Assembly: GCF_030268045.1 (NCBI RefSeq)
Contig: NZ_BSDC01000001.1
Span: 682,001 to 746,000, forward strand
Reading direction: 5' to 3'
DNA from: Geothrix edaphica
GTDB taxonomy: Bacteria; Acidobacteriota; Holophagae; Holophagales; Holophagaceae
Length of the DNA stretch: 64,000 nucleotides
Part shown: positions 1 to 64,000 of the stretch, in pieces
Layout of the letters: the number at the start of each line of letters is the position of its first letter
Numbering within the stretch: the first letter of the stretch is position 1
The notes under the pieces: generated by a model
Seen by the model: the letters and a program-made list of their open reading frames with translations, nothing else
Databases searched by the model: none
Told to the model about the DNA's origin: nothing
Made by a program: the position numbers and the translations under genes

Positions 1-1
1 C

Positions 2-424
2 AATGGGCAGGCCCAGTTCACGGTCTCCGGCCCCGTGCCCGCCCTCGAGATCCTGGTGGGGAGACTGGAGCCTGCGGCCCTCAAGGCGGGCCTGTTGCCG
101 GTGCAGCATCCCCTGCATGGCCCCCACATGGCGGCGCTGCTGCCGGCCATCACCCGGAGGCTGGCGGCCGTGCGGCCCGCGGAGCCCGCCTTCCCGCTGA
201 TCTCCCACTTCGACGGGCGCCTGCTCACGACGGGCGCGGCAGCCTGGGATGAGGGCATCGCCTCCGTGGCCCTGCCCGTGGACTGGCTGGCCGTGGTGGC
301 CCGGCTGAAAGCCCTGGGCGCTCCGCTGGCGGAGTGCGGCCACGGTCGGCAGCTGGCGGGGCTGACCCGCTGGGCGGAGCGGGACCTGGTGGTGGCTTCG
401 CTCCAGGACCCCCCGCGCTCGTAA
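2..424 (+). CDS. fabD: C-terminal part of FabD-like malonyl-CoA:ACP acyltransferase (5' end outside window)
   Basis: The reading frame is open from the left edge, so the N-terminus and the catalytic GHSxG serine lie upstream. The visible 140 residues begin NGQAQFTVSGPVPALE, which matches the FabD segment NxPxQxVISGxxxAV. They continue with LPVQHPLHGPHM, the position of the FabD 'VSGPFHSxxM' segment that carries the second half of the active site. The family transfers malonyl from CoA to acyl carrier protein for fatty acid or polyketide synthesis. Without the N-terminus I cannot separate FabD from an acyltransferase domain of a larger synthase. The stop is TAA. The 83 bases before the next gene show no clear terminator. 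Confidence 0.72.
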   Translation, partial: NGQAQFTVSGPVPALEILVGRLEPAALKAGLLPVQHPLHGPHMAALLPAITRRLAAVRPAEPAFPLISHFDGRLLTTGAAAWDEGIASVALPVDWLAVVARLKALGAPLAECGHGRQLAGLTRWAERDLVVASLQDPPRS

Positions 425-507
425 AAAATCGCCCAATTCTCTGGTAATACATCTGGATATGCCGCCCGGGGCTCTGCCATGATGGGCTCCCGAACCCTTC
501 GGTCTGG

Positions 508-2292
508 ATGCGCTCCATGGCGGTTTCCCCTCTCATCCTCGGTGAAGCGCTGGCGAACAGGTGTTCCCAGGTGCTCTACCGCTGCATGGAGGAGGTGGGC
601 AGCACGAAGGGGGTCCTCTACCTCCGGGTGCCGGGGCAGGGCGCGTTCGAGGTCGTGAGCTTCTACGGCTGGCCCCGCGGGACCCGGCCGCCGGTGTCCA
701 TCCCCGAAGGCCACCCGCTGTTGATCCGGACCCAGCGCCAGCGCCGGACCTACGTGGTGAATGACGCCTCGGAGTCGCCTGAGCTCTCGGCCTTCGGCCA
801 GGGCGGGGAGTGGCCCCGCTACCTCATCACGCCGGTCTATCTGCAGGGGGACTGGGTGGGCCTGCTCATCCAGCGGGACCGCATCAAGGGCGGCACCTTC
901 GAGGCGGAGCGGGACGAGCCGCCCACCCTGGCCATCTGCGGGGATCTCGTGGCGGCCCTGAAGGAGTTCCACTTCTACGGCGGACCCCGTTCCGTCCCGA
1001 TGCAGCCCATCGGTCCCGGCCGGGTGCCGGAGGGCCTGCCCACCGCGGCGGACCTCATCGGCGAGGTCGCACCAGCGCCCGAGCGGCTCCTGCCGCCGGT
1101 CCCTCCCGCTGTGCCCCATGCCCGGGCCGCGGGGCCGGGCGTCCCCTCCACAGGGCCCTCGACCAGGGAGCGGCTCTACGGCTTCCCGGGCGGCAAGAGC
1201 GACTACACGTCGCTGCCCTGGGAGGCCGATCGCAGTCTCAGCGGCTGGGTGGCACCCGCGCCCGTGAACCCCGAGCGCCGGCAGGGCATGGTGCCGCCTG
1301 AGCTGCGGGGGTTCTTCTGGGAGATCGCGGGGCTCATCAGCCAGATCCTCCCAGCCACCGCCGTGGCGCTCTGGATCGAGGATCCCGAGGAGATCCGCCC
1401 CATCCTCGCCTTCAGCACCCTGCCCCTGTCCCCGGACCTCCAGCAGCAGATCCTGGCCCACGCCACGTTCCACCTGCCGGCGGTGCGGGAACCGGATCTG
1501 CGCCTCATCAGCCGGACGGAGATGCCCGAGGTGCCGGCGCTCACGGGCGCGTTCGCCACCTACATGCCCCTCCTCCTCAATGAGACGCCCCACGGCCACG
1601 ACCTGGTGATGGTGTTCCGCCTGGAGGACCACTCCTTCTCCCTCGCCGAGGTCGAGGCCATCCAGCAGCTGAGCCGCATCCTGGCGCTCCACCTCCAGGA
1701 GGCGCGGCTCCATGAGCGGTACCACCACGCCTTCCTGTCCGTGAGCCACCGCATCCTGCAATCCGGCGAGGGCCGGGTGCCGAGCCTGCGGCCCCACAGC
1801 CTGGCCACCGCGCGCCTGGCCCGGAACCTGGCCCTGATGCTCGACCTGCCCACCGAGGATGTGGAGGCGGTGAGCATCGCCGCCCTCCTCCACGACGTCG
1901 GCCTGCTGCTGCTGGACCCCCAGATGCTCGCGAAGCCCACGCTGACCGGCGAGGAGATGAAGAAGGTCCGCGACCATCCGGAGCTGGCGGCCGTCTTCCT
2001 CAAGGACCTGCGCTTCCCCTTCGACGTGATCCGCATCATCCGCCACCACCACGAGCGCTGGGATGGCCGGGGCTACCCGGAGGGCCTGCGCGAGACCGCC
2101 ATCCCCATGGGCAGCCGCATCATCGGCCTCATCGAGGCCTACGAGGTGATGACCAGCGGCAAGGGTTATCGCCGGCCCCAGGGCTTCCGCCAGGCCCTGG
2201 TGGAACTCCGGAACGAGGCTGGCACCCAGTTCGATCCGGCGGTCGTGGAAGCTTTTTCCGAGCTCATGGCACGAAAGGATGAAAGGGCCTGA
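508..2292 (+). CDS. HD-GYP domain protein with N-terminal GAF-like region (putative c-di-GMP phosphodiesterase)
   Basis: A 594-aa cytoplasmic protein with no signal peptide or membrane segment. Residues about 10-155 and 265-405 look like two GAF-type sensory modules joined by a Pro/Ala-rich linker. The C-terminal third is an HD-GYP domain: HD at 462-463, HHH at 513-515 and GRGYPEG around 520-526. HD-GYP enzymes hydrolyse c-di-GMP to pGpG or GMP using a two- or three-metal centre. Two departures are visible. The usual metal-ligand Asp of the 'VADxFDALTS' motif is Glu (LIEAYEVMTS, Glu543). The Glu that precedes the first His in trinuclear enzymes is missing. Starts at 508 and 517 are both possible; neither has a strong ribosome binding site. 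Two PilZ proteins elsewhere in the window are possible downstream receptors, by inference only. Confidence 0.88.
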   Translation: MRSMAVSPLILGEALANRCSQVLYRCMEEVGSTKGVLYLRVPGQGAFEVVSFYGWPRGTRPPVSIPEGHPLLIRTQRQRRTYVVNDASESPELSAFGQGGEWPRYLITPVYLQGDWVGLLIQRDRIKGGTFEAERDEPPTLAICGDLVAALKEFHFYGGPRSVPMQPIGPGRVPEGLPTAADLIGEVAPAPERLLPPVPPAVPHARAAGPGVPSTGPSTRERLYGFPGGKSDYTSLPWEADRSLSGWVAPAPVNPERRQGMVPPELRGFFWEIAGLISQILPATAVALWIEDPEEIRPILAFSTLPLSPDLQQQILAHATFHLPAVREPDLRLISRTEMPEVPALTGAFATYMPLLLNETPHGHDLVMVFRLEDHSFSLAEVEAIQQLSRILALHLQEARLHERYHHAFLSVSHRILQSGEGRVPSLRPHSLATARLARNLALMLDLPTEDVEAVSIAALLHDVGLLLLDPQMLAKPTLTGEEMKKVRDHPELAAVFLKDLRFPFDVIRIIRHHHERWDGRGYPEGLRETAIPMGSRIIGLIEAYEVMTSGKGYRRPQGFRQALVELRNEAGTQFDPAVVEAFSELMARKDERA

Positions 2293-2313
2293 TAATTGAG
2301 GCCCGGAGCGTCC

Positions 2314-2841
2314 ATGCGGTCCACTCCTCCAGCCCGAACCCAGCGCGGCTTCACCATGGCCCTGGCCCTGGCCCTGGTCGTGGCGATGGGCGTGATGCTC
2401 ATGAAGATGGGGCCCCGGCTGAGCGCCGAGGTCCAGCGGGAGAACGAGGCCGAGCTGATCTTCCGGGGCGAGGCCATTGCCACGGCACTCAGGGTCTATT
2501 TCGCCCAGATGAAGCGCTACCCCACGGACCTGGACGAGGTCATGAAGGTCCGCCCCCGTATCCTGCGCCAGAAGTACCTGGACCCCATGACCAGCAGCGG
2601 CGAGTGGCAGTTCGTCACCCAGGTGCAGGCCGGAGCCTCCGGCGATACCCAGGGCCTGCCCATCGTCGGAGTGCGCAGCCGCTCCGATAAGGACAGCATC
2701 CACGCCTATCAGGGCAAGACCCTGGTGAAGGACTGGCTCTTTACGGCTGACGAGAATCTCCTCGGAGGAGGCGCCATCACGGAGAACGAGCGGACCCGGC
2801 GCGGCCTCCAGGGGACCACGCCGACCCCCCGGAAGCCCTGA
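2314..2841 (+). CDS. Type II secretion/type IV pilus pseudopilin-like protein
   Basis: A 175-aa protein with a prepilin-like N-terminus: short basic leader, then RGFTMALALALVVAMGVML. Cleavage would follow Gly in R-G|F-T and leave a hydrophobic helix. The conserved Glu5 of major pilins is absent (Ala here), as in some minor or atypical pseudopilins. After the helix comes AELIFRGEAIATALRVYF and then KRYPTDLDEV, as in GspG-like proteins that describe the stem before the beta domain. ATG 2314 is chosen because GGAG at 2305-2308 lies 5 nt upstream; a TTG at 2296 is less likely. It sits 6 nt before dacB, with no other secretion genes in view, so its machine is elsewhere. Confidence 0.68.
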   Translation: MRSTPPARTQRGFTMALALALVVAMGVMLMKMGPRLSAEVQRENEAELIFRGEAIATALRVYFAQMKRYPTDLDEVMKVRPRILRQKYLDPMTSSGEWQFVTQVQAGASGDTQGLPIVGVRSRSDKDSIHAYQGKTLVKDWLFTADENLLGGGAITENERTRRGLQGTTPTPRKP

Positions 2842-2847
2842 GGCACC

Positions 2848-3993
2848 ATGCGGCCGCTCCTGCTGATCGCCTTCCTGCTGGTGTCCGGCCGGCCTTCCGC
2901 GGCCCAGGACTTCCAGGCCTGGGTGCGGGACCTGGAGGCCCGCGGGATCGTCGTGTCCGCCGGAATCTGGGAGGTCGATACCGGGAAGATCCTCGAGCGC
3001 CATCACGAAGACCTGGCCCTGGTGCCGGCCAGCACCACCAAGGTGGTCACCACCTACGCGCTGCTGAAGACGCTGAAGCCCGACGCCACCATCGAGACCG
3101 AGGTCTGGGGCGACCTCAAGGACGGGGTGGTGCAGGGGGACCTCACCTTCAAGGGCGACGGCGACCCGCTGTTCACCAGCGAGCGCATCTGGATGCTGGC
3201 CCAGTCGCTGAAGAAGGCGGGCATCCGGCGGATCACCGGCGGCATCCGGCTCGATCAGAGCGCCTTCGACGCCCAACGGGAGCCGCTGGGTTGGGAGAAC
3301 ACCTCCGCCGACACGCTGCCCGTGGTGCGGGCGCTCTCCGTGGACTTCAACCGGGACGAGAACGGCCGCCTCGTGGCCGATCCCGACCGCCAGGCCCGGG
3401 AGACCCTCCAGCGCATCCTCCAGGAGACGGGCATCGCGGTGGAGAGCCGGGTCGGTGTCAGCGGTACGGGCGTTCCCCGCAAGCTCGCCTCCTGGACCTC
3501 GCCGCCCCTGCGGGCCCTGGTGCAGGACATCAACAAGTGGTCGAACAACTTCATGATCGAGATGCTCGTGCGGCGGTTCGGAGCCGGCTCCTGGCCCCGC
3601 GGGATCCAGCGGGTGCAGGCCTTCTACCGCACGGCCTTCGGTCTGGGGCCTGAACAGCTCCAGATCACGGATGGGTCGGGCCTCAGCAAGGACAACCGCC
3701 TGTCGGCCCGCACCCTGGCCATCATCCTCCGGGGGGCGTACCACGACTTCGAGGTGGGCCCTGAGTTCGTCTCGTCGTTGAAGGTCATCGGCGGCGAGCC
3801 CTGGAAGCTGAAGGTGAAGGACCCCAACCTCACGCGCCGGGTGCGGGTGAAGACCGGCCACCTCGACCAGGTCACTAGCCTCTGCGGCTACCTCCAGACC
3901 TTCGACGGGAAGGTGAAGGTGTTCGCCATCCTGCTGAACGGGCCCGCCCACGATGAGGATGTCTGGGAGCAGGTCTCCCGCTGGGCGAACTGA
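2848..3993 (+). CDS. dacB: D-alanyl-D-alanine carboxypeptidase/endopeptidase, PBP4 type (peptidase S13)
   Basis: A 381-aa periplasmic enzyme with signal peptide (MRPLLLIAFLLVSGRPSAAQ) that trims or cleaves peptidoglycan peptides. The three penicillin-binding motifs are present: SxxK at 62-65 (STTK), SxN at 232-234 (SNN, in KWSNNFM) and KTG at 335-337. The family is usually about 450-490 aa because of an inserted domain between SxxK and SxN. Here that span is about 170 residues, so the insert is reduced. The gene follows the pseudopilin gene by 6 nt and probably shares its transcript. No lysine, serine or asparagine of the catalytic set is missing, so the enzyme should be active. Confidence 0.92.
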   Translation: MRPLLLIAFLLVSGRPSAAQDFQAWVRDLEARGIVVSAGIWEVDTGKILERHHEDLALVPASTTKVVTTYALLKTLKPDATIETEVWGDLKDGVVQGDLTFKGDGDPLFTSERIWMLAQSLKKAGIRRITGGIRLDQSAFDAQREPLGWENTSADTLPVVRALSVDFNRDENGRLVADPDRQARETLQRILQETGIAVESRVGVSGTGVPRKLASWTSPPLRALVQDINKWSNNFMIEMLVRRFGAGSWPRGIQRVQAFYRTAFGLGPEQLQITDGSGLSKDNRLSARTLAIILRGAYHDFEVGPEFVSSLKVIGGEPWKLKVKDPNLTRRVRVKTGHLDQVTSLCGYLQTFDGKVKVFAILLNGPAHDEDVWEQVSRWAN

Positions 3994-4042
3994 TTCCGCT
4001 CAGCCCTTGCGCCTTCAGCCTCCCGGCGGCGATGCTGGATCC

Positions 4043-4939
4043 ATGGATGGGACGCGGGCGGAGACGCCGGATCCGAGAGGCCTGGCGGCCCTGATCCTCG
4101 GGGCCTCGCTCCTGGGGTTCGCGGCCATGCTCGTGCGCTGGGCCGCCCCCGCGGGGCCGCTGGCGGTGGGGTTCTACCGCATGGCCATCGCCCTGCCGCC
4201 CGTGGCCTGGCTGGCCTGGCGAGCGCGGGGCACCGCGCGGGCCGGCGTCGGGCGGGCCCGGCTCTGGGCCGGCGTGGCGGGCCTCTGCTTCGTGGGCGAC
4301 CTGTGGATGTGGCACTCGGCCCTCCATCACACGAGCGCCGCCAACGCCACGCTGCTGGTCACGCTGGCACCCATCTGGGTGGCCGTGGTCTCCGTGGCGT
4401 GGCTCGGGGCCCGGTTGCGGCGCCGCTTCTGGCTGGGCGTGATCCTCGCCCTGGCCGGGGCCCTGGTGCTGGGGCTGGCCAAGGGCGCCCGCTGGGGCAC
4501 GGGGCTGGGCGAGCTGCTGGGGGCGCTGGCTTCCCTGGCCTACGGCGCATTCACCCTTGTGCTGGGCCGCGCCCGCCGCGACCTCAGCGCTCCGGAGGCC
4601 CTGTTCTGGGTGGTCCTCTGCTGCACGGCAGGCTTCGGCGTCCTGGGATCCGCCCAGGGCGAGGCGTTCAGCGGCTATCCGGCGCGGGCCTGGTGGGCCC
4701 TGGCGGGCCTGGGCCTGGGCGTGCAGGTGGTGGCCTGGTGGCTCATCACCTGGGGCATGGGCCACGTATCCACCAACGTGGGCGCCATGGGGCTCATGAC
4801 CCAGCCCGTGGCCACGGTCATCCTGGGCTGGCTGCTCCTGGGCGAATCCGTGCGGCCCATGCAGGGGCTGGGCACGCTCCTGGTATTGGCGGGCATCGCG
4901 GCCTGCGCCTTCGCGCCGCCGGCGGCGGGGAAGGCCTGA
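4043..4939 (+). CDS. EamA/DMT-family transporter
   Basis: A 298-aa integral membrane protein with about ten hydrophobic segments arranged as two EamA (DUF6) halves. The first half begins at ALILGASLLGFAAMLVRW, and the second half includes LGELLGALASLAYGAFTLV and ends VILGWLLLGESVRP-MQGLGTLLVLAG. The GxxxLGExxxxxQxxGxxLIxxG-like ending is diagnostic. The family exports metabolites such as amino acids or nucleosides; the substrate cannot be told here. ATG 4043 is preferred, because earlier starts overlap dacB and add a non-hydrophobic tail. A second EamA gene at 21811 is only distantly similar. Confidence 0.85.
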   Translation: MDGTRAETPDPRGLAALILGASLLGFAAMLVRWAAPAGPLAVGFYRMAIALPPVAWLAWRARGTARAGVGRARLWAGVAGLCFVGDLWMWHSALHHTSAANATLLVTLAPIWVAVVSVAWLGARLRRRFWLGVILALAGALVLGLAKGARWGTGLGELLGALASLAYGAFTLVLGRARRDLSAPEALFWVVLCCTAGFGVLGSAQGEAFSGYPARAWWALAGLGLGVQVVAWWLITWGMGHVSTNVGAMGLMTQPVATVILGWLLLGESVRPMQGLGTLLVLAGIAACAFAPPAAGKA

Positions 4940-4960
4940 GTTCCGGGCCGCGTCATCCGG

Positions 4961-6262
4961 TCAGAGCTGCAGATGGAGGCGCAGGCCGCAGATGGTGGCC
5001 GGACCCCGGTCGCGGTTGAAGGCGAGGCGCTCGAAGCGCTGGGCCTCGAAGCTGAAAGAGCCGAGAGATCCAACGGCCAGGGCGTAGTAGGCATCCAGCA
5101 CACGCTCGGCCGAGTAGGCCAGGCGGCCGTCGCCCACCATGAAGCCGGACCCGCCGGCCACCAGATAGTCGCGGTGGTGCCGGTTGAGGCCGTTGGCCGC
5201 GAAGCCGAGCCCGACCCGGTCGCCACTGCGGCCCCAGGCCCTCCCACTGGCGGACAGGCCCATGGACAGGGTCCGCTCCACCTCCGTGAAGGCCCAGGAT
5301 TCCGTCTTCCCGTCATTCCACCCCGCCCGTAGGAACAGGCCCAGGCCCGGCGTGACGGCCTGCTCCGCGTTGAGCCCGAACCCATGCTTGGCGCGGCCGG
5401 GCACGCGAGTGGCTGTCACGTCCGGCGCCGCAGGAGCCAGCGCGAGGGCCTCCCGGTAGGACCCCATGCGCGCGTGGTTCTGGAAGGCGAGCAGGCGCAG
5501 GGCGCCCTTCTGGCCGCCGAGCTCGTGGTCGTGCTCCAGCTCGATCACCTCGCCGTGCGCATGGTGGACATCGTGGTCAAGCTGCAGCTGGTTCGCCTCT
5601 CTCGGCTCCATGAGGGACCCGGCCCGCAGGGCCCAGTCGTCGTGGAGCCACTCCAGCGCCACGCCCCAGGTGTAGCCGCGCGTATCCGCCGGGTAGTCCC
5701 AGGCCGCGTTGGCCCAGAGGCTCCAGTTGTTGAACTGGGTGCGGGCGTCATGGCTGTAGGTGTTGGCGTCGAAGATGTCCGTGCCCGACAGCTTGCCGGC
5801 CGTGAACACCACGCGGCGGCGGCTCTGGCGGGTGGCCACCTGGTTGGGGCCATCCTCCACGGCCTCGGTGGGCTCGCCCAGGTTCCAGGTCTGGCGCAGG
5901 AAGAGCCGGGCCAGGCCCGCTTTGAGCGTGGTGCTGTCCACGCGGTAGGTCTCTCCGTTCGGAGGCGCGGCGAGGCCCAGCACCCGGCTGACCCCGGCTC
6001 CGGCGAAGGCCTCGGCATTGGCATAGAGTTCCGCGCCCTCCCACAGCCGGCGGCCGGCGAAGACGGTGGTCGTGTAGGACCCCCGGACCTCCCGGCGGTC
6101 CTGGAGGCTGTTGTCGCCCTCGTAGGGGGCGGTGAACCCGCCGTGGCCCTGGAGCTGGTAGGTGAGCTGGACATGGAGGGACCAGGGACCCGGGGCCTCG
6201 GAAATCTGGGCCCCCAGGCCAGCGGAAAGACAGAGGGAGACAAGGGCGTACAGTCGCTTCAT
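4961..6262 (-). CDS. OprB-like outer membrane porin with His-rich segment
   Basis: A 433-aa protein with signal peptide ending AGLGAQ, alternating beta-strand pattern and an aromatic/hydrophobic C-terminus (LRLHLQL). Central motifs GKLSGTDIFDANTYSHD and AWDYPADTRGYTWG match the carbohydrate-selective OprB porins, which let solutes cross the outer membrane. Residues 229-247 are strongly enriched in His, Asp and Glu (DHDVHHAHGEV then ELEHDHE, six His in 17 residues), more than I expect at this place in the family. It is the last gene after an ABC permease and ATPase on the same strand (57-nt gap), so it probably supplies the outer-membrane step for that transporter. The His-rich loop raises the possibility of a metal or metal-chelate substrate; this is inference. 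Confidence 0.78.
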   Translation of the reverse strand: MKRLYALVSLCLSAGLGAQISEAPGPWSLHVQLTYQLQGHGGFTAPYEGDNSLQDRREVRGSYTTTVFAGRRLWEGAELYANAEAFAGAGVSRVLGLAAPPNGETYRVDSTTLKAGLARLFLRQTWNLGEPTEAVEDGPNQVATRQSRRRVVFTAGKLSGTDIFDANTYSHDARTQFNNWSLWANAAWDYPADTRGYTWGVALEWLHDDWALRAGSLMEPREANQLQLDHDVHHAHGEVIELEHDHELGGQKGALRLLAFQNHARMGSYREALALAPAAPDVTATRVPGRAKHGFGLNAEQAVTPGLGLFLRAGWNDGKTESWAFTEVERTLSMGLSASGRAWGRSGDRVGLGFAANGLNRHHRDYLVAGGSGFMVGDGRLAYSAERVLDAYYALAVGSLGSFSFEAQRFERLAFNRDRGPATICGLRLHLQL

Positions 6263-6318
6263 CGTGGCGCGATCCGATCGGACTCAGGTTGGGTGGCAGG
6301 TCTGGTGAGCCGGGGTGG

Positions 6319-7617
6319 CTACTCCGGCGTGAGGACGCCCCGCTCCTCGCGATAGGCGAAGAGTTCCCCGAAGCGGCCCCACGCGACCAGGGTCTCGAAG
6401 GTCTTCTCCGGATCCTCCATGGGCAGCCGGGTGGCCAGCTCCTGGAGGAGGGTCTCCTCGGACAGCTCGCCCTCCTCGAGGTGCATCATCTCCTGCACCA
6501 CGCGGAAGAGCCGCAGCTCCAGGAGCTGGGCTCGCCACAGGTCCTTGCGGTCATCCATGTTGGCGTTCACGAACCGCTTGCCCAGGGGCGTGAGCAGGAC
6601 GGCGCGCTTGGGCGTGTCCACCAGGTCCAGCATCTCCGCGGCCTTCACAGTGGTGAGCACCTTCTCGAAGGCGACATGGGTGTGCGAGGCCACCTGGAAG
6701 AGGTCGCTGGTGCCGCCCTGGGTCTCCAGGAACTCCAGCAGGCCCAGGATGTCGCCGCTCTGGGCCATGGGCAGGGGCTCCACCTGGTCCTCCTGGGCGG
6801 CGGCGCTGGGGATGGGGGCGGTGACCTGCACGTCCGGGAGCTCGGCGCTGGTGAAGATGTCGTGCAGGTGGTCCACCAGCTTCATGAACTCGGGGGAGCG
6901 GCTGTCGCGGGGCCGGGCCATGGGCACCTCGACGATGGTCCGCAGGGTGCCCGGGCTGCCGGACAGCACGGCCACCCGGTCGGCCATGAGCAGGGCCTCG
7001 CGGATGGACTGGCTCACCATCACGATGGCCGAGGGGTTGCGCTCCTTGTCCGCCCAGATGTCCATGATCTCCGCGCGCAGTGCTTCCGCCGTGAGGGCGT
7101 CCACCTGACTGAAGGGTTCGTCCATGACCAGGATCTCGGGGTCCACCGCCAGGGCCCGGGCCACGCCCACGCGCTGCTTGGTGCCTCGCGAGAGCTCGCG
7201 GGGGAAGGCCTCCTCGAAGCCCTCGAGGCCGACCTTGCGGATGGCCTGGTGGGCCCGCTCGCGGACCTCGCCCTCGGGCAGGTCGCGGGCGCGCAGCACC
7301 ACACGGACGTTCTCCTCCACGGTCATCCAGGGGTAGAGGGCGAAGCTCTGGAACACCATGGCCACGCCCGGATTCAGGCCTTCGAGCTTCTCGCCGTGGT
7401 GGCGGACCTCGCCCTGGGTGGGGGGCATGAGGCCCGCCAGCAGCCGCAGCAGAGTGGACTTGCCGGAGCCGTTGGGGCCGATGAGGCACAGGATCTCGTC
7501 CGGCCGCACCTCGAGCCGGATGTCCTCGAGCACGCGCTGGACGCCGCCCCGGGGGCCGGGGAAGCGCATCTGGACGCCGCGGAGTTCGCAGATGGGGGAG
7601 GTGTAGGGCTGCTGCAT
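6319..7617 (-). CDS. ABC transporter ATPase, NitT/TauT type, with C-terminal AAA-associated domain
   Basis: A 432-aa protein. Residues 10-240 form an ABC ATPase: Walker A GPNGSGKST (47-55), Q-loop Gln90, signature LSRGTKQR (142-149, variant of LSGGQ) and Walker B ILVMDEP (162-168). The last 130 residues (about 300-432) form a separate mainly helical domain, as in nitrate/sulfonate-type ATPases that carry an 'AAA-associated' C-terminal domain, perhaps regulatory. It energises the permease encoded immediately upstream; the permease stop is 7 nt before this ATG. A GTG at 7623 would overlap, but ATG 7617 has GAGGTGG just upstream. No substrate-binding protein is encoded nearby. Confidence 0.9.
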   Translation of the reverse strand: MQQPYTSPICELRGVQMRFPGPRGGVQRVLEDIRLEVRPDEILCLIGPNGSGKSTLLRLLAGLMPPTQGEVRHHGEKLEGLNPGVAMVFQSFALYPWMTVEENVRVVLRARDLPEGEVRERAHQAIRKVGLEGFEEAFPRELSRGTKQRVGVARALAVDPEILVMDEPFSQVDALTAEALRAEIMDIWADKERNPSAIVMVSQSIREALLMADRVAVLSGSPGTLRTIVEVPMARPRDSRSPEFMKLVDHLHDIFTSAELPDVQVTAPIPSAAAQEDQVEPLPMAQSGDILGLLEFLETQGGTSDLFQVASHTHVAFEKVLTTVKAAEMLDLVDTPKRAVLLTPLGKRFVNANMDDRKDLWRAQLLELRLFRVVQEMMHLEEGELSEETLLQELATRLPMEDPEKTFETLVAWGRFGELFAYREERGVLTPE

Positions 7618-7624
7618 GTCCACC

Positions 7625-9373
7625 TCAGCGGTTGAGCGCGTAGCGGGTCTCGGCCAGGCGATAGAGCGGCACCCAGACGAGGCGGTTGAAGAGGACGACC
7701 AGGGTCGCCATGAGGAGGGCGCTCGCGGCCAGATGGGGCATGGAGCCCTGCTCAGTGGCCAGCACGACCTCGGCGCCCAGGCCGAAGGTCCGGAGCGTGT
7801 GCTGCCTGGTGGTGACGATCTCGGTGATGATGCTGGCGTTCCAGGCGCCTCCGGTGGCGGTCACCCACCCGGTGACGAGGAAGGGGAACACCGCCGGGAA
7901 GTAGAGGTTCCAGCAGCGCTTCCACAGGGACATCCGGTAGGCGGTGGAGGCCTCGCGGAGGTCCGCGGGGATGGCCTGGGCCCCCGCGATGATGTTGAAC
8001 AGCAGGTACCACTGGGTGGACAGCACCATCAGCAGCACGCAGCTCACGCCGAGCCCGATGCCCAGGGAGCTGAACAGCAGGATGAGCGACGCGAAGATCA
8101 GGGAGGAGGGGAAGGAGGCCGCCACCTGCACCACGGACTGCAGGCGCCGGGACCACTTCGGCGACATGCCGATCCACAGGCCCACCGGCAGGGTCCAGAG
8201 CGTGGCCAGGAACGTGGACAGGAGCACCCGCGACAGGGAGGCCCCGCCGGCCTTGAGCAGGACCAGCCACTTCGGGCCGCTCACCTCGGCCAGCAACCGC
8301 ACGACGGAGAACGCTCCCAGCGAGAGCAGCGCGAGGATGCCCACCATGGCCGAGGAGGCCACCCAGGACCCCAGCCGCCCTGGTCGCTGGAACTCCTCGT
8401 GGGCCTTCCGGATGAAAGCCGGGCGCGGGGTCCGCTGGTGCAGGCGCTGGTTGCGGCGGCGTTCCAGCCACTTCAGGAGGCGTGAGCGGCGGAAGAGGCG
8501 GAGGAGCCAGTTCTCGCCGGGATCCACCTCGCCGCCCTCGTCCACCTGGAAGCGCTGGGACCAGGCCACCACGGGTCGCCAGACCAGCTGGTCCAGCAGG
8601 ATCACCAGCACCAGCATGGTGAGGATGGCGTAGATCTGGGCGCGGGTGCTCCCCTGCTCCACCGCCGTGTTCATGTAGGATCCCAACCCCGGAAGCTGGA
8701 AGTTCTTGTTGCCCGCGTGGAAGGCCTCGGCAGACATGAGGAAGAACCAGCTGTTCGCCACGCTCACCATGGAGTTCCACACCAGGCCCGGCGTGGCGAA
8801 GGGGATCTCGACCCAGCGGAGCTTCTGGAGCCAGGTGAAGCCGTAGAGGCTGGAGGTCTCCTCCAGTTCCTTGGGCAGGGTCTTCAGCGACTGGTAGAAG
8901 CTGAAGGCCATGTTCCAGGCCTGGCAGGTGACGATGAGGAGGATCGCCGACAGCTCCAGGCCGATGTTGCTCCGGGGGAAGAGGGTGAGCATGAGCAGCA
9001 GCACGGGCGGCAGGAAGGCCAGCAGCGGTACGCTCTGGAGGATGTCGAGGATGGGCACCAGCACCCGCTCGGCGCGCGGGTCCTTGGCCGCCCAGTAGGC
9101 CACCACCAGCGTGAAGGCCAGCGACACGACGTAGGCCGCGATGGCCCGGATCAGGGACAGGAGGAGGTACTTGGGCAGGGCCCAGGCGCTGAGGGCGATC
9201 TCCACCGTGGGCCGCTGGACGGCAGTCCACTCCTTCCCCACCAGCCAGAGCGCCGCCAGCGTGCCCACGAGGGCCGCGAGCACGAGGAGGTCGATCCAGC
9301 GGCGGTGCCGGATGGGCGCCGTCAGCAGGTTCATCGCCTGGCCCCAGACAGTGTCGAGGAAGCGGTGGATCAT
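7625..9373 (-). CDS. ABC transporter permease with two fused transmembrane domains (NitT/TauT type)
   Basis: A 582-aa inner membrane protein in which two binding-protein-dependent permease domains are fused. Each half has several hydrophobic helices and an EAA-like loop: one around LEETSSLYGFTWLQKLRWVEIP and one around LREASTAYRMSLWKRCWNLYFP, which contact the ATPase. Between the halves is a basic cytoplasmic linker (RRSRLLKWLERRRNQRLHQR). Fused permeases with a long-tailed ATPase form a recognised group related to nitrate/sulfonate/bicarbonate importers. The substrate cannot be assigned. It heads the permease-ATPase-porin operon, and its own ribosome binding site is weak, in contrast to the strong one of the small leader ORF about 150 nt upstream. 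Confidence 0.9.
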   Translation of the reverse strand: MIHRFLDTVWGQAMNLLTAPIRHRRWIDLLVLAALVGTLAALWLVGKEWTAVQRPTVEIALSAWALPKYLLLSLIRAIAAYVVSLAFTLVVAYWAAKDPRAERVLVPILDILQSVPLLAFLPPVLLLMLTLFPRSNIGLELSAILLIVTCQAWNMAFSFYQSLKTLPKELEETSSLYGFTWLQKLRWVEIPFATPGLVWNSMVSVANSWFFLMSAEAFHAGNKNFQLPGLGSYMNTAVEQGSTRAQIYAILTMLVLVILLDQLVWRPVVAWSQRFQVDEGGEVDPGENWLLRLFRRSRLLKWLERRRNQRLHQRTPRPAFIRKAHEEFQRPGRLGSWVASSAMVGILALLSLGAFSVVRLLAEVSGPKWLVLLKAGGASLSRVLLSTFLATLWTLPVGLWIGMSPKWSRRLQSVVQVAASFPSSLIFASLILLFSSLGIGLGVSCVLLMVLSTQWYLLFNIIAGAQAIPADLREASTAYRMSLWKRCWNLYFPAVFPFLVTGWVTATGGAWNASIITEIVTTRQHTLRTFGLGAEVVLATEQGSMPHLAASALLMATLVVLFNRLVWVPLYRLAETRYALNR

Positions 9374-9470
9374 GGCCGGTCCGGAGGAGCGGATGGGGCG
9401 CAGCCTTGCGCGCCGACATCCCGTTCAGGGGGCGGATTCGGGGGAGCCGGAAGAACGGGGGATGGCCACC

Positions 9471-9524
9471 TCAGCGGGCGGCGCACCACGACGGAGGTTC
9501 GGAGAGGTCGGATTGTCGTCCCAT
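9471..9524 (-). CDS. Possible 17-codon leader ORF upstream of the ABC permease
   Basis: ATG at 9524 follows a near-consensus Shine-Dalgarno (AAAGGAGG, minus strand, 9531-9538). The frame reads MGRQSDLSEPPSWCAAR and stops with TGA at 9471. Nothing else on this strand uses that ribosome site, and the peptide resembles no protein known to me. The ribosome site lies inside a perfect hairpin (separate entry), which favours a leader-peptide role in regulating the operon. It could instead be a chance ORF. Confidence 0.3.
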   Translation of the reverse strand: MGRQSDLSEPPSWCAAR

Positions 9525-9533
9525 CGAACCTCC
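9493..9533 (-). promoter_or_regulatory. Hairpin sequestering a strong Shine-Dalgarno in the ABC-porin leader
   Basis: On the minus-strand transcript GGAGGTTCG (9533-9525) is followed at once by ATG and, after a 23-nt loop, by the exact complement CGAACCTCC (9501-9493). The 9-bp perfect stem would hide the ribosome binding site of the 17-codon leader ORF. This looks like a translational switch or RNA-binding-protein site for the downstream ABC/porin operon. It matches no riboswitch class that I recognise. Confidence 0.45.
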
Positions 9534-9552
9534 TTTCCGGCGCCAGGGCCAT

Positions 9553-9584
9553 GGCCAGTCTGACCCCGGGACTGGCCCCGGTCA
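9553..9584. promoter_or_regulatory. Overlapping inverted repeats between the ABC operon and the kinase gene
   Basis: GGCCAGTC (9553-9560) and GACTGGCC (9570-9577) form a perfect 8-bp inverted repeat with a 9-nt loop. A second, weaker pair, TGACC (9561-9565) and GGTCA (9580-9584), uses bases inside the first, so the two folds exclude each other. They lie between divergent genes and may be an operator or part of the leader RNA. No promoter boxes are obvious nearby. Confidence 0.3.
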
Positions 9585-9667
9585 ACACGGGAAGCGCTTC
9601 ACCTGAGGCCTCGATGGGGGCACCATGAACGATTCAACGAGGAGTGGAATCGTGCGGAACGGCAGCC

Positions 9668-12600
9668 ATGGCGACCGCTGAGGAGCGGGTGCTGGCCCTG
9701 GCCGTGGCCCGCGGGTTCCTCGAACCCGGCGACATCAGCGGCCAGCTGGATGACCTGGTGGCCTCTGGGCGCCTGGACGAGGGCGATCGCCGCATGCTGG
9801 AGCAGGAGCTGGCCGACCTGGAGGCCGCCGAGGCGGACCACTGGTCCATGGAAATCACCGCGCAGGGGCCCAGGGCGTCCGACGGCCCGGGCACGGAAGG
9901 GGGGGCCGAGTCCCCGGTGCCAGGCCCGGAGGCGTCCATCCCACCGGCCGGGCTCCGGCAGAGCGGAATCTTCCGGGCCCGGACCCTCGAACGGTGGGGA
10001 CGGTTCGAGGCCCTGGAGCTGCTCGGCGAAGGGGGCATGGGCCGGGTCTTCCGGGCCACGGACTCCCGCCTCCGCCGCGTGGTGGCGCTCAAGCTCCTCC
10101 GGCGGGACGATCCCGCGCTCCTGCAGCGGTTCATCCAGGAGGCCCAGCTCCAGGCCCGGATCGACCATCCCAACGTCTGCCGGGTGCATGAGGTGGGCGA
10201 GTGGCGCGGCCAGCCCTACATCGTCATGCAGTTCATCAATGGGGAGACCCTCCTGAAGGCCGCGTCCACGCTGTCGCTGGAGGCGCTGCTGCGGCTCATG
10301 ACGGAAGTCTGCGAAGGCGTCCACGCGGCCCATCGCCTGGGCCTCATCCATCGCGATCTCAACCCGGCGAACCTCATGATGGAGCGGCTCGAGGACGGGT
10401 CCACCCGGGCCTGCGTGCTCGACTTCGGGCTGGCCAGGGGCCTGGAGGGCGGCCGGTTCACGGAAACCGGGCAGGTGATGGGCACCGTCAGCTACATGTC
10501 CCCCGAGCAGGCGCGGGGGAAGGCGGGCCTGCTGGACCGCCGGTCGGACATCTATTCCCTGGGCGCCACCCTCTACGAGCTGCTGACCGGGGATCCGCCC
10601 TTCGGGGGGGAGGGGCTCGACTGCATGACGCGCATCGTGAAGGACGATCCGGTGCCGGTCCGGACGCACGTGCCCACCATTCCGCCGGACCTCGATACGG
10701 TGGTGCTCACCTGCCTCCAGAAGGACCCGCGCCGGCGCTACGCCACCGCCCGGGCGCTGGGGGAGGACCTCCAGCACATCCTCGACGGCGAGCCCATCCA
10801 GGCCCGCGCCGCCACGCCGGTGGAACGGATGATCCACTGGGCCCGGAAGCGCAAGGCCCTGGTGGCGGCCTCGGCCGCGGTCTGCCTGTCCATCGCGGTC
10901 TTCGGCGGGCTGGCCGTGCGGGAGCGGCTGCGGGCCCAGACCCGGGCCGCCCATGCCCAGCGGTTCGCCCAGGCCGCCGAGCGCATCGAGGCCCTGGCCC
11001 GCTACCTGCGGATCCAGCCGGCGCGGGATCTGACCCGCGACCAGGCGGATCTCCGGGCCCGGGTCGAGGCCCTGACCCGGGAAGTCCGGGCCGCGGGGCC
11101 GCTGGCGGAGGCGCCGGGTGCCTACGCGCTGGGGCGGGCCCGCCTCGCCCTGGACGATCCGTCCGGCGCCAGGACCCACCTGGAACGGGCCTGGGCCATG
11201 GGGTTCCGGACGCCCGAGGCGGCCCACGCCCAGGGGCGGGCCCTGGCCGCGATCTATCAGATCGAACAGGGGAAGGCCTACGCGCTGCCCGACCCGGACC
11301 TGAGGCAGCGGCGGCTGGAGGAGTTGATGCAGACGCTGAGGATTCCCGCGGCTGACTGGCTGAGGCGCGGCGCCAGCGCCAGCCTGGAGCCCCCGGCCTT
11401 CCGGACGGGGCTGCTCATGCTGATGGAGGGCCAGCCGCAGGAGGCGGTCCGGCTGGCCCGGGAGGCCCAGGCGCAGGCTCCCTGGTTCTACGAGGCCCTG
11501 CGGCTGGAGGCGGAGGCCTGGCTCGCCCAGGCCCACCTCGCGCAGGAAGAGCCGATCACCAGGCCCGCCCTGGCGGCGGCGGGCCGGGCCCTGGCGCAGG
11601 CCGAGCTCCGGGCCCCCTGCGATGTGGACCTTCTCCGCCTCGACCTCCGGCGCTGGCAGGAGGCGGTGGCGCTGGGCTGGCAATCGGGGGCGGACCCCCG
11701 CGGGCCCGTCCTGGCCCAGGTGGCCGTGGCGGACCGCTGGACCCTGCTGGAGCCCTCCGCGGCCGAGCCCCTGGCCTGGCGGGCGCGGGCGCGGGGGGAG
11801 ATGGCCCGGTACCTGACCTACCGGGAGAGCGACCCGGGGGCCTGGCTGACCCAGGCCAGGACAGATGCGGCGGAGGCCCTGCGGCGGAACCCCGATGAAG
11901 TCGAGGCGTTCACCGCCCGGGCTTCTGTCCTACGCACGGAAGGCTTCCGCCTGTTGAGCGCGGGGGCGGATCCCTCCCAGCCCCTGAAGGAGGCCATGAC
12001 CGCGGCCGATCGGGGCCTGCAGCTCGATCCGGGGCACATCGTCCTGATGAACATCCGCAGTTCCGCCCTGCTCGCCTGGATCGACCACACCCGACTGAAG
12101 GGCAGCTACCGCCGCGACGCGGTGGCGCCCTACCTGCAGCAGGCCCGGGCCACGGCGGATGCGCATCCGGGGGACGCCTACTATCAGTCGAGCCTGGGGG
12201 GCGTGGCCCAGGCCATGGCGAAGGCCAGCCTGGCCTCTGGAGGAGATCCCTCTGCCGACGCGGAGGAGGCGGTCCGGGCCTATGAGGCGGCCCTGAAGAC
12301 CCAGCCCGGCCACGTGGGGTTCCATCGGGGCATCCTCATCGCCCGGGCGGTCCAGGCCAAGGCCCTGGCGCGGGATGGCCGGGATCCCGAGGGTGCAGTG
12401 GACCTGGCGCGTACGGCCTTCCATCGCGCCCGGAAGGCCCAGGTCCCCCTGGCGACCCTGACGCCCTTCCTCATGGAGGCGCTCCTGGCCGCCGCCATGC
12501 AGGCGCAAGCGCAAGGCCGGGATCCCAGCGGCTACCTGGACGAGGCCGGCCAGCTGCCGGTCCAGCTGGATGGCAGTGCGGAAGATCCCATCGAACCGGG

Positions 12601-12835
12601 CGCCATCCGGCTCCGCTACCTGGCGTTCCTGCTGCGCACCGGGCACCGGTCCCAGCCCCCGCACGTGCGGGAATCAGGGGAGGAACTGGCCCGGTCCCTG
12701 GTCAGGCTCAAGCCCGTGGATCCCGGGTTCTGGATGGCCCTGGCCCAGTTCCGTGAGGCCTGCGGCGATTTCGCGGGCGCCGCCCAGGTCCGGGCGAGGG
12801 GCAGGGCTCTGCATCCAGGCTGGCGGGACTTCTAG
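9668..12835 (+). CDS. Membrane-anchored Ser/Thr protein kinase with TPR-like C-terminal region
   Basis: A 1055-aa protein. An N-terminal acidic region of about 110 residues precedes a Hanks-type kinase domain (about 112-385): Gly loop LGEGGMGRVF, Lys142 in VALKLL, catalytic loop HRDLNPAN (228-235), DFG at 252-254 and SPEQARG. The usual Lys of HRDLKPxN is Asn here. A basic stretch (ARKRKA) and one membrane segment (about 396-418) follow. The remaining 630 residues are helical, Ala/Arg-rich and consistent with degenerate TPR or other helical repeats, presumably outside the membrane if the kinase is cytoplasmic. Such kinases phosphorylate signalling or envelope proteins. ATG 9668 is preferred over a GTG at 9644. 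It stands alone on its strand and ends tail-to-tail with the next gene. Confidence 0.9.
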   Translation: MATAEERVLALAVARGFLEPGDISGQLDDLVASGRLDEGDRRMLEQELADLEAAEADHWSMEITAQGPRASDGPGTEGGAESPVPGPEASIPPAGLRQSGIFRARTLERWGRFEALELLGEGGMGRVFRATDSRLRRVVALKLLRRDDPALLQRFIQEAQLQARIDHPNVCRVHEVGEWRGQPYIVMQFINGETLLKAASTLSLEALLRLMTEVCEGVHAAHRLGLIHRDLNPANLMMERLEDGSTRACVLDFGLARGLEGGRFTETGQVMGTVSYMSPEQARGKAGLLDRRSDIYSLGATLYELLTGDPPFGGEGLDCMTRIVKDDPVPVRTHVPTIPPDLDTVVLTCLQKDPRRRYATARALGEDLQHILDGEPIQARAATPVERMIHWARKRKALVAASAAVCLSIAVFGGLAVRERLRAQTRAAHAQRFAQAAERIEALARYLRIQPARDLTRDQADLRARVEALTREVRAAGPLAEAPGAYALGRARLALDDPSGARTHLERAWAMGFRTPEAAHAQGRALAAIYQIEQGKAYALPDPDLRQRRLEELMQTLRIPAADWLRRGASASLEPPAFRTGLLMLMEGQPQEAVRLAREAQAQAPWFYEALRLEAEAWLAQAHLAQEEPITRPALAAAGRALAQAELRAPCDVDLLRLDLRRWQEAVALGWQSGADPRGPVLAQVAVADRWTLLEPSAAEPLAWRARARGEMARYLTYRESDPGAWLTQARTDAAEALRRNPDEVEAFTARASVLRTEGFRLLSAGADPSQPLKEAMTAADRGLQLDPGHIVLMNIRSSALLAWIDHTRLKGSYRRDAVAPYLQQARATADAHPGDAYYQSSLGGVAQAMAKASLASGGDPSADAEEAVRAYEAALKTQPGHVGFHRGILIARAVQAKALARDGRDPEGAVDLARTAFHRARKAQVPLATLTPFLMEALLAAAMQAQAQGRDPSGYLDEAGQLPVQLDGSAEDPIEPGAIRLRYLAFLLRTGHRSQPPHVRESGEELARSLVRLKPVDPGFWMALAQFREACGDFAGAAQVRARGRALHPGWRDF

Positions 12836-13185
12836 CCATTCACGGGATTCATGAGGCTCTTCGAAAGGTAGGCCGGCGCAGTCCCATCCTCCTTGGGGTG
12901 GTTCCAGATCTGGTTCACCACGGCCGGGGTTATGGGAAGGTGCGGCTGGTCGCCGATGATCGGCCCGCCGTGCGGGAAATGATGGAGGAAATCCTCCCGG
13001 GTCATCTGCTTGCCCTCGGCGGGGCCGCCCTTGTCGTAGAACTTGCCGAAGACCTCCACGGCCCGGTCGCTCCACACGAGCGCGTCGCAGATCTTGGGAT
13101 CGATGGTGTGGACCCGCGTGGTGCCGTCGGGCATGAGGAGATTCACGGTGATGCCCGTGATGCGGGGGCGGGGTGGGTTGGCCAT
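12832..13185 (-). CDS. Uncharacterised 117-aa protein downstream of moxR
   Basis: I do not recognise this protein. It is soluble, has no signal peptide, and combines an N-terminal beta-rich stretch (PRITGITVNLLMPDGTTRVH) with a segment ending in HHFPHGGPIIGDQPHLPITP. A good ribosome site (GGAG) precedes ATG 13185. It follows the MoxR ATPase by 24 nt and is probably co-transcribed, so it may be that ATPase's partner or client. Its stop codon and that of the convergent kinase gene share the palindrome CTAG (12832-12835). Codon use matches its neighbours, supporting a real gene. Confidence 0.7.
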   Translation of the reverse strand: MANPPRPRITGITVNLLMPDGTTRVHTIDPKICDALVWSDRAVEVFGKFYDKGGPAEGKQMTREDFLHHFPHGGPIIGDQPHLPITPAVVNQIWNHPKEDGTAPAYLSKSLMNPVNG

Positions 13186-13209
13186 GGAGGATCTCCTGTG
13201 GCGTGAGGT

Positions 13210-14163
13210 TCAGGGGCGGGGCACGGCCTGGAGCAGCTGGGCGATGACCTGGTCCGTGGTGGCGCCATCGGCCTCGCTCTCGAAGGTCAGCAGGAGCCGG
13301 TGGCGCAGCACGTCGGGGGCGAGGTCCACCACGTCCTGGGGCAGCACGTGGTCGCGGCCCTGGAGGTAGGCCAGGGCGCGGGTGGAGGCCTGGAGGGAGA
13401 GCGAGGCCCGGGGGCTGGCCCCGCAGCGCAGCAGCTCCTTGCCTTTCCAGACCTTGCCGTGGCCGGGCCGGGTGGCCTGCACCAGCCGCACGATGTAGGT
13501 GCGGATGGCGTCGTCCAGGCGCACCTTCTGGGCCTCGCGACCGGCGGCCAGGAGGCTCGCGGCATCCACCACGGGGTTCACCTCGTCGCCGTTCAGGTGC
13601 GCGCGGCGGAGCACCTCCACTTCGTCCTCCTGCTTCGGATAGTCCACGTGGAGCTTGAAGAGGAAGCGGTCCATCTGCGCTTCGGGCAGGGGGAACGTGC
13701 CCTCCTGCTCCAGCGGGTTCTGGGTGGCCAGCACGAGGAAGGGATCCGGCAGGCGGAAGCTCTCCTCGCCCAGCGTCACCTGGCGCTCCTCCATGGCCTC
13801 CAGCAGTGCGGCCTGCACCTTGGAGGGCGCCCGGTTGATCTCGTCCGCCAGCAGCAGGTTCGCGAAGATGGGGCCGCGCTTGGGGGTGAACGTGAGCTGC
13901 TTGGGATCGAAGACCAGGGTCCCCACCACGTCGCTGGGCAGCAGGTCCGGCGTGAACTGGATGCGGTGGAAGCTGGTGTGGCTGGCGGCGGCCAGCGTCT
14001 TGATGGTGCGCGTCTTCGCCAGGCCCGGCAGGCCCTCCAGCAGGACGTGGCCGCGGCAGAGCAGGGCCACCAGCAGGCGGTTGAGCAGCTGGGGTTGGCC
14101 CACGATCACCTTGCGGCATTCGGCGAGCAGGGGTTCCAGGGAGTGGGCGTAGGTCGCGGTCAT
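13210..14163 (-). CDS. MoxR-family AAA+ ATPase
   Basis: A 317-aa AAA+ protein: Walker A-like GLPGLAKT within VLLEGLPGLAKTRTIKTLA, Walker B LLLADEINRAP, sensor 1 region LVLATQNPLEQEG and arginine/sensor 2 region GASPRASLSLQ. MoxR ATPases act as chaperones that insert metals or remodel protein complexes, usually beside genes for DUF58 and von Willebrand factor A proteins. Neither is present here; the only companion is the 117-aa orphan gene downstream. ATG 14163 (AGGA 9-12 nt upstream) is chosen over 14187. It is divergent from the fatty-acid operon. Confidence 0.9.
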   Translation of the reverse strand: MTATYAHSLEPLLAECRKVIVGQPQLLNRLLVALLCRGHVLLEGLPGLAKTRTIKTLAAASHTSFHRIQFTPDLLPSDVVGTLVFDPKQLTFTPKRGPIFANLLLADEINRAPSKVQAALLEAMEERQVTLGEESFRLPDPFLVLATQNPLEQEGTFPLPEAQMDRFLFKLHVDYPKQEDEVEVLRRAHLNGDEVNPVVDAASLLAAGREAQKVRLDDAIRTYIVRLVQATRPGHGKVWKGKELLRCGASPRASLSLQASTRALAYLQGRDHVLPQDVVDLAPDVLRHRLLLTFESEADGATTDQVIAQLLQAVPRP

Positions 14164-14251
14164 GGGGTGTCCTGAAGGTCCACTCATCTTGACTGGAACC
14201 GGGTCGGACCGGAATGGCGCATTGACCCCTGGTAGGTCTTCATGACCCACG

Positions 14252-14263
14252 GTAAGTGCTTAC
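14252..14263. promoter_or_regulatory. Candidate operator upstream of the beta-oxidation operon
   Basis: GTAAG-TG-CTTAC is an inverted repeat with a 2-nt centre, 66 nt before the thiolase ATG and in the only gap between divergent moxR and fadA. TetR-type regulators of fatty-acid degradation bind short palindromes at this kind of position. Assignment is by position and symmetry only. Confidence 0.28.
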
Positions 14264-14328
14264 GGGCTCTGTGGCCGGTGCTAGGCTCCTCCAAACCCCG
14301 ATCCCAGTCACTTCCCCATGGAGGACCC

Positions 14329-15477
14329 ATGCGATCCGCAGTCATCGTCGAAGCCAAGCGCACGCCCATCGGACGGGGCGTCAAGGGCGCCTACGCTGCC
14401 ACCCGCCCCGAGCAGCTGGGCTCGGTGGTCATCGAGGCCCTCAAGCCGCTCCTGAAGGACTGGTCGGGCCTCGAGGACGTGCTGGTGGGCTGCGCCATGC
14501 CCGAGGGCGAGCAGGGCATGAACATGGCCCGGCTGATCAGCTTCCGCGCGGGCCTGCCCATCACCGCCGGCGCCGCCACCATCAACCGCTTCTGCGGCAG
14601 CAGCCAGGAGACCATGCTCATGGCCGCCCGGGCCATCATGGCCAACCAGGGCGACCTCTTCCTCACCGGCGGCGTGGAGAGCATGTCCAAGGTGCCCATG
14701 ATGGGCTTCAACCCCAGCGTGGATCCCTACATCAGCGAACACTACCCCGCGGCCTACTGCTCCATGGGCATCACGGCTGAGAACCTGGCCAAGGAATACA
14801 AGATCTCGCGCAAGGACCAGGACGAGTTCGCCTACCAGAGCCACCAGAAGGCCGCCGCCGCCTGGAAGGCCGGGAAGTTCGAGAAGGAGATCGTCCGCTT
14901 CGAGGCCAAGGGCCTGGACGGCAAGCCCGTCACCCTCCAGCAGGACGAGTGCATCCGCGCCGAGACCACCCTCGAGAAGCTGGGCGAGCTGAAGGCCGCC
15001 TTCATGGTCGATGGGTGCGTCACCGCCGGCAACAGCTCCCCTGTCACGGACGGCGCGGCCTTCATGCTGGTGATGGAAGAAGGCCTGGCCAAGTCCCTGG
15101 GGCTGAAGGCCCGGGCCCGGATCATCGGTGGCGCCGTGGCCGGCGTGGAGCCGGACCGCATGGGCATCGGCCCCGTGCCCGCCGTGAAGAAGGTGCTGGA
15201 CCGCTTCGGCCTCAAGCTCGACCAGATCGACGCCATGGAGCTGAACGAGGCCTTCGCCGCCCAGAGCCTGGCGGTGATCCGCGAGGGCGGCTACGACATG
15301 GCGAAGGTGAACGCCTGGGGCGGCGCCATCGCCGTGGGCCACCCCCTCGGCGCCAGCGGTGCGCGCATCATCACGACCCTGCTGAACCGCCTCGAGACCG
15401 ACGGCGGCAAGTACGGCATCGCCACCATGTGCATCGGCGGCGGCCAGGGCATCGCGTCCATCATCGAAAAGATCTGA
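14329..15477 (+). CDS. fadA: Acetyl-CoA C-acyltransferase (thiolase)
   Basis: A 382-aa thiolase that cleaves 3-ketoacyl-CoA to acetyl-CoA and a shortened acyl-CoA, the last step of beta-oxidation. The catalytic residues are visible: nucleophilic Cys in NRFCGSSQETM, His in GHPLGASGAR, the NEAFAAQ motif and the second Cys in MCIGGGQG. Length is normal for the family. The ATG at 14329 has GGAGGA 5 nt upstream. The downstream gene, 34 nt away with its own GGAGG, encodes the preceding two steps of the cycle, so the two form a beta-oxidation operon closed by the terminator at 17902. Confidence 0.95.
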   Translation: MRSAVIVEAKRTPIGRGVKGAYAATRPEQLGSVVIEALKPLLKDWSGLEDVLVGCAMPEGEQGMNMARLISFRAGLPITAGAATINRFCGSSQETMLMAARAIMANQGDLFLTGGVESMSKVPMMGFNPSVDPYISEHYPAAYCSMGITAENLAKEYKISRKDQDEFAYQSHQKAAAAWKAGKFEKEIVRFEAKGLDGKPVTLQQDECIRAETTLEKLGELKAAFMVDGCVTAGNSSPVTDGAAFMLVMEEGLAKSLGLKARARIIGGAVAGVEPDRMGIGPVPAVKKVLDRFGLKLDQIDAMELNEAFAAQSLAVIREGGYDMAKVNAWGGAIAVGHPLGASGARIITTLLNRLETDGGKYGIATMCIGGGQGIASIIEKI

Positions 15478-15511
15478 TCCAACCACGCGAATCGACATCA
15501 GGAGGTTGGAC

Positions 15512-17875
15512 ATGAACATCAAGAAGATCGGAGTCCTCGGGTCTGGCGTGATGGGCTCGGGCATTGCGGCGCATGTGGCGTCGGCGGGCTGCCAGGTGGA
15601 GCTGCTGGACATCGTCATCGACGAGGCGGCGCCGGACAAGCTGGCGGAAGGGGCGCTGGCGGCGTTGGCGAAGTCCAAGCCGGCCCTGGCCATGCACCCC
15701 TCGTTCCTCAAGAAGATCCGGCCCGGCAACCTGCGGGACCACCTGGACCGCCTGGCGGACTGCGACTGGGTGGTGGAAGTGGTGAAGGAGGACCTGGCCA
15801 TCAAGCGGGAGCTGTACGGGCGTCTGGAGCCCAAGCTCAAGGCCGGCGCCTGGGTCAGCTCGAACACCTCGGGCATCCCCCTGAAGCTGCTGGTGGAGGG
15901 CCGCAGCGACGCCTTCCGGCAGCACTTCGTCATCACACACTTCTTCAACCCGGTGCGCTACCTGAGGCTGCTGGAGTTCGTGAAGGGCCCCGAGGTGGAT
16001 GACAAGGAGGCCCAGGCCTTCCGCACCTGGCTGGAGGAGAGCCTCGGCAAGGAGGTCGTGCCGGCCTACGACAGCCCCACCTTCATCGGCAACCGCATCG
16101 GCATCCACAGCATCATGGCCACCCTGCAGATGGCCCTGGAGGAGAAGATCCCCTTCGAGGTGCTGGATTCGGTGCTGGGCGACGCGGCGGCCCGGGCCAA
16201 GAGCGCCGCCTTCCGCACGGCGGATCTGGCGGGCGTGGACATCCTCGCGGCCACCGCGAAGAACGTCTACGACCTGTGCCCGAACGACGAGGTGCGGGAT
16301 GTCTTCAAGTTCCCGGAGTTCCTCCAGTACATGCTGGACAACAAGCTCCTGGGCAACAAGACGAAGCAGGGCTTCTTCAAGAAGGGTCCGAAGGACGCCA
16401 AGGGCAAGAAGAGCTTCCTGGCGCTCGATCCCGCCACCCGCGAATACATTCCGCAGGTGAAGCGGGATTGGCCCATCCTCAAGGAGCTGAAGGGCATCGA
16501 CGACCCCGCGGAAAAGGTGAAGACGCTGCTCACCAGTGATACGGAAGCCGGCCGCCTGGCCTGGCGCTGCATCGCCCCCAACCTCACCTATGCCGTGAAC
16601 CGCCTGGGCGAGGTGACGGACGGTCCCCTGAACGTGGACCGCGCCATCAAGAACGGCTTCGCCTTCGAGCTCGGGCCCTTCGAGACCTGGGACACCCTGG
16701 GCGTCGAGCGGGTCGTGGCCCGCATGAAGTTCGAGGACCTGCCCATCGCGCCCCTCGTGGAGCAGATGTTGGCCAAGGGGGTCACCAGCTTCTACCGCTG
16801 GGAGCACGGCGTCCCCGTGGCGCAGCTCAATCCCAAGACCCTGGCCTACGATGCGATCCTCGAAGACAAGCGCGTGATCATCCTCAAGCGCGAAGAGGGC
16901 CGCGGCAAGGTGGTGGCCGAGAATGGCAGTGCCCAGCTCCTCGACCTGGGCGATGACGTGGCCTGCCTCAGCTTCCGCAGCAAGATGAACGCCCTCGACG
17001 ACGGCATCATCGGCCTGATGGAAGACACCATCCAGAAGCACATCCCCGGCCGCTTCAAGGGCCTGGTGGTGGGCAACCAGGGGCAGCACTTCAGCGCCGG
17101 CGCCAACCTCGTGATGGTGCTGAACGCCGCCAAGGACAAGCAGTTCGACCTCATCGAGGAAGTGGCCCGCCGCCTGCAGTACGCGGCCCGCATGCTCACC
17201 TATGCCCCGTTCCCCACGGTGGCGGCGCCCTTCAACCTGGCCCTGGGCGGCGGCTGCGAGGTCACCATGGCCTGCCAGCGGGCCGTGGGCCACGCCGAGC
17301 TGTACATCGGCCTGGTGGAGGTGGGCGTGGGCGTGATCCCCGCGGGCGGCGGCTGTCTCCAGATGCTGCTGCGCATGGAGGAGGCCATGGCCGCCAAGGG
17401 CGAGCTGGGCCCCATGCCCAAGGTGAAGGCCGCCTTCCAGTTCATCGGAACGGCGAACGTGAACACCAGCTTCGATGAGGCCCAGCGCAACGGCTACCTC
17501 CGCCGCACGGACCGCCGCGTGATGAACAAGGCCTTCCTGCTGAACGAGGCCAAGCAGGAAGTGCTGAAGATGGCCGCGGACTTCCAGCCCGTGAAGGAGC
17601 GCACCCTGCGCCTGCCGGGCCGGGGCGGCAGCGAGGCCCTCAAGATGGCCGTCCGCGATTTCCAGCTGCAGGGCCTGGCCAGCGAACACGACGCCATCAT
17701 CATGGGCGAGCTGGCGAACATCCTGTGCGGCGGGGACGTGAGCCTCGTCCAGGAGATCAGCGAGGAGCGGATCCTGGAACTGGAGCGGCAGGCCTTCGCC
17801 CGCCTCTGCAGCTACGAAAAGACCCAGGCCCGCATGGACGCCATCCTGAAATCGGGGAAACCCCTGCGGAACTGA
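15512..17875 (+). CDS. 3-hydroxyacyl-CoA dehydrogenase / enoyl-CoA hydratase fusion (FadN-like order)
   Basis: A 787-aa bifunctional beta-oxidation enzyme. The dehydrogenase comes first: NAD-binding GVLGSGVMGSGIAAH (residues 7-21), then the 3HCDH C-terminal domains to about 430, including HFFNPVRYLRLLE. The crotonase-fold hydratase occupies about 465-700, with oxyanion-hole segment FSAGANL and LALGGGCEVTMAC and the Glu region YIGLVEVGVGVIPAGGG. This order is that of FadN of Bacillus and many anaerobes, the reverse of E. coli FadB. ATG 15512 follows GGAGG by 6 nt. It makes 3-ketoacyl-CoA for the thiolase encoded just upstream. Confidence 0.95.
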   Translation: MNIKKIGVLGSGVMGSGIAAHVASAGCQVELLDIVIDEAAPDKLAEGALAALAKSKPALAMHPSFLKKIRPGNLRDHLDRLADCDWVVEVVKEDLAIKRELYGRLEPKLKAGAWVSSNTSGIPLKLLVEGRSDAFRQHFVITHFFNPVRYLRLLEFVKGPEVDDKEAQAFRTWLEESLGKEVVPAYDSPTFIGNRIGIHSIMATLQMALEEKIPFEVLDSVLGDAAARAKSAAFRTADLAGVDILAATAKNVYDLCPNDEVRDVFKFPEFLQYMLDNKLLGNKTKQGFFKKGPKDAKGKKSFLALDPATREYIPQVKRDWPILKELKGIDDPAEKVKTLLTSDTEAGRLAWRCIAPNLTYAVNRLGEVTDGPLNVDRAIKNGFAFELGPFETWDTLGVERVVARMKFEDLPIAPLVEQMLAKGVTSFYRWEHGVPVAQLNPKTLAYDAILEDKRVIILKREEGRGKVVAENGSAQLLDLGDDVACLSFRSKMNALDDGIIGLMEDTIQKHIPGRFKGLVVGNQGQHFSAGANLVMVLNAAKDKQFDLIEEVARRLQYAARMLTYAPFPTVAAPFNLALGGGCEVTMACQRAVGHAELYIGLVEVGVGVIPAGGGCLQMLLRMEEAMAAKGELGPMPKVKAAFQFIGTANVNTSFDEAQRNGYLRRTDRRVMNKAFLLNEAKQEVLKMAADFQPVKERTLRLPGRGGSEALKMAVRDFQLQGLASEHDAIIMGELANILCGGDVSLVQEISEERILELERQAFARLCSYEKTQARMDAILKSGKPLRN

Positions 17876-17901
17876 CCCAAACTACCGCTATGTTGTGACT
17901 T

Positions 17902-17931
17902 AAGCCGCCTTTTCCCGGGCGGCTTTTTTTT
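17902..17931 (+). terminator. Rho-independent terminator after the beta-oxidation operon
   Basis: AAGCCGCC (17902-17909) pairs with GGCGGCTT (17918-17925) across an 8-nt loop, and the stem runs into a T tract. It lies 26 nt after the stop of the dehydrogenase/hydratase gene and separates that operon from the EF-G-like gene. Confidence 0.9.
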
Positions 17932-18004
17932 GGTGTTGCCAGGGTGTGACCAGGTCGGAACACTTGGGGCGGTCCACATCGGAACCAGACAATCAGGAGG
18001 CACT

Positions 18005-20044
18005 GTGAGCGGAAATTCTCAGTCAACTCCACGCGTAGCGGCCATCGTGGGCCCCTACCTCTCCGGAAAGACCTCCTTGATGGAGAGCCTTCTCTTCGTG
18101 GCGGGCGCCCTGCCGCGCAAGGGCTCCGTCAAGGAGGGGAACACCGTCGGCGACGCCTCCATGGAAGCCAAGGCCCGGCAGATGAGCGTCGAGGCCAGCC
18201 TCGCGGCCTGTACCTATGAGGGTGAGAACTGGACCCTCATCGACTGCCCGGGATCCGTCGAGTTCCGCCAGGAGTCGGTCCACGCCCTCATGGCCGCGGA
18301 CATCGCCGTGGTGGTGTGCGATCCCGACCCGGCCCGGGCGCTGATGGCCGCGCCCGCCCTGAAGTTCCTCGATGACCACAAGATCCCCCACGTCATGTTC
18401 ATCAACAAGATGGAAGCCGCCGGCAGCGCCGGAAAGCTGAAGGACGTGCTCAATGCCCTGCAGATGGTGTCGGAGCGCCCGCTGGTGCTGGTGGAGATCC
18501 CCATCCGCGAGGGCGACCAGGTCACGGGCTACGTGGACCTCATCAGCGAACACGCCTACAAATACGAAGCCGACAAGGATGCGGACCTGAAGCAGCTGCC
18601 GGAGTCCCTGTTGCCCGAGGAGCAGGAGGCCCGCCAGCTCATGCTGGAGAAGCTTGCGGACTTCGACGACCACCTCATGGAGGAGCTGCTGGGCGACATG
18701 GCGCCCTCGCTTGAGGAGGTGTCCGAAGACCTGGCCAAGGATGTGCGCGACGATCTGCTGGTGCCGGTCTTCTTCGGTTCGGCGGACAAGGACGCCGGCG
18801 TCCGCCGGCTCTTCCAGGCCCTGTGCGACGAAGCGCCCCGGGTGGAGGCCACTGCCGCGCGGCTGGGCATCCCCGAGGGCAAGGACGCGCTGGTGCAGGT
18901 GTTCAAGAGCGTCCACGCCCAGCACGTGGGCAAGCTGAGCATCTCCCGGGTGTGGCGCGGCGAGGTGGCCGATGGCGCGATCCTCGCGGGGAACCGGGTG
19001 AGCGGCATCAACCGGCTCTTCGGTTCCCAGCAGATCAAGCAGCAGAAGGCCTCCGCCGGCGAGGTGGTGGCCCTGGGCCGCATGGATGAGGTGCGCACCG
19101 GCGAAGTTCTGACGCCCGGCGCCAAGCTCGAGATGGACTGGCCCGAGCCTCTCCAGCCCATGCTGGCCCTCAGCCTGCACACCGCCAAGAGCGGCGACGA
19201 CGTGAAGCTGTCGCTGGCCCTCCAGAAGCTCTGCGAAGAGGACGCCTCCCTCCAGGTGGAGCAGAACGCCGAGACCCAGGAGCGCATCCTCTGGGGCCAG
19301 GGCGAGGTGCACCTCAAGTGCGCCCTGGACCGCCTCAAGAGCCGCTTCGGGCTCGATGTCCAGCAACACCCGCCCATGGTCCCCTACCGCGAGACCTTCA
19401 CGAAGGGCGCCAAGGTGCACGGCCGCCACAAGCACCAGACCGGCGGCCACGGCCAGTTCGGCGACGTGTGGTTCGAGATCAAGCCGCTGCCCCGCGGCAC
19501 GGGCTTCCAGTTCGAGGAGCGCATCGTGGGGGGCGTGGTGCCCAAGAACTTCTTCGGCGCCATCGAGCACGGCGTGGTGGACTGGATGAAGCGCGGCCCC
19601 CTGGGCTTCCCCGTGGTGGACATCCACGTGGCCCTGGTGGACGGCAGCTACCACACCGTGGACAGCTCCGACATGGCCTTCAAGACCGCCGCCCGCATCG
19701 GCATGACCGAGGCGGCGCCGGTCTGCCACCCGGTGCTGCTGGAACCCATCTCCGAAGTGCACATCAGCGTCCCCAGCGAGTACACGCCCAAGGCCCAGCG
19801 CCTGGTGACGGGCCGCCGGGGGGGCCAGGTGCTCGGCTTCGACGCCAAGCCCGGCTGGAAGGGCTGGGACGTGGTCTCCGCCTACATCCCCCAGGCCGAG
19901 ATGAGCGACGTCATCGTGGAGCTCCGCAGCCTCACCATGGGCGTCGGTTCCTTCACCTGGGCCTTCCATCACCTGCAGGAGCTGGTGGGCCGCGACGCCG
20001 ACAAGGTGGTGGAGGCAAGGAAGGCGGCGAAAACAACGGCCTGA
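18005..20044 (+). CDS. EF-G-like translational GTPase paralogue lacking the catalytic histidine
   Basis: A 679-aa protein with the EF-G domain plan: G domain, beta barrel, and the C-terminal domains (KHQTGGHGQFGDV, then VDIHVALVDGSYHTVDSS). It is not the housekeeping EF-G. The G1 motif is GPYLSGKT (16-23), G3 is DCPGSVEF (80-87) instead of DTPGHVDF, so the catalytic His is Ser84, and G4 is NKME (134-137) instead of NKxD. I recognise this as a widespread 'elongation factor G-like' group of unknown role. The GTG start at 18005 is supported by AGGAGG 4 nt upstream. The protein may bind GTP but is expected to hydrolyse it poorly, a family-based inference. Confidence 0.9.
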   Translation: MSGNSQSTPRVAAIVGPYLSGKTSLMESLLFVAGALPRKGSVKEGNTVGDASMEAKARQMSVEASLAACTYEGENWTLIDCPGSVEFRQESVHALMAADIAVVVCDPDPARALMAAPALKFLDDHKIPHVMFINKMEAAGSAGKLKDVLNALQMVSERPLVLVEIPIREGDQVTGYVDLISEHAYKYEADKDADLKQLPESLLPEEQEARQLMLEKLADFDDHLMEELLGDMAPSLEEVSEDLAKDVRDDLLVPVFFGSADKDAGVRRLFQALCDEAPRVEATAARLGIPEGKDALVQVFKSVHAQHVGKLSISRVWRGEVADGAILAGNRVSGINRLFGSQQIKQQKASAGEVVALGRMDEVRTGEVLTPGAKLEMDWPEPLQPMLALSLHTAKSGDDVKLSLALQKLCEEDASLQVEQNAETQERILWGQGEVHLKCALDRLKSRFGLDVQQHPPMVPYRETFTKGAKVHGRHKHQTGGHGQFGDVWFEIKPLPRGTGFQFEERIVGGVVPKNFFGAIEHGVVDWMKRGPLGFPVVDIHVALVDGSYHTVDSSDMAFKTAARIGMTEAAPVCHPVLLEPISEVHISVPSEYTPKAQRLVTGRRGGQVLGFDAKPGWKGWDVVSAYIPQAEMSDVIVELRSLTMGVGSFTWAFHHLQELVGRDADKVVEARKAAKTTA

Positions 20045-20056
20045 GGCCGAGCGCGG

Positions 20057-20077
20057 CTCCAGCCCTCCGGGCTGGAG
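20057..20077. repeat. Perfect 9-bp hairpin after the EF-G-like gene
   Basis: CTCCAGCCC (20057-20065), loop TCC, then GGGCTGGAG (20069-20077). It begins 13 nt after the EF-G-like stop codon. No T tract follows, so it is either a weak or Rho-assisted terminator or an RNA-stabilising stem. Confidence 0.5.
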
Positions 20078-20117
20078 ATAGGAAAAGCCATTCTTCCTTC
20101 AAAATGAGACAATCTAT

Positions 20118-20144
20118 CTCCGGATTCCCGCAGGGAATCCGGAG
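20118..20144 (+). promoter_or_regulatory. Perfect 12-bp hairpin just upstream of the DUF512 start
   Basis: CTCCGGATTCCC (20118-20129), loop GCA, GGGAATCCGGAG (20133-20144): a perfect 12-bp stem ending 3 nt before the Shine-Dalgarno GGAG (20148-20151) of the TTG-started gene at 20159. It could control translation, end read-through from the EF-G-like gene, or insulate the mRNA. No T tract follows. Confidence 0.5.
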
Positions 20145-20158
20145 CATGGAGCGTCCCC

Positions 20159-21649
20159 TTGGCCCAGAAAGGCGTGCAAGTCATCACGGTGGAACCGGAC
20201 AGCCTGGCCGAGGAGGCCGGGATCCGTCCCGGCGACACGTTGCTGGAGATCCATGGCGAGGCGGTGCTGGACCAGCTGAACTACCAGTTCCTCATCACCC
20301 GGGAGGACGAGGCGCAGGTGCTTGTCCAGCGGCCGGACGGCAGCACCTTCCAGGCCTTCGTGGAGAACGGCGGCGAGGGCATCGGAGTGGACCTGGCCCA
20401 GGATGAGGTGAAGGTCTGCAAGCAGAACTGCGTGTTCTGCTTCGTGCACCAGATGCCCAAGGGCTTCAGGAAGTCGCTCTACCTCAAGGATGAGGACATC
20501 CGCCTGTCCTTCCTCTACGGCCACTTCACGACGCTCTCCAGCAGCGATGACGCGGAGCTGGACCGCATCGTACGCGAGCGGCTGAGCCCCATCCACGTCT
20601 CGGTGCACGCCACAGATCCCGCGGCCCGGGTGAAGGTGGTGGGCAACCCTCGCGAAGGCCACATCCTCCGCAAGATCGACCGGCTGCTGGAGGGCGGCAT
20701 CGATGTCCACACCCAGGCGGTGGTGGCGCCGGGGCTCAACGACGGGGCCATCTGGCAGCAGACGGTCGACGACCTCTGGAGCCGAAGCCTGGGAGGGGGG
20801 AAGGAGGGCAGGGGCAGCGTCCTGAGCCTGTCCTGCGTGCCCGTGGGGCTCACGGCCCACCGGGAGAACCTGCCTTCGGTGCAGGATGTCGACACGGCCT
20901 TCGCCCGGGACTGGGTGGCCCGCTGGATGCCCGAAGTGCGGAAGCACACCCGGGCCAACGATGGCGAGCCCTGGCTGCTGCTGGCGGACGAGTGGTTCAC
21001 CCGGGCGGGCATCGAGGTCCCCGGACGGGCCTTCTACTCGCGCTCCTGGGCCCAGCTGGAGAACGGTGTGGGCCTGGTGCGCCGTTTCCTGGAGCACAGC
21101 CGCCGCTTCATCAAGAGTCCCCGCGCCAAGGGTTTCGCGGGGCGGCGGGTGCTGCTGCTGACGGGGTCGAGCTTCGCGCCCACCCTTTCGCGGGTGGCCG
21201 CCGAGCTGAACCGCGCCGTGGGCAGCCATCTGCGCGTGGTGCCGGCCCGGAACTTCAGCTTCGGCGACAGCGTCACCGTGGCGGGTCTGCTCTGCGGCGA
21301 GGACCTGAAGTACGCCGCCCACGCCGATCGGGATGCCAAGGGCGGGGGCCCGGGCTGGGTGGATGCGGTGGTGGTGCCCTCAGCCAGCCTGCGCACCCAC
21401 ACGGGCCCCACGGACCAGTACACCCTGCGCGGGGTGGTGGTGCGGGAGGAGGGGACCTTCCTGGATGACCTGACGCTGCCCCAGATGGCGGCGGAGCTGG
21501 GTGTGCCCACGGTGCCCAGCGGCGCCAACCTGTCCCACCTCCTGGATCACCTGGAGGCCGCCGACCGCGGCGCCTTCCGGGGCGGGGCCCTGGCCTCGGC
21601 CTTCCACACCGCGGGCCTCAACCTGCCCCAGGGCGCCTACAACCCCTGA
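20159..21649 (+). CDS. PDZ-like plus radical SAM/DUF512 family protein
   Basis: A 496-aa protein of the DUF512 family. Residues about 3-70 form a PDZ-like domain (VEPDSLAEEAGIRPGDTLLEIHG). A radical-SAM iron-sulfur site follows, CKQNCVFCFVHQMPKGFRKS, with the CxxxCxxC spacing. The C-terminal half (about 200-430) is the DUF512 region, including LLTGSSFAP and VPARNFSFGDSVTVAGLL. The family is conserved in many anaerobes but has no established reaction. The start is TTG 20159, with GGAG 8 nt upstream; an ATG at 20146 is out of frame. Non-ATG start and hairpin suggest weak or controlled translation. Confidence 0.88.
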   Translation: MAQKGVQVITVEPDSLAEEAGIRPGDTLLEIHGEAVLDQLNYQFLITREDEAQVLVQRPDGSTFQAFVENGGEGIGVDLAQDEVKVCKQNCVFCFVHQMPKGFRKSLYLKDEDIRLSFLYGHFTTLSSSDDAELDRIVRERLSPIHVSVHATDPAARVKVVGNPREGHILRKIDRLLEGGIDVHTQAVVAPGLNDGAIWQQTVDDLWSRSLGGGKEGRGSVLSLSCVPVGLTAHRENLPSVQDVDTAFARDWVARWMPEVRKHTRANDGEPWLLLADEWFTRAGIEVPGRAFYSRSWAQLENGVGLVRRFLEHSRRFIKSPRAKGFAGRRVLLLTGSSFAPTLSRVAAELNRAVGSHLRVVPARNFSFGDSVTVAGLLCGEDLKYAAHADRDAKGGGPGWVDAVVVPSASLRTHTGPTDQYTLRGVVVREEGTFLDDLTLPQMAAELGVPTVPSGANLSHLLDHLEAADRGAFRGGALASAFHTAGLNLPQGAYNP

Positions 21650-21660
21650 GCCTCGTGTAG

Positions 21661-21780
21661 GGAAAAACGCACGCAGAGGGGCGCTGAGAAGGCGGAGGGC
21701 GCTGAGAAAAGAGGAGAGCCGATGCAGCCTCCGCGCGCTCTGCTGTCTCCGCGTCCCTTCGCGGGTGTGGTTGAAGCTTT
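21661..21780. repeat. Degenerate non-coding intergenic repeat
   Basis: The gap between the DUF512 and EamA genes (21650-21810) contains purine-rich sequence with the direct repeat GCGCTGAGAA at 21681 and 21699. A right half read on the other strand (GCGAAGGGACGCGGAGACAG) has the same flavour. This resembles dispersed repeats of the 'gcgaaggcgcgga' type seen between genes in many high-GC bacteria. No coding potential is evident. Confidence 0.35.
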
Positions 21781-21810
21781 TCAGGCCCCACCCCCGCCAG
21801 TCCAGGCAGG

Positions 21811-22719
21811 ATGGAAGGCATGCCAGCCTTGATCGCCGCCCAATCCCGCCGCCGCATGGTGGCCCGCGCGGAGTTGGCTGGTTCTGCGGTGTGCTTCGGC
21901 CTGATGGCCATCCTGGCGCGGAAGCTCACGCTGCCGGGCATGGGGTTCACGGCGGGCCACCTGGCCGTGCTGCGCTTCGTGGTGGGGGCCCTGGTGAGCC
22001 TCGCCGCCTTCGGCCTGATCCCGGGGCTCTACCGGCCGAACAACTACCGCCTGCTGGTGACGCGGGGGCTCTCCGGCGGCGCTGTGGTGGTGCTCTACTT
22101 CTACGCTCTGGCCCACATCCCGGCGGGGGAGGCGGGGATCCTCTACAACGTGTTCCCCGTGATCGCCGTGGTGATGTCCCTGGCGCTCTTCAAGGAGCGC
22201 CCCACGATCCACCTCTGGCTGGCCATCCTGGCTGCCTCCCTGGGCGTGGTGCTGGTGCTCAGCCAGGGGCATATGGGGCTGGGCCTCGGGAGGGGGGAGG
22301 TGGCCGCCCTGGCCGCGGCCATCTTCGCGGCCACGAGCGCCAACGCCATCCGGGCGGCGCGCCATACGGAGAATGCGGCCACCATCTTCTTCTTCTTCTG
22401 CGTGGCTGGGCTGCCCGTGGTGCTGCCCTTCGCCCTCTCGCCCTGGCCCGGCCTCTCCCAGGGGAGCCTCGGCGCCTGGGGCCTGGCGGTGCTCATGAGC
22501 CTGCTGGCCCTCGGAGGCCAGCTGCTGATGTCCGAGGCCTACGGGACCCTGGCCGTGTCCGAGGCGGCGGTCTGGCTCCAGCTGCTGCCGATCGTCCAGT
22601 ACCTGATGGCGGTGCCCATGCTGGGGGAGCGCGCCACTGGGGCCGGGCTGGCGGGCGTCCTCATCACCGTGGCGGGGGTGGCCTACGGCACCGTGCTCGG
22701 GCACCGCCCGCGGGCATGA
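21811..22719 (+). CDS. EamA/DMT-family transporter
   Basis: A 302-aa inner membrane protein with about ten hydrophobic helices in two EamA repeats. The first starts at ELAGSAVCFGLMAILARKL, the second at LGRGEVAALAAAIFAATSAN. The end, VPMLGERATGAGLAGVLITVAGVAYG, has the family's GE...G..LI..G pattern. It exports a small metabolite of unknown identity. The gene converges on the ExbD operon, and its stop codon overlaps that operon's terminator. ATG 21811 or 21820 are both possible. Confidence 0.85.
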   Translation: MEGMPALIAAQSRRRMVARAELAGSAVCFGLMAILARKLTLPGMGFTAGHLAVLRFVVGALVSLAAFGLIPGLYRPNNYRLLVTRGLSGGAVVVLYFYALAHIPAGEAGILYNVFPVIAVVMSLALFKERPTIHLWLAILAASLGVVLVLSQGHMGLGLGRGEVAALAAAIFAATSANAIRAARHTENAATIFFFFCVAGLPVVLPFALSPWPGLSQGSLGAWGLAVLMSLLALGGQLLMSEAYGTLAVSEAAVWLQLLPIVQYLMAVPMLGERATGAGLAGVLITVAGVAYGTVLGHRPRA

Positions 22720-22743
22720 AAAAGGGCCCCGGGTGGGGCCCTT
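22717..22743 (-). terminator. Terminator of the ton/exb operon, overlapping the end of the EamA gene
   Basis: AAGGGCCCC (22722-22730) pairs with GGGGCCCTT (22735-22743) around GGGT. On the minus strand the stem is followed by a run of five T, ending the exbB-exbD-exbD operon 20 nt after its last stop. On the plus strand the following CTTCTC is only weakly T-rich. Confidence 0.8.
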
Positions 22744-22762
22744 CTCGTGGAATCGGGAACGC

Positions 22763-23257
22763 CTAGCTGACGGGCGCGGCCACGATGCGCTTCTTGAGGG
22801 AGACGGCCACTTTCACATCGCCGCCATCCTGGCCCTGGAACTTGTCCAGGTTCTCGAGGGACTTCTTCTTCGCCAGATCCGAGGCGACGCGGATGGCATC
22901 GAGCACATCCACCATGGCCTGGAACTTCACGTCCTCGTCCACCTTCAGGAAGACCTTCCGGTAGTTGAGGGGCTGCAGCATCACGGCATCGGGCAGCTTG
23001 TCCTTGATGCCCTGGGCGTCGATCTTGTCCTGCTGGAGGGTCATCGTCCCGTCCTGGTCCACCTGGATCAGGATGTTGTTCGGATCGGGCTTGGGCGGGG
23101 TGGAGGTCTGGACGACCTGGGGCACCACCACCTTCATGGCCTTGCTGAGACCGGGCACCATCACGATGAACACGATCAGGAGCACCAGCACGATGTCGAT
23201 CAGCGGGGTGACGTTGATATCGGTTTTCGCCTTGCCTTTCGCGCCGCCGGCATCCAT
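22763..23257 (-). CDS. exbD: ExbD/TolR-family biopolymer transport protein (second copy)
   Basis: A 164-aa protein with a short cytoplasmic N-terminus, one membrane helix with the functional Asp (TDINVTPLIDIVLVLLIVFI) and a periplasmic domain. ExbD with ExbB converts proton motive force into movement of TonB or Tol partners. ATG overlaps the stop of the first exbD gene (TGATG), indicating translational coupling. It ends KKRIVAAPVS. Two ExbD proteins in one operon are common in deltaproteobacteria and Acidobacteria-like genomes, and may form heteromeric complexes. Confidence 0.93.
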   Translation of the reverse strand: MDAGGAKGKAKTDINVTPLIDIVLVLLIVFIVMVPGLSKAMKVVVPQVVQTSTPPKPDPNNILIQVDQDGTMTLQQDKIDAQGIKDKLPDAVMLQPLNYRKVFLKVDEDVKFQAMVDVLDAIRVASDLAKKKSLENLDKFQGQDGGDVKVAVSLKKRIVAAPVS

Positions 23258-23757
23258 CAGTTACCCCCTTCCTTCTTGGTGTCCTTGTCCTCGCTGGTCA
23301 CGATGGAGGCCTCGTCGGCGCCACCCTTCCGGCAGGACTGGAACAGCTCATTGATGTACTTGAAGGGCAGATCGGCGTCGGCCTTGACGAACACCCGCTT
23401 GTCGTTCAGCTGGGACACGTTGCGGTTGATGTAGTCCTCGAGCTTCTGGCGCTGGCCTTCGTCATTGATGAAGAAGCGCTCGTCCTTGGCGTCCTTGTCG
23501 TCGATGAGCACGGCGCCGGGGCCGATCACTTCGTACTTGTCATTGCGCTTGGAGGTCAGCATGAGGGTCAGGTACTTCTGGCCTGCGTCCGCCTGCTGGT
23601 CCACCTTCGGGGCATGCTTGGCCAACGGCAGCTTCACGGCGTTGTTCACGGCTGGAGTGATCACGATGAAGATGATCAGCAGCACCAGCACGATGTCCAC
23701 AAGCGGCGTGACGTTGATGTCGGACTTCATCCCACCCTTGGAACCACCTGTATCCAT
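23257..23757 (-). CDS. exbD: ExbD/TolR-family biopolymer transport protein (first copy)
   Basis: A 166-aa ExbD: KSDINVTPLVDIVLVLLIIFIV gives the single helix with the conserved Asp. The periplasmic part differs from the second copy: a longer, Lys/Asp-rich region with VLIDDKDAKDERFFINDEGQ. The two copies share the membrane motif but little else, so they are not a recent duplication. It lies 60 nt downstream of the ExbB-like gene, same strand. Confidence 0.93.
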   Translation of the reverse strand: MDTGGSKGGMKSDINVTPLVDIVLVLLIIFIVITPAVNNAVKLPLAKHAPKVDQQADAGQKYLTLMLTSKRNDKYEVIGPGAVLIDDKDAKDERFFINDEGQRQKLEDYINRNVSQLNDKRVFVKADADLPFKYINELFQSCRKGGADEASIVTSEDKDTKKEGGN

Positions 23758-23817
23758 GGTGTGTTCTCCTCAGAAAATCGCCCGGGAGCTCGCGCCCCCG
23801 GGCTGGGTGGCGGATCC

Positions 23818-24546
23818 TTAGCTCTGGCTCTCGCGGCGGATGAACTCGTCGATCATCTGGGAGGCCGCATTGTTGATGTTGGTGACGACGACATCCTGCT
23901 TGTTGGTCAGCAGGTTGTAGATCCACACGGCCGGGATGGCGACGAACAGGCCGAGCGCGGTGGTGGCCAGGGCCTCACCGATGGAGCCGGCCAGGGCGTT
24001 GATATCGCCAGCGCCCTTGGTCTTCAGGTCGGAGAAGACCTTGATGATGCCGATCACGGTGCCGAGCAGGCCGATGAAGGGGGCCAGCGCGCCGATGGTG
24101 CCCAGGCCGCTCATACCCTTCTTGAGGAGCTCGACCACCTCGGCGGTGCCGCGCTGGATGGCGCGCTCCACGGGCTGGATGGCGTCGTGGTTGGGGTTCA
24201 TGGTCTTGAGCTGCTTCTCGTACTGGAAGATGTCCAGGCCGTGCTTCAGCACCAGGGCGATGTGGCTCTTGTTGTGGGTGGTGGCGGCGCGCTTGGCGGC
24301 CTCGAAGTCACCGCGGCGGAGCGTGTCCATAAAGAGCTTGAGGAACTTGTCGGAGGCCTGCTTGCTCTGCGCGTAGGTCACGAAGCGCTCGATGGCCACG
24401 TAGATCTGGTAGGCCATCAGGAGGAAGAGGACGGTGATGATGAACTTGTTGGCGATGGACGCCGCGCGCCAGATCTCGGCCGCGGAGAAGCTGTCGTGGC
24501 CGCCTTCGGCAAGCCCGAGCATCAGGGGGGTGGCAAGCAGGTTCAT
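23818..24546 (-). CDS. exbB: MotA/TolQ/ExbB proton channel family protein
   Basis: A 242-aa inner membrane protein with three hydrophobic segments: ANKFIITVLFLLMAYQIYVA near 28-50, LGTIGALAPFIGLLGTVIGI near 143-165 and LATTALGLFVAIPAVWIYNLL near 188-210. The GLLGTV motif is the family hallmark. ExbB pentamers with ExbD form the proton channel driving TonB. It follows tonB by 51 nt and precedes two exbD genes, giving a complete TonB energy module. No TonB-dependent receptor is encoded in the window. Confidence 0.93.
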   Translation of the reverse strand: MNLLATPLMLGLAEGGHDSFSAAEIWRAASIANKFIITVLFLLMAYQIYVAIERFVTYAQSKQASDKFLKLFMDTLRRGDFEAAKRAATTHNKSHIALVLKHGLDIFQYEKQLKTMNPNHDAIQPVERAIQRGTAEVVELLKKGMSGLGTIGALAPFIGLLGTVIGIIKVFSDLKTKGAGDINALAGSIGEALATTALGLFVAIPAVWIYNLLTNKQDVVVTNINNAASQMIDEFIRRESQS

Positions 24547-24597
24547 GAGGTTTCCTTATGGAATGGGAAAAGGGTTGGACGTGGGAGGTGGCGCGGG

Positions 24598-25395
24598 CTA
24601 GCGGAGCCGGAACGGCATCGTGAGCTTGAAGCGCGCGTACTGGGGAGTGCCGTTCAGGAGGGCGGGCTCGAACTTCCACTGCATGGCGTAGGCTTCGGCC
24701 GTGGGCCGCAGCTGGGGAGGACCTTCCTTCGCGACGGCCGAGGTGGGTACGCCATCGGGGCCGACCACGATCTCCACGACCACCGTGCCCTGGATCTTGG
24801 CGATCTTGGCGAGGGCCGGATACGGCGGAGCGGGGGGCTGGTACTTCACCTTGATCTGGCTGAAGTCGAAGTCCACCACCTTGCCGGTGCCGCCGACGAC
24901 GCCGCCGACCACACCGCCGACCACACCGCCGATGACGCCGCCGGGGACACCGCCGGGGACGCCGCCGGGGACACCGCCCAGGGAGTGGTCCTGCTTGGGC
25001 AGCTCTTTAGGCACCGTCTCGGGCACCACTTCCTGGCGCGGATCGATGGGGGTCGTATCCACCTTGCCCGTGGACACGGCCATCGGCGGCGGAGGCGGCG
25101 GAGGCGGGGGAGGCGGAGGAGGCGGCGGGGGCGGCGCGGCCTCAGCCTGTTCGGCGAGGTCGATGGCCATGGTCTTGAGGACCTTCTGACCCGTCTCCGT
25201 ATGCTTCGCCAGCTGGAAGGCCACGAGCGCGAACAGAGCGTACATGGCCACCGTCGTGGGGATGGTGACCTTGGGGTTGCCCCGCCGGATGGCGTCGTTC
25301 CCGGCGGCGAGGGAGGACTTGTAGACTGCGTCCTCCAACGACTCCACGGGGGGGGCCGGCTTTGCGGGGATTGACTTCTTGGGATCTTTGCTCAT
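24598..25395 (-). CDS. tonB: TonB-family energy transducer with polyproline and Gly-Gly-Val tracts
   Basis: A 265-aa protein. One membrane helix lies at about 42-61 (KVTIPTTVAMYALFALVAFQ), unusually preceded by a 40-residue cytoplasmic tail. The periplasmic linker has a run of 17 Pro (88-104) and then a low-complexity GGVPGGV/GGVVGGV tract (about 139-169). The C-terminal domain, VKYQPPAPPYPALAKIAKIQG to FKLTMPFRLR, is the TonB fold that contacts outer-membrane receptors. ATG 25395 follows GGGAG. The DNA encoding both tracts is simple-sequence repeat and may vary in length between strains. It is the first gene of the operon and divergent from tgt. Confidence 0.92.
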   Translation of the reverse strand: MSKDPKKSIPAKPAPPVESLEDAVYKSSLAAGNDAIRRGNPKVTIPTTVAMYALFALVAFQLAKHTETGQKVLKTMAIDLAEQAEAAPPPPPPPPPPPPPPPPPMAVSTGKVDTTPIDPRQEVVPETVPKELPKQDHSLGGVPGGVPGGVPGGVIGGVVGGVVGGVVGGTGKVVDFDFSQIKVKYQPPAPPYPALAKIAKIQGTVVVEIVVGPDGVPTSAVAKEGPPQLRPTAEAYAMQWKFEPALLNGTPQYARFKLTMPFRLR

Positions 25396-25657
25396 GCGAC
25401 TCCCGTGAAAGATCCAGGGGAAAAAACAGCGAGCCGAACCGACGGGAACATCGATCCGGCTACGGAGATGGAGATAAAGAACTGGGGCAAGCCCAACGGC
25501 TAAGATGGCAAAGGGCGGACGGCTGGTCAAGCTGGAATAACAGGCGCAAGTCCCCGTGGACAGGGCATTCGGCGTTTTTTTGCTGGCTTTCGCAACACCC
25601 ATCTGCGTTTCAAAAGGGTGGAATTGTTAATTTTTGTTAAGGAAGTAGAAACTCCCC
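25396..25657. promoter_or_regulatory. Divergent intergenic region between tonB and tgt
   Basis: 262 nt without a credible gene. It is AT-richer than its surroundings near the tgt side (T7 run at 25575, then GTTAATTTTTGTTAA at 25626-25640), which probably carries the tgt promoter. I cannot identify matching -35/-10 pairs or a Fur-like operator with confidence. Confidence 0.4.
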
Positions 25658-26806
25658 ATGCCAAAGATCACAAGTCCCTATTTCTCATTCATCCACGAGT
25701 CTCGGGGCGCCTCCGGGCCAGCCCGGGCCGGGCGATTTCATACCTCACATGGCGAGGTCGAGACACCCGCGTTCATGCCCGTGGGGACTCAGGGAACGGT
25801 GAAAGGCATCACTCCGGCTCAGCTCCGGGACATCGGTCCCCAGGTGATTCTGGGGAACACATACCACTTGGGGCTCCGGCCAGGGGATGCTCTGGTGGCC
25901 CAGCACGGGGGGTTGCACCGGTTCATGGGCTGGGAAGGGCCCATCCTCACGGACTCCGGGGGCTTCCAGGTCTTCTCCCTGGCTTCCCTGAGGAAGATGA
26001 CCGAGGAGGGGGTCGCCTTCCAGAGCCACCTGGACGGCAGCCCGCAGTTCCTGTCGCCGGAGCGCAGCCTGGAGATCCAGCGGAACCTGGGCTCCGACAT
26101 CTGCATGGCCCTGGACGAGTGCCCGCCGGGCCGGATGGAGCGGTCCAAGCTCGAGGTCAGCATGGCCCGCACCACGCGCTGGCTGGCCCGGAGCCGAGCG
26201 GTGCCCCTCCAGGCACACCAGGGGCTCTTTGCCATCAACCAGGGCGGCACCCACCTGGACCTGCGGCGGGGTCACCTGGCGGAGGCCCTGGAGCTCGACG
26301 CGAAGACTCCCTTCCAGGGCTTCGCCGTGGGCGGCCTGAGTGTGGGGGAGCCCAAGGACGAGATGAACGCGGTGCTGGCGGAGTTCGTGCGGGAGCTGCC
26401 GGCGGACCGGCCCCGCTACCTCATGGGCGTGGGGACGCCGGAGGACCTGCTCTTCGGCATCGAGCAGGGGGTGGACCTCTTCGATTGCGTGCTGCCCAGC
26501 CGCGAGGCCAGGCACGGCCGCATCCTCACGAGCCGGGGCAAGCTCAACCTCAAGAACGCCCGGCACCGGGAGGCGGACCTGCCCCTGGACCCGGATTGCG
26601 CCTGCTACACCTGCCGGACCTTCAGCCGGGCCTACCTGCACCACCTCTTCCGCTGCGGCGAGCTGCTGGGCTTCACGCTGAACACGATCCACAACCTGAG
26701 CTACACTGTGGGGCTCACCCGCGCTGCGCGGCAGGCCCTGCTGGAAAACCGCTTTCCGGCGTTCGCCCAGACCTCGCGCGCTCGATGGCAGACCGAGGAG
26801 CCCTAG
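25658..26806 (+). CDS. tgt: Queuine tRNA-ribosyltransferase (tRNA-guanine transglycosylase)
   Basis: A 382-aa enzyme that exchanges guanine for preQ1 at the wobble position of GUN-anticodon tRNAs. Visible features: EVETPAFMPVGTQGTVKG, the active-site LTDSGGFQVFSL, the second catalytic Asp in VDLFDCVLPSREARHGR, and the zinc site CACYTCRTFSRAYLHHLF. Length is typical. The Shine-Dalgarno (AAGGAAG) is somewhat distant from the ATG. It is followed immediately by yajC (stop and start codons abut) and then secDF, a frequently conserved gene order. Confidence 0.97.
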   Translation: MPKITSPYFSFIHESRGASGPARAGRFHTSHGEVETPAFMPVGTQGTVKGITPAQLRDIGPQVILGNTYHLGLRPGDALVAQHGGLHRFMGWEGPILTDSGGFQVFSLASLRKMTEEGVAFQSHLDGSPQFLSPERSLEIQRNLGSDICMALDECPPGRMERSKLEVSMARTTRWLARSRAVPLQAHQGLFAINQGGTHLDLRRGHLAEALELDAKTPFQGFAVGGLSVGEPKDEMNAVLAEFVRELPADRPRYLMGVGTPEDLLFGIEQGVDLFDCVLPSREARHGRILTSRGKLNLKNARHREADLPLDPDCACYTCRTFSRAYLHHLFRCGELLGFTLNTIHNLSYTVGLTRAARQALLENRFPAFAQTSRARWQTEEP

Positions 26807-27118
26807 ATGATGATGTACGCCCTTCTTCAGCAGCCCGCGACCGGTGGTCCGGCCTGGATCCAGTTCGTGTTCATCGGCGGCATGGCCCTGATGTTCTACT
26901 TCCTTCTCATCCGCCCCCAGAGCAAGGCCCGCAAGGAGATGGAGGCCCGCCTGTCGAAGCTGAAGGCCGGCGACGAGGTCGTCCTGACCTCCGGCCTCTA
27001 CGCCACCATCGACCGCGTCGAGGACAAGCACATCTGGCTCAAGCTCGGCGGCTCCGTGGTCAAGGCGCGGCGCGCGGCCGTGGCGGCCCTGGCCAACGAA
27101 CCCGAATCCCAGAACTGA
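26807..27118 (+). CDS. yajC: Sec translocase accessory protein YajC
   Basis: A 103-aa small membrane protein. One helix (IQFVFIGGMALMFYFLLIRP) is followed by the conserved QSKARKEMEARLSKLKAGDEVV and LTSGLYATIDRV. YajC associates with SecDF in the inner membrane. The frame starts with three consecutive ATG codons directly after the tgt stop, so translation is probably coupled. The 71-nt gap before secDF contains an imperfect inverted repeat (GGGAC...GTCCC). Confidence 0.95.
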   Translation: MMMYALLQQPATGGPAWIQFVFIGGMALMFYFLLIRPQSKARKEMEARLSKLKAGDEVVLTSGLYATIDRVEDKHIWLKLGGSVVKARRAAVAALANEPESQN

Positions 27119-27189
27119 TCTTCCCGACCTGCCGGGCCGGGACCAACGCACCACTGTTGGCCCGTCCCGCCTTCTGTTAGGAGCGCCCC

Positions 27190-30036
27190 GTGACCAAACG
27201 GAGCCTCTGGCGCCTCGCCATCGTCCTCGCCGTGCTGTTCGGCTGCGGATATTTCTTCACGCCCCTGTCCAAGGTGAAACTGGGCCTCGACCTCCGGGGC
27301 GGCGTCCACTTCGAGCTGGAGGTCCAGGGCCAGGAGGCCCTCGCGGCCGACCTGCGCGACAGCAAGGACCGCCTCGCGTCCCGCCTCAAGGAGAAGGGTC
27401 TGCCGGGCGCCACGGTGCGCGTGGATGGCGCCGCCCTCCGCGTGGAGGGCGTGGGCGCCGATCAGAAGGCCACCGTGGAGAAGGTCGCCAAGGACTTCTT
27501 CCCCGGCTACACGTCCGCCTCCGAGGGGGATGCGTTCCTCCTCTCGCAGAAGGACTCCTACCAGAAGCAGCTCAAGGACGACGCCAACAAGCGGGCCCTC
27601 GAGGTCATCGAGAAGCGCATCCGCGACATCGACCCCGCCAACGTGCTGGAGCCTGAGATCACCGCCAGCGGCGCCGAAGGCAACCGCATCGTGGTGGAGA
27701 TCCCCGGCATCGAGGAAGGCGATCGCGAGCGCATCAAGACCCTGCTGGCCACGCCCGGCCACCTGGAGCAGCGCCTGGTGGCCAAGGGTCCCCAGGTCTA
27801 CTTCCCCTCCAAGGAGGCGGCCCTGGAGTTCTTCAAGGGGCAGATCCCGCAGGAATTCGAGCTGTTCCCCGAGATCGAGAGCGAGCGCCAGGCCCGTCGC
27901 ACGGGCCAGCCCACGGCGAAGGCCAAGCCCGGCGAGGAGAAGATCAGCCGCTGGGTGCTGCTGGAAAGCCGCGTGGCCGTGGACGGCGCCGACATCATCG
28001 ATTCGCACCGGGCCTCCAACTCGCAGACCGAGGCGAACGAAGTCAACTTCACCCTCAACAAGAAGGGGGATGACGACTTCGCCCGCCTCACGGGCATCGC
28101 CTCCGAGGAGAGCCGCTACATCGCCATCGTGCTCGACCGCAAGATCATCACGGAGCTGACCGCCAAGGAGAAGATCATCGGTGGTGCCGTGCGCATCAGC
28201 GGCAGCTTCAGCGCCCAGGAGGCCGACGACCTCGCCAGCCAGCTCCGCAGCGGCGCCCTGCGCGCGCCCATGAAGTTCCTGGAAGAGCGCGTCGTGGGCC
28301 CCGGCCTGGGCCGCGACTCCATCCACGCCGGCGTGCGCGCGGCCATCATCGGCTTCGCCGCGATCATCGCCTTCATGGTGATCTTCTACCACTGGTCCGG
28401 CGCCAACGCGATCGTGGCTCTGACGGTGAACGTGATCGTGATGATGGGCCTGCTGGGCTCCTTCCGGGCCACGCTCACCCTGCCGGGCATCGCGGGCTTC
28501 GTGCTCACCCTGGGCATGGCCGTGGACGCCAACATCCTCATCTTCGAGCGCATCAAGGAGGAACTGGGCTTCGGCAAGAGCGTGCCCGGCGCCATCGACG
28601 CGGGCTTCGACCGCGTGTTCTGGACCATCGTGGACAGCCACGTGACCCAGCTCTTCGCTGCCCTGCTGCTCTTCATCTTCGGCACGGGCCCCGTGAAGGG
28701 CTTCGCCGTGACCCTCACCGTGGGCGTCGTGGCCTCGCTGTTCACCAGCATCTACATCAGCCGCTACATCTATGACTGGGTGCTCGAGCACCACCCCGGT
28801 ACCAAGACGCTCTCCGTGGGCACTCACACCTTCTTCAAGGGCGCGTCCTACGACTTCATGAAGTACAAGGGCACGGCCATCGCCATCAGCTGGGGCATCA
28901 TCCTGATCTCCCTCCTCTATGTGCGGCCCTGGAACCTCACCCACAACAACCGCATCCACCTCGGCATGCAGTTCGTGGGCGGCAACGACATGACGGTGCG
29001 GTTCCGCGGCGCCATGGAGCCCGAAACCATCCGGGCCGCGCTGGCCAGGAACGGCTACACGGATGCCTCGGTCGTGGCCTACGAGAATGCCGACAAGTCG
29101 GTCCGCGACTTCTCCGTGAAGGTGAAGGCCAAGAAGGACGCTGATCAGAAGGACAGCACCATCCAGGCCAATGCCCTCCGGGCGATCTTCAAGCAGATGG
29201 ACCCTGAAGGCGCGAGCAACCCGCTCCCGGCCCTCAACCTCGAAGGCTCCAAGACCCTGGCCGACACCCTGGTGAAGACCAACCCCGTCGGACTGGGCGG
29301 GGATGAGGCCGCCCTCGCCGCCGCCTATGCGCCTCTGGCGGAGAAGGTCATCGCCGCCCGGGACCGGCTCCCCTCCGGCCTCTACCAGGCCTTCGGCGAG
29401 CTTCCGCAGGACCTGCCCCAGGCGGTGCGGGACACGGTCCAGAAGAACTACCGTCTGGGCTCCGTGGGCATCCTCAAGGACGAGAGCTTCTCGCCCAGCA
29501 TCTCCGGCGAGTGGACCCGCAAGACCCTCACGGCCGTGGCCTGGGCCCTGGGCGCCATCCTGGTCTACGTGATGTTCCGGTTCACGGCCAGCTACGCCGT
29601 GGGCGGCATCGTGGCGCTGGTCCACGACATGCTCATGGCCCTGGCGCTCTTCGCGGCCTTCGGCTACGAGTTCAACGTCCCCGTGGTGGCCAGCTTCCTC
29701 ACCCTCATGGGCTACTCCATGGCCGACACCATCGTGGTGTTCGATCGAATCCGGGAGAACAGCCATCGACCGGAATACCGCCGGGCGACGGTGACCAAGC
29801 TGGTGAACGACTCCATCAACCAGACCCTGGGCCGGACGATCCTCACCTCCCTGTCCGTGCTCTTCGTGAGCGTCTGCCTCTGGCTCTTCGGCGGCCCGGC
29901 GCTCCACGACCTGGCCTTCCCGCTGGTCATTGGCGTCATCACCGGCACCTACTCGTCCATCTACATCGCCAGCCCCGTGGTGGTGTACTGGGACCAGTGG
30001 TTCGGCGGGAAAGATAAACTCAAACAGCACGCTTGA
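27190..30036 (+). CDS. secDF: Fused protein-export membrane protein SecDF
   Basis: A 948-aa fusion of SecD and SecF, proton-driven motors that help pull preproteins across the inner membrane. The SecD half has the N-terminal helix, GLDLRGGVHFELEV, a periplasmic P1 domain, and helices with FVLTLGMAVDANILIFERIKEEL. The SecF half begins near residue 540 and contains GMQFVGGNDMTVRF and LTLMGYSMADTIVVFDRIREN. Twelve membrane helices are expected. The start is GTG 27190, with AGGAG 6 nt upstream. It ends the tgt-yajC-secDF operon, closed by the terminator at 30054. Confidence 0.96.
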   Translation: MTKRSLWRLAIVLAVLFGCGYFFTPLSKVKLGLDLRGGVHFELEVQGQEALAADLRDSKDRLASRLKEKGLPGATVRVDGAALRVEGVGADQKATVEKVAKDFFPGYTSASEGDAFLLSQKDSYQKQLKDDANKRALEVIEKRIRDIDPANVLEPEITASGAEGNRIVVEIPGIEEGDRERIKTLLATPGHLEQRLVAKGPQVYFPSKEAALEFFKGQIPQEFELFPEIESERQARRTGQPTAKAKPGEEKISRWVLLESRVAVDGADIIDSHRASNSQTEANEVNFTLNKKGDDDFARLTGIASEESRYIAIVLDRKIITELTAKEKIIGGAVRISGSFSAQEADDLASQLRSGALRAPMKFLEERVVGPGLGRDSIHAGVRAAIIGFAAIIAFMVIFYHWSGANAIVALTVNVIVMMGLLGSFRATLTLPGIAGFVLTLGMAVDANILIFERIKEELGFGKSVPGAIDAGFDRVFWTIVDSHVTQLFAALLLFIFGTGPVKGFAVTLTVGVVASLFTSIYISRYIYDWVLEHHPGTKTLSVGTHTFFKGASYDFMKYKGTAIAISWGIILISLLYVRPWNLTHNNRIHLGMQFVGGNDMTVRFRGAMEPETIRAALARNGYTDASVVAYENADKSVRDFSVKVKAKKDADQKDSTIQANALRAIFKQMDPEGASNPLPALNLEGSKTLADTLVKTNPVGLGGDEAALAAAYAPLAEKVIAARDRLPSGLYQAFGELPQDLPQAVRDTVQKNYRLGSVGILKDESFSPSISGEWTRKTLTAVAWALGAILVYVMFRFTASYAVGGIVALVHDMLMALALFAAFGYEFNVPVVASFLTLMGYSMADTIVVFDRIRENSHRPEYRRATVTKLVNDSINQTLGRTILTSLSVLFVSVCLWLFGGPALHDLAFPLVIGVITGTYSSIYIASPVVVYWDQWFGGKDKLKQHA

Positions 30037-30053
30037 TCCATCGGTTCACATGG

Positions 30054-30085
30054 AAAAATCGTGGCCCGTTCGGGCCACGATTTTT
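30054..30085. terminator. Bidirectional terminator between secDF and an S9 hydrolase gene
   Basis: AAAAATCGTGGCCCG pairs with CGGGCCACGATTTTT around a TT loop, giving a 15-bp perfect stem with T runs on both strands. It lies 17 nt after the secDF stop and 29 nt from the stop of the convergent hydrolase gene, serving both. Confidence 0.95.
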
Positions 30086-30114
30086 CTAGGCGCTTCGCGC
30101 GGAAGAAGAACGAC

Positions 30115-31146
30115 CTACTTCAGGTGCTTCTCCAGGAACGCATAGATCTCCTTGCGGGACTCCTGGGCCACCGTGGTGTCGATGCGGTTGAAGCTGTGGC
30201 CGCCGGGGGCGTCCTGGTAGATCTTGCTCTCAAAGGTCTTGCCGGCGGCCTTGAGGGCGTTGATGAGCTGCTCGACCTCGACCACATTCACGTCCCGGTC
30301 GTTGGTGTTCGTGTGGATGAGCAGGGGGGTGCGGAGCTTCTGGACATTCCACACGGGGCTGCGACGTCGGTATTCCGCCACGGCGTCCTTGGGTTCCTTG
30401 CCGATGTGGAACTTGGCGGAGAACTCGGCCACGTAGTCCTGCCCGACGTAGCCCAGGCGCATGATGAGATCCGAGACGGGCACTCCGGCGTAGGAGGCGG
30501 CGAACTTCTCCGGGTGGTCGAAGACGGCCATGAGGGCGATGAGGCCGCCGTGGCTCCAGCCCACGATCGCGCAACGCCTGGGATCCACAGGCAGGTGTTC
30601 CACGGCCCAGTCCCGGCCTGCGACTACGTCGTCGATCTCCAGGCCGCCGTAGTCGATGGCTTCGTAGAAGCCCTTGCCGTAGCCCGTGGAGCCCCGGTAG
30701 TCCGGGGCGACCACGATGTAGCCGCGCTCGATCATCTCCCGCACGATGTGGACGTGGTAGGTGCCGAAGTCGCCGTGGACCCCGCCATGAGGCAGCACGA
30801 TGAGGGGCAGCTTGCGGCCCTTCTCGGCCTTGCGCGGCACGAAGACGTACTGCTGGATCTTCAGCGGGTGCCGCTCGTTCTTGATGCCGTAGGTCTCCTC
30901 TCCCTTGGGGTTGGGGGGCCCGGTGTAGGTCACCTTGTCCACCACGGCCACGTCCGAGAGCCGCTGGAACCAGAGCTGGTCGTCTGCGGCCTTCCGTACG
31001 GCATCAAGCTCCCAGTTGAGGCCGTTCACCCGGGTCTCCACGCGCTTGAGGCGATCCTCTCCAGGGGCGGCCTGTCCGGACAGCGCGGGTGCCATCGCCA
31101 GGAGAAGGGCGGGAAGGCCGAGGGAAGACCAGGTCGGTGGACGCAT
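30115..31146 (-). CDS. Secreted S9 (prolyl oligopeptidase)-family serine hydrolase
   Basis: A 343-aa alpha/beta hydrolase with signal peptide (ending PALSGQAA). The catalytic triad is visible: Ser in GWSHGG, Asp in HTNTNDRDVNVVE and His in APGGHSFNR. The oxyanion region is VLPHGGVHGDFG. Only the hydrolase domain is present; there is no N-terminal propeller, so it resembles acylaminoacyl- or dipeptidyl-peptidase catalytic domains and could be a peptidase or esterase. The start at 31146 has no strong ribosome site. It is a single gene, divergent from the next one. Confidence 0.88.
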   Translation of the reverse strand: MRPPTWSSLGLPALLLAMAPALSGQAAPGEDRLKRVETRVNGLNWELDAVRKAADDQLWFQRLSDVAVVDKVTYTGPPNPKGEETYGIKNERHPLKIQQYVFVPRKAEKGRKLPLIVLPHGGVHGDFGTYHVHIVREMIERGYIVVAPDYRGSTGYGKGFYEAIDYGGLEIDDVVAGRDWAVEHLPVDPRRCAIVGWSHGGLIALMAVFDHPEKFAASYAGVPVSDLIMRLGYVGQDYVAEFSAKFHIGKEPKDAVAEYRRRSPVWNVQKLRTPLLIHTNTNDRDVNVVEVEQLINALKAAGKTFESKIYQDAPGGHSFNRIDTTVAQESRKEIYAFLEKHLK

Positions 31147-31285
31147 GGATGGCTCCGGTTTCAGCCCAGGCTAGCGCGATGAACCTCGTCACGCGAGGGC
31201 TGAGCGGCCATGGACAAACGGAGCCGTTCCTCTGAATATGTCGGGTCGCCCCTATTCCCAGTCCGGCCCTTCCCTGGAGGAGACC

Positions 31286-33031
31286 ATGAAGCATGCCCTG
31301 AGAGGCTTTGCCATCGTTGCATCCGTCGCGGTCCTTGCAGCCTGGACCCCGGCCCGCGCCCAGGGGCTCCCGATGCCTATCCTCGTCCGGGCCGAGCCGC
31401 AGATGGTCTACCCCGGCACGCCGGGCTGGCTGGATTCCAACGGTCGCGTGGCCATCACCATCTCCGGGGAGAACCTGTCCCCGGACGATGACCTCGGCCA
31501 CCCCGCGGGGCCGGACGGCGGCTACCAGCACATCTTCATCCGCGGTGTGTCGCCCCACGGGGATCGGGTCACCCCCTGGGTTCCCGCCACCGCCGCCAAC
31601 GGCTGCCAGGTCTATGGCGGGGCCGCCCGGACCGTCATCTCCCTGGGGGTGGATCCCTCCCATTACCTCAGCGAGCCCGGGAGCCACTTCCAGGTGAAGC
31701 TCTGGGTGTCGCTGTCGGCGACCGAGGCCGCCGATCCGGTGGGCTCCGGCAGCATGAGCAGCCCCTGGTCCGCCATCAAGACCATCGACGTGGCCCCGGC
31801 CGGGGCGGTGAAGCCCTCGGCCACCCCGGTGGCGGGCGCCCCCCCGGTCATCAGCCGCATCGTCCCCGCCGACCTCCTCATCGGGAAGCCCGGCCAGGAC
31901 TACCGTCTCCGCATCTACGGCACCTTCGCCACGGGGGCCTGCAAGGTCATCTTCGGCGGCGAGGCCGCGGCCCCGGTGCCGGGCGAGGATCCGGCCGTGG
32001 GGTACGAAATGACGCCCGCCTGGACCTCCACCGGGAAGGACAACGTCTTCCACGTGACCATTCCCGCCAAGTACCGGCGAACCTCCCCCGGCCAGCTCCG
32101 GATCGCAGTCCTGGACAGCGCTGGGCGCACCACCCCTGAGAAGGTGGTGACCTTCAGCGCCATGACCGTGCGCGACACCGGGCGCCCCCCGATCTCGGCC
32201 CTTCCGACCCAGACACCCCGGACCACGGCCGTGCCCCCGGCGGCTTCAACCGTGGTGGTGCAGACCGCGCCTCCCCCGCCTCCAGGCCAGCCCGCCGTGT
32301 TCCAGGTGAAGCTGACGCCCCCGCCCAAGCTCACCGAAATCCCTTCCGATGTGGCCGCCCGGGGCCAGCGGCTGGCCGCCAGGGTCCAGGGGCCTGCCCG
32401 GCCTCGGTATGACCAGGCGCGGAGCGATGTGCTGCGCGCCATGAGGACGCCCACCGCGGATGTCCGCGGCACCGCCCAGAACGCGGTCCGGGGCCAGTTT
32501 TCCGGGACCTCGTCCATGGATATCGAGGCCCTCGTGGCCATGGTCCTGATGGAGTCTTCCCGTTCGGCGGAGCAGGATCTGCGGGATGCGCTGGCGACCA
32601 TGGACCAGATCAACCAGGCCAAGCAGGCCCAGCGCGACCAGGCCCAGCGCCTGCAGGAACAGGAGCGGCGGCTCCGGGCACAGATGCGGCAGGCCTCCCC
32701 CGGGGTGGCGGTGGCACCTGGACTGCTCCGGGTGGCGCCCAAGGTGCCGCGGAGCGTGACACGGACCCCGGTCCTGAACCTGGAACTGCCCAGGCTGGCT
32801 CCGGACCTGATCCATCCGCCGGCGCCCCGTCAGGATCTGACGGCCGCCCAGATCGAGGCGGAACTGGCCAGGACCAAGGGCAACCTGGATGACCTGTCCG
32901 AGCTGGGGGACCTGATGCAGACGCGGCTCCAGCAGTACATGGATCAGCGCGCCAAGGCCCTTGAGCTGTGCTCGAACATCCTGCGGAAGTTCGCCACCAC
33001 CGAGGATTCGCTGATCAGGAACCTCAAGTAG
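31286..33031 (+). CDS. Uncharacterised secreted protein with C-terminal coiled coil
   Basis: I do not recognise this 581-aa protein as a whole. It has a signal peptide (cleavage after ARAQ) and an N-terminal beta-rich part that reads like one or two Ig/IPT-like folds (PMPILVRAEPQMVYPGTPGW and PPVISRIVPADLLIGKPGQD). A Pro/Thr linker with TAPPPPPGQPAV follows at about 330-370. The C-terminus is helical and Gln/Arg-rich: MDIEALVAMVLMESSRSAEQDL, then a coiled coil (QAQRDQAQRLQEQERRLRAQ), then LCSNILRKFATTEDSLIRN. The coiled coil resembles cytoplasmic or secretion-apparatus helices more than an exported enzyme. GGAGGAG precedes ATG 31286. Codon use is ordinary. Confidence 0.75.
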   Translation: MKHALRGFAIVASVAVLAAWTPARAQGLPMPILVRAEPQMVYPGTPGWLDSNGRVAITISGENLSPDDDLGHPAGPDGGYQHIFIRGVSPHGDRVTPWVPATAANGCQVYGGAARTVISLGVDPSHYLSEPGSHFQVKLWVSLSATEAADPVGSGSMSSPWSAIKTIDVAPAGAVKPSATPVAGAPPVISRIVPADLLIGKPGQDYRLRIYGTFATGACKVIFGGEAAAPVPGEDPAVGYEMTPAWTSTGKDNVFHVTIPAKYRRTSPGQLRIAVLDSAGRTTPEKVVTFSAMTVRDTGRPPISALPTQTPRTTAVPPAASTVVVQTAPPPPPGQPAVFQVKLTPPPKLTEIPSDVAARGQRLAARVQGPARPRYDQARSDVLRAMRTPTADVRGTAQNAVRGQFSGTSSMDIEALVAMVLMESSRSAEQDLRDALATMDQINQAKQAQRDQAQRLQEQERRLRAQMRQASPGVAVAPGLLRVAPKVPRSVTRTPVLNLELPRLAPDLIHPPAPRQDLTAAQIEAELARTKGNLDDLSELGDLMQTRLQQYMDQRAKALELCSNILRKFATTEDSLIRNLK

Positions 33032-33032
33032 C

Positions 33033-33926
33033 CTAGTCACCTTCCCAGCTCACCCAGCCCGCCCGGCCAGGGATCTCCCGACGGGAGACCGCCTTGGCCG
33101 GCGGGTTGGCGGCCTTCAGCTCCGGCAGCCAGTCCGCGTGGGTGCGGGCCTGGACGCTGCGCTCGCGCAGGCCGCCCAGGAAGGCGTCAAAGGTCTCGAA
33201 CAGAGCCCCGCCCTCGACCTCGGTGTGCAGGGCGTAGACGTTCAAGGCATCCTCCCGCACCAGGTCCCAGACCTCCCGGTTCACCTGGTCCGGCGTGCGG
33301 CCGTCCAGGCCCAGCAGCTCATCCAGGGTGGGCAGGGTGGTGGGGATCTGGAGGGTGCTGAGCGTGCGTCCCTTCACGATGGGGTAGAAGGGCGCGAGCC
33401 CCCGGCAGTCGCCGGCGTAGGCCAGGCCATAGGCCTCCTGCAACTCCAGGGTGGTGTCGTTGCAGCGCCAGGCGGGGCTCACGGCGCCCAGGGGCTTTTC
33501 GCCGAAGATGGTGCCGAAGGCCTCGTGGGCGTTCGAGTACCAGTCCGACAGCCACTGGCGCGACTTGCGGTCCAGCAGGTCGTGGTACTGCACGTGGTCC
33601 CAGGCATGGATGCCCACCTCGTGGCCCGCGGCCTTCGCGGCCCGCATCTCGGCGGCGGCCCGTTTCCAGATGATGGGTGCGGGGATGAGCACGCCGTACA
33701 TCATGGTCTTGAACCCGTAGAGCTTGGTGGCGTTGGTGCGCCGCATCTTGGCCAGGAAACCCTTGCGGAAGATGCGCCGGATGGCCTTGCCGCTGTTGTC
33801 GGGCCCGAAGCTGAAGTAGAAGCTGGCCCGCATCTGGTGCTTGTCCAGCAGGCGCAGCAGGGTGGGGATGCCCGTGACCGAGCCTTCCAGGGTGTCGACG
33901 TCCACGCGGAGGGAAATGGCTTTCAT
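33033..33926 (-). CDS. ArnD-like polysaccharide deacetylase (deformylase)
   Basis: A 297-aa NodB-fold enzyme. Metal and catalytic motifs are RVDVDT (Asp at 9-11) and GHEVGIHAWDHVQYH. The segment RRTNATKLYGFKTMMYGVLIPAP and the C-terminal LHTEVEGG match ArnD, which deformylates 4-formamido-arabinose on undecaprenyl phosphate in lipid A modification. No other arn genes are present here, so the true substrate may be another formylated or acetylated lipid-linked sugar. ATG 33926 has GAGGAAT upstream. It is convergent with the orphan secreted-protein gene (2-nt gap). Confidence 0.88.
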   Translation of the reverse strand: MKAISLRVDVDTLEGSVTGIPTLLRLLDKHQMRASFYFSFGPDNSGKAIRRIFRKGFLAKMRRTNATKLYGFKTMMYGVLIPAPIIWKRAAAEMRAAKAAGHEVGIHAWDHVQYHDLLDRKSRQWLSDWYSNAHEAFGTIFGEKPLGAVSPAWRCNDTTLELQEAYGLAYAGDCRGLAPFYPIVKGRTLSTLQIPTTLPTLDELLGLDGRTPDQVNREVWDLVREDALNVYALHTEVEGGALFETFDAFLGGLRERSVQARTHADWLPELKAANPPAKAVSRREIPGRAGWVSWEGD

Positions 33927-34243
33927 GCTGATTCCTCGAAGCCTCCATTCCACCCGCGAACCGGGCCCACCACAAGGCGCGGGCTCACTGGACCAGGGGA
34001 AAGCGCCAAGGCGACCGGGTCGGGTGGCGCCCTTGGAAGGTATCCCTGGTGTATCTGATCGAGTGAAATGGCGAGATAGAGTCTCTGGATCCTTGACGCT
34101 GGCGAGGCCCTTGGAAGGCGCTCCATTCCTGCCTCTACGCCGCTCTCATCGAGGCATTTGAAAAAGGGATTCTGCCCGGCGTTATCCGATCTATGATCAT
34201 CGCGATCCATTCCCGACAGTCTGATCACATAGGAGGTTTCGCC
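33927..34243. promoter_or_regulatory. 317-nt divergent region before the AOR operon
   Basis: No credible gene. CCCTTGGAAGG occurs twice as a direct repeat (34030-34040 and 34108-34118). A possible sigma70 promoter for the AOR operon is TTGAAA (34158-34163), 18-nt spacer, TTATCC (34182-34187). The Shine-Dalgarno AGGAGG is at 34231-34236. The direct repeats lie upstream of the promoter, where an activator could bind. All are weak assignments. Confidence 0.35.
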
Positions 34244-34720
34244 ATGCAGAAGTCCCTCCACCTCGATCCCAACAAGTGCACGGGCTGCCTGCAATGCGAG
34301 ATGGCCTGCGCCTGGGAGAACCACCGGAGCTTCACCATCGCCAAGTCGCGGATCAAGGTGTTCACGTTCCACAAGGAAGGCCGCTTCGTGCCCTACACCT
34401 GCACGCAGTGCGACGAGGCCTGGTGCATGATCGCCTGCCCGGTGGACGCCATCCGGCTGGATCCCGTCACCGGCGCGAAGATCGTGCTGGAGCCCACCTG
34501 CGTGGGTTGCAAGGTCTGCACGATCGCCTGTCCCTTCGGCACCATCAACTACGTGGCCTCCACGGGCAAGGTGCAGAAGTGCGACCTCTGCGGCGGCGAG
34601 CCGGCCTGCGCCAAGGCCTGCCCGACCGGCGCCATCACCTATGTGGATGCCGACTGGACGGGGCTCGGGAAGATGCGCCAGTGGGCCGGCAAGACCGACA
34701 CCAACCCGGCGACGGTGTGA
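34244..34720 (+). CDS. aorA: Four-cluster 4Fe-4S electron-transfer protein of the AOR operon
   Basis: A 158-aa ferredoxin-like protein with four Cys groups: CTGCLQCEMAC, CTQCDEAWCMIACP, CVGCKVCTIACP and CDLCGGEPACAKACP, enough for four [4Fe-4S] clusters, as in HycB/AorA-type subunits. No signal peptide, so it is cytoplasmic. It precedes the aldehyde oxidoreductase gene by 12 nt and should pass electrons between the tungsten enzyme and the FAD protein. AGGAGG lies 7 nt before ATG 34244. The symbol follows the AorABC system of Aromatoleum by analogy of order. Confidence 0.9.
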   Translation: MQKSLHLDPNKCTGCLQCEMACAWENHRSFTIAKSRIKVFTFHKEGRFVPYTCTQCDEAWCMIACPVDAIRLDPVTGAKIVLEPTCVGCKVCTIACPFGTINYVASTGKVQKCDLCGGEPACAKACPTGAITYVDADWTGLGKMRQWAGKTDTNPATV

Positions 34721-34732
34721 GGAGCGACTGCC

Positions 34733-36583
34733 ATGGCATGGACCAAGAACGTTCTCCGCGTGAACCTCGAGGCCGGCACCTGCACGACCGAGCCGCTGAA
34801 TATGCAGTGGGCGCAGGATTACCTGGGCCAGCGGGGCCTCGCCACCAAGTACCTCGTGTCCGAGATTGATCCGAAGGTCGATCCCTTCTCCCCAAAGAAC
34901 AAGCTCATCTTCGTGACGGGCCCGCTCACGGGCACCATGGCCGCCACCGGCGGACGGTACTCCGTGGTGACCAAGGGGCCGCTCACGGGCGCCATCGCCT
35001 GCTCCAACTCCGGCGGCTACTTCGGCGCCGAGCTGAAGTTCGCGGGCTGGGACATGGTGATCTTCGAGGGGGCTTCGCCGAAGCCCGTCTACCTCCTCAT
35101 CAACGACGGCAGGGCCGAGCTGGTGGACGCCTCCCACCTCTGGGGCAAGACCGTCTGGGAGACCGAGGAGATCATCAAGACCCAGCACCAGGATCCCCAG
35201 ATCCGCGTGGCCTCCATCGGCCGGGCGGGCGAGAACCGGGTGCTCTACGCGGCCATCGTGAACGACCTGCACCGGGCCGCGGGCCGGTCCGGCGTGGGCG
35301 CCGTCATGGGCTCCAAGAACCTCAAGGCCGTGGCGGTGCGCGGCACGCGGACCGATGCCTACCACCTGGCCGATCCCGAGGCCTTCTTCGCCGCCACCGA
35401 GGCGGGCAAGAAGGTGCTGGCGGCCAACGGCGTGACGGGGCAAGGGCTCCCGACCTACGGCACCCAGGTGCTCATGAATGTCATCAATGAGCTGGGGGCG
35501 CTGCCCACGCGGAACCACCGGGACGTGCAGTTCGAGGGCGCCCACGACATCTCCGGCGAGGCCATGCACGAGAAGCGGCCCACGGACGGCAAAGCCAATC
35601 TCGTCACCAACGGCGCCTGCTTCGGCTGCACCATCGCCTGCGGCCGCATCTCCCGCATGGACCCCGGGCACTTCAGCGTGAAGGACAAGCCCCAGTACCA
35701 CGGTGCCTCCGGCGGCGTGGAGTACGAGGCGGCCTGGGCCCTGGGCGCCGCCAATGGCGTGAACGATCTCGAAGCCCTCACCTACGCCAACTTCCTCTGC
35801 AACGAGGACGGCTTCGATCCCATCACCTTCGGGGCCACCGTGGGCGCGGCCATGGAGCTCTACGAGATGGGCGTCCTCACGGAGCAGGAGGTCGGCTTCA
35901 AGCTGCCCTTCGGCTCCACAGAGGCCCTGGTCAAGCTGGCGGAGCTGACGGCCAGGGGCGAGGGCTTCGGCAAGGTCATGGGCCTGGGCTCCAAGCGGCT
36001 CTGCACGAAGTACGGCCACCCCGAGCTGTCCATGACCGTCAAGAGCCAGGAGTTCCCGGCCTACGACGGTCGCGCCCTCCAGGGCATGGGCCTGGCCTAC
36101 GCCACCAACAACCGCGGCGCCTGCCACCTGCGCGGCTACATGGTGTCGCCGGAAGTCCTGGGCATCCCCGTGAAGATGGAGCCCCAGGCCACCGAAGGGA
36201 AGCCCGCCATGCTGAAGGCCTTCCAGGACCTCACCGCCGTGGTGGATTCCGCCGGCATCTGCCTCTTCACCACCTTCGCCTGGGGCCTCCAGGACATCCA
36301 GCCGCAGATCCAGACCGCCTGCGAGGGCGACTGGTCTGAGGAGCGGCTGCTGCTGGTGGGCGAGCGCATCTGGAACCTGGAGCGCGAGTTCAACCTTGCC
36401 GCCGGGTTCACGGCCAAGGACGACAACCTCCCGCCGCGGCTGATGAAGGAACCCGCCAAGACGGGCCCGCAGAAGGGGGCCGTGTCCAAGCTCGACATCA
36501 TGCTGCCCGAGTACTACCAGCTACGCGGCTGGACGCCGGAAGGCGTTCCCACCGCCGAGACGCGTTCGCGTCTCGGCGTGTGA
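34733..36583 (+). CDS. aor: Tungsten-dependent aldehyde:ferredoxin oxidoreductase
   Basis: A 616-aa enzyme that interconverts aldehydes and carboxylic acids with a bis-pterin tungsten centre. Motifs: LRVNLEAGT at the N-terminus, RGLATKYL, TGPLTGTMAATGGRYSVVTK, and the [4Fe-4S] cysteines in NGACFGCTIACGR, plus a further Cys near the C-terminus (SAGICLF). Length is normal. Its operon partners (4Fe-4S protein, FAD oxidoreductase, MoaD-like protein) match the multisubunit AorABC type, which can couple to NAD+ or hydrogen, rather than the stand-alone archaeal enzyme. Cytoplasmic. No tungstate transporter is recognisable nearby. Confidence 0.95.
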   Translation: MAWTKNVLRVNLEAGTCTTEPLNMQWAQDYLGQRGLATKYLVSEIDPKVDPFSPKNKLIFVTGPLTGTMAATGGRYSVVTKGPLTGAIACSNSGGYFGAELKFAGWDMVIFEGASPKPVYLLINDGRAELVDASHLWGKTVWETEEIIKTQHQDPQIRVASIGRAGENRVLYAAIVNDLHRAAGRSGVGAVMGSKNLKAVAVRGTRTDAYHLADPEAFFAATEAGKKVLAANGVTGQGLPTYGTQVLMNVINELGALPTRNHRDVQFEGAHDISGEAMHEKRPTDGKANLVTNGACFGCTIACGRISRMDPGHFSVKDKPQYHGASGGVEYEAAWALGAANGVNDLEALTYANFLCNEDGFDPITFGATVGAAMELYEMGVLTEQEVGFKLPFGSTEALVKLAELTARGEGFGKVMGLGSKRLCTKYGHPELSMTVKSQEFPAYDGRALQGMGLAYATNNRGACHLRGYMVSPEVLGIPVKMEPQATEGKPAMLKAFQDLTAVVDSAGICLFTTFAWGLQDIQPQIQTACEGDWSEERLLLVGERIWNLEREFNLAAGFTAKDDNLPPRLMKEPAKTGPQKGAVSKLDIMLPEYYQLRGWTPEGVPTAETRSRLGV

Positions 36584-36599
36584 CAACGATGGGTTTCGT

Positions 36600-37844
36600 A
36601 TGAAACACCTGATCATCGGAAGCGGTCCCGCCGGCGTCATCGCCGCGGAGACCCTGCGCAAGGCCGCCCCCGCCGCGGAGATCACCCTGCTCTGCGGCGA
36701 GGGCGGGCCGCCCTACGCCCGCATGGCGATTCCCTATCTTCTGAAGGGGGAGATCGCGGAGGCGGGCACCCACATCCGGAAGGATGCCGACCACTATGAC
36801 CGCCTGCGCATCCAGCTGGTGCAGGCCCGCGCCCGGGCCATCGACACCGCCGGCCGCACCGTGGACCTTGGCGGCGGGCGCAGCCTGCCCTTCGACCGGC
36901 TGCTCATCGCCACGGGCTCCCACCCCAGCCTGGAGAAGATCCCCGGCATCGACCTACCGGGTGTCCACAGCTGCTGGACCCTCGAGGACGCCCGGACCAT
37001 CCTCGACATGGCCCGGCCCGGCACCCGCATCGTCCAGATGGGCGCTGGCTTCGTGGGCTGCATCATCATGGAGGGGCTGCTGTCGCGCGGCGTGGACCTC
37101 ACCATCCTCGTCCGCAGCGGCTACATGGTGCGCCGCATGATGAACCCCACCGCCAGCGGCATGATCCGCAAGTGGTGCGAGGCCAAGGGCGTGAAGATCC
37201 TCACCCGCACCCAGCCCCTCGGCATCACGGCCGAGGGTGGCGCCCTCCGGGTGGACCTGGGCGGGGGACGGGGCCTTCCCGCGGATCTCTACCTCAGCGC
37301 GGTGGGCGTGGATCCCAACCTCGACTTCCTGGCAGGCAGCGGCATCGACGTGGGCCGCGGGATCCTGGTGGATCCCACCATGCAGACCAGCGTCGCCGGA
37401 ATCTATGCCGCCGGGGACGTAGCCGAGGCCACGGACTGCCTCACGGGTCGGCGGCAGCTCAACGCCATCCAGCCCAACGCCGTGGAGCAGGGCCGCATCG
37501 CGGCGCTGAACATGGCGGGACAACCCGCCCAGTTCCGGGGCAGCTTCGTCTTCAATGTGCTCACCACGCTCGGGCTGGTCTCCTCCTCCTTCGGGGAGTG
37601 GCAGGGCGTGCCGGAGGGCGAGTCCACCGAAGTCCTCGACGAGGCCCGCTACCGCTACCTGAACCTCCAGTTCGAGGGCGATCGCCTGGTGGGCGCCAAC
37701 TGCGTGGGCTTCGCCGACCACGTGGGCGCCTTCCGGGGCCTCATCGAGGGCCGGGTGCGGCTGGGCAAGTGGAAGCAGCGCCTCCTGGAGGACCCCACCC
37801 GGATCATGGAGGCCTACCTCGCAGCGGCGCACCGGGTGGCATGA
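36600..37844 (+). CDS. aorC: FAD-dependent NAD(P)H oxidoreductase subunit of the AOR system
   Basis: A 414-aa pyridine-nucleotide disulfide-like flavoprotein. FAD binding GSGPAGVIAAETLRK is at the N-terminus; the NAD site is VQMGAGFVGCIIMEGL near 145-160; and the second FAD contact is GIYAAGDVAEATD near 263-275. It resembles NADH:rubredoxin/nitrite reductase-type oxidoreductases. In the AOR operon it is expected to exchange electrons between NAD(P)H and the 4Fe-4S subunit. Its stop overlaps the next ATG (ATGA). Name by analogy with Aromatoleum AorC. Confidence 0.9.
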   Translation: MKHLIIGSGPAGVIAAETLRKAAPAAEITLLCGEGGPPYARMAIPYLLKGEIAEAGTHIRKDADHYDRLRIQLVQARARAIDTAGRTVDLGGGRSLPFDRLLIATGSHPSLEKIPGIDLPGVHSCWTLEDARTILDMARPGTRIVQMGAGFVGCIIMEGLLSRGVDLTILVRSGYMVRRMMNPTASGMIRKWCEAKGVKILTRTQPLGITAEGGALRVDLGGGRGLPADLYLSAVGVDPNLDFLAGSGIDVGRGILVDPTMQTSVAGIYAAGDVAEATDCLTGRRQLNAIQPNAVEQGRIAALNMAGQPAQFRGSFVFNVLTTLGLVSSSFGEWQGVPEGESTEVLDEARYRYLNLQFEGDRLVGANCVGFADHVGAFRGLIEGRVRLGKWKQRLLEDPTRIMEAYLAAAHRVA

Positions 37845-38095
37845 AGATCACCCTCAAGCTGTTCGCCTCCCTAGCGGCCCACCTGCCGCCGGAGGCCCGG
37901 TCCCGCCATCGGGTCGAGCTGGAGCTGGCGCCGGGCGCCACCGTGGCCGACGTGATCCGCCATCAGGGCATTCCCCCGGGCCAGTGTGCCATCGTGCTGG
38001 TGGATGGGGCCTGGGTGGCTCCGCCGGAGCGTTCGGCGCGGATGCTGGCCGAGGGCGAGGTCCTGGCCATCTGGCCGCCCGTGGCCGGCGGCTGA
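37841..38095 (+). CDS. MoaD/ThiS-family sulfur carrier protein
   Basis: An 84-aa beta-grasp protein ending in the required Gly-Gly (WPPVAGG). MoaD proteins deliver sulfur for the dithiolene of the pterin cofactor, and AOR operons commonly carry a dedicated copy. KITLKLFASLAAHLPPEA opens the fold, and VDGAWVAPPE...LAEGEVLAIWPPVAGG closes it. Start and stop both overlap neighbours (ATGA and TGATG), indicating tight coupling with the flavoprotein gene and the orphan gene that follows. Confidence 0.92.
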   Translation: MKITLKLFASLAAHLPPEARSRHRVELELAPGATVADVIRHQGIPPGQCAIVLVDGAWVAPPERSARMLAEGEVLAIWPPVAGG

Positions 38096-38370
38096 TGGAC
38101 CACCGCCTGGAGATGACCCTCAGCCGCGAGGAGTTCCTGCGCCTCTTGCCGGGGGCCGTGGGACCGTTCACCGAGGAAGACGGCGGCTTCCGGGGGACCG
38201 ATGGCCCGCTGAGGTGGCGCATCCGGCTCATCCCCCTTCCGGAGCTCCGCGTGGGCCGCGTGGTCCTGCCCCGGTACCAGGTCGAGATCCGCCTCGAAGG
38301 CCATACGGCGGGCCAGGCGGAGGCCTTCCTGGCCCGCTTCCAGCGCGGATTCCAGCGGGGCGGGGGCTAG
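38095..38370 (+). CDS. Uncharacterised 91-aa protein at the end of the AOR operon
   Basis: I do not recognise this small, soluble, Arg/Glu-rich protein. Visible pattern: LSREEFLRLLPGAVGPFTEEDGG, RWRIRLIPLPELRVGRVVLPR, YQVEIRLEGHTAGQAEAFLARFQRGF. The alternating strands followed by a terminal amphipathic helix suggest a small alpha/beta fold. It starts inside the moaD stop (TGATG), so it is translated with the AOR operon and probably serves enzyme maturation or cofactor insertion. No cysteines or histidines suggest metal binding apart from isolated residues. Confidence 0.72.
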   Translation: MDHRLEMTLSREEFLRLLPGAVGPFTEEDGGFRGTDGPLRWRIRLIPLPELRVGRVVLPRYQVEIRLEGHTAGQAEAFLARFQRGFQRGGG

Positions 38371-38399
38371 AAAACCCGCAGGTCCCGTATAATCCACGG

Positions 38400-39872
38400 A
38401 TGCCCACTCAACGCCCTGCCGGAATCCTGCGCTCCTTCCCGCCTGTCTTCTGGCTGGCGAATGTCATGGAGCTCTTCGAGCGGGCGGCCTACTACGGCCT
38501 CAACTCGGTGCTCGCGGTCTATCTCACGAACGAGGTCGTGAAGGGCGGCCTGGGCTTCACGGAACAGTCCGTGGGCTTCCTCCAGAGCCTGATCTACGCG
38601 TTCACCTACGTCATCCCCATCGCGGGTGGGGCCCTCGCGGACCGCTACGGCTACCGCCGCATGCTCCTCTTCGCCTTCTCGATCCTCACCGCGGGCTACT
38701 TCATCGCGGGGAATGTCACTTCCTACGGGGCCGTGTTCGCGGGGCTGCTCGTGATGGCGACGGGCGCGGGCCTGTTCAAGCCCATCATCTCCGGCACCCT
38801 GGCCCGCACCACCACGGAGGAGAACTCCGGGTTCGGCTTCGGCATCTACTACTGGATGATCAACATCGGGGCCTTCCTGGCGCCCCTCGTGGTGAGCGTG
38901 CTGAAGGGCTTCTCCTGGCGCTACGTGTTCATCGCCTCGGCCCTCTACTGCGCCGCCATGCTGGTGCCCACGGTCTTCCTCTTCAAGGACCCGCCGAAGC
39001 CCGCGAACACCAAGAGCCTGCGCGAGGTGGCCCACGGCGCGGCCATGGTGCTGGGCGACGCCCGCTTCATGCTGATGATCGTGGTCTACTCCGGCTTCTG
39101 GATCCTCTACTTCCAGAACTTCGGATCCGTGCTCTGGTACCTCCGGGACTTCGTGGACGCCACGCCCGTGAACCGGTTCTTCGCGTCCTTCGGCGTGCCC
39201 CTCAAGTTCGACGCCGAGCACGTCACTGTGGTCAACGGCGGAACGATCATCCTGCTGCAGGTGCTCGTGAGCCGCATCGTGAAGAAGATCCGACCCCTGC
39301 CGACCATGGTGTCCGGCATCGTCATCGGCACCATCGGTTTCCTCTGCCTGGCGGCCTCCACCAACGTGTGGGTGTTCATCCTGGGCATCTCGGTCTTCTC
39401 CATCGGCGAGATGACGGCCCACCCGAAGTACTACAGCTACGTGGGCCTGGTGGCCCCAGCGGACAAGAAGGCCGTCTACATGGGCTACGCCTTCCTCTAC
39501 GGCGTCATCGGCAGCCTCATCGGCTCCAGCCTGGGGGGCATGCTCTACGGCTCCATGTTGAAGCCCCTGGTGGGTCAGGCCGGCGGACCCGCAGCCGCCC
39601 GGACCTTCTGGCTCCTCTTCGTGGCCCTGAACATCGTGGCGGCCGTCGGCCTCATCCTCTACGACCGGACCTTCGCCGAGGACACGCCGCAGACCAACGA
39701 GAAGGCCCGGAAGATCATGCTGGGGATCTACGGACTGCTCCTGGCCGGGGGCGTGCTGTTCGTCTGGTCGGCGGTCTCCGGGGACGCCGTGTCCTACAAG
39801 ACCCTGGTCCAGGCCGTGATCATGCTGGCCCTGGGAGCGGGCGGTATGGTCGTCAGCCTTCGCAAGGGCTGA
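38400..39872 (+). CDS. POT-family proton-dependent oligopeptide transporter
   Basis: A 490-aa membrane protein with 12 or more helices. The POT signature ELFERAAYYGL (ExxERxxYY) is in the first helix, and GGALADRYGYRRML fits the MFS loop 2-3 motif. Further motifs are FGFGIYYWMINIGAF and SIGEMTAHPKYYSYVG. It imports di- or tripeptides with protons. The ATG at 38400 lies 29 nt after the AOR operon; no terminator is visible between, so read-through is possible. It converges on a PilZ gene. Confidence 0.92.
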   Translation: MPTQRPAGILRSFPPVFWLANVMELFERAAYYGLNSVLAVYLTNEVVKGGLGFTEQSVGFLQSLIYAFTYVIPIAGGALADRYGYRRMLLFAFSILTAGYFIAGNVTSYGAVFAGLLVMATGAGLFKPIISGTLARTTTEENSGFGFGIYYWMINIGAFLAPLVVSVLKGFSWRYVFIASALYCAAMLVPTVFLFKDPPKPANTKSLREVAHGAAMVLGDARFMLMIVVYSGFWILYFQNFGSVLWYLRDFVDATPVNRFFASFGVPLKFDAEHVTVVNGGTIILLQVLVSRIVKKIRPLPTMVSGIVIGTIGFLCLAASTNVWVFILGISVFSIGEMTAHPKYYSYVGLVAPADKKAVYMGYAFLYGVIGSLIGSSLGGMLYGSMLKPLVGQAGGPAAARTFWLLFVALNIVAAVGLILYDRTFAEDTPQTNEKARKIMLGIYGLLLAGGVLFVWSAVSGDAVSYKTLVQAVIMLALGAGGMVVSLRKG

Positions 39873-39881
39873 TCGGAGGGT

Positions 39882-40577
39882 TCAGCTTTGCCGGAACCCC
39901 TGGGACCGGTCCGTCCGCCGCGCCTGGATGAAGCGGCGGATGGGCTCGAAGTCCATGCCCGGGCTGGGCAGCAGGACCACGCCCAGTCGGGTGGGATACT
40001 CCTGGCCTTCGAGGTAGGCCAGATGCCGGACCTCGCCGGGACAGTGGAGGACCGAACCGTCCGGCAGCTTCGCGTCGATCTCCACCGGGGCGTGGAGGTC
40101 CACGATCAGGGCCTCCTCCAGGGCCAGGCCCACGCCGGTTTCCGTGAGGTTCACCAGCAGGGCGTCGAGGATCCGGCCGCCCAGGCCCACGCGCACCTTC
40201 AGGGGGGATTGATCCGGAGCGGCCACGCGCATGTCCCGGCGGCGGTGGAGCTGGGCGGACTCGTGGGGCCAGTCCAGGCGCAGGAGGGTGTCGCCTTTGT
40301 CGTCGAGCAGGGGCGGGAGGAGGAGGGACTCCAGGGTGAGCACCTCCTCGCCCAGGAGCACGGTGAGGGTCACGGGCGTGCCTTCGGCGGGCACGGCGTC
40401 CCGGGCATGGAGACCGGACAGCTCGAGGGTCGAGCCGGGGCGGAAGGCGTGGATGCGGAGATCACCCAGGAGGCGGGAGCTGGCGGTCTGGAGCCGGAGG
40501 CTCGCGACGGCCCCGGTCAGGCGGGCCTGGATGAGGAACTGCTCCAGGACGGGGGCGGACAGGGGTGAATGTCCCAT
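39882..40577 (-). CDS. PilZ-domain protein (YcgR-like), putative c-di-GMP receptor
   Basis: A 231-aa cytoplasmic protein. Residues 1-105 form a YcgR-N-like beta domain. The PilZ domain follows: RRRDMR (112-117, giving the RxxxR motif) and NLTETG (143-148), a variant of the [D/N]xSxxG motif with Thr for Ser. It ends PGMDFEPIRRFIQARRTDR, a C-terminal helix typical of the group. It would bind c-di-GMP and affect motility or polysaccharide secretion. It precedes a phosphoesterase gene on the opposite direction of reading order (same strand, 13-nt gap), so they may be co-transcribed. Confidence 0.88.
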   Translation of the reverse strand: MGHSPLSAPVLEQFLIQARLTGAVASLRLQTASSRLLGDLRIHAFRPGSTLELSGLHARDAVPAEGTPVTLTVLLGEEVLTLESLLLPPLLDDKGDTLLRLDWPHESAQLHRRRDMRVAAPDQSPLKVRVGLGGRILDALLVNLTETGVGLALEEALIVDLHAPVEIDAKLPDGSVLHCPGEVRHLAYLEGQEYPTRLGVVLLPSPGMDFEPIRRFIQARRTDRSQGFRQS

Positions 40578-40590
40578 GGGGTGATGCCTT

Positions 40591-41331
40591 TCAAATGCCT
40601 TGGCTCAGCCGGTCCGCCAGGTTGGAGTGGAGTCCTGCGGCCAGGATGGCCTTGGCGGCGCCATGCACATCGTACTCCAGGCGGTGCAGGCGCACCCGCC
40701 GCCGGCCGGGATCATAGGTCATGAAGGACACCCTCGGGTCCCGGTCCCGCGGCTGGCCGACGGAGCCGGGGTTCACCAGGTAGCGGCAGTGGGGCTGCAT
40801 GGCGAACCACTCGCCCGGCTGGAGGCAGATCCAGTTCAGCCGCCCCTGGGCCTCGTCCAGCTCGAAGCAGCCGGGGAGGTGGGTGTGGCCGAAGAAGCAG
40901 AGGGGCCCCTGGAAGGCGTCGAAGGCCAGGCTGATCTCGCGCATGTGAAGCAGGTAGGCGTCCTCGTCCATCGGCGACCCGTGGGCGATCTGGTAGTCCT
41001 CGCCCACCCAGGCGGGGCCCACCGGCAGGTCCGCCAGGAAGCGCCAGTTGTCCTGCCGAAGCTTCTCCCGGGTCCAATCGGCGGCCTGCCGGGCGGGCAG
41101 GCTGAAGGCCCCGTAGGGCTCCAGGCCCGCGCAGACCTTGTCGTGGTTGCCCCGCACCATGAACCGGGGCCGCAGCTCGCGCACCTTGTCCAGCAGCTGG
41201 TTGGGGTGGGCCCCGTAGCCCACCAGGTCGCCCAGGAGCACGAAGCGGTGGATGGCCCGCCGCCGCGCGAACCGGAGCACGGCCCGGAGGGCATGCAGGT
41301 TCGAGTGCAGGTCGGAGAGGATCAGATCCAC
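40591..41331 (-). CDS. Calcineurin-like metallophosphoesterase
   Basis: A 246-aa protein with all the metal motifs: DLHSN (7-11), GDLVGYG, RGNHDK and the late GHTHLPG. This arrangement belongs to YfcE/MJ0936-like phosphodiesterases and to predicted protein phosphatases. It acts in the cytoplasm on an unknown phosphoester. It is the middle of a minus-strand run between the ThiE-AroK fusion and the PilZ protein. No special regulatory signal is visible. Confidence 0.9.
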   Translation of the reverse strand: MDLILSDLHSNLHALRAVLRFARRRAIHRFVLLGDLVGYGAHPNQLLDKVRELRPRFMVRGNHDKVCAGLEPYGAFSLPARQAADWTREKLRQDNWRFLADLPVGPAWVGEDYQIAHGSPMDEDAYLLHMREISLAFDAFQGPLCFFGHTHLPGCFELDEAQGRLNWICLQPGEWFAMQPHCRYLVNPGSVGQPRDRDPRVSFMTYDPGRRRVRLHRLEYDVHGAAKAILAAGLHSNLADRLSQGI

Positions 41332-41359
41332 TGGGATATTCCTGGGGGAGGAATCCAGT

Positions 41360-42511
41360 CTACCAAGCCGTCATCATGGCGGAGACAAGATCCTCCGGGC
41401 TCCGGCCGAAGGGCAGCAGGGCGGGGGTCAGGGACCAGGCCGCGGCCCGGGCGGCACAGCGGGCCATGAAGGCGCCCCGGTCCTGGGCGAGGGGGCGCCG
41501 GGGATCCCGGCTCACCCGTCCCCAGGCCCGGGCCGGCGGCTCCGCCAGCCAGAGGGGGGCGAAGCCGGCGGCGATGACCACCTCGCGGTTGGCCGGGGCC
41601 TCCCAGGCGCCGCCCCCCAGGGCCACCACGGCGGGCGTGGTGAGCAGGGCGGGCAGCAGGGCGGATTCCAGGGACCGGAAGGCCCCTTCACCCCGCCCGG
41701 CGAAGATGGCGCTCACGGGAACGCCCTGGTCCGCCTCGATCACGTCATCCAGGTCGTGGAAAGGCAGGCCCAGTCGCTGGGCCAGCAGCCGGCCGAGGGT
41801 GCTCTTCCCGGCGCCGCTGCCGCCCAGGAGCACGATGCCCTGACCCCGCCGGAAGGGCGGCCGGATCTGCCACCGCGCCTGCTGGATCTCCCAGCCGAGG
41901 CTCGCGGGATCCGTGGACTGGTGGACCTCGCCCACCATGGCCAGGGCTTCGGCCCCGGCCTCGAAGCAGGCCTTGGCGTCCGCGGGGCCCAGGCCTCCGA
42001 TGGCGATGGGGGCGAGGCCCTGGGCCCGCAGGGCCGCGCAACCCGCGCGGAGCCCTTCGAGGCCGATGGGGGTGGCGTGATCGGACTTCGTGGCCGTGCC
42101 GCGGAAAGGGCCTACGCCCGCGTGATCGCAGGCCGGATCCACGGCCTCCCACTCCGCGGGCACGTGGGTGGAGGCTCCGATATGGCAGCCGTTCAGGCCC
42201 GGGAGGCGGAGCGCCTCGGCCGCGGGCAGGTCGCCCTGGCCCAGGTGGAGGCCCCAGGGGGCGAGCCCCTCCCGGGCCGCGAGCAGGGTCAGGTCCGCCC
42301 GGTCGTTCACGCAGATGAAGGGCCAGCCGCCGTTCGCCGCCGCGTCCGCGAGGGCCGCGCGCAGTTCCAGCCACTGGGCCTTCGCATCCAGGGGCTTGCC
42401 CCGGAACTGCACCAGCGGAAAGCCCGCCTCGCCCAGACGGCGGATTTGCGCGGAAAGGGACTCCGGGCGTGATGCGTCGGTGATGGGGTAGAGGGGCGGG
42501 AGGTGGAGCAT
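41360..42511 (-). CDS. Fusion of thiamine-phosphate synthase (ThiE-like) and shikimate kinase (AroK)
   Basis: A 383-aa single-frame fusion. Residues 1-200 are a ThiE barrel: LYPITD, VQFRGK (34-39), CVNDRADL, GLHLGQ, HIGASTH, GVGPFRGTATKSD and AIGGL. Residues 220-383 are shikimate kinase: P-loop GGSGAGKST (230-238), DLDDVIE, IFAGRGEGAFRSLE, VALGGGAWE and RRPLAQD. Both parts keep the expected substrate-binding motifs, so both activities are plausible: joining thiazole and pyrimidine for thiamine phosphate, and phosphorylating shikimate. I know no metabolic link between them. AroB is encoded 3.6 kb away on the other strand. ATG 42511 is chosen; a start at 42538 would overlap the ABC exporter gene. 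Confidence 0.9.
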   Translation of the reverse strand: MLHLPPLYPITDASRPESLSAQIRRLGEAGFPLVQFRGKPLDAKAQWLELRAALADAAANGGWPFICVNDRADLTLLAAREGLAPWGLHLGQGDLPAAEALRLPGLNGCHIGASTHVPAEWEAVDPACDHAGVGPFRGTATKSDHATPIGLEGLRAGCAALRAQGLAPIAIGGLGPADAKACFEAGAEALAMVGEVHQSTDPASLGWEIQQARWQIRPPFRRGQGIVLLGGSGAGKSTLGRLLAQRLGLPFHDLDDVIEADQGVPVSAIFAGRGEGAFRSLESALLPALLTTPAVVALGGGAWEAPANREVVIAAGFAPLWLAEPPARAWGRVSRDPRRPLAQDRGAFMARCAARAAAWSLTPALLPFGRSPEDLVSAMMTAW

Positions 42512-42521
42512 GGGCCCCAGT

Positions 42522-44309
42522 CTACGCCGCCTCGCCATCCGCGAACTGCAGCCGCACCAGCTTGGCGTAGACGCCGTCCTGGGCGATGAGGCCGTCGTGG
42601 GTGCCGCGCTCGACGAGGGCGCCCTGGTCCATGACCCAGATCTCGTCGGCGTCGCGGATGGTGGAGAGCCGGTGGGCGATGGTGAAGGTGGTGAGGCGGT
42701 GGCTCACGCGCTCGATGACGGTCTGGATCTTGGCTTCGGTCTCGGAGTCGATGTTGGCGGTGGCCTCGTCCAGCAGCAGCACCGCGGGTTCCAGATAGAG
42801 CATGCGGGCGAAGGCCAGCAGCTGCCGCTCGCCGGCGCTGAGCTTCTGGCCCCGCTCGCCCACCTGGGTGTCCAAGCCCTGGGGCAGGCGGGCCACCAGG
42901 TCCTTCAGCTGGCTCTGTTCCAGCACCGAGGTCAGGCGGCCCTCATCCATGGGCCGGTCCAGCACGATGTTGTCGCGCAGGGTGCCGGAGAAGACGAAGA
43001 CATCCTGGAGCACCAGGCCGAAGAGGTCGCGCAGGCTGCGGAGCTTCAGCTCCCGCACGTCCACGCCGTCCACGGTGATGCGCCCCTCGTGCACGTCGTA
43101 GAAGCGCATGAGCAGGTTGATGAGGGTGCTCTTGCCGGCGCCGGTGTGACCCACCACGGCCACGCGGCGGCCCTTGGGGATGACGCCGCTCAGCTCGCGG
43201 ACCACCTTCCGGCCGCCCTCCTCGTAGGCGAAGGTGACGTTCTCCAGGCGCACTTCGCTGGTGAAGGCGGCTGGCTTGGCATCGGCGGCTTCGGGAATCT
43301 CCTCCCGGTTGTCCAGCAGCCGGAAGATGCGCTCGCTGGAGGCCAGGGCCGTCTGCATCACGTTGTAGCGCTCGGCCAGTTCCCGGATGGGCCGGAAGAA
43401 CCGGCCCGACTGCTGGATGAAGGCCAGCAGCAGGCCCCAGGTGATGGCGCCAGCCTGGAGCTTGAAGCCCGCGTAGAAGATGAGCGCCGCCAGGGTGCCG
43501 GAGGTGATGAACTCCACCACGGGGAAGAACACCGCGTAGGCGAAGATGGTGCGGAGGAAGGCCTGGAAGTAGTCCTCGTTCAGCGCCTTGAACTGCTGGT
43601 CGCTGTGCGCCTCCTGGGCGTTCACCTGGACGAGGCCCATGCCGGAGATCTGCTCCTGGAGGAAGGCGTTGATGGCGGCGTAGCGGCGCTGGGTCTCCCG
43701 GAAGGCCTCGCCGGCCCGGCGGCGGAAGATCTCCGTGGCCACCAGCAGGAAGGGCAGGATGCCCAGCGCCACCAGGGCCATGCCCGGGTGGGTCCAGAAC
43801 ATCCAGGCCACGATGGCCAGCAGGGAGAGGGCATCCCCCACGATGGCCACGAAGCCCGAGGCGAACATCTCGTTCAGGTTCTGCACGTCGCTGGTCACCC
43901 GGGTCATGAGGCGGCCCACGGGATTGCGGTGGAAGAAGTCCGTGCTGCGGCCCATGAGGTGCGCGAAGAGCTGCACCCGCAGCTCGAGCATGGCCTTCTG
44001 TCCGACCTTGGCCAGTAGGAAGTAGCGGGCGAAGCTGACCAGGAAGCCTGCGATGAGCACGCCGAAGAAGCCCGCGATCATGGGCGCGGCGCCCTTCAGG
44101 CTGCCCTGGTCCATGAAGCGGTTGATGAGCCGGAGGGTCAGCTCCGAGGGCATCACCTCGAGGAAGGCCCCCAGGGCCATCAGGCCGAGCAGGGCCAGGA
44201 GCGCCGCCCACTGGGGACGCAGGTAGCCGGCCAGGCGCCAGAGCAGCGTGTGGCGCATGGGCCGCTGGTCCATGCGGTCGGATTGGAAGAAGGCTCCCTG
44301 TTCGGACAT
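42522..44309 (-). CDS. ABC exporter, MsbA/multidrug type (fused membrane and ATPase domains)
   Basis: A 595-aa half-transporter. Six membrane helices (about 20-320) precede the nucleotide-binding domain (about 350-590): Walker A GHTGAGKST (about 384-392), Q-loop LVLQDVFVFSGTL, signature LSAGERQLLAFAR (about 488) and Walker B AVLLLDEATANID. Such homodimers or heterodimers export lipids or drugs. The N-terminal extension (MSEQGAFFQSDRMDQRPMRH) is typical of the second member of heterodimeric exporters, though no partner is nearby. The thiE-aroK fusion follows 10 nt downstream. Confidence 0.92.
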   Translation of the reverse strand: MSEQGAFFQSDRMDQRPMRHTLLWRLAGYLRPQWAALLALLGLMALGAFLEVMPSELTLRLINRFMDQGSLKGAAPMIAGFFGVLIAGFLVSFARYFLLAKVGQKAMLELRVQLFAHLMGRSTDFFHRNPVGRLMTRVTSDVQNLNEMFASGFVAIVGDALSLLAIVAWMFWTHPGMALVALGILPFLLVATEIFRRRAGEAFRETQRRYAAINAFLQEQISGMGLVQVNAQEAHSDQQFKALNEDYFQAFLRTIFAYAVFFPVVEFITSGTLAALIFYAGFKLQAGAITWGLLLAFIQQSGRFFRPIRELAERYNVMQTALASSERIFRLLDNREEIPEAADAKPAAFTSEVRLENVTFAYEEGGRKVVRELSGVIPKGRRVAVVGHTGAGKSTLINLLMRFYDVHEGRITVDGVDVRELKLRSLRDLFGLVLQDVFVFSGTLRDNIVLDRPMDEGRLTSVLEQSQLKDLVARLPQGLDTQVGERGQKLSAGERQLLAFARMLYLEPAVLLLDEATANIDSETEAKIQTVIERVSHRLTTFTIAHRLSTIRDADEIWVMDQGALVERGTHDGLIAQDGVYAKLVRLQFADGEAA

Positions 44310-44399
44310 GGGGTCATTCTCCCACAGGCGCCCGGATTCCTGCTGGAACCGCGACGGATCCCTGCGGCGCCTGTAAAGTGGTAGGTCTCCGGAGACGAC

Positions 44400-46151
44400 A
44401 TGGGCCCCTGGATTCCCGCCTTCCTTGCCGCCGCCCTCGTGGCGCAGGTGCCGCCATCCGGCTCCGTGGTCGAGACCCGGCTGCGCCGGGACGTGACGTT
44501 CCTAGCCTCCCCCGCCCTCCAGGGCCGGGGCAACGGCTATCCGGAACTGGAGCAGGCCGCTGCGCACCTCCTCCGGGAGTGGAAGGCCCTCGGCCTCAAA
44601 GCCCAGGTCCAGCACTTCCCCTTCATCGCCAAGGTCACACGGGAGGACCAGGGCGCCCTCCTGGCCCACGGCGAGGACGCGCGCCCGCTGGTCTGGGGCC
44701 GGGACATCGAGGCTTTCGGCTACAGCAGTGACGCGGACTTCCGCCAGAAGCCCCTCACCTTCCTCGGCCACGGCGTCCGGATCCCAGGCGGCTACGACGA
44801 CCTCGCCGGGATGGAGGTGAAGGACCGGGTGGTGGTCATCGCCCGGACGCTGCCGGACACGGAGGCCTTCGCCCACCTGCCCCGGGGCGAACGGAGCCTG
44901 CTGGCCCGCATCAAGCGCCTGGAGACCGAGAAGGCCGCCGCGGTCCTCGTGCTGGAGGACGGCCCGGCCCGGCCCCTGCAGCGGGAGGAAGGTCCCGTAA
45001 AGCTCGACCTGCCCGTGCTCAGCCTCTCAGCGGACGCTCTGGGCACGGCCTGCGGCGATCTCCAGGCGCGGCTCAAGGCCATCCGCGAGACGGGCAAACC
45101 CGCGAGCCAGGACTTCATCTACGCCCCCTGGACCACGCTCACCCTGAAGCTTAAACTCCGCCGCGAAGAGGCCCAGGTGCCCAACGTGGTGGCCGTGATC
45201 CCCGGCCGCGACCCGAAGCTCCGGAAGGAATACATCGTCCTCGGGGCGCACCTCGACCACCTGGGCTTGGGTGAGCGCCACAGCCTGGGCGGCGCGGAGG
45301 CCCGCGGGCAGGTGCATCCCGGCGCCGATGACAACGCCTCGGGCACGGCCATGGTGCTGGAGCTGGGGCGGGAGCTGAAGAAGGCGCGGCCGCGGCGCTC
45401 CATCCTGCTGATGCACTTCGGCGGCGAGGAGGAGGGCCTGCTGGGCTCCGGCTACTGGATCCAGCACCCGACCCACCAGCTGGAATCCGTGAAGTTCATG
45501 CTCAACTTCGACATGGTGGGCCGCCTGGATCCCGTGGCCCCCAAGCTGATGATGGGCGGCCTGGGGGCGCCGAAGGCCGCCCTGGAGGCCGCGAAGAAGC
45601 TCGCCCCGGAAGGCTTCTCCATCAGCGTCGACGTGGGTGCGGCCGTGGGCGGCTCGGACCACATGAGCTTCTCCCAGGCGAAGATCCCCACGTTCTTCTT
45701 CTTCACGGGGATCCACGGTGAGTACCACCGGCCCTCGGATACCGCGGACCGCATCAACTTCGCCGGCATGGCGAAGCTGGCCGGCTACGGCCGGACCCTG
45801 GCGCTGGACCTGGCCAATGCGGATACCCTGCCGGCCTTCGATCCCGAGACCGCCAAGGTTGTCATGGGGGGGAATGGAGGGCCCATGCGCGTGGCCTTCG
45901 GCACCCTTCCCGACTACGCAGACAACCCGAAGGGCTTCCGCATCAACGGCGTGTCCAGGGGCTCCACGGCCGAGGCCATCGGGCTCCAGGCCGGCGACAT
46001 CATCATCCGGTTCGGCGACCGGCCCGTGAAGAACATCTACGATTTCATGGACGCCCTCGGCGCCCACCGCGCCGGCGACAAGGCCGTGGTCCAATGGCTC
46101 CGGGGGGACCAGACCATGCAGGCCGAGGCCACACTGAAAGGCCGCTCATGA
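44400..46151 (+). CDS. Secreted M28-family zinc aminopeptidase with PA and C-terminal PDZ domains
   Basis: A 583-aa exported peptidase (signal peptide MGPWIPAFLAAALVAQ). A protease-associated insert lies at about 100-225. The M28 core has the five zinc ligands: His284 (GAHLDH), Asp310/311 (GADDNASG), Glu343-345 (FGGEEEG), Asp371 (NFDMVGR) and His443 (GEYHRPSD). A PDZ domain ends the protein (about 505-580: GSTAEAIGLQAGDIIIRFGDRPV). It removes N-terminal residues from peptides in the periplasm or outside. Its stop overlaps the aroB ATG (ATGA). The start has GGAGACGAC upstream. Confidence 0.93.
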   Translation: MGPWIPAFLAAALVAQVPPSGSVVETRLRRDVTFLASPALQGRGNGYPELEQAAAHLLREWKALGLKAQVQHFPFIAKVTREDQGALLAHGEDARPLVWGRDIEAFGYSSDADFRQKPLTFLGHGVRIPGGYDDLAGMEVKDRVVVIARTLPDTEAFAHLPRGERSLLARIKRLETEKAAAVLVLEDGPARPLQREEGPVKLDLPVLSLSADALGTACGDLQARLKAIRETGKPASQDFIYAPWTTLTLKLKLRREEAQVPNVVAVIPGRDPKLRKEYIVLGAHLDHLGLGERHSLGGAEARGQVHPGADDNASGTAMVLELGRELKKARPRRSILLMHFGGEEEGLLGSGYWIQHPTHQLESVKFMLNFDMVGRLDPVAPKLMMGGLGAPKAALEAAKKLAPEGFSISVDVGAAVGGSDHMSFSQAKIPTFFFFTGIHGEYHRPSDTADRINFAGMAKLAGYGRTLALDLANADTLPAFDPETAKVVMGGNGGPMRVAFGTLPDYADNPKGFRINGVSRGSTAEAIGLQAGDIIIRFGDRPVKNIYDFMDALGAHRAGDKAVVQWLRGDQTMQAEATLKGRS

Positions 46152-47212
46152 GGCTCGCCACGCCCACCGGATTCGCCACGGAAGTCTTCCTCCAGGAGAC
46201 GCCGGATCCGAGTCTGCTGCCCGAAGGTCCCTGGACCCTCGTGGGTGATGTGCGCCTGCGGGAGACCTGGACCAGCGCGGGCATGCCGGAACCCGCCCAC
46301 ACCCTCTGGGTGTCCGTGTCCGAGGAGGAGAAGAAGCTCCGGACCATCCTTCCCTGGCTGGAACACTGGGCCCGGGTGCCCCTGCACCGGGAGGCCACCG
46401 TGGTGGCCCTGGGCGGTGGTGTCCTGTCCGACATGGCCGGCCTGGCCTCGGCCCTCTACCTGCGGGGCGTGGCCTGGCAGGTCTGGCCCACCTCCCTGCT
46501 GGCCATGGCCGATGCGGCCCTGGGCGGCAAGACCGGCGTGGACCTCGCCGCCGGGAAGAACCTGGTGGGGGCTTTCCACGCCCCGCGCCGCCTGGTGGCC
46601 TGCACCGCGTTCCTGGAGAGCCTGCCCACCCGGCACCTGGAGAACGGCCGCTGGGAGCTGGTCAAGACGGCCCTCATCCAGGGCGAGATGGCCTGGGCCG
46701 CGGAGATGCTCCAGGACGGTCCCGTGAAGTTCGCCTGGGTGGAGCGGACCCTGGCCTACAAGGCCGGTGTGGTGCACCGCGACCCCCGAGAGGCGGGCGA
46801 GCGGCGGCTGCTGAACCTCGGCCACACGCTGGGGCACGCCCTCGAGGCGGCGTCGGGCTACGGCCTGCTGCACGGCGAGGCGGTGGGACTGGGGCTGCTG
46901 GGGACCTGCCTGCTGGCCGAGGAGGTCGGGCTGAAGGCCTTCCCGCCCGCGTTCCTCGAAGCGCTGGCCCGGCGGCTGGCGCCGCTGGCCCCCCTCGTCG
47001 CCCCCTGGCCCGCCTGCCTGCCCCTGCTGCTCCGGGACAAGAAGGCCAAGCACGTCCCGGGGGCCGCCGAGGACGAGCCGGGCACGGAGATCCACTGCAT
47101 CCTGCCGCGCTTCGGCGAACCGGCGATCCAGCGCACCCTGGCCCCCCAGGTCTGGGAATCCCCCCATGCCCGTCTCATCGACCTGCTTGCCCAGGAGGCC
47201 TCCCGTGCCTGA
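46148..47212 (+). CDS. aroB: 3-dehydroquinate synthase
   Basis: A 354-aa enzyme that cyclises DAHP to 3-dehydroquinate, the second step of the shikimate pathway. Motifs: VVALGGGVLSDMAGLAS (NAD site), WPTSLLAMADAALGGKTGVDL, the GxKN-like AAGKNLVGAFHAP, metal ligands in LNLGHTLGHALE and LLHGEAVGLGL. The ATG overlaps the peptidase stop (ATGA), and its end overlaps the GTG start of the TPR gene, so the three are translationally linked despite unrelated roles. AroK is supplied by the fusion gene at 41360. Confidence 0.95.
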   Translation: MRLATPTGFATEVFLQETPDPSLLPEGPWTLVGDVRLRETWTSAGMPEPAHTLWVSVSEEEKKLRTILPWLEHWARVPLHREATVVALGGGVLSDMAGLASALYLRGVAWQVWPTSLLAMADAALGGKTGVDLAAGKNLVGAFHAPRRLVACTAFLESLPTRHLENGRWELVKTALIQGEMAWAAEMLQDGPVKFAWVERTLAYKAGVVHRDPREAGERRLLNLGHTLGHALEAASGYGLLHGEAVGLGLLGTCLLAEEVGLKAFPPAFLEALARRLAPLAPLVAPWPACLPLLLRDKKAKHVPGAAEDEPGTEIHCILPRFGEPAIQRTLAPQVWESPHARLIDLLAQEASRA

Positions 47213-49064
47213 TCTCCGGCTTCCCCTCCTCGCTGTCTTCCTGGCGGCGAACCTGGCCTCCGCGCCCGTGGAGGATGTCCGGGCGATGATGTTGCAGGCC
47301 CGCGCCCTGCAGCTGCGCGGGGGCGGTTCGGATCCGGCTGCGGCGGTCGCCATCTACAAGCGGGTGGCCACTCTGGTACCGGAAAGCGCCGAGGTCCACC
47401 TGCGGCTGTCCGAGGCCCTCCAGGAGACCGAGGACGGCCAGGCCGCCGTGGCCCCCGCCCGACGGGCCGTGGCGCTGGCGCCACGGAACGCCGAGGCCCG
47501 GGCCCACCTCGGCCTCCTCCTGTACCAGCTCTCCCTGAAGGATGAGGCCCTGTCCAAGGAGGCGGCCCGCGAGCTGCGGGCGGCGGCGGTCCTGCTGCCC
47601 CAGGACCCCGAGCTGTGGGCGCGGCTGGGCGAGGTGTCCGAGCGGCTGAAGGATGGCGAGGGCGCCCTCCGGGCCTGGCTGCGCCTGGGCCGTCTCCGCC
47701 CGGGCTTCCAGGGGGCCTGGGAGCGGGCCGCGATTCATGCGCGGGCCCTCCAGAACTACGAGGGCCGCCGGGAGTCGGTGCTGGCCCTGAACGCCCGGAA
47801 TCCGGAGGAGCGCCACCTCCGCATGCTGGAGGAACTGGCCCGGGACCAGATCCAGGCCGGTTACCTCGCCCACGCCGAGGAGAGCTTCCTGCTGCTCGCC
47901 CGGCACCTGCCGCAGGAGGCAGGCCTCTGGGAGAACGTGGCCCTGGTCCGGATCCAGACCTCGCGGTTCGACGAGGCCCTGGACAGCCTGGGGAAGGCGG
48001 AGGCCCTCAAGCCGACACCCCGGACCACCTTCAACTCGGCGCGCGCCCTCATGAACCTGGGCCGGTTCCGCGAGGCCGAGACCCGACTGGCGGGACTGCT
48101 CGCCGGGACGATCCAGGATGACCTGATCGCCGACGGATCCCTGGCCCTGTACGCGGAGGCGCTGCTGCTGGAGGGGAAGGGCGGCCCGCTGCTGGCCTAC
48201 CTGAAGGAGCATCCCGGCCGGGAGCAGGTCGCAGGGGAACTCCAGGTGTTCACCTGCCAGGCCCTCATCAGCCGCAATGACTGGAAGAGCGCCCTGGCCG
48301 CCCTGAAGGTCGGCATCGCGCGCTTCCCCAAGGTGCCCTTCTTCCAGCAGGCTGCGGAGCTTCCGCCCGAATATCTGGAGTACCGCTTCTTCTCGCGGAA
48401 GGAGGCCCGTTCCGCCCTGGAGCAGCTCCACCTGGAGGGAATGGCGGCCATCTGGTCCGAATTCCGCCGCTGGGACAAGTGCCTGGAGGCGCTCGAGCGG
48501 GCCCGCACCCTGGGACCCGTCCGGAACGTGGACATCCTGATCATGCAGAGCAGCGCCTATGAGCAGGTGGGACGCACCGAGGACTCGCTGCGGGTGCTCC
48601 GGGAGGCGCAGAAGGCGAACCCCGGCAATCCCATGGTGCAGAACAACCTGGGCTACCTGCTGCTGGAGCAGGGGCGGGAGCTGGAGGAGGCGGCCGCCCT
48701 CATCGAGGCCAGCGCCAAGGCCACTCCGGACAACGGCAATGTGGTGGACAGCCTGGGCTGGGCCCAGTTCAAGTTGGGGAGGATCGCCGAGGCCGAGGCC
48801 ACCCTCCGCAAAGCTGCAGAGCTGAGCCCCTTCAGCCCGGAAGTCCGCAAGCATCTGGGCGAAGTGCTGGTGAAGCAGGGCAAGTTGGCGGAGGCCGCCG
48901 AGCAGTGGGAACGGGCCCTGGCCTTCGTCTTCCCCGATCGTCCCGCCCTTGAGAAGCGACTGGGGGAGCTCCGCATCCTCCTCGCCCGGGAATCGGCCCG
49001 GAAAGTCGGGGAGGCCCAGGAGCCTGCCCCCGACGCCACCCCGGACGATGATGACGAGGAATGA
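47205..49064 (+). CDS. Exported TPR-repeat protein
   Basis: A 619-aa protein with a signal-like N-terminus (MPDLRLPLLAVFLAANLASA) and many helix-turn-helix repeats of TPR type. Examples are SAEVHLRLSEALQETEDGQA, NAEARAHLGLLLYQLSLKDE and, near the end, NMVQN-like NNLGYLLLEQGRELEEAAAL and VVDSLGWAQFKLGRIAEAEA. It presumably scaffolds a periplasmic or outer-membrane complex. The GTG start at 47205 has AGGAGG 6 nt upstream and lies inside the end of aroB. The following small gene overlaps its stop. Function is unknown. Confidence 0.88.
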   Translation: MPDLRLPLLAVFLAANLASAPVEDVRAMMLQARALQLRGGGSDPAAAVAIYKRVATLVPESAEVHLRLSEALQETEDGQAAVAPARRAVALAPRNAEARAHLGLLLYQLSLKDEALSKEAARELRAAAVLLPQDPELWARLGEVSERLKDGEGALRAWLRLGRLRPGFQGAWERAAIHARALQNYEGRRESVLALNARNPEERHLRMLEELARDQIQAGYLAHAEESFLLLARHLPQEAGLWENVALVRIQTSRFDEALDSLGKAEALKPTPRTTFNSARALMNLGRFREAETRLAGLLAGTIQDDLIADGSLALYAEALLLEGKGGPLLAYLKEHPGREQVAGELQVFTCQALISRNDWKSALAALKVGIARFPKVPFFQQAAELPPEYLEYRFFSRKEARSALEQLHLEGMAAIWSEFRRWDKCLEALERARTLGPVRNVDILIMQSSAYEQVGRTEDSLRVLREAQKANPGNPMVQNNLGYLLLEQGRELEEAAALIEASAKATPDNGNVVDSLGWAQFKLGRIAEAEATLRKAAELSPFSPEVRKHLGEVLVKQGKLAEAAEQWERALAFVFPDRPALEKRLGELRILLARESARKVGEAQEPAPDATPDDDDEE

Positions 49065-49531
49065 TCATGCTGTTCTTCCAGGTTCCTCCTGCTGAAGTGG
49101 TCCCCGCCCCGGCGGTGCCGGTGCGGGCCCAGTACGGGTGGGGCTATTCCGGCGCCGGGGGGGAGGGAACGGGCACCTTGAACCTGCTGATGGAGCCCGG
49201 CTCCGGCCGCCTCGTGGCGGAGCTGCACGGACTCGGCGAGCGCCTGCTGCTGCTGGAGGGCGACCGGGCCTCGGGCTACCGGCTCCAGGTGCCCCGGCAG
49301 AAGGTCGACCAGCGGGCTGCCACCCTGGCGGAGCTGCCGCTGCCCTTCCTGCCCCAGATGGCCAGCGTCGAGGCCCTGCTGCGCCTCCTGCGAGCCGGCG
49401 AGGGACCCGGAGTCAGCATCCTGAAGCAGGACGCCATGGGCCCCCTGAAGCTCCACTGGCGGGGCAGGGACCCCCAGGGGAGGGAGGAGCAGGTCTGGCT
49501 GAGCCGGAAGCGCTGGGACGGGCCGCGCTGA
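49061..49531 (+). CDS. Uncharacterised 156-aa protein coupled to the TPR gene
   Basis: The ATG overlaps the TPR gene stop (ATGA), so the two products are probably made together. The sequence is beta-rich with pattern GRLVAELHGLGERLLLLEGDRASGYRL and LKLHWRGRDPQGREEQVWLS. This and its place behind an exported TPR protein recall the LolA/LolB or DUF4292 half-barrel family, but there is no lipobox and no clear signal peptide beyond a weak MIMLFFQVP start. I do not assign a function. Confidence 0.7.
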   Translation: MIMLFFQVPPAEVVPAPAVPVRAQYGWGYSGAGGEGTGTLNLLMEPGSGRLVAELHGLGERLLLLEGDRASGYRLQVPRQKVDQRAATLAELPLPFLPQMASVEALLRLLRAGEGPGVSILKQDAMGPLKLHWRGRDPQGREEQVWLSRKRWDGPR

Positions 49532-49535
49532 GGGA

Positions 49536-50177
49536 TCAGGCGCCCGACCTTGAGGAGTGGCGCTGCCTCAGCACCCGGAAGACCGTCAGGTCGAGCGTCG
49601 GCTGGATGATGGCGAGCCAGATGGCGCCGTAGGTGAAGGAGAGGACGATCTTCACCCAGTTCGGGTAGGGCGGGATGGCGTCCCGGAACAACCACACCGG
49701 AAGGATGGCCAGGGAGATGCAGGAGGCGAAGGTGATGTAGAAGGTGGTCCTGAAGGTGCGCTTGCTGACTCCCAGCAGGCGCTCGCAATCCGCGAGATCC
49801 TGGTTGCGGCTGACGCGGAAGTAGTTCTGGTAGGCGGTCAGGAGGGCGAAATGGGGCGCTCCGGTCGCTTTCTGGAACAGCGGGCCGAAGGTGGACGGTT
49901 CGAAGGCATCGGCAAACTGGATGGCCATGGCCCCGGCACCACTGCGCACGACCGTGCCCTCGGCTTCGAGGCGCCGAACGCCCTCTCCATCGGGCACGGG
50001 CAGGGTGACGCGGCACGAACTGCCCACGGGTAGGGTGGGGGATGCGATCAGCAATACGCCCTTCAACCCCACATTGACCGCCATGGCGTAGGCGACCATC
50101 CGTCCCATCGACACCACTTTGACCTTCTGGCTGTATGGGATGCGCTCGACGGCCCGTTCGTTTTTCGAGACGCTCAT
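49536..50177 (-). CDS. PilZ-like protein with two membrane helices
   Basis: A 213-aa protein. An N-terminal PilZ-like domain begins with RAVERIPYSQKVKV (RxxxR) and has NVGLKG where the [D/N]xSxxG motif is expected, so the Ser is Gly and c-di-GMP binding is uncertain. The C-terminus has two hydrophobic helices: FYITFASCISLAILPVWLF and IVLSFTYGAIWLAIIQPTL. ATG 50177 with GAGGAC upstream is chosen over earlier starts. It is divergent from the giant lipoprotein gene (125-nt gap) and may control nearby envelope functions. Confidence 0.8.
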   Translation of the reverse strand: MSVSKNERAVERIPYSQKVKVVSMGRMVAYAMAVNVGLKGVLLIASPTLPVGSSCRVTLPVPDGEGVRRLEAEGTVVRSGAGAMAIQFADAFEPSTFGPLFQKATGAPHFALLTAYQNYFRVSRNQDLADCERLLGVSKRTFRTTFYITFASCISLAILPVWLFRDAIPPYPNWVKIVLSFTYGAIWLAIIQPTLDLTVFRVLRQRHSSRSGA

Positions 50178-50302
50178 GAGATGTCCTCGCATGGGTGATG
50201 GTAAGTCACCTGAGAATATTCGCAAGGAATGGCATAAAGCAGGCACGATAATGTTCCGTCCGATTACGGTCGATGAGTCACCCGAGAGCATGAGGGGTTC
50301 GC

Positions 50303-53300
50303 ATGCACGCTGGGAGTATTCAAGTCCGCTTATGGGGCATCCTGGCCATCGGGGTGATCTGCTCCCTTATCGCCTGCGCTGGCGGTGCGGCGGCTACCCC
50401 CAGCTCGACCCCCTCTGCAGTGGTCATGGAAGTGACTCCAGGCAGCACCGAGGTCGTCACCGGAGCCACCGTCACCGTCACTGCCAAGGTGAGCGGCGTC
50501 CAGAACACCGAGGTCACCTGGAGCGTGGACGGCATTCCCGGCGGCAACGCCACCGTGGGCACCATCACGGGGTCCGGTAATACGGTCATCTACACAGCCC
50601 CTTCTGTGGAGGGCGCCCATACGTTGACCGCCACGAGCCTGGCGGATTCCACGAAACAGGGCAACTCCAAGGTCAGCGTCAAATACACCGGGAAACCCAT
50701 CACCGTCTCCCTCAGCCCGGGAGCGGTCTCCCTGCCCAGCGGGGGCTCCCAGGCCTTCACGGCCACGGTGTCGAACGCCACCAACCTGGCGGTGACGTGG
50801 ACGGTGGACGGCGTGGCGGGCGGCAATGCGACCACCGGGATCGTCAACGGGACTGGTGCCACCGTGACCTACCTCGCCCCCACGACTGCGGGCAGCCATA
50901 CCCTCACTGCCACCAGCGCGGCGGACCCGACCAAATCGGCCTCCGCGGGCCTCACCATCACCTCCCCGGTCCTGGCGGTGGGCGTCACCCTCAGCCCCGC
51001 CAGCCTCACCCTGGCCGCTGGCGCCCCGGCCTCCTTCACGGCCACCGTTTCAGGAAGCACCACCGCGGGAGTCTCCTGGACGGTGGATGGCATCGCCAAT
51101 GGGAACGGCACCGTGGGAACGGTATCGGGAAGCGGCGGCACCGTCACCTACACCGCGCCCTCCACCGGGGGCATCCATACCCTGACCGCCACCAGCCTGG
51201 CGGATGCCACCAAGAACGCTTCGGCCACGATCACTGTGCAGGCCACCCAGACCGTGGTCGCCATCGCCCTGAGCCCCGGAACGGCCACGGTGACGGCCGG
51301 AACTTCGGCGGCCTTCACAGCCTCGGTGACCGGCACCACCACCACGGGTGCCACCTGGGCCGTGGATGGCATCGCGAACGGCAACACCTCGGTGGGCACC
51401 CTGACCGGAACCGGCAGCTCGCGCACCTACACGGCCCCCACCACCACCGGAAGCCACACCATCACCGCCACCAGCAGCGCTGATCCCAGCAAGAGCGCCG
51501 CCGCGGTGGCGACGGTCCAGGCCCCCGCTCCGACGGTGAGCGTCGCCCTGAGTCCGACGGCCCTCACCCTGGCCACCGGGGCCTCGTCCTCCTTCACGGC
51601 CACGGTGTCCGGCTCCACCACGGGTGTCACCTGGATGGTGGACGGAGTCGCCAATGGGAACAGCACCGTGGGAACGGTCACAGGCAGCGGCAACACCGTG
51701 ACCTACACCGCCCCGTCCACCGGTGGCGTCCACACCCTCTACGCGACCAGCACCGCGGACACGACCAAGAGCGCCTCGGCCACGCTCACCGTGCAGGCTC
51801 CCCTGCTCGTCAGCGTCACCTTGAGCCCGAGCTCCTCCACCGTGACCGCAGGATCGGCGACCACCTTCACGGCCTCGATCTCGGGCACCACCAACACGGG
51901 CACCACCTGGGCGGTGGATGGCATCGCCAATGGCAACACCACGGTGGGCACCCTGACCGGAACCGGTGGCTCGCGCACCTACACCGCCCCCACCACCAGC
52001 GGGACCCATACCCTCACCGCCACGAGCACGGTCGATCCCACCAAGAGCGCGGCGTCGAGCGTGACGATCCAGGCCAGCACCACCGCCCCCACGGGGGTGA
52101 TCGTGGCCCCGGATGGCCTCGCCACCAATCCGGGCACCCTCGCGTCCCCCACCACCCTGGAGGGGGCCCGTGCGCTGATCCAGAAGGCCAGCCGGGCCAC
52201 GGCAGGCACCCTCCGTGTGCTCCTGCGTGGTGGCATCTACCCCAGGAGCTCCACCTTCACCCTGGGCACGGCGGACTCGGGGAGCACCGCGAATCCGGTG
52301 GAATGGGCGGCCTACCCCAACGAGACCCCCAGGATCATCGGCGGAGTATCCATCAGCCCGACCTCAGCCAAGCTGGTGGACGGCTCCGATCCCAACTGGT
52401 CGCGCCTGGATCCCGCGGCCCGGCCCTACATCTATGTGGTCGATCTGTCGGCCTACAAGGCCAGCCTGGGCACCTTGTCCAGCCGGTCGGACTCCGGCGG
52501 CGGGGTCAACCAGTCCGCCGAGGTGTTCGTGAACGGGGCGCCCCTCACCCTGGCGCGGTATCCCAAGGCCGTGCCTCGGGCGCAGGTGGACATCGCGCCC
52601 CAAGCCACCATCCGGGTGAGCGGAACGCTCACGCCCGACGCGACCGGAGACTACGCCTACAAGGGGCAGGACAGCCTCGGGAGGCCCTACTACCAGCTCT
52701 CCAAGAACGGTGTGGTCTGGTCCATCGCCGCCTCGGCCACGGGGCCCGATTGGCGGCTGTCCAACCGCAGGGACCTGGGGGGCTCCGGCACCTCGGCGTC
52801 CTGGGGCACGTGGGACACTTTCGCGGGTCCCGCCGGGGCCTTCACGGCCGGCTCCGGCGCCAGCGGAACCGCCTTCCTCTCCCCCGCGGACGGGTCGCTC
52901 CCGGTGCCGGGCTTCCTGCTCATCCGCGCCACCAACGGGACGACCCAGATCACCGCATCCGATCCCCGCATGAGCCGCTGGCGAGCCTCGGAGGCCATGT
53001 ACTTCGGCCTCGGGTACTACAGCTGGTCCGGCAGCCACAGCCCGCTCACCTCGCTTGATCCCACCACGGGGACCCTGGTACTCAGCACGGCACCCACGTA
53101 CGGGTTCCGCCCGGGCCAGCCCTTCTTCGTCTACAACCTCCTCGAAGAGCTCACGGATCCCGGGGACTATTTCATCGATCGTACGAACGCGAGGCTCTAT
53201 CTGCGACCCCAGGGCGACGTGCCGCCCACCGAAGTCATGCTCTCCACCCTCCAGTCGCCGGTGGTCCAGCTGTCGGGCTGCCAGCAGCTGACCTGGCAGG

Positions 53301-54421
53301 GAGTCACCTTTGAAGCCGCGAAGGACCGCCTGGTCTATGCGACCGGATGCACCTCCGTCGCCTTCAGCCACTGCAGCTTCCGCAACGCGGGCGGGTACGG
53401 GTTGATCCTCACCGGCACCGCCAACCTGGTGGACAGGTGCGATTTCCGCCAGCTCGGCCAGGGCGGTGTGCTCGCATCGGGAGGCGACCGGATGACCCTG
53501 ACGCCCAGCCGGACGGTCATCCAGAACAGCGAATTCCAGTACTTCGGCCGCCTGTTCTGGACCTACCAGCCAGCCATCAACCTCCACTCCATCACCGACT
53601 ACTCCTACAACAACGACTGCATCGGCATCACCGTCCAGAACAACGAGATCCACCACTCGCCCCACGCCGCCATCCTCTTCAGCGGGAACGAGCACACCTT
53701 CCGCTACAACCACATCCACGACGCGACCCAGTGGGCCAACGACTCGGGCGTGATCTACACCACGGGCCGGGAGTGGGGCACCCAGGGGAACCTGATCCAG
53801 TTCAACCTGATCCGCGACTGCGGCAGCCCGCTGGGGACCTTCCTCTCGGGCATCTACATCGACGGGATCGGCAGCGGCGTCAAGATCGAAGCGAACATCC
53901 TCTACCGCGCCGCCCCGGCCTTCGCCATCCAGCACAACGGCGGGCGGGACATCCAGACCCAGTACAACGTCTTCTACGGCCACTGGTACGGGGTGGACAT
54001 CAGCAACGTGGCCTTCGAGTTCGCCAACAACACGGCCGGGTCGAGCTGGGACCTGCTCGGCAAGCTCATCCACTTCAACTACCAGTCCGCGCCCTGGTCC
54101 ACGGCCTATCCGAACGTGGCCAAGATCCCCAACACCTGGTCGCAGATCCAGGGCACCCACTGGCTGGAACCCGAGGGCTCGGTCTGCTACGGCAACCTGC
54201 AGTCCGGTCCCGGAGCGGAGATCTACCGCCAGCACAATTCCGCGGCAGCCCTCGCGCCGCCGATCTCCTGGTTCAGCCAGGTCGGCTCGAACCTCAGCCA
54301 GGTGGACCCGCTCTTCACGGACCCCAAGAACCTCGACTTCAGCCTGCAGCCCGGCAGCCCGATGTTCACCATCCCGGGATTCCCCGGCATCGATACCACG
54401 AAGATCGGCATCCAGAGGTAG
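50303..54421 (+). CDS. Large surface lipoprotein: six Ig-like repeats plus right-handed beta-helix
   Basis: A 1372-aa protein. The signal ends in a lipobox (SLIAC, Cys25). Residues about 40-600 comprise six tandem Ig-like domains of about 90 aa, each with V-x-LSP...FTATVSG...TWxVDGIANGN...GTVG-T-TGSG...TYTAP...HTLTATS. Residues about 610-1372 form a right-handed parallel beta-helix: VLLRGGIYPRSSTFTLG at the start, then EWAAYPNETPRIIGGVSIS, and stacked Asn-rich rungs (NNEIHHSPHAAILFSGNEHTF and FLSGIYIDGIGSGVKIEANI). Such helices are polysaccharide lyases, epimerases or depolymerases. It stands at the head of the polysaccharide-like region, so it may process or bind the polymer. Confidence 0.88.
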   Translation: MHAGSIQVRLWGILAIGVICSLIACAGGAAATPSSTPSAVVMEVTPGSTEVVTGATVTVTAKVSGVQNTEVTWSVDGIPGGNATVGTITGSGNTVIYTAPSVEGAHTLTATSLADSTKQGNSKVSVKYTGKPITVSLSPGAVSLPSGGSQAFTATVSNATNLAVTWTVDGVAGGNATTGIVNGTGATVTYLAPTTAGSHTLTATSAADPTKSASAGLTITSPVLAVGVTLSPASLTLAAGAPASFTATVSGSTTAGVSWTVDGIANGNGTVGTVSGSGGTVTYTAPSTGGIHTLTATSLADATKNASATITVQATQTVVAIALSPGTATVTAGTSAAFTASVTGTTTTGATWAVDGIANGNTSVGTLTGTGSSRTYTAPTTTGSHTITATSSADPSKSAAAVATVQAPAPTVSVALSPTALTLATGASSSFTATVSGSTTGVTWMVDGVANGNSTVGTVTGSGNTVTYTAPSTGGVHTLYATSTADTTKSASATLTVQAPLLVSVTLSPSSSTVTAGSATTFTASISGTTNTGTTWAVDGIANGNTTVGTLTGTGGSRTYTAPTTSGTHTLTATSTVDPTKSAASSVTIQASTTAPTGVIVAPDGLATNPGTLASPTTLEGARALIQKASRATAGTLRVLLRGGIYPRSSTFTLGTADSGSTANPVEWAAYPNETPRIIGGVSISPTSAKLVDGSDPNWSRLDPAARPYIYVVDLSAYKASLGTLSSRSDSGGGVNQSAEVFVNGAPLTLARYPKAVPRAQVDIAPQATIRVSGTLTPDATGDYAYKGQDSLGRPYYQLSKNGVVWSIAASATGPDWRLSNRRDLGGSGTSASWGTWDTFAGPAGAFTAGSGASGTAFLSPADGSLPVPGFLLIRATNGTTQITASDPRMSRWRASEAMYFGLGYYSWSGSHSPLTSLDPTTGTLVLSTAPTYGFRPGQPFFVYNLLEELTDPGDYFIDRTNARLYLRPQGDVPPTEVMLSTLQSPVVQLSGCQQLTWQGVTFEAAKDRLVYATGCTSVAFSHCSFRNAGGYGLILTGTANLVDRCDFRQLGQGGVLASGGDRMTLTPSRTVIQNSEFQYFGRLFWTYQPAINLHSITDYSYNNDCIGITVQNNEIHHSPHAAILFSGNEHTFRYNHIHDATQWANDSGVIYTTGREWGTQGNLIQFNLIRDCGSPLGTFLSGIYIDGIGSGVKIEANILYRAAPAFAIQHNGGRDIQTQYNVFYGHWYGVDISNVAFEFANNTAGSSWDLLGKLIHFNYQSAPWSTAYPNVAKIPNTWSQIQGTHWLEPEGSVCYGNLQSGPGAEIYRQHNSAAALAPPISWFSQVGSNLSQVDPLFTDPKNLDFSLQPGSPMFTIPGFPGIDTTKIGIQR

Positions 54422-55468
54422 CTAGGCCAGTGGCGGGTCGCAGAGGCTGACGAGGTCATGGTGGCCCGTGACCGCCTGGCCGCTGAACATCCAGCGGCGG
54501 ACGCTCCTGTCCTGGATGGTGGGGAGGACCACGAGCCCTAGGTGGAGGTAGGGATGCCAGAAGTCCTTCTTCAGCGACAGGATGGGCTCCCAGTTGACGT
54601 CATCGATGCTGGCATAGAGGGGGCAGCGCCGCGTGGTCATGAACGGGCTGGTTTCGTAGCTGGTGGAGATCAGGGACACTCCCGCCACGTCCGCCGCGAA
54701 GAGTGAGCTGCCCTCCGTGGGCCTCAGGCGGTCCCAGCGGCCGGTCTTCCGATCCAGCCGGATGATGAAGTTGGGTTCCACCTCCGAATCGGAGCCGTAG
54801 ATCAGCGCCTCGGGGCGGGGCAGGGCGCTGACGGCCCGCACCATCTGGTGCCCGCGGTCCACCCAGGTGAGGTTCCGCCCGTCCTTGGACAGGGCCGCGA
54901 TGCCGGGCTCCCGGCCCTGGTCGCCTGCCAGGATCCAGTAGTGGTCTGCATAGGGATCCACCAGGACCTGGTGGATGTGGTGCACGTCGCCCTTGGGAAG
55001 CTCGAACAGGGGCTCGAACCGGCGTCCCCCGTCCTCGGAGGCGTAGACGCGCACGCCGACGCGGTTCATCTCGACGCCACCGTACTCGCCGAAGAGCAGC
55101 CGGGTCCCGTCCAGCGACAGGGTGATGGGGCGGGATCCGCGGGACACCGCCCAGCTTCGTGTCATCCGGCGCTCACCCGGGCCGGCCCGGTAGATGCCGT
55201 CCCGGGCCACCACCACGCGCGTGCCGTCCGGCAGCACCTGGAGGGCCTGGAGGTTGACGCGGAGCAGGCGAGTCGCCAGCGACACCCTGAGGACCGCGTG
55301 GTTCCAGGGGGAGGTGGGCACCCAGGCATCCAGCTTCCAGGTGGCTCCCCCGTCGTCCGAGCGGAAGATGCGGTACCCCCGTGCGATGTAGAGCCGCCCG
55401 GCCTGGTCGATGAGAAGGGCCCGGCCCTTCGTCTCCCCGCAGATGAAGGGGGGATCGGCGGGTCTCAT
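54422..55468 (-). CDS. BNR/Asp-box beta-propeller-like protein
   Basis: A 348-aa protein without signal peptide. It carries Asp-box repeats, FRSDDGGATWK near residue 35-45 and YASEDGGRRFEP in the middle, typical of sialidase/VPS10-like propellers. Another blade reads LYASIDDVNWEPI. I see no catalytic Arg triad of sialidases, so an enzymatic role is doubtful. The start codon overlaps the stop of the upstream acetyltransferase gene, so they form a two-gene operon. It ends tail-to-tail with the giant lipoprotein gene (stops abut as TAGCTA). Confidence 0.8.
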   Translation of the reverse strand: MRPADPPFICGETKGRALLIDQAGRLYIARGYRIFRSDDGGATWKLDAWVPTSPWNHAVLRVSLATRLLRVNLQALQVLPDGTRVVVARDGIYRAGPGERRMTRSWAVSRGSRPITLSLDGTRLLFGEYGGVEMNRVGVRVYASEDGGRRFEPLFELPKGDVHHIHQVLVDPYADHYWILAGDQGREPGIAALSKDGRNLTWVDRGHQMVRAVSALPRPEALIYGSDSEVEPNFIIRLDRKTGRWDRLRPTEGSSLFAADVAGVSLISTSYETSPFMTTRRCPLYASIDDVNWEPILSLKKDFWHPYLHLGLVVLPTIQDRSVRRWMFSGQAVTGHHDLVSLCDPPLA

Positions 55469-56229
55469 GACCGGTTCGCGCCGGGGGGCTTGAGCTCGAG
55501 GCGAAGGTAGATGAGGCGGCGGGTGCTCTGCCGGGGGTCCTCGACAAAGCCCGCCCGTTCATTCAGCAGCCTGGCCCGGTGGTTGTCGCGCCGGACTCCG
55601 GTGACCACCAGCTCGGCACCCCAGGTCCTGCAGACTTCGATCGAGGCCTGCTTCAGGGCCGCGCCCAGGCCGTGGCCCTGGGCTTCGGGCCTGAGGGCGG
55701 TGAAGGCGATCTGGGCGACCTTGCGGTGAGGGGGGGGATCCCAGCCCAGCACCGAGGAGGCGAGGCGCTTGAGGAGCGCCCATGGCGGATGCACGAGGCG
55801 CATGAGCCATTCGGGGCGCAGGGCGAGCCAGGGCCGCCGCAGGAGGCCGCGGGTGACCGTGCGCCTGCAGGCCAGCAGCATGGGAACGTTGTAGTAGCCG
55901 TTGCAGAAGGCCGTGAAGCCGAGGATCCGGTCCTCCTGGCGCGCCACCAGCACCTCCGTCTCGGGCGAGGTGAGCAGCCACCCGTAGGCCTCGCGGATGA
56001 AAGGATGTCCCAGTTGCAGGGCGAAGTGCTCCTCCTTGGAGAAGCTGTCGAGATGGAGGTCCACCAGGGCGTCGAGGTCCTCGAGGCGGGCGGGGCCGAT
56101 CCAGACGGGATGGCCGTCCAGCACGGCGGCCTGCACCTCCCGCGGCCTCTCGAGCTGCACCTCCTGGTGACTTCGCGCTGCAGTCAGACGGAACTCCTTT
56201 CTGGTCGGGGATCCATGGTCAGTGGACAC
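55465..56229 (-). CDS. GNAT-family N-acetyltransferase
   Basis: A 254-aa protein. The acetyl-CoA binding segment is FTALRPEAQGHGLGAALKQASI (Q/RxxGxG/A as Q-G-H-G-L-G), followed by GVRRDNHRARLLNERAGFVE, the conserved helix and strand of the fold. An N-terminal domain of about 55 residues precedes. The substrate is unknown; the polysaccharide context suggests an amino sugar or lipid-linked precursor. It is the first gene of a two-gene operon, divergent from the Cys-rich duplicated-domain gene across an AT-richer gap. Confidence 0.85.
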   Translation of the reverse strand: MSTDHGSPTRKEFRLTAARSHQEVQLERPREVQAAVLDGHPVWIGPARLEDLDALVDLHLDSFSKEEHFALQLGHPFIREAYGWLLTSPETEVLVARQEDRILGFTAFCNGYYNVPMLLACRRTVTRGLLRRPWLALRPEWLMRLVHPPWALLKRLASSVLGWDPPPHRKVAQIAFTALRPEAQGHGLGAALKQASIEVCRTWGAELVVTGVRRDNHRARLLNERAGFVEDPRQSTRRLIYLRLELKPPGANRS

Positions 56230-56446
56230 ATCCAGGGGGCAGCCTCCAACCGGCAGGTGGAAGCACCAGGGGGAACGATGCCTCCTTTCATTTTCATCCG
56301 GTTTGGGCCAGGTTGTCTCATTTCTTGTGCCAGAATCCGTCGAAATTCATGTTGTAATGTCCAAATCCTGACAGGTCCTGCTCTCCATCGGAATAACCCT
56401 CCAGCCACGTTCTGGACTATTCTTGACTACACCTACGAGGGAGCGG
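56230..56446. promoter_or_regulatory. AT-rich divergent intergenic region
   Basis: 217 nt between the GNAT gene and the duplicated-domain gene, clearly richer in A+T than the flanks (for example TTTCATTTTCATCC at 56287). It should hold promoters for both directions, but I find no convincing -35/-10 pair. Its composition continues into the first half of the downstream gene. Confidence 0.35.
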
Positions 56447-57403
56447 ATGCCTGAAGCAAGCCCGACCAGCATGACACGTCTTTTCTACAAAGGCGATGCC
56501 GTAAAAATAAAGACATTTGAGGAGATTGCCGTCACCTTAGATGGGGATGGTTGCCTGGATTCACTTCCCTTCATGCCGGAGATGCGGGCCTTCTGTGGCA
56601 GGACATTCACGGTGGCCTGCCGATTGGAAAAAACATGTGTAGAGGGGTATGGTGCACGGTCTGTACCAGGCACCATCATTCTGGAGGGGCTGAGATGCGA
56701 TGGTTCGGGACATGATGGCTGTCAACGGTCCTGTACCATGCTTTGGAAGGAAGCCTGGATAGAGCCTGCCAAGGATCAGGGTGCGATGGCACAAGCTGTT
56801 GGTTTCAATTCAAAAGAAGCTGGAAGCTGGCCATTCAAGATCGTGGATGGCGAGGGGAGGTACTTCTGCCAGTCCACTCAGCTTCAGAGTGCCTCCTCCT
56901 ATCTTTTCCCACTGAGCTTCAAACGCTGCCTGGTGGAATACACATCCAAGAACATCGAACTGAAAACCGCCCTCCGCTATCTGTGGACTCCCTTGATCGT
57001 CAAGATTAAATCGAAAATTCTGGGCCGTGCGGCCGTCCAGCCCGTGGGCACCTCCCGGCAGACACCCACGGCGTCTCTGGGCCTCCAGCCGGGGGACTGG
57101 GTCGAGGTCAAGAGCGCGGAGGAGATCGGGGCCACGCTCGATGGGGCGGGATTCAACCGGGGGCTGGAGTTCACGCCCCAGATGCTCCCCTTCTGCGGCG
57201 GGACGTTCCGGGTTCGGAGCCGCGTCGATCGGGCCATCCTCGAGACCACGGGCCGCATGAAGGCGCTGAAGGACACGGTGATCCTGGAGCGCGCCACCTG
57301 CGATGGGCACACGATCCTGGGTGGATGCTCGAGGGACGTCTACCACTACTGGCGTGAAATCTGGCTGCGCCGTGCCCCGGCTCCCGGGACCGAGGTCCCA
57401 TGA
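56447..57403 (+). CDS. Protein with two copies of a Cys-rich domain of unknown function
   Basis: A 318-aa soluble protein with a duplicated domain of about 95 residues. Copy 1 (about 10-105): GDAVKIKTFEEIAVTLD, FMPEMRAFCGRTFTV, LRCDGSGHDGCQRSCTMLWK. Copy 2 (about 215-312): GDWVEVKSAEEIGATLD, FTPQMLPFCGGTFRV, TCDGHTILGGCSRDVYHYW. Copy 2 lacks the last Cys. I recognise this CDG..GC...WKEAWL pattern from hypothetical proteins in polysaccharide loci, but no function is established to my knowledge. The first 190 codons are AT-richer than the rest and than neighbours. ATG 56447 has GAGGGAG upstream. It overlaps the next gene by ATGA. Confidence 0.75.
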   Translation: MPEASPTSMTRLFYKGDAVKIKTFEEIAVTLDGDGCLDSLPFMPEMRAFCGRTFTVACRLEKTCVEGYGARSVPGTIILEGLRCDGSGHDGCQRSCTMLWKEAWIEPAKDQGAMAQAVGFNSKEAGSWPFKIVDGEGRYFCQSTQLQSASSYLFPLSFKRCLVEYTSKNIELKTALRYLWTPLIVKIKSKILGRAAVQPVGTSRQTPTASLGLQPGDWVEVKSAEEIGATLDGAGFNRGLEFTPQMLPFCGGTFRVRSRVDRAILETTGRMKALKDTVILERATCDGHTILGGCSRDVYHYWREIWLRRAPAPGTEVP

Positions 57404-58368
57404 ACGCCGAGATCTTCGCCGAATGGCTGCGCCGCCAGGGGCACAAGGTGTTGCGGTCGGAGAGCAGCTACTGGTTCAATGCCGGGCCGGGTGTCTTCCA
57501 GGCCTTTCCCTACCATTGGCTGATCAAGCCGGGCCCCCAGGAGATCCGCTGGCTGATGATGATGCACAGCATGATCGCCCTGAGATACTCCACACCACTG
57601 GACCATCCGGGCGGGAAGGTCAGCTACCACGTCGTTCTGCGGAAGCCCTATGACCTGACCATGCTGAAGTCCCAGGCCCGCAACGGTGTGAAATCCGGAT
57701 TGAAGCACTTCCAGATCGAGCAGGTCTCCTTCGAGCGTCTGGCGACCGAAGGATGGGTGCTCCAGGAGGACACCCTCCGGCGGCAGGGGCGCCTGCGCAG
57801 CATGACTCGAAAGGCCTGGGAGCGCCTCTGCCGGGCGGCCGTGGACCTTCAGGGCTTCGAGGCCTGGGCGGCCACCGCGAACGGGCAGCTCGCCGCCGCG
57901 GTGATCGTGTGCCGCATGGACGACTGGTGCTACATCCCCTATTCCCTCAGCCACTCGTCCTACCTCGGCCAGCATCCGAACAATGCGCTCTTCTTCACCG
58001 TCAGCTGCAACCTGCTGGACCGGGAAGGCGTGAGCGGGATCTTCTTCACCGTGCAGTCCCTGGATGCCCCGGCCCAGGTGGATGAGTTCAAGTTCCGGAT
58101 GGGCTTCCTCCCGGTGGTGGCCTGCCAGCAGGTGGCCTTCTCGCCCCTGCTCCGCCCCTTCGCGAACTCCCTGACCCACGCGGTGATCCGGCGGCTTTAC
58201 TGTCGCTTCCCGTCGAGCCCCTCCCTCGCCAAGGCCGAAGGGATCCTGCGCTTCCACCTGGATGGAGCGCGCCCGCCCTCGGACCAGGCTTGGCCCGAAT
58301 GCCTCTCGGAGCTTCGCTCTGCCGCCCTCGAGGCGGTGGCCTCGCCGGGACCCCGGGCTCCCGGCTGA
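57400..58368 (+). CDS. GNAT/FemAB-like acyltransferase
   Basis: A 322-aa protein with the look of the FemAB-like GNAT enzymes of polysaccharide clusters. The first half has YHVVLRKPYDLTMLKSQARNG and VKSGLKHFQIEQVSFE; the second has WAATANGQLAAAVIVCRMDD, YIPYSLSHSSYLGQHPNNALFF and DEFKFRMGFLPVV, the usual end of the fold (KxxxGF). These enzymes attach amino acids or acyl groups to sugars or peptidoglycan. It overlaps the duplicated-domain gene by 4 nt, so they are coupled. It converges on the proline dehydrogenase gene. Confidence 0.8.
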   Translation: MNAEIFAEWLRRQGHKVLRSESSYWFNAGPGVFQAFPYHWLIKPGPQEIRWLMMMHSMIALRYSTPLDHPGGKVSYHVVLRKPYDLTMLKSQARNGVKSGLKHFQIEQVSFERLATEGWVLQEDTLRRQGRLRSMTRKAWERLCRAAVDLQGFEAWAATANGQLAAAVIVCRMDDWCYIPYSLSHSSYLGQHPNNALFFTVSCNLLDREGVSGIFFTVQSLDAPAQVDEFKFRMGFLPVVACQQVAFSPLLRPFANSLTHAVIRRLYCRFPSSPSLAKAEGILRFHLDGARPPSDQAWPECLSELRSAALEAVASPGPRAPG

Positions 58369-58378
58369 TCGCGCGGCT

Positions 58379-59299
58379 TCAGCCCTTGGTCCGGTGGGGC
58401 CGGGCGGCTCCCAGGAGGTCCATGGGGAGCCGGCGCAGGCAGCCCACCAGGTGGGTGGCCCAGTCTCCCCCATAGGGCACGTAGCAGCGCACGGCGTAGC
58501 CCTCCTCCCGCAGGCGGGCCTGCAGGTCGGGCTTCACGCCGAGGAGCATCTGGAACTCGAAGGCGTCCTGGCCAAGCCCCAGGCGCTTCTGGACGGTCTT
58601 GGTCCATGCCACGGCCTCGGCGTCATGGGTGGCGATGGCAGGCGCATGCCCCTGCCGGAGCAGGCGCTCGATGTCCTCGTGGAAGGCGGTGTCGATCTCC
58701 ACCCTGCGGTGAAGGACCACGTCCCGCGCCTCCCGGTATCCCCCCTTCACCAGGCGGATGCTGGCGCCGAGTGCCATGAGCCGGTCCAGGTCCTGGCGGC
58801 GGTGGCGAAGGTAGGACTGGATCACGATGCCGACGCGCTCAGGTCCGTACTGGCTGAGCATGGCCTCGAACATCCGGAGGGTGTCCTCGACATAGACGGC
58901 CTCCTCCATGTCCAGTCGGACGAAGCCCCCAGTCCGGGCCGCGCAGTCCAGGATCCGGCGGAGGCCCGCCTCGGCCAGGGCCGGATCGAGGTCGAAGCCG
59001 ATCTTGGTGAGCTTGACCGAGACATGCGCATCCAGGCGATCGGCCCCGATGGCCTGGAGCGCATCGATGGCCTGATCGATGGCGGTTTGGGCCTCCGCGA
59101 TGGACTCCGCATGCATGCCGTGAAAGTTCAGGGACCCCTTGAGGCCGCGGGCATTGAGGCCCCGGACCGTCGCCAGGCCCGAGGCGAGGTCCTTCCCTCC
59201 CACGAAGCGGCCCGCCAGATCCCTCAGGACGGGCAGGCCGAGGATGGCCTTCCTGAACCAGGAGTTCCTGGCGATCAGCAATGCGGCCTTTCGGATCAT
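58379..59299 (-). CDS. Proline dehydrogenase (monofunctional PutA-type)
   Basis: A 306-aa flavoenzyme of the PRODH barrel: KGSLNFHGMHAES, HVSVKLTKIGFDLD, VRLDMEEAVYVEDTL, VIQSYLRHRRQDL, RLVKGGYREARDVV, ATHDAEAV and VRCYVPYGGDW. It oxidises proline to pyrroline-5-carboxylate, passing electrons to quinones. No P5C dehydrogenase gene is adjacent. Its location inside a polysaccharide-like region, divergent from an enolase-like operon, is unusual; it may have come with the island or be unrelated. ATG 59299 is preferred; the longer open frame upstream is antisense to the enolase-like gene. Confidence 0.88.
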   Translation of the reverse strand: MIRKAALLIARNSWFRKAILGLPVLRDLAGRFVGGKDLASGLATVRGLNARGLKGSLNFHGMHAESIAEAQTAIDQAIDALQAIGADRLDAHVSVKLTKIGFDLDPALAEAGLRRILDCAARTGGFVRLDMEEAVYVEDTLRMFEAMLSQYGPERVGIVIQSYLRHRRQDLDRLMALGASIRLVKGGYREARDVVLHRRVEIDTAFHEDIERLLRQGHAPAIATHDAEAVAWTKTVQKRLGLGQDAFEFQMLLGVKPDLQARLREEGYAVRCYVPYGGDWATHLVGCLRRLPMDLLGAARPHRTKG

Positions 59300-59324
59300 G
59301 GGGGTCTCTTTCGCGAGGTGGTTG

Positions 59325-59338
59325 GCACGGATCCGTGC
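59325..59338. promoter_or_regulatory. Perfect 14-bp palindrome upstream of the proline dehydrogenase gene
   Basis: GCACGGATCCGTGC is fully self-complementary and lies 26 nt upstream of the PRODH ATG in the divergent gap. Candidate binding site for a dimeric regulator of PRODH or both operons. Confidence 0.4.
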
Positions 59339-59347
59339 GGAATTTCC

Positions 59348-59394
59348 AATCATTGTGGCGAATGATTTGGGAAAAGTCATGACTTGTGGATAAT
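59348..59394 (+). promoter_or_regulatory. Candidate promoter and inverted repeat for the enolase-like operon
   Basis: AATCATT (59348-59354) and AATGATT (59361-59367) form an inverted repeat around GTGGCG. It abuts a possible sigma70 promoter: TTGGGA (59367-59372), 16-nt spacer, GATAAT (59389-59394). The predicted start near 59401 leaves a 60-nt leader before the Shine-Dalgarno GGAGAG. The region is AT-rich for this genome. Confidence 0.4.
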
Positions 59395-59461
59395 CAATCC
59401 GGTATTTATCTATTTCGGATTCAGAATCAGGATCACCAGGATCGGGACGACCGGAGAGACA

Positions 59462-60652
59462 ATGCCCGCCATCACATCCATCACCCATCGCAGGGTCCTG
59501 AACTCCCACGTCGACTTCACCACCGAGTTCCTCGTCACCCTCGAAGATGGCTCCGTGGGCCGGGGGGCGTCGCCCAAGGGCGAGACCATCAGCATCTACG
59601 AAGACCAGAACCGGCCCATCAGTCCAGATGTCATCATCCGCCAGCTGGAAACCGACGGCTGCTTCCGCAGGCCGCTCGATCAGCAGGCCCTGGACGCCTA
59701 CTTGGCGGAGCGCTTCGACCAGTTCGGGCGGAACAACGCGTTCAGCCTCTCCCTGGCGTTCTACAAGGCCACGGAAGCCACGCAGTCTCCCTTCGCCTTG
59801 TTCGCCCGCCCTGCAGGGCCGCTCCAGCCGCCCCGGCTCTGCCTCAACATCCTGAACGGCGGATGGCACGCGTACACCAACCCGGTGCTCAGCGACTTCA
59901 GCGAGTTCATGCTCGTGGCGAGGGAGTCCGACCCCGCCACCGTCATCGCCAGCCACCAGACCATCCAGAAGGCCGTGAAGGAGCGGCTGCGCTCCCTGGA
60001 GTCCACCGTGATCTCGGGGAACCGCGTGCACCGGTTCCCGGTGGCGGACAACCGGGCGGTCATCGAGTTCCTCCTGTCGATCCGCGACAGCCTCGGGCTC
60101 GCCGGACAGTTCGACTTGATGATCGATGCCTCCGCCTCGGACCTGTGGAAGGACGACCGCTACCGGCTGGCCATCACCGACGGTTCGGCCCACACCAGCG
60201 AGTCCTTCCGCGACTACTGGCAGGGGCTCATCCGGGATTATGGCCTGATGTACCTCGAGGACCCCTTCCACGAGAACGACGAGGCGGTCTGGCGCGACCT
60301 GACCGCCGCCCAGACGAGCTGCCGGATCATCGGCGACAACTTCTACTCCTCGGATGCCGCGAGGATCACCCGGGGCGCCGCCGAGGGCTTCACCCACGGC
60401 GTCATCGTCAAGCCCAACCAGGCGGGTTCGGTCACCGCCGTGCGCCAGGCCATCGAGGCGGCCCAGCGCCACGGGCAGATTCCCATCACGTCGCACCGCT
60501 CCATCAGCACGGAGGAGACCTTCCTCTCCCTTCTGACCTGCATGTATGGCGTGCCCTACATCAAGATCGGGCCCCTGGAGACCGACTACTCCTCGGTGGT
60601 CCGCCTGAACGAGATCATCCGGCTGACCACCGAAGCCGCGGGGTCGCGATGA
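59462..60652 (+). CDS. Enolase-superfamily protein, divergent enolase homologue
   Basis: A 396-aa protein aligned to enolase along its length: VTLEDGSVGRGASPKG, LNILNGGWHAYTN, DFSEFMLVA, LMIDASASDL, YLEDPF, IIGDNF, VIVKPNQAGSVT, SHRS and YIKIGP. Metal ligands Asp222, Glu266 and Asp292, base Lys317, His345, Lys368 and Glu148 are conserved. The GDEGG loop, with the catalytic Glu211 of yeast enolase, is replaced by RFPVADN near 191-197. It is therefore unlikely to be glycolytic enolase and may act on another phosphorylated or phosphonate-like acid. It heads the operon; its stop overlaps the phosphatase ATG. Confidence 0.85.
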   Translation: MPAITSITHRRVLNSHVDFTTEFLVTLEDGSVGRGASPKGETISIYEDQNRPISPDVIIRQLETDGCFRRPLDQQALDAYLAERFDQFGRNNAFSLSLAFYKATEATQSPFALFARPAGPLQPPRLCLNILNGGWHAYTNPVLSDFSEFMLVARESDPATVIASHQTIQKAVKERLRSLESTVISGNRVHRFPVADNRAVIEFLLSIRDSLGLAGQFDLMIDASASDLWKDDRYRLAITDGSAHTSESFRDYWQGLIRDYGLMYLEDPFHENDEAVWRDLTAAQTSCRIIGDNFYSSDAARITRGAAEGFTHGVIVKPNQAGSVTAVRQAIEAAQRHGQIPITSHRSISTEETFLSLLTCMYGVPYIKIGPLETDYSSVVRLNEIIRLTTEAAGSR

Positions 60653-61269
60653 AGACCTCCATCAGCACCCTCCGACACGCCCGCACCGCCTACAACCAGG
60701 AGAAGCGGTACGCCGGTTCCATCGATATCCCCCTCAGCGAGCAGGGCCGCCTCGAGGCCGAAGAGGTGGCGCCGAAGCTGAGGGGCATCGCCTTCGACGC
60801 GGTGGTCACTTCGCAGCTGCGCCGGGCCCAGGAGACTGCGCGGCTCATCGCGCCAGCCGGTGTCCCCATCCTGCGCACGCGCCTGTGCAACGAGCGCACC
60901 TTCGGGATCATGGAGGGACTGACCTGGGATGATGTCCAGACGCTGGATCCGCCCGTGCTCATGATCTCCGTCGGAGGTGACCTCCACACGGTGAATCCCA
61001 GGAATGGCGAGCCTTTCGAGCAGGTCTGGGTGCGGGCGCGGAAATTCCGTTCCTACCTCTTCCGCCGCTTCGAGGGGCGGAAGGTGCTCGTGGTGTCCCA
61101 CGGTGTCTTTCTCCAGATGTTCCACGGCGTGCTCCGTGGCTCGACCTGCATCGAGTCCCTGGCCGTCTACCCCGCCAACCTGGAATTGCGCCGCTTCGAC
61201 TTCTCGGGGGACGCATTGGCGAAAGAGGCCGTGGTGAGACTGGGCGAAGTGAAGGAGGTTGCATGGTGA
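60649..61269 (+). CDS. Histidine phosphatase (phosphoglycerate mutase-like)
   Basis: A 206-aa protein of the histidine phosphatase superfamily: LRHARTAYN (His10 as phospho-acceptor, RHG motif as RHA), SQLRRAQETA (Arg), NERTFGIMEG (Glu) and VVSHGVF (second His). It could be a phosphatase or a cofactor-dependent mutase. Partnership with an enolase-like protein recalls the mutase-enolase pair of glycolysis, here in a sugar-polymer setting. It overlaps neighbours at both ends (ATGA with the enolase-like gene, 7 nt with the ATP-grasp gene). Confidence 0.9.
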   Translation: MKTSISTLRHARTAYNQEKRYAGSIDIPLSEQGRLEAEEVAPKLRGIAFDAVVTSQLRRAQETARLIAPAGVPILRTRLCNERTFGIMEGLTWDDVQTLDPPVLMISVGGDLHTVNPRNGEPFEQVWVRARKFRSYLFRRFEGRKVLVVSHGVFLQMFHGVLRGSTCIESLAVYPANLELRRFDFSGDALAKEAVVRLGEVKEVAW

Positions 61270-62213
61270 AGGTGGCCGATCCCCCCGTCAGCTGGCTGCG
61301 GGAGGGCATGAAGTGGCGCGAGCGCCTGCGGGAGCTCGCGGGCCTCTGGCAGGGGGCCTATTCCCGGATGCTCTATCGCATCTCCCCGGTCCTGCTCGCG
61401 AAGTACCGCTACCGCCGGGAGACGGGGCGGCGGCTGCGCCTGGACCAGCCCCTCACCTTCGACGAGAAGCTGTTCTGGCTGATGCTGTTCTGGCGCCATC
61501 CGCTCAAGACCCAGTGCGCCGACAAGTACGGCATGCGGGCTTACGCCATGGAGCTGGGCTACGGGGACCTGCTCGTGGATCTGCTGGGCGTGTATGAGAA
61601 GCCTGAAGACATCGACTTCGCCCTCCTGCCCGAGCGCTTCGTGCTCAAGGCGACCCATGGTTGCGGCTACAACCTCATCTGCCGCGACAAGAGGAATCTG
61701 GATTTTCGAGAGGCCCGCCTGCAGCTGGAGCAGTGGCTGAAGGAGGACTTCGCCAGTGTGTTCGGCGAGGTGCAGTATGCCGACATCCCCCGCCGCATCA
61801 TCTGCGAGCGGTTCCTGGACGACGGGAGCGGGGTCCTCCCCTCCGACTACAAGCTGCATTGCTTCCACGGGAGGGTCCACTTCACGACGGTCTGCACGGG
61901 GCGCGGGGCCGACGGGCAGGGTGCCGCCTACGACCACTACGACCGGGAATGGGCCGCTCAGGTGCCGATCTCGAAGTCCGGCGTGCATCCCGAGCGCTGG
62001 CACCCTCAGCCCGCAGGCTATTCGCAGATGCTCGAGGCCGCGGAGGCCCTGTCGAAGCCCTTCCCCTACGTCCGCATGGATTTCTATGCGGTGGACGGGA
62101 AGGCCGTGCTGGGCGAGATGACCTTCACCCCCGCCGGGTGCATCGACACCGGCTACACGGACGAAGCCCAACACGCCATGGGTGCCCTGATCCACCTGCC
62201 CGAACGCCTCTGA
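61263..62213 (+). CDS. TupA-like ATP-grasp protein
   Basis: A 316-aa protein of the TupA-like ATP-grasp family found in polysaccharide clusters. Signature pieces: LTFDEKLFWLML, CADKYGMRAYAMELGYGD, LPERFVLKATHGCGYNLICRDK, CERFLDDGSGVLPSDYKLHC, PFPYVRMDFYAVDGKAVLGEM and TFTPAGC. Lys and Glu of the ATP-grasp fold are present. The family name comes from teichuronopeptide synthesis in alkaliphilic Bacillus, where an amino-acid ligase role is proposed. Here it would ligate a carboxylate to an amine on the polymer or precursor. Confidence 0.88.
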   Translation: MVKVADPPVSWLREGMKWRERLRELAGLWQGAYSRMLYRISPVLLAKYRYRRETGRRLRLDQPLTFDEKLFWLMLFWRHPLKTQCADKYGMRAYAMELGYGDLLVDLLGVYEKPEDIDFALLPERFVLKATHGCGYNLICRDKRNLDFREARLQLEQWLKEDFASVFGEVQYADIPRRIICERFLDDGSGVLPSDYKLHCFHGRVHFTTVCTGRGADGQGAAYDHYDREWAAQVPISKSGVHPERWHPQPAGYSQMLEAAEALSKPFPYVRMDFYAVDGKAVLGEMTFTPAGCIDTGYTDEAQHAMGALIHLPERL

Positions 62214-62215
62214 CA

Positions 62216-63439
62216 ATGAAACGCCCCTGTCATGCCGTGATCGTCACGCCCTATTTCTGGCCGATCCTCGCCTCCTCCACGCACCTCATGAAGGACCTCG
62301 CAGAGGGGCTGGCCGAATCGGGACTGACCGTGACGGTGCTCACCAACGCGCCAGCCAACCTGACCGAGGTCGCCCTGGACCACCCGCGGCTCCAGGGTCG
62401 CATCCACAGGGGCTGGAATCCGTTCATCCGGCGGCTGGGCGTGCTCCCGAAGGTCTGCGAGTATGCGTGGTTCCTCGCCTATTTCGTGTTGAGGGGCCTT
62501 TTCGTCCCGAAAGTGGACCTCATCTTCGTGGCCTCCACACCGCCGCTGGCGGGTCTCCCGGCGGCCCTGCTGGCCCGGTTGAAGGGGGCCAAACTGGTCT
62601 ATAACCTTCAGGATCTCTTCCCGGATTCCGCCGTGGTGGGCGGCATGCTCTCCGCCGGAAGCCCCATCTACCGGATCCTGCGGCGGGCGGAAGCCCTCAC
62701 CTATCGCCTGTCGGACCGGGTCTCGGCCATCAGTCCCACTTTTTCGGAGCATGTGCACAGCCTCGCGCCGGGCACCCGCGTGGACACTGTGGAGAACTGG
62801 GTGGACACGGACCACATCCGGCCGCTGGAGGCCGCTGAGGACCAGGCCATCACGACCTTCCGGCAGGGCGGTGGCTTCGTGGTGCAGTACGCCGGGAACA
62901 TGGGGCTCATGCAGAACCTCGAGGTGATCCTCCAGGCCGCCCAGCGCCTGAAGGAGGACCGCGACATCCTGTTCGTGTTCATCGGCGATGGGAATGCCAA
63001 GGCCGGCCTGGAGGCCCTGGCCCGTGAGCGGGGACTGGCGAACTGTGTCTTCCTGCCCATGCAGCCCCTCGAACGGGTGCCGTCCGTCTACAACGCCTGT
63101 GATGTGGGCGTGATCCCGCTCAAGCCCGGGGCCGCCCATCTCGCGGTGCCCAGCAAGACCTGGAACTACCTGGCCGCCGGGCGCCCCGTCATCGGCTGCG
63201 TGGAGGACGACAGCCCCCTGGCGGCGGTGATCCGGGACAGCGGGTCCGGCTCGGTGGTGCCTCCAAGCGACGCCGAAGCGCTGGCCCAGGCGACCCTCGA
63301 GTACCGGAACTCGCCGGAGCGCGTGCGCGCGGACGGGCGGCGGGGGCGCGAGCATGTGGAGGCCCACCTGTCGCGTCGGATCGCCGTCGCGCGGTTTGCC
63401 CGGATGTTCAATGAGATGACGACGGAGGAAGGGACATGA
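62216..63439 (+). CDS. Glycosyltransferase, GT4-like (GT-B fold)
   Basis: A 407-aa glycosyltransferase. The N-terminal domain has VIVTPYFWPILASSTHLMKD and PKVDLIFVASTPPLAGLPAAL; the C-terminal donor domain has VVQYAGNMGLMQNLEVILQAA, FIGDGNAKAGLEAL, PMQPLERVPSVYNACDVGVIP and VPSKTWNYLAAGRPVIGC, matching the group 1 sugar-nucleotide enzymes such as WcaI/WbuB-type N-acetylfucosaminyl transferases. It adds a sugar during polysaccharide assembly in the cytoplasm. It starts 2 nt after the ATP-grasp stop and overlaps the aminotransferase ATG. Confidence 0.9.
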   Translation: MKRPCHAVIVTPYFWPILASSTHLMKDLAEGLAESGLTVTVLTNAPANLTEVALDHPRLQGRIHRGWNPFIRRLGVLPKVCEYAWFLAYFVLRGLFVPKVDLIFVASTPPLAGLPAALLARLKGAKLVYNLQDLFPDSAVVGGMLSAGSPIYRILRRAEALTYRLSDRVSAISPTFSEHVHSLAPGTRVDTVENWVDTDHIRPLEAAEDQAITTFRQGGGFVVQYAGNMGLMQNLEVILQAAQRLKEDRDILFVFIGDGNAKAGLEALARERGLANCVFLPMQPLERVPSVYNACDVGVIPLKPGAAHLAVPSKTWNYLAAGRPVIGCVEDDSPLAAVIRDSGSGSVVPPSDAEALAQATLEYRNSPERVRADGRRGREHVEAHLSRRIAVARFARMFNEMTTEEGT

Positions 63440-64000
63440 GAGATGCTTTTCTCGCCTACAATCCCCCGACCATCGGCGATGCCGAGCGGGCGGAGGTGAT
63501 GGACACGCTCCAGACACCCTGGGTCACGACCGGGCCCAAGACCGTGGCCTTCGAGGCGGCCCTGAAGGCCCGCCTGGAGGCTCCCGCTGTGGTCGCGTTG
63601 AACTCCTGCACGGCGGGGTTGCATGTGGGGCTGGTCGCCCTGGGGGTGGGCCCCGGGGACGAGGTGATCGTTCCCGCCATGACGTTCTGCGCCACCGCGA
63701 ACGTGGTGGAACACGTGGGTGCGAAGCCGGTGCTGGTGGACGTCTGCCCCGATACCCTGACCCTATCCCCCGAGGCCGTGGCCGCAGCCGTCACGCCCAG
63801 GACCAAGGTGATCCTGCCCGTGCACTACGCCGGCCATCCCGCGCAAATGGACGAGTTGGACGCCCTGGCCGAGCGCCACGGCCTCGCGGTGCTCGAGGAC
63901 GCGGCCCATGCCATCACCGCCCGCTACAAGGGCCGCCTGATTGGTTCCAGATCGAACCTGGCCGCCTTCAGTTTCTACGCGACCAAGAACCTCACCACTG
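63436..64000 (+). CDS. DegT/DnrJ/EryC1-family sugar aminotransferase (3' end outside window)
   Basis: The first 188 residues of a PLP-dependent aminotransferase: NSCTAGLHVGLVALGVGPGDEVIVPAMTFCATANVV, LPVHYAGHPAQMDELDALAERHG and VLEDAAHAITARYKGRLIGSRS, with the PLP Lys in FSFYATKN near the edge. The family transaminates keto-sugars bound to nucleotides. It shows that a dedicated amino-sugar branch continues beyond the window. Overlap with the glycosyltransferase is ATGA, with GGAGGAAGGGAC upstream. Confidence 0.93.
   Translation, partial: MRDAFLAYNPPTIGDAERAEVMDTLQTPWVTTGPKTVAFEAALKARLEAPAVVALNSCTAGLHVGLVALGVGPGDEVIVPAMTFCATANVVEHVGAKPVLVDVCPDTLTLSPEAVAAAVTPRTKVILPVHYAGHPAQMDELDALAERHGLAVLEDAAHAITARYKGRLIGSRSNLAAFSFYATKNLTT

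Follow-up and report, generated by a model that had tools for sequence, protein, structure and literature searches.

A conserved leader ORF whose proline codons pair with its own Shine-Dalgarno sequence precedes candidate Mg2+ uptake genes in Geothrix and its relatives

We analyzed a 64,000-nt stretch of the Geothrix edaphica genome, positions 682,001 to 746,000 of contig NZ_BSDC01000001.1 (the window, to whose positions the coordinates below refer). On its minus strand lies an operon that, by domain content, encodes an ABC permease with two BPD_transp_1 domains (7625-9373), an ABC ATPase with an AAA_assoc_C domain (6319-7623), and an OprB-type porin (4961-6262), as expected from an earlier note that had placed a leader element upstream of an ABC-porin operon. 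The best curated matches of this ABC transporter family are transporters of the nitrate/taurine type. In the direction of transcription, the leader comprises a promoter-like TTGACC-N17-CAGACT, the sequence AAAGGAGG, a 17-codon ORF, and a 97-nt C-rich spacer that ends at the permease. The first gene of the operon indeed has the weak ribosome site that the note described, CCGGACCGGCC-ATG, and this site is kept in relatives too. A divergent Ser/Thr kinase gene (9644-12835) adjoins the leader; in some relatives (e.g. L005 and L013), the end of an apparent MoxR gene abuts the leader in its place.

The leader ORF, MGRQSDLSEPPSWCAAR (9471-9524, minus strand), runs from an ATG at 9524-9522 to a TGA stop codon at 9473-9471 and is preceded by the Shine-Dalgarno sequence (SD) AAAGGAGG (9529-9536), which is conserved in relatives. 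Codons 9-12 (GAA CCT CCG TCG; 9489-9500), which encode Glu-Pro-Pro-Ser, double as the anti-SD. Pairing between the two forms a perfect 9-bp stem, P1, in which the 5' arm GGAGGTTCG (9533-9525) is matched with the 3' arm CGAACCTCC (9501-9493), the latter ending in codon 11. The claim that the SD and the ATG both lie within this stem holds for the GGAGG of the SD, which is inside; the AAA and the ATG are just outside, with the ATG in the loop. Folded alone, the 47-nt hairpin has a predicted energy of -20.6 kcal/mol (z -2.74), which 4 of 200 shuffles equal or surpass, and the whole 161-nt stretch, folded as the plus strand, shows no exceptional stability (z -0.67; 47 of 200 shuffles as stable). 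A second hairpin, P2 (GCCGCC-CGCTGA-GGTGGC; 9465-9482), carries the stop codon of the leader ORF in its loop; in the consensus fold of 28 leaders of the near clade, its six pairs are kept in most.

The home genome has a single copy of the leader element, and its 3.16 Mb contain the pattern GGAGGTT-N20-40-GAACCTCC just once. The same genome has one CorA, and neither an Nramp nor an MgtE was found in it. A search of plasmid DNA gave no match. At the locus, Rfam yields no family, the only match scoring 17.6 bits where the gathering score is 50, in keeping with the note, in which no known riboswitch was recognised; for the M-box (RF00380) in particular, there is no match in 8900-10100 even at a relaxed threshold. 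A literature search that was largely limited to open-access papers returned nothing on this leader or on Geothrix leader peptides, and nothing on an M-box before an ABC transporter.

We then looked at relatives, 65 of 100 of which have a permease match (weak ones included). Fifty-three upstream regions contain the permease start (L019 and L002, which lack it, were excluded), and the element is present in 45 of these. Four of the remaining eight have an unrelated upstream sequence (L022, L035, L044, L052). The leader is absent from three (L034, L045, L046), where the permease ATG directly follows the end of the upstream gene or the promoter. Since these three genomes are fragmented, an assembly error is possible, as is a precise loss. 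In L040, the element has decayed: the SD is deleted, and the anti-SD and the stop codon have changed along with it.

With a covariance model (R2), we searched 93 genomes of the class and detected the element in 63, every one from the family of the window (77 genomes). Of 396 genomes of the phylum, 33 gave a detection, again in that family only; among 71 homologous loci of other phyla, the model found nothing (best E 1.7). All 81 elements, namely 45 permease leaders and 36 others (paralogous copies included), belong to one family, Geothrix and its relatives. Two weak matches to R1, G091:C151 (E 0.002) and G002:C1:899561 (E 0.005), were dropped as chance because R2 reported no genome outside the family in the phylum sample drawn; the G002 match was itself not reported by R2. 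Also treated as chance was a weak match in another family (L096:455-523), with a stem AAGAGGGT/ACCCTCTT and an ORF containing GDAPSS. A scan for leader ORFs with an acidic-Pro or Pro-Pro motif upstream of 74 outside homologues gave loose matches at seven loci, of which only one, L213 from Armatimonadota, looks similar. There, a TTG-start ORF containing NLAEPPSS, with the SD AAAGGAGCC, lies 266 nt upstream of the permease match and is possibly an independent case.

The motif (E/D)PP(S/L) is found in the peptide of 80 of 81 elements (EPPS in 67, EPPL in seven, DPPS in six), the sole exception being the second element of L262, with a degenerate DPSS, and its codons are those of the anti-SD. Each of the 81 elements has a start codon in frame with the motif; being in frame was the condition of this count, so that the finding is the existence of such a start in every element. 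The distance from the start to the acidic codon is 24, 21 or 36 nt, and the acidic residue sits at codon 8, 9 or 13. In the near clade, the synonymous share of single changes in codons 2-12 is 0.45 versus 0.29 expected, for pairs that are not independent. The Ser codon, which lies outside the stem, varies synonymously (TCG, TCA, TCC, TCT). In contrast, codon 10 is CCT in 44 of 45 permease leaders, and the corresponding Pro codon is CCT in 80 of 81 elements; since CCT accounts for only four of 215 Pro codons in seven genes of the window, base pairing constrains the codon too. The conservation of Glu-Pro-Pro is partly confounded with its anti-SD role. Taken together, these patterns suggest that the leader ORF is probably translated.

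The earlier note had proposed a search for covariation of the stem in related genomes, and such a search separates the two parts of P1. The outer stem, GGAGG/CCUCC, is nearly invariant, with no double changes in 33 permease leaders; because it scarcely varies, it is no proof of pairing by itself, and we rejected it alone as covariation evidence. The inner stem, however, shows compensatory change. Across 39 distinct elements, paralogues included, P1 has 14 double-change cells compared to 6.7 in shuffles, none of 500 of which scored as high. The outer pair 14-58 is U-A in 28 elements and C-G in four, and the inner pair 16-54, which links a base in the non-coding SD-ATG spacer to a codon base, is G-C in 22 and U-A in ten. 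Hairpins assembled from the arms of different leaders are weaker (p 0.00085). The near clade, to which the window belongs, has a register without a bulge, so the inner helix is valid for part of the set.

Comparison of the leaders also makes the promoter visible, which a scanner for consensus promoters and terminators did not report; nor did it find an intrinsic terminator. In the window, a -35-like hexamer, TTGACC (9580-9585), and a -10-like hexamer, CAGACT (9557-9562), are separated by 17 bp. The pattern TTGAC-N17/18-CANNNT occurs in 44 of 45 leaders. In most of them, the transcript start predicted from it precedes the SD by 15 nt; in the window, it falls near 9550. The note had named two observations that would speak against its reading, transcription starting downstream of 9493 and a stem not conserved among close relatives. 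Given this promoter and the presence of the element in most orthologous upstream regions, the sequence yields neither.

The region just upstream of the leader SD is predicted to form a second, long-range helix, P0, in which the transcript 5' end (9536-9550) pairs with 9372-9389, the segment that holds the permease start codon and its weak ribosome site. In the consensus fold of the 28 near leaders, the partner of the 5' end is the stretch immediately preceding the permease ATG. In a swap test, the 15 nt before the SD served as the 5' arm and an 18-nt window, moved over 67 offsets, as the 3' arm. The advantage of cognate pairs peaks exactly at the permease start, both among 19 leaders (z -4.74) and among nine leaders, one per genus (z -3.94). 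P0 is not upheld as the best thermodynamic partner: in only 3 of 44 leaders did the best window lie no more than 8 nt from the start. In isolation, the 5' arm often pairs better elsewhere in this GC-rich sequence. Some of the P0 tests, including the best-partner test, left out L049 because of a long insertion. The swap test gave no signal for the Nramp leaders described below, whose arms are nearly invariant (10 of 11 used; L262 was omitted because its motif is degenerate). Two leaders of genus g8, L050 and L247, have an SD that is itself complementary to bases preceding the permease ATG, the match being GGAGG/CCTCC in one leader and GGGGG/CCCCC in its counterpart. The comparisons support coevolution of the two arms of the predicted P0 helix.

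The genes found behind the other copies of the element point to Mg2+. The 36 further elements in the family precede OprB genes (14), Nramp genes (12), and permease genes (eight), with two cut by contig ends; one of the Nramp genes is distant from its element, at +654, and one OprB alignment starts only at +644. In G015, OprB, Nramp-MgtE_N, and ABC genes lie together, and every set has a leader of its own. The Mg2+-type metal site of NRMT proteins is described as carrying an Asn-to-Gly change in helix 1 and a Met-to-Ala change in helix 6 (PMC8806188). By eye, all four leader-associated Nramps that we examined have DxxG in helix 1 and the Met-to-Ala change in helix 6, the residues at the site being DNDAGG and TTIAPW. 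The Nramp partner, identified in three islands, is an MgtE_N/CBS protein, and pairing of an Nramp gene with an MgtE-like partner has been described (PMC4072509). By this signature, the leader-associated Nramps look like Mg2+-type (NRMT) genes. For an NrmT relative of Acidobacterium capsulatum that has an MgtE-like partner, the same source reports transport of Mn2+ instead of Mg2+ (PMC4072509).

The ABC system itself has a link to Mg2+ in another phylum. Permease and ATPase form a pair across phyla, with both genes in 80 of 83 loci examined; the homologue sample of the permease comprised 80 of 586 relatives found. Of 49 loci across phyla searched with Rfam, two, both from Clostridium (L187:4517-4682 and L201:4509-4674), have an M-box Mg2+ riboswitch upstream of the permease. 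Among 206 Clostridiaceae genomes searched, 16 have the permease (L231-L246), and in 15 of these 16 an M-box lies directly upstream on the same strand, L236 being the exception. This makes the ABC operon part of Mg2+ physiology in Clostridiaceae, and it is from this association that we infer a Mg2+ role for the Geothrix operon. The ABC system may thus be a previously unrecognised importer of Mg2+. A full MgtE gene lies near the ABC genes in L200 and L212, a Chloroflexales and a Microcoleus record.

We conclude that the regulatory element at this locus is real and conserved and that it matches no Rfam family. Of the modes of control that the earlier note had suggested, RNA folding and a leader peptide gain support from the conserved ORF, SD, and anti-SD and from the compensatory change; nothing supports a binding protein. 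The reading that we favor, with some confidence, is a cis-acting translational switch that is based on the leader ORF and controls Mg2+ uptake genes in these soil bacteria. When Mg2+ is replete, the Pro codons of the ORF would hold the leader SD in P1, and the transcript 5' end, which adjoins the leader SD, would hold the ribosome site and start of the permease in P0. When Mg2+, the presumed signal, falls, ribosomes on the leader ORF would pause or drop off at Glu-Pro-Pro (codons 9-11). A ribosome there would cover the anti-SD arm, so that P1 could not re-form, and the leader start, roughly a ribosome's length back, could take up the next ribosome. The footprint of this second ribosome would open P0 and free the permease start, giving induction at low Mg2+. 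The ORF, P1, P0, the promoter, and the recurrence before genes of Mg2+ type, on which this scheme is built, emerge from comparison of the sequences.

The closest working analogue is mgtQ of Salmonella, in which, as described in PMC8092293, hampered translation of a short acidic ORF makes the ribosome site of mgtB, a Mg2+ transporter gene, accessible. Like mgtQ, the Geothrix leader has a short ORF, a strong SD, and acidic codons, and it is proposed to release a transporter gene from an inhibitory stem at the level of translation. By that account, though, mgtQ is intergenic within its operon, has eight codons, and uses alternative stems 1:2, 2:3, and 3:4, and what matters are its acidic residues, at codons 2 and 5, not Pro (PMC8092293). 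In the Geothrix leader, the ORF stands at the transcript 5' end and supplies the anti-SD through its own Pro codons, and a predicted long-range helix covers the main start; by eye, no sequence relation to mgtQ is apparent. The mgtL leader of enterobacterial mgtA (PMC11282234) is likewise a 5' leader peptide with an acidic-Pro motif (EPDP) before a Mg2+ transporter gene. It is described as acting through a Rho-dependent terminator and has its motif at codons 2-5 rather than 9-11, and it belongs to another phylum and gene set. Two traits of the mgtL/mgtQ type recur here: a short ORF with its own SD before a putative Mg2+ transporter gene (81 elements, with Nramps of NRMT signature) and an acidic residue beside Pro (80 of 81), later in the peptide than in mgtL and mgtQ. 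If our reading is right, the Geothrix element works like mgtL and mgtQ; nothing shows common descent, for its architecture is its own and our searches detected it in a single Acidobacteriota family.

The mgtL precedent also suggests attenuation. In such a scheme, full translation of the leader at high Mg2+ would expose the C-rich spacer to Rho, and pausing at Glu-Pro-Pro would prevent this. The spacer (9374-9470; C 0.46, G 0.28) is a possible Rho-loading region: C exceeds G in all 45 spacers (mean 0.45 versus 0.29), and 1.8% of the 100-nt stretches in the window, both strands counted, have a C-minus-G as high as that of the Geothrix edaphica spacer. In L049, the spacer is 267 nt long instead of about 90, an apparent insertion. 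Attenuation would, however, leave the coevolving P0 helix on the permease start superfluous, and the scanner found no intrinsic terminator, so we regard it as unlikely. Given that all 45 spacers are C-rich, Rho could still act together with the translational switch.

A direct sensing of Mg2+ or another ligand by the RNA, with the leader ORF as expression platform only and the peptide irrelevant, would be in line with a structured, covarying leader. It has precedents in the M-box (ykoK; RF00380), which governs homologues of this ABC permease in Clostridiaceae and also controls NrmT genes (PMC4072509), and in the translational M-box of Mycobacterium tuberculosis pe20, reported to have an SD/anti-SD platform and a conserved small ORF in a Mg2+ context, as here (PMC12810186). 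Yet RF00380 is a 169-nt aptamer without an ORF, and pe20 is described with an M-box aptamer upstream and a different peptide, with a single universally conserved Pro (PMC12810186). At the Geothrix locus, by contrast, there is no Rfam match, we saw no sizeable conserved aptamer between the predicted start site and the permease, and the near-universal (E/D)PP(S/L), with synonymous Ser changes outside the stem, argues that the peptide matters; we think this possibility quite unlikely.

The Pro-Pro pair present in 80 of 81 elements would also suit a leader peptide that senses translation capacity (EF-P activity or prolyl-tRNA) instead of Mg2+, and the Salmonella leader ORF mgtP is reported to respond to charged tRNA-Pro (PMC8092293). 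The downstream genes, though, are of metal-uptake types, not translation or proline genes, and the same ABC system is under an M-box in Clostridiaceae, which makes such a sensor decidedly improbable. Finally, the nearly invariant outer arms and their position just downstream of the promoter could mark the inverted repeat as a DNA operator of a metal-responsive repressor, with an incidental ORF. Three observations make this very hard to credit: the start-to-motif distance shifts by 3 or 12 nt and by no other amount, a base of the SD-ATG spacer and a codon base show compensatory change, and there is coevolution with the permease-start site about 150 nt away.

Beyond the translational switch, which remains our preferred reading, a broader one is possible, and we advance it only tentatively: Holophagaceae may have their own ribosome-based Mg2+ sensor, in which the destabilising Glu-Pro-Pro codons of the peptide also form the anti-SD for its own start and which serves throughout the family as a regulatory cassette on three gene types, and the two-gene ABC system may represent a new class of Mg2+ importer across many phyla. 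Placed under an M-box in Clostridiaceae, this ABC transporter family is a candidate Mg2+ uptake system. What is new here is the target gene set of such a leader and the possible new Mg2+ transporter behind it. If the reading is right, leader-peptide Mg2+ sensing would have a further origin, in a second phylum and with another architecture, and the idea of the ribosome as a Mg2+ sensor would thereby become testable outside enterobacteria.
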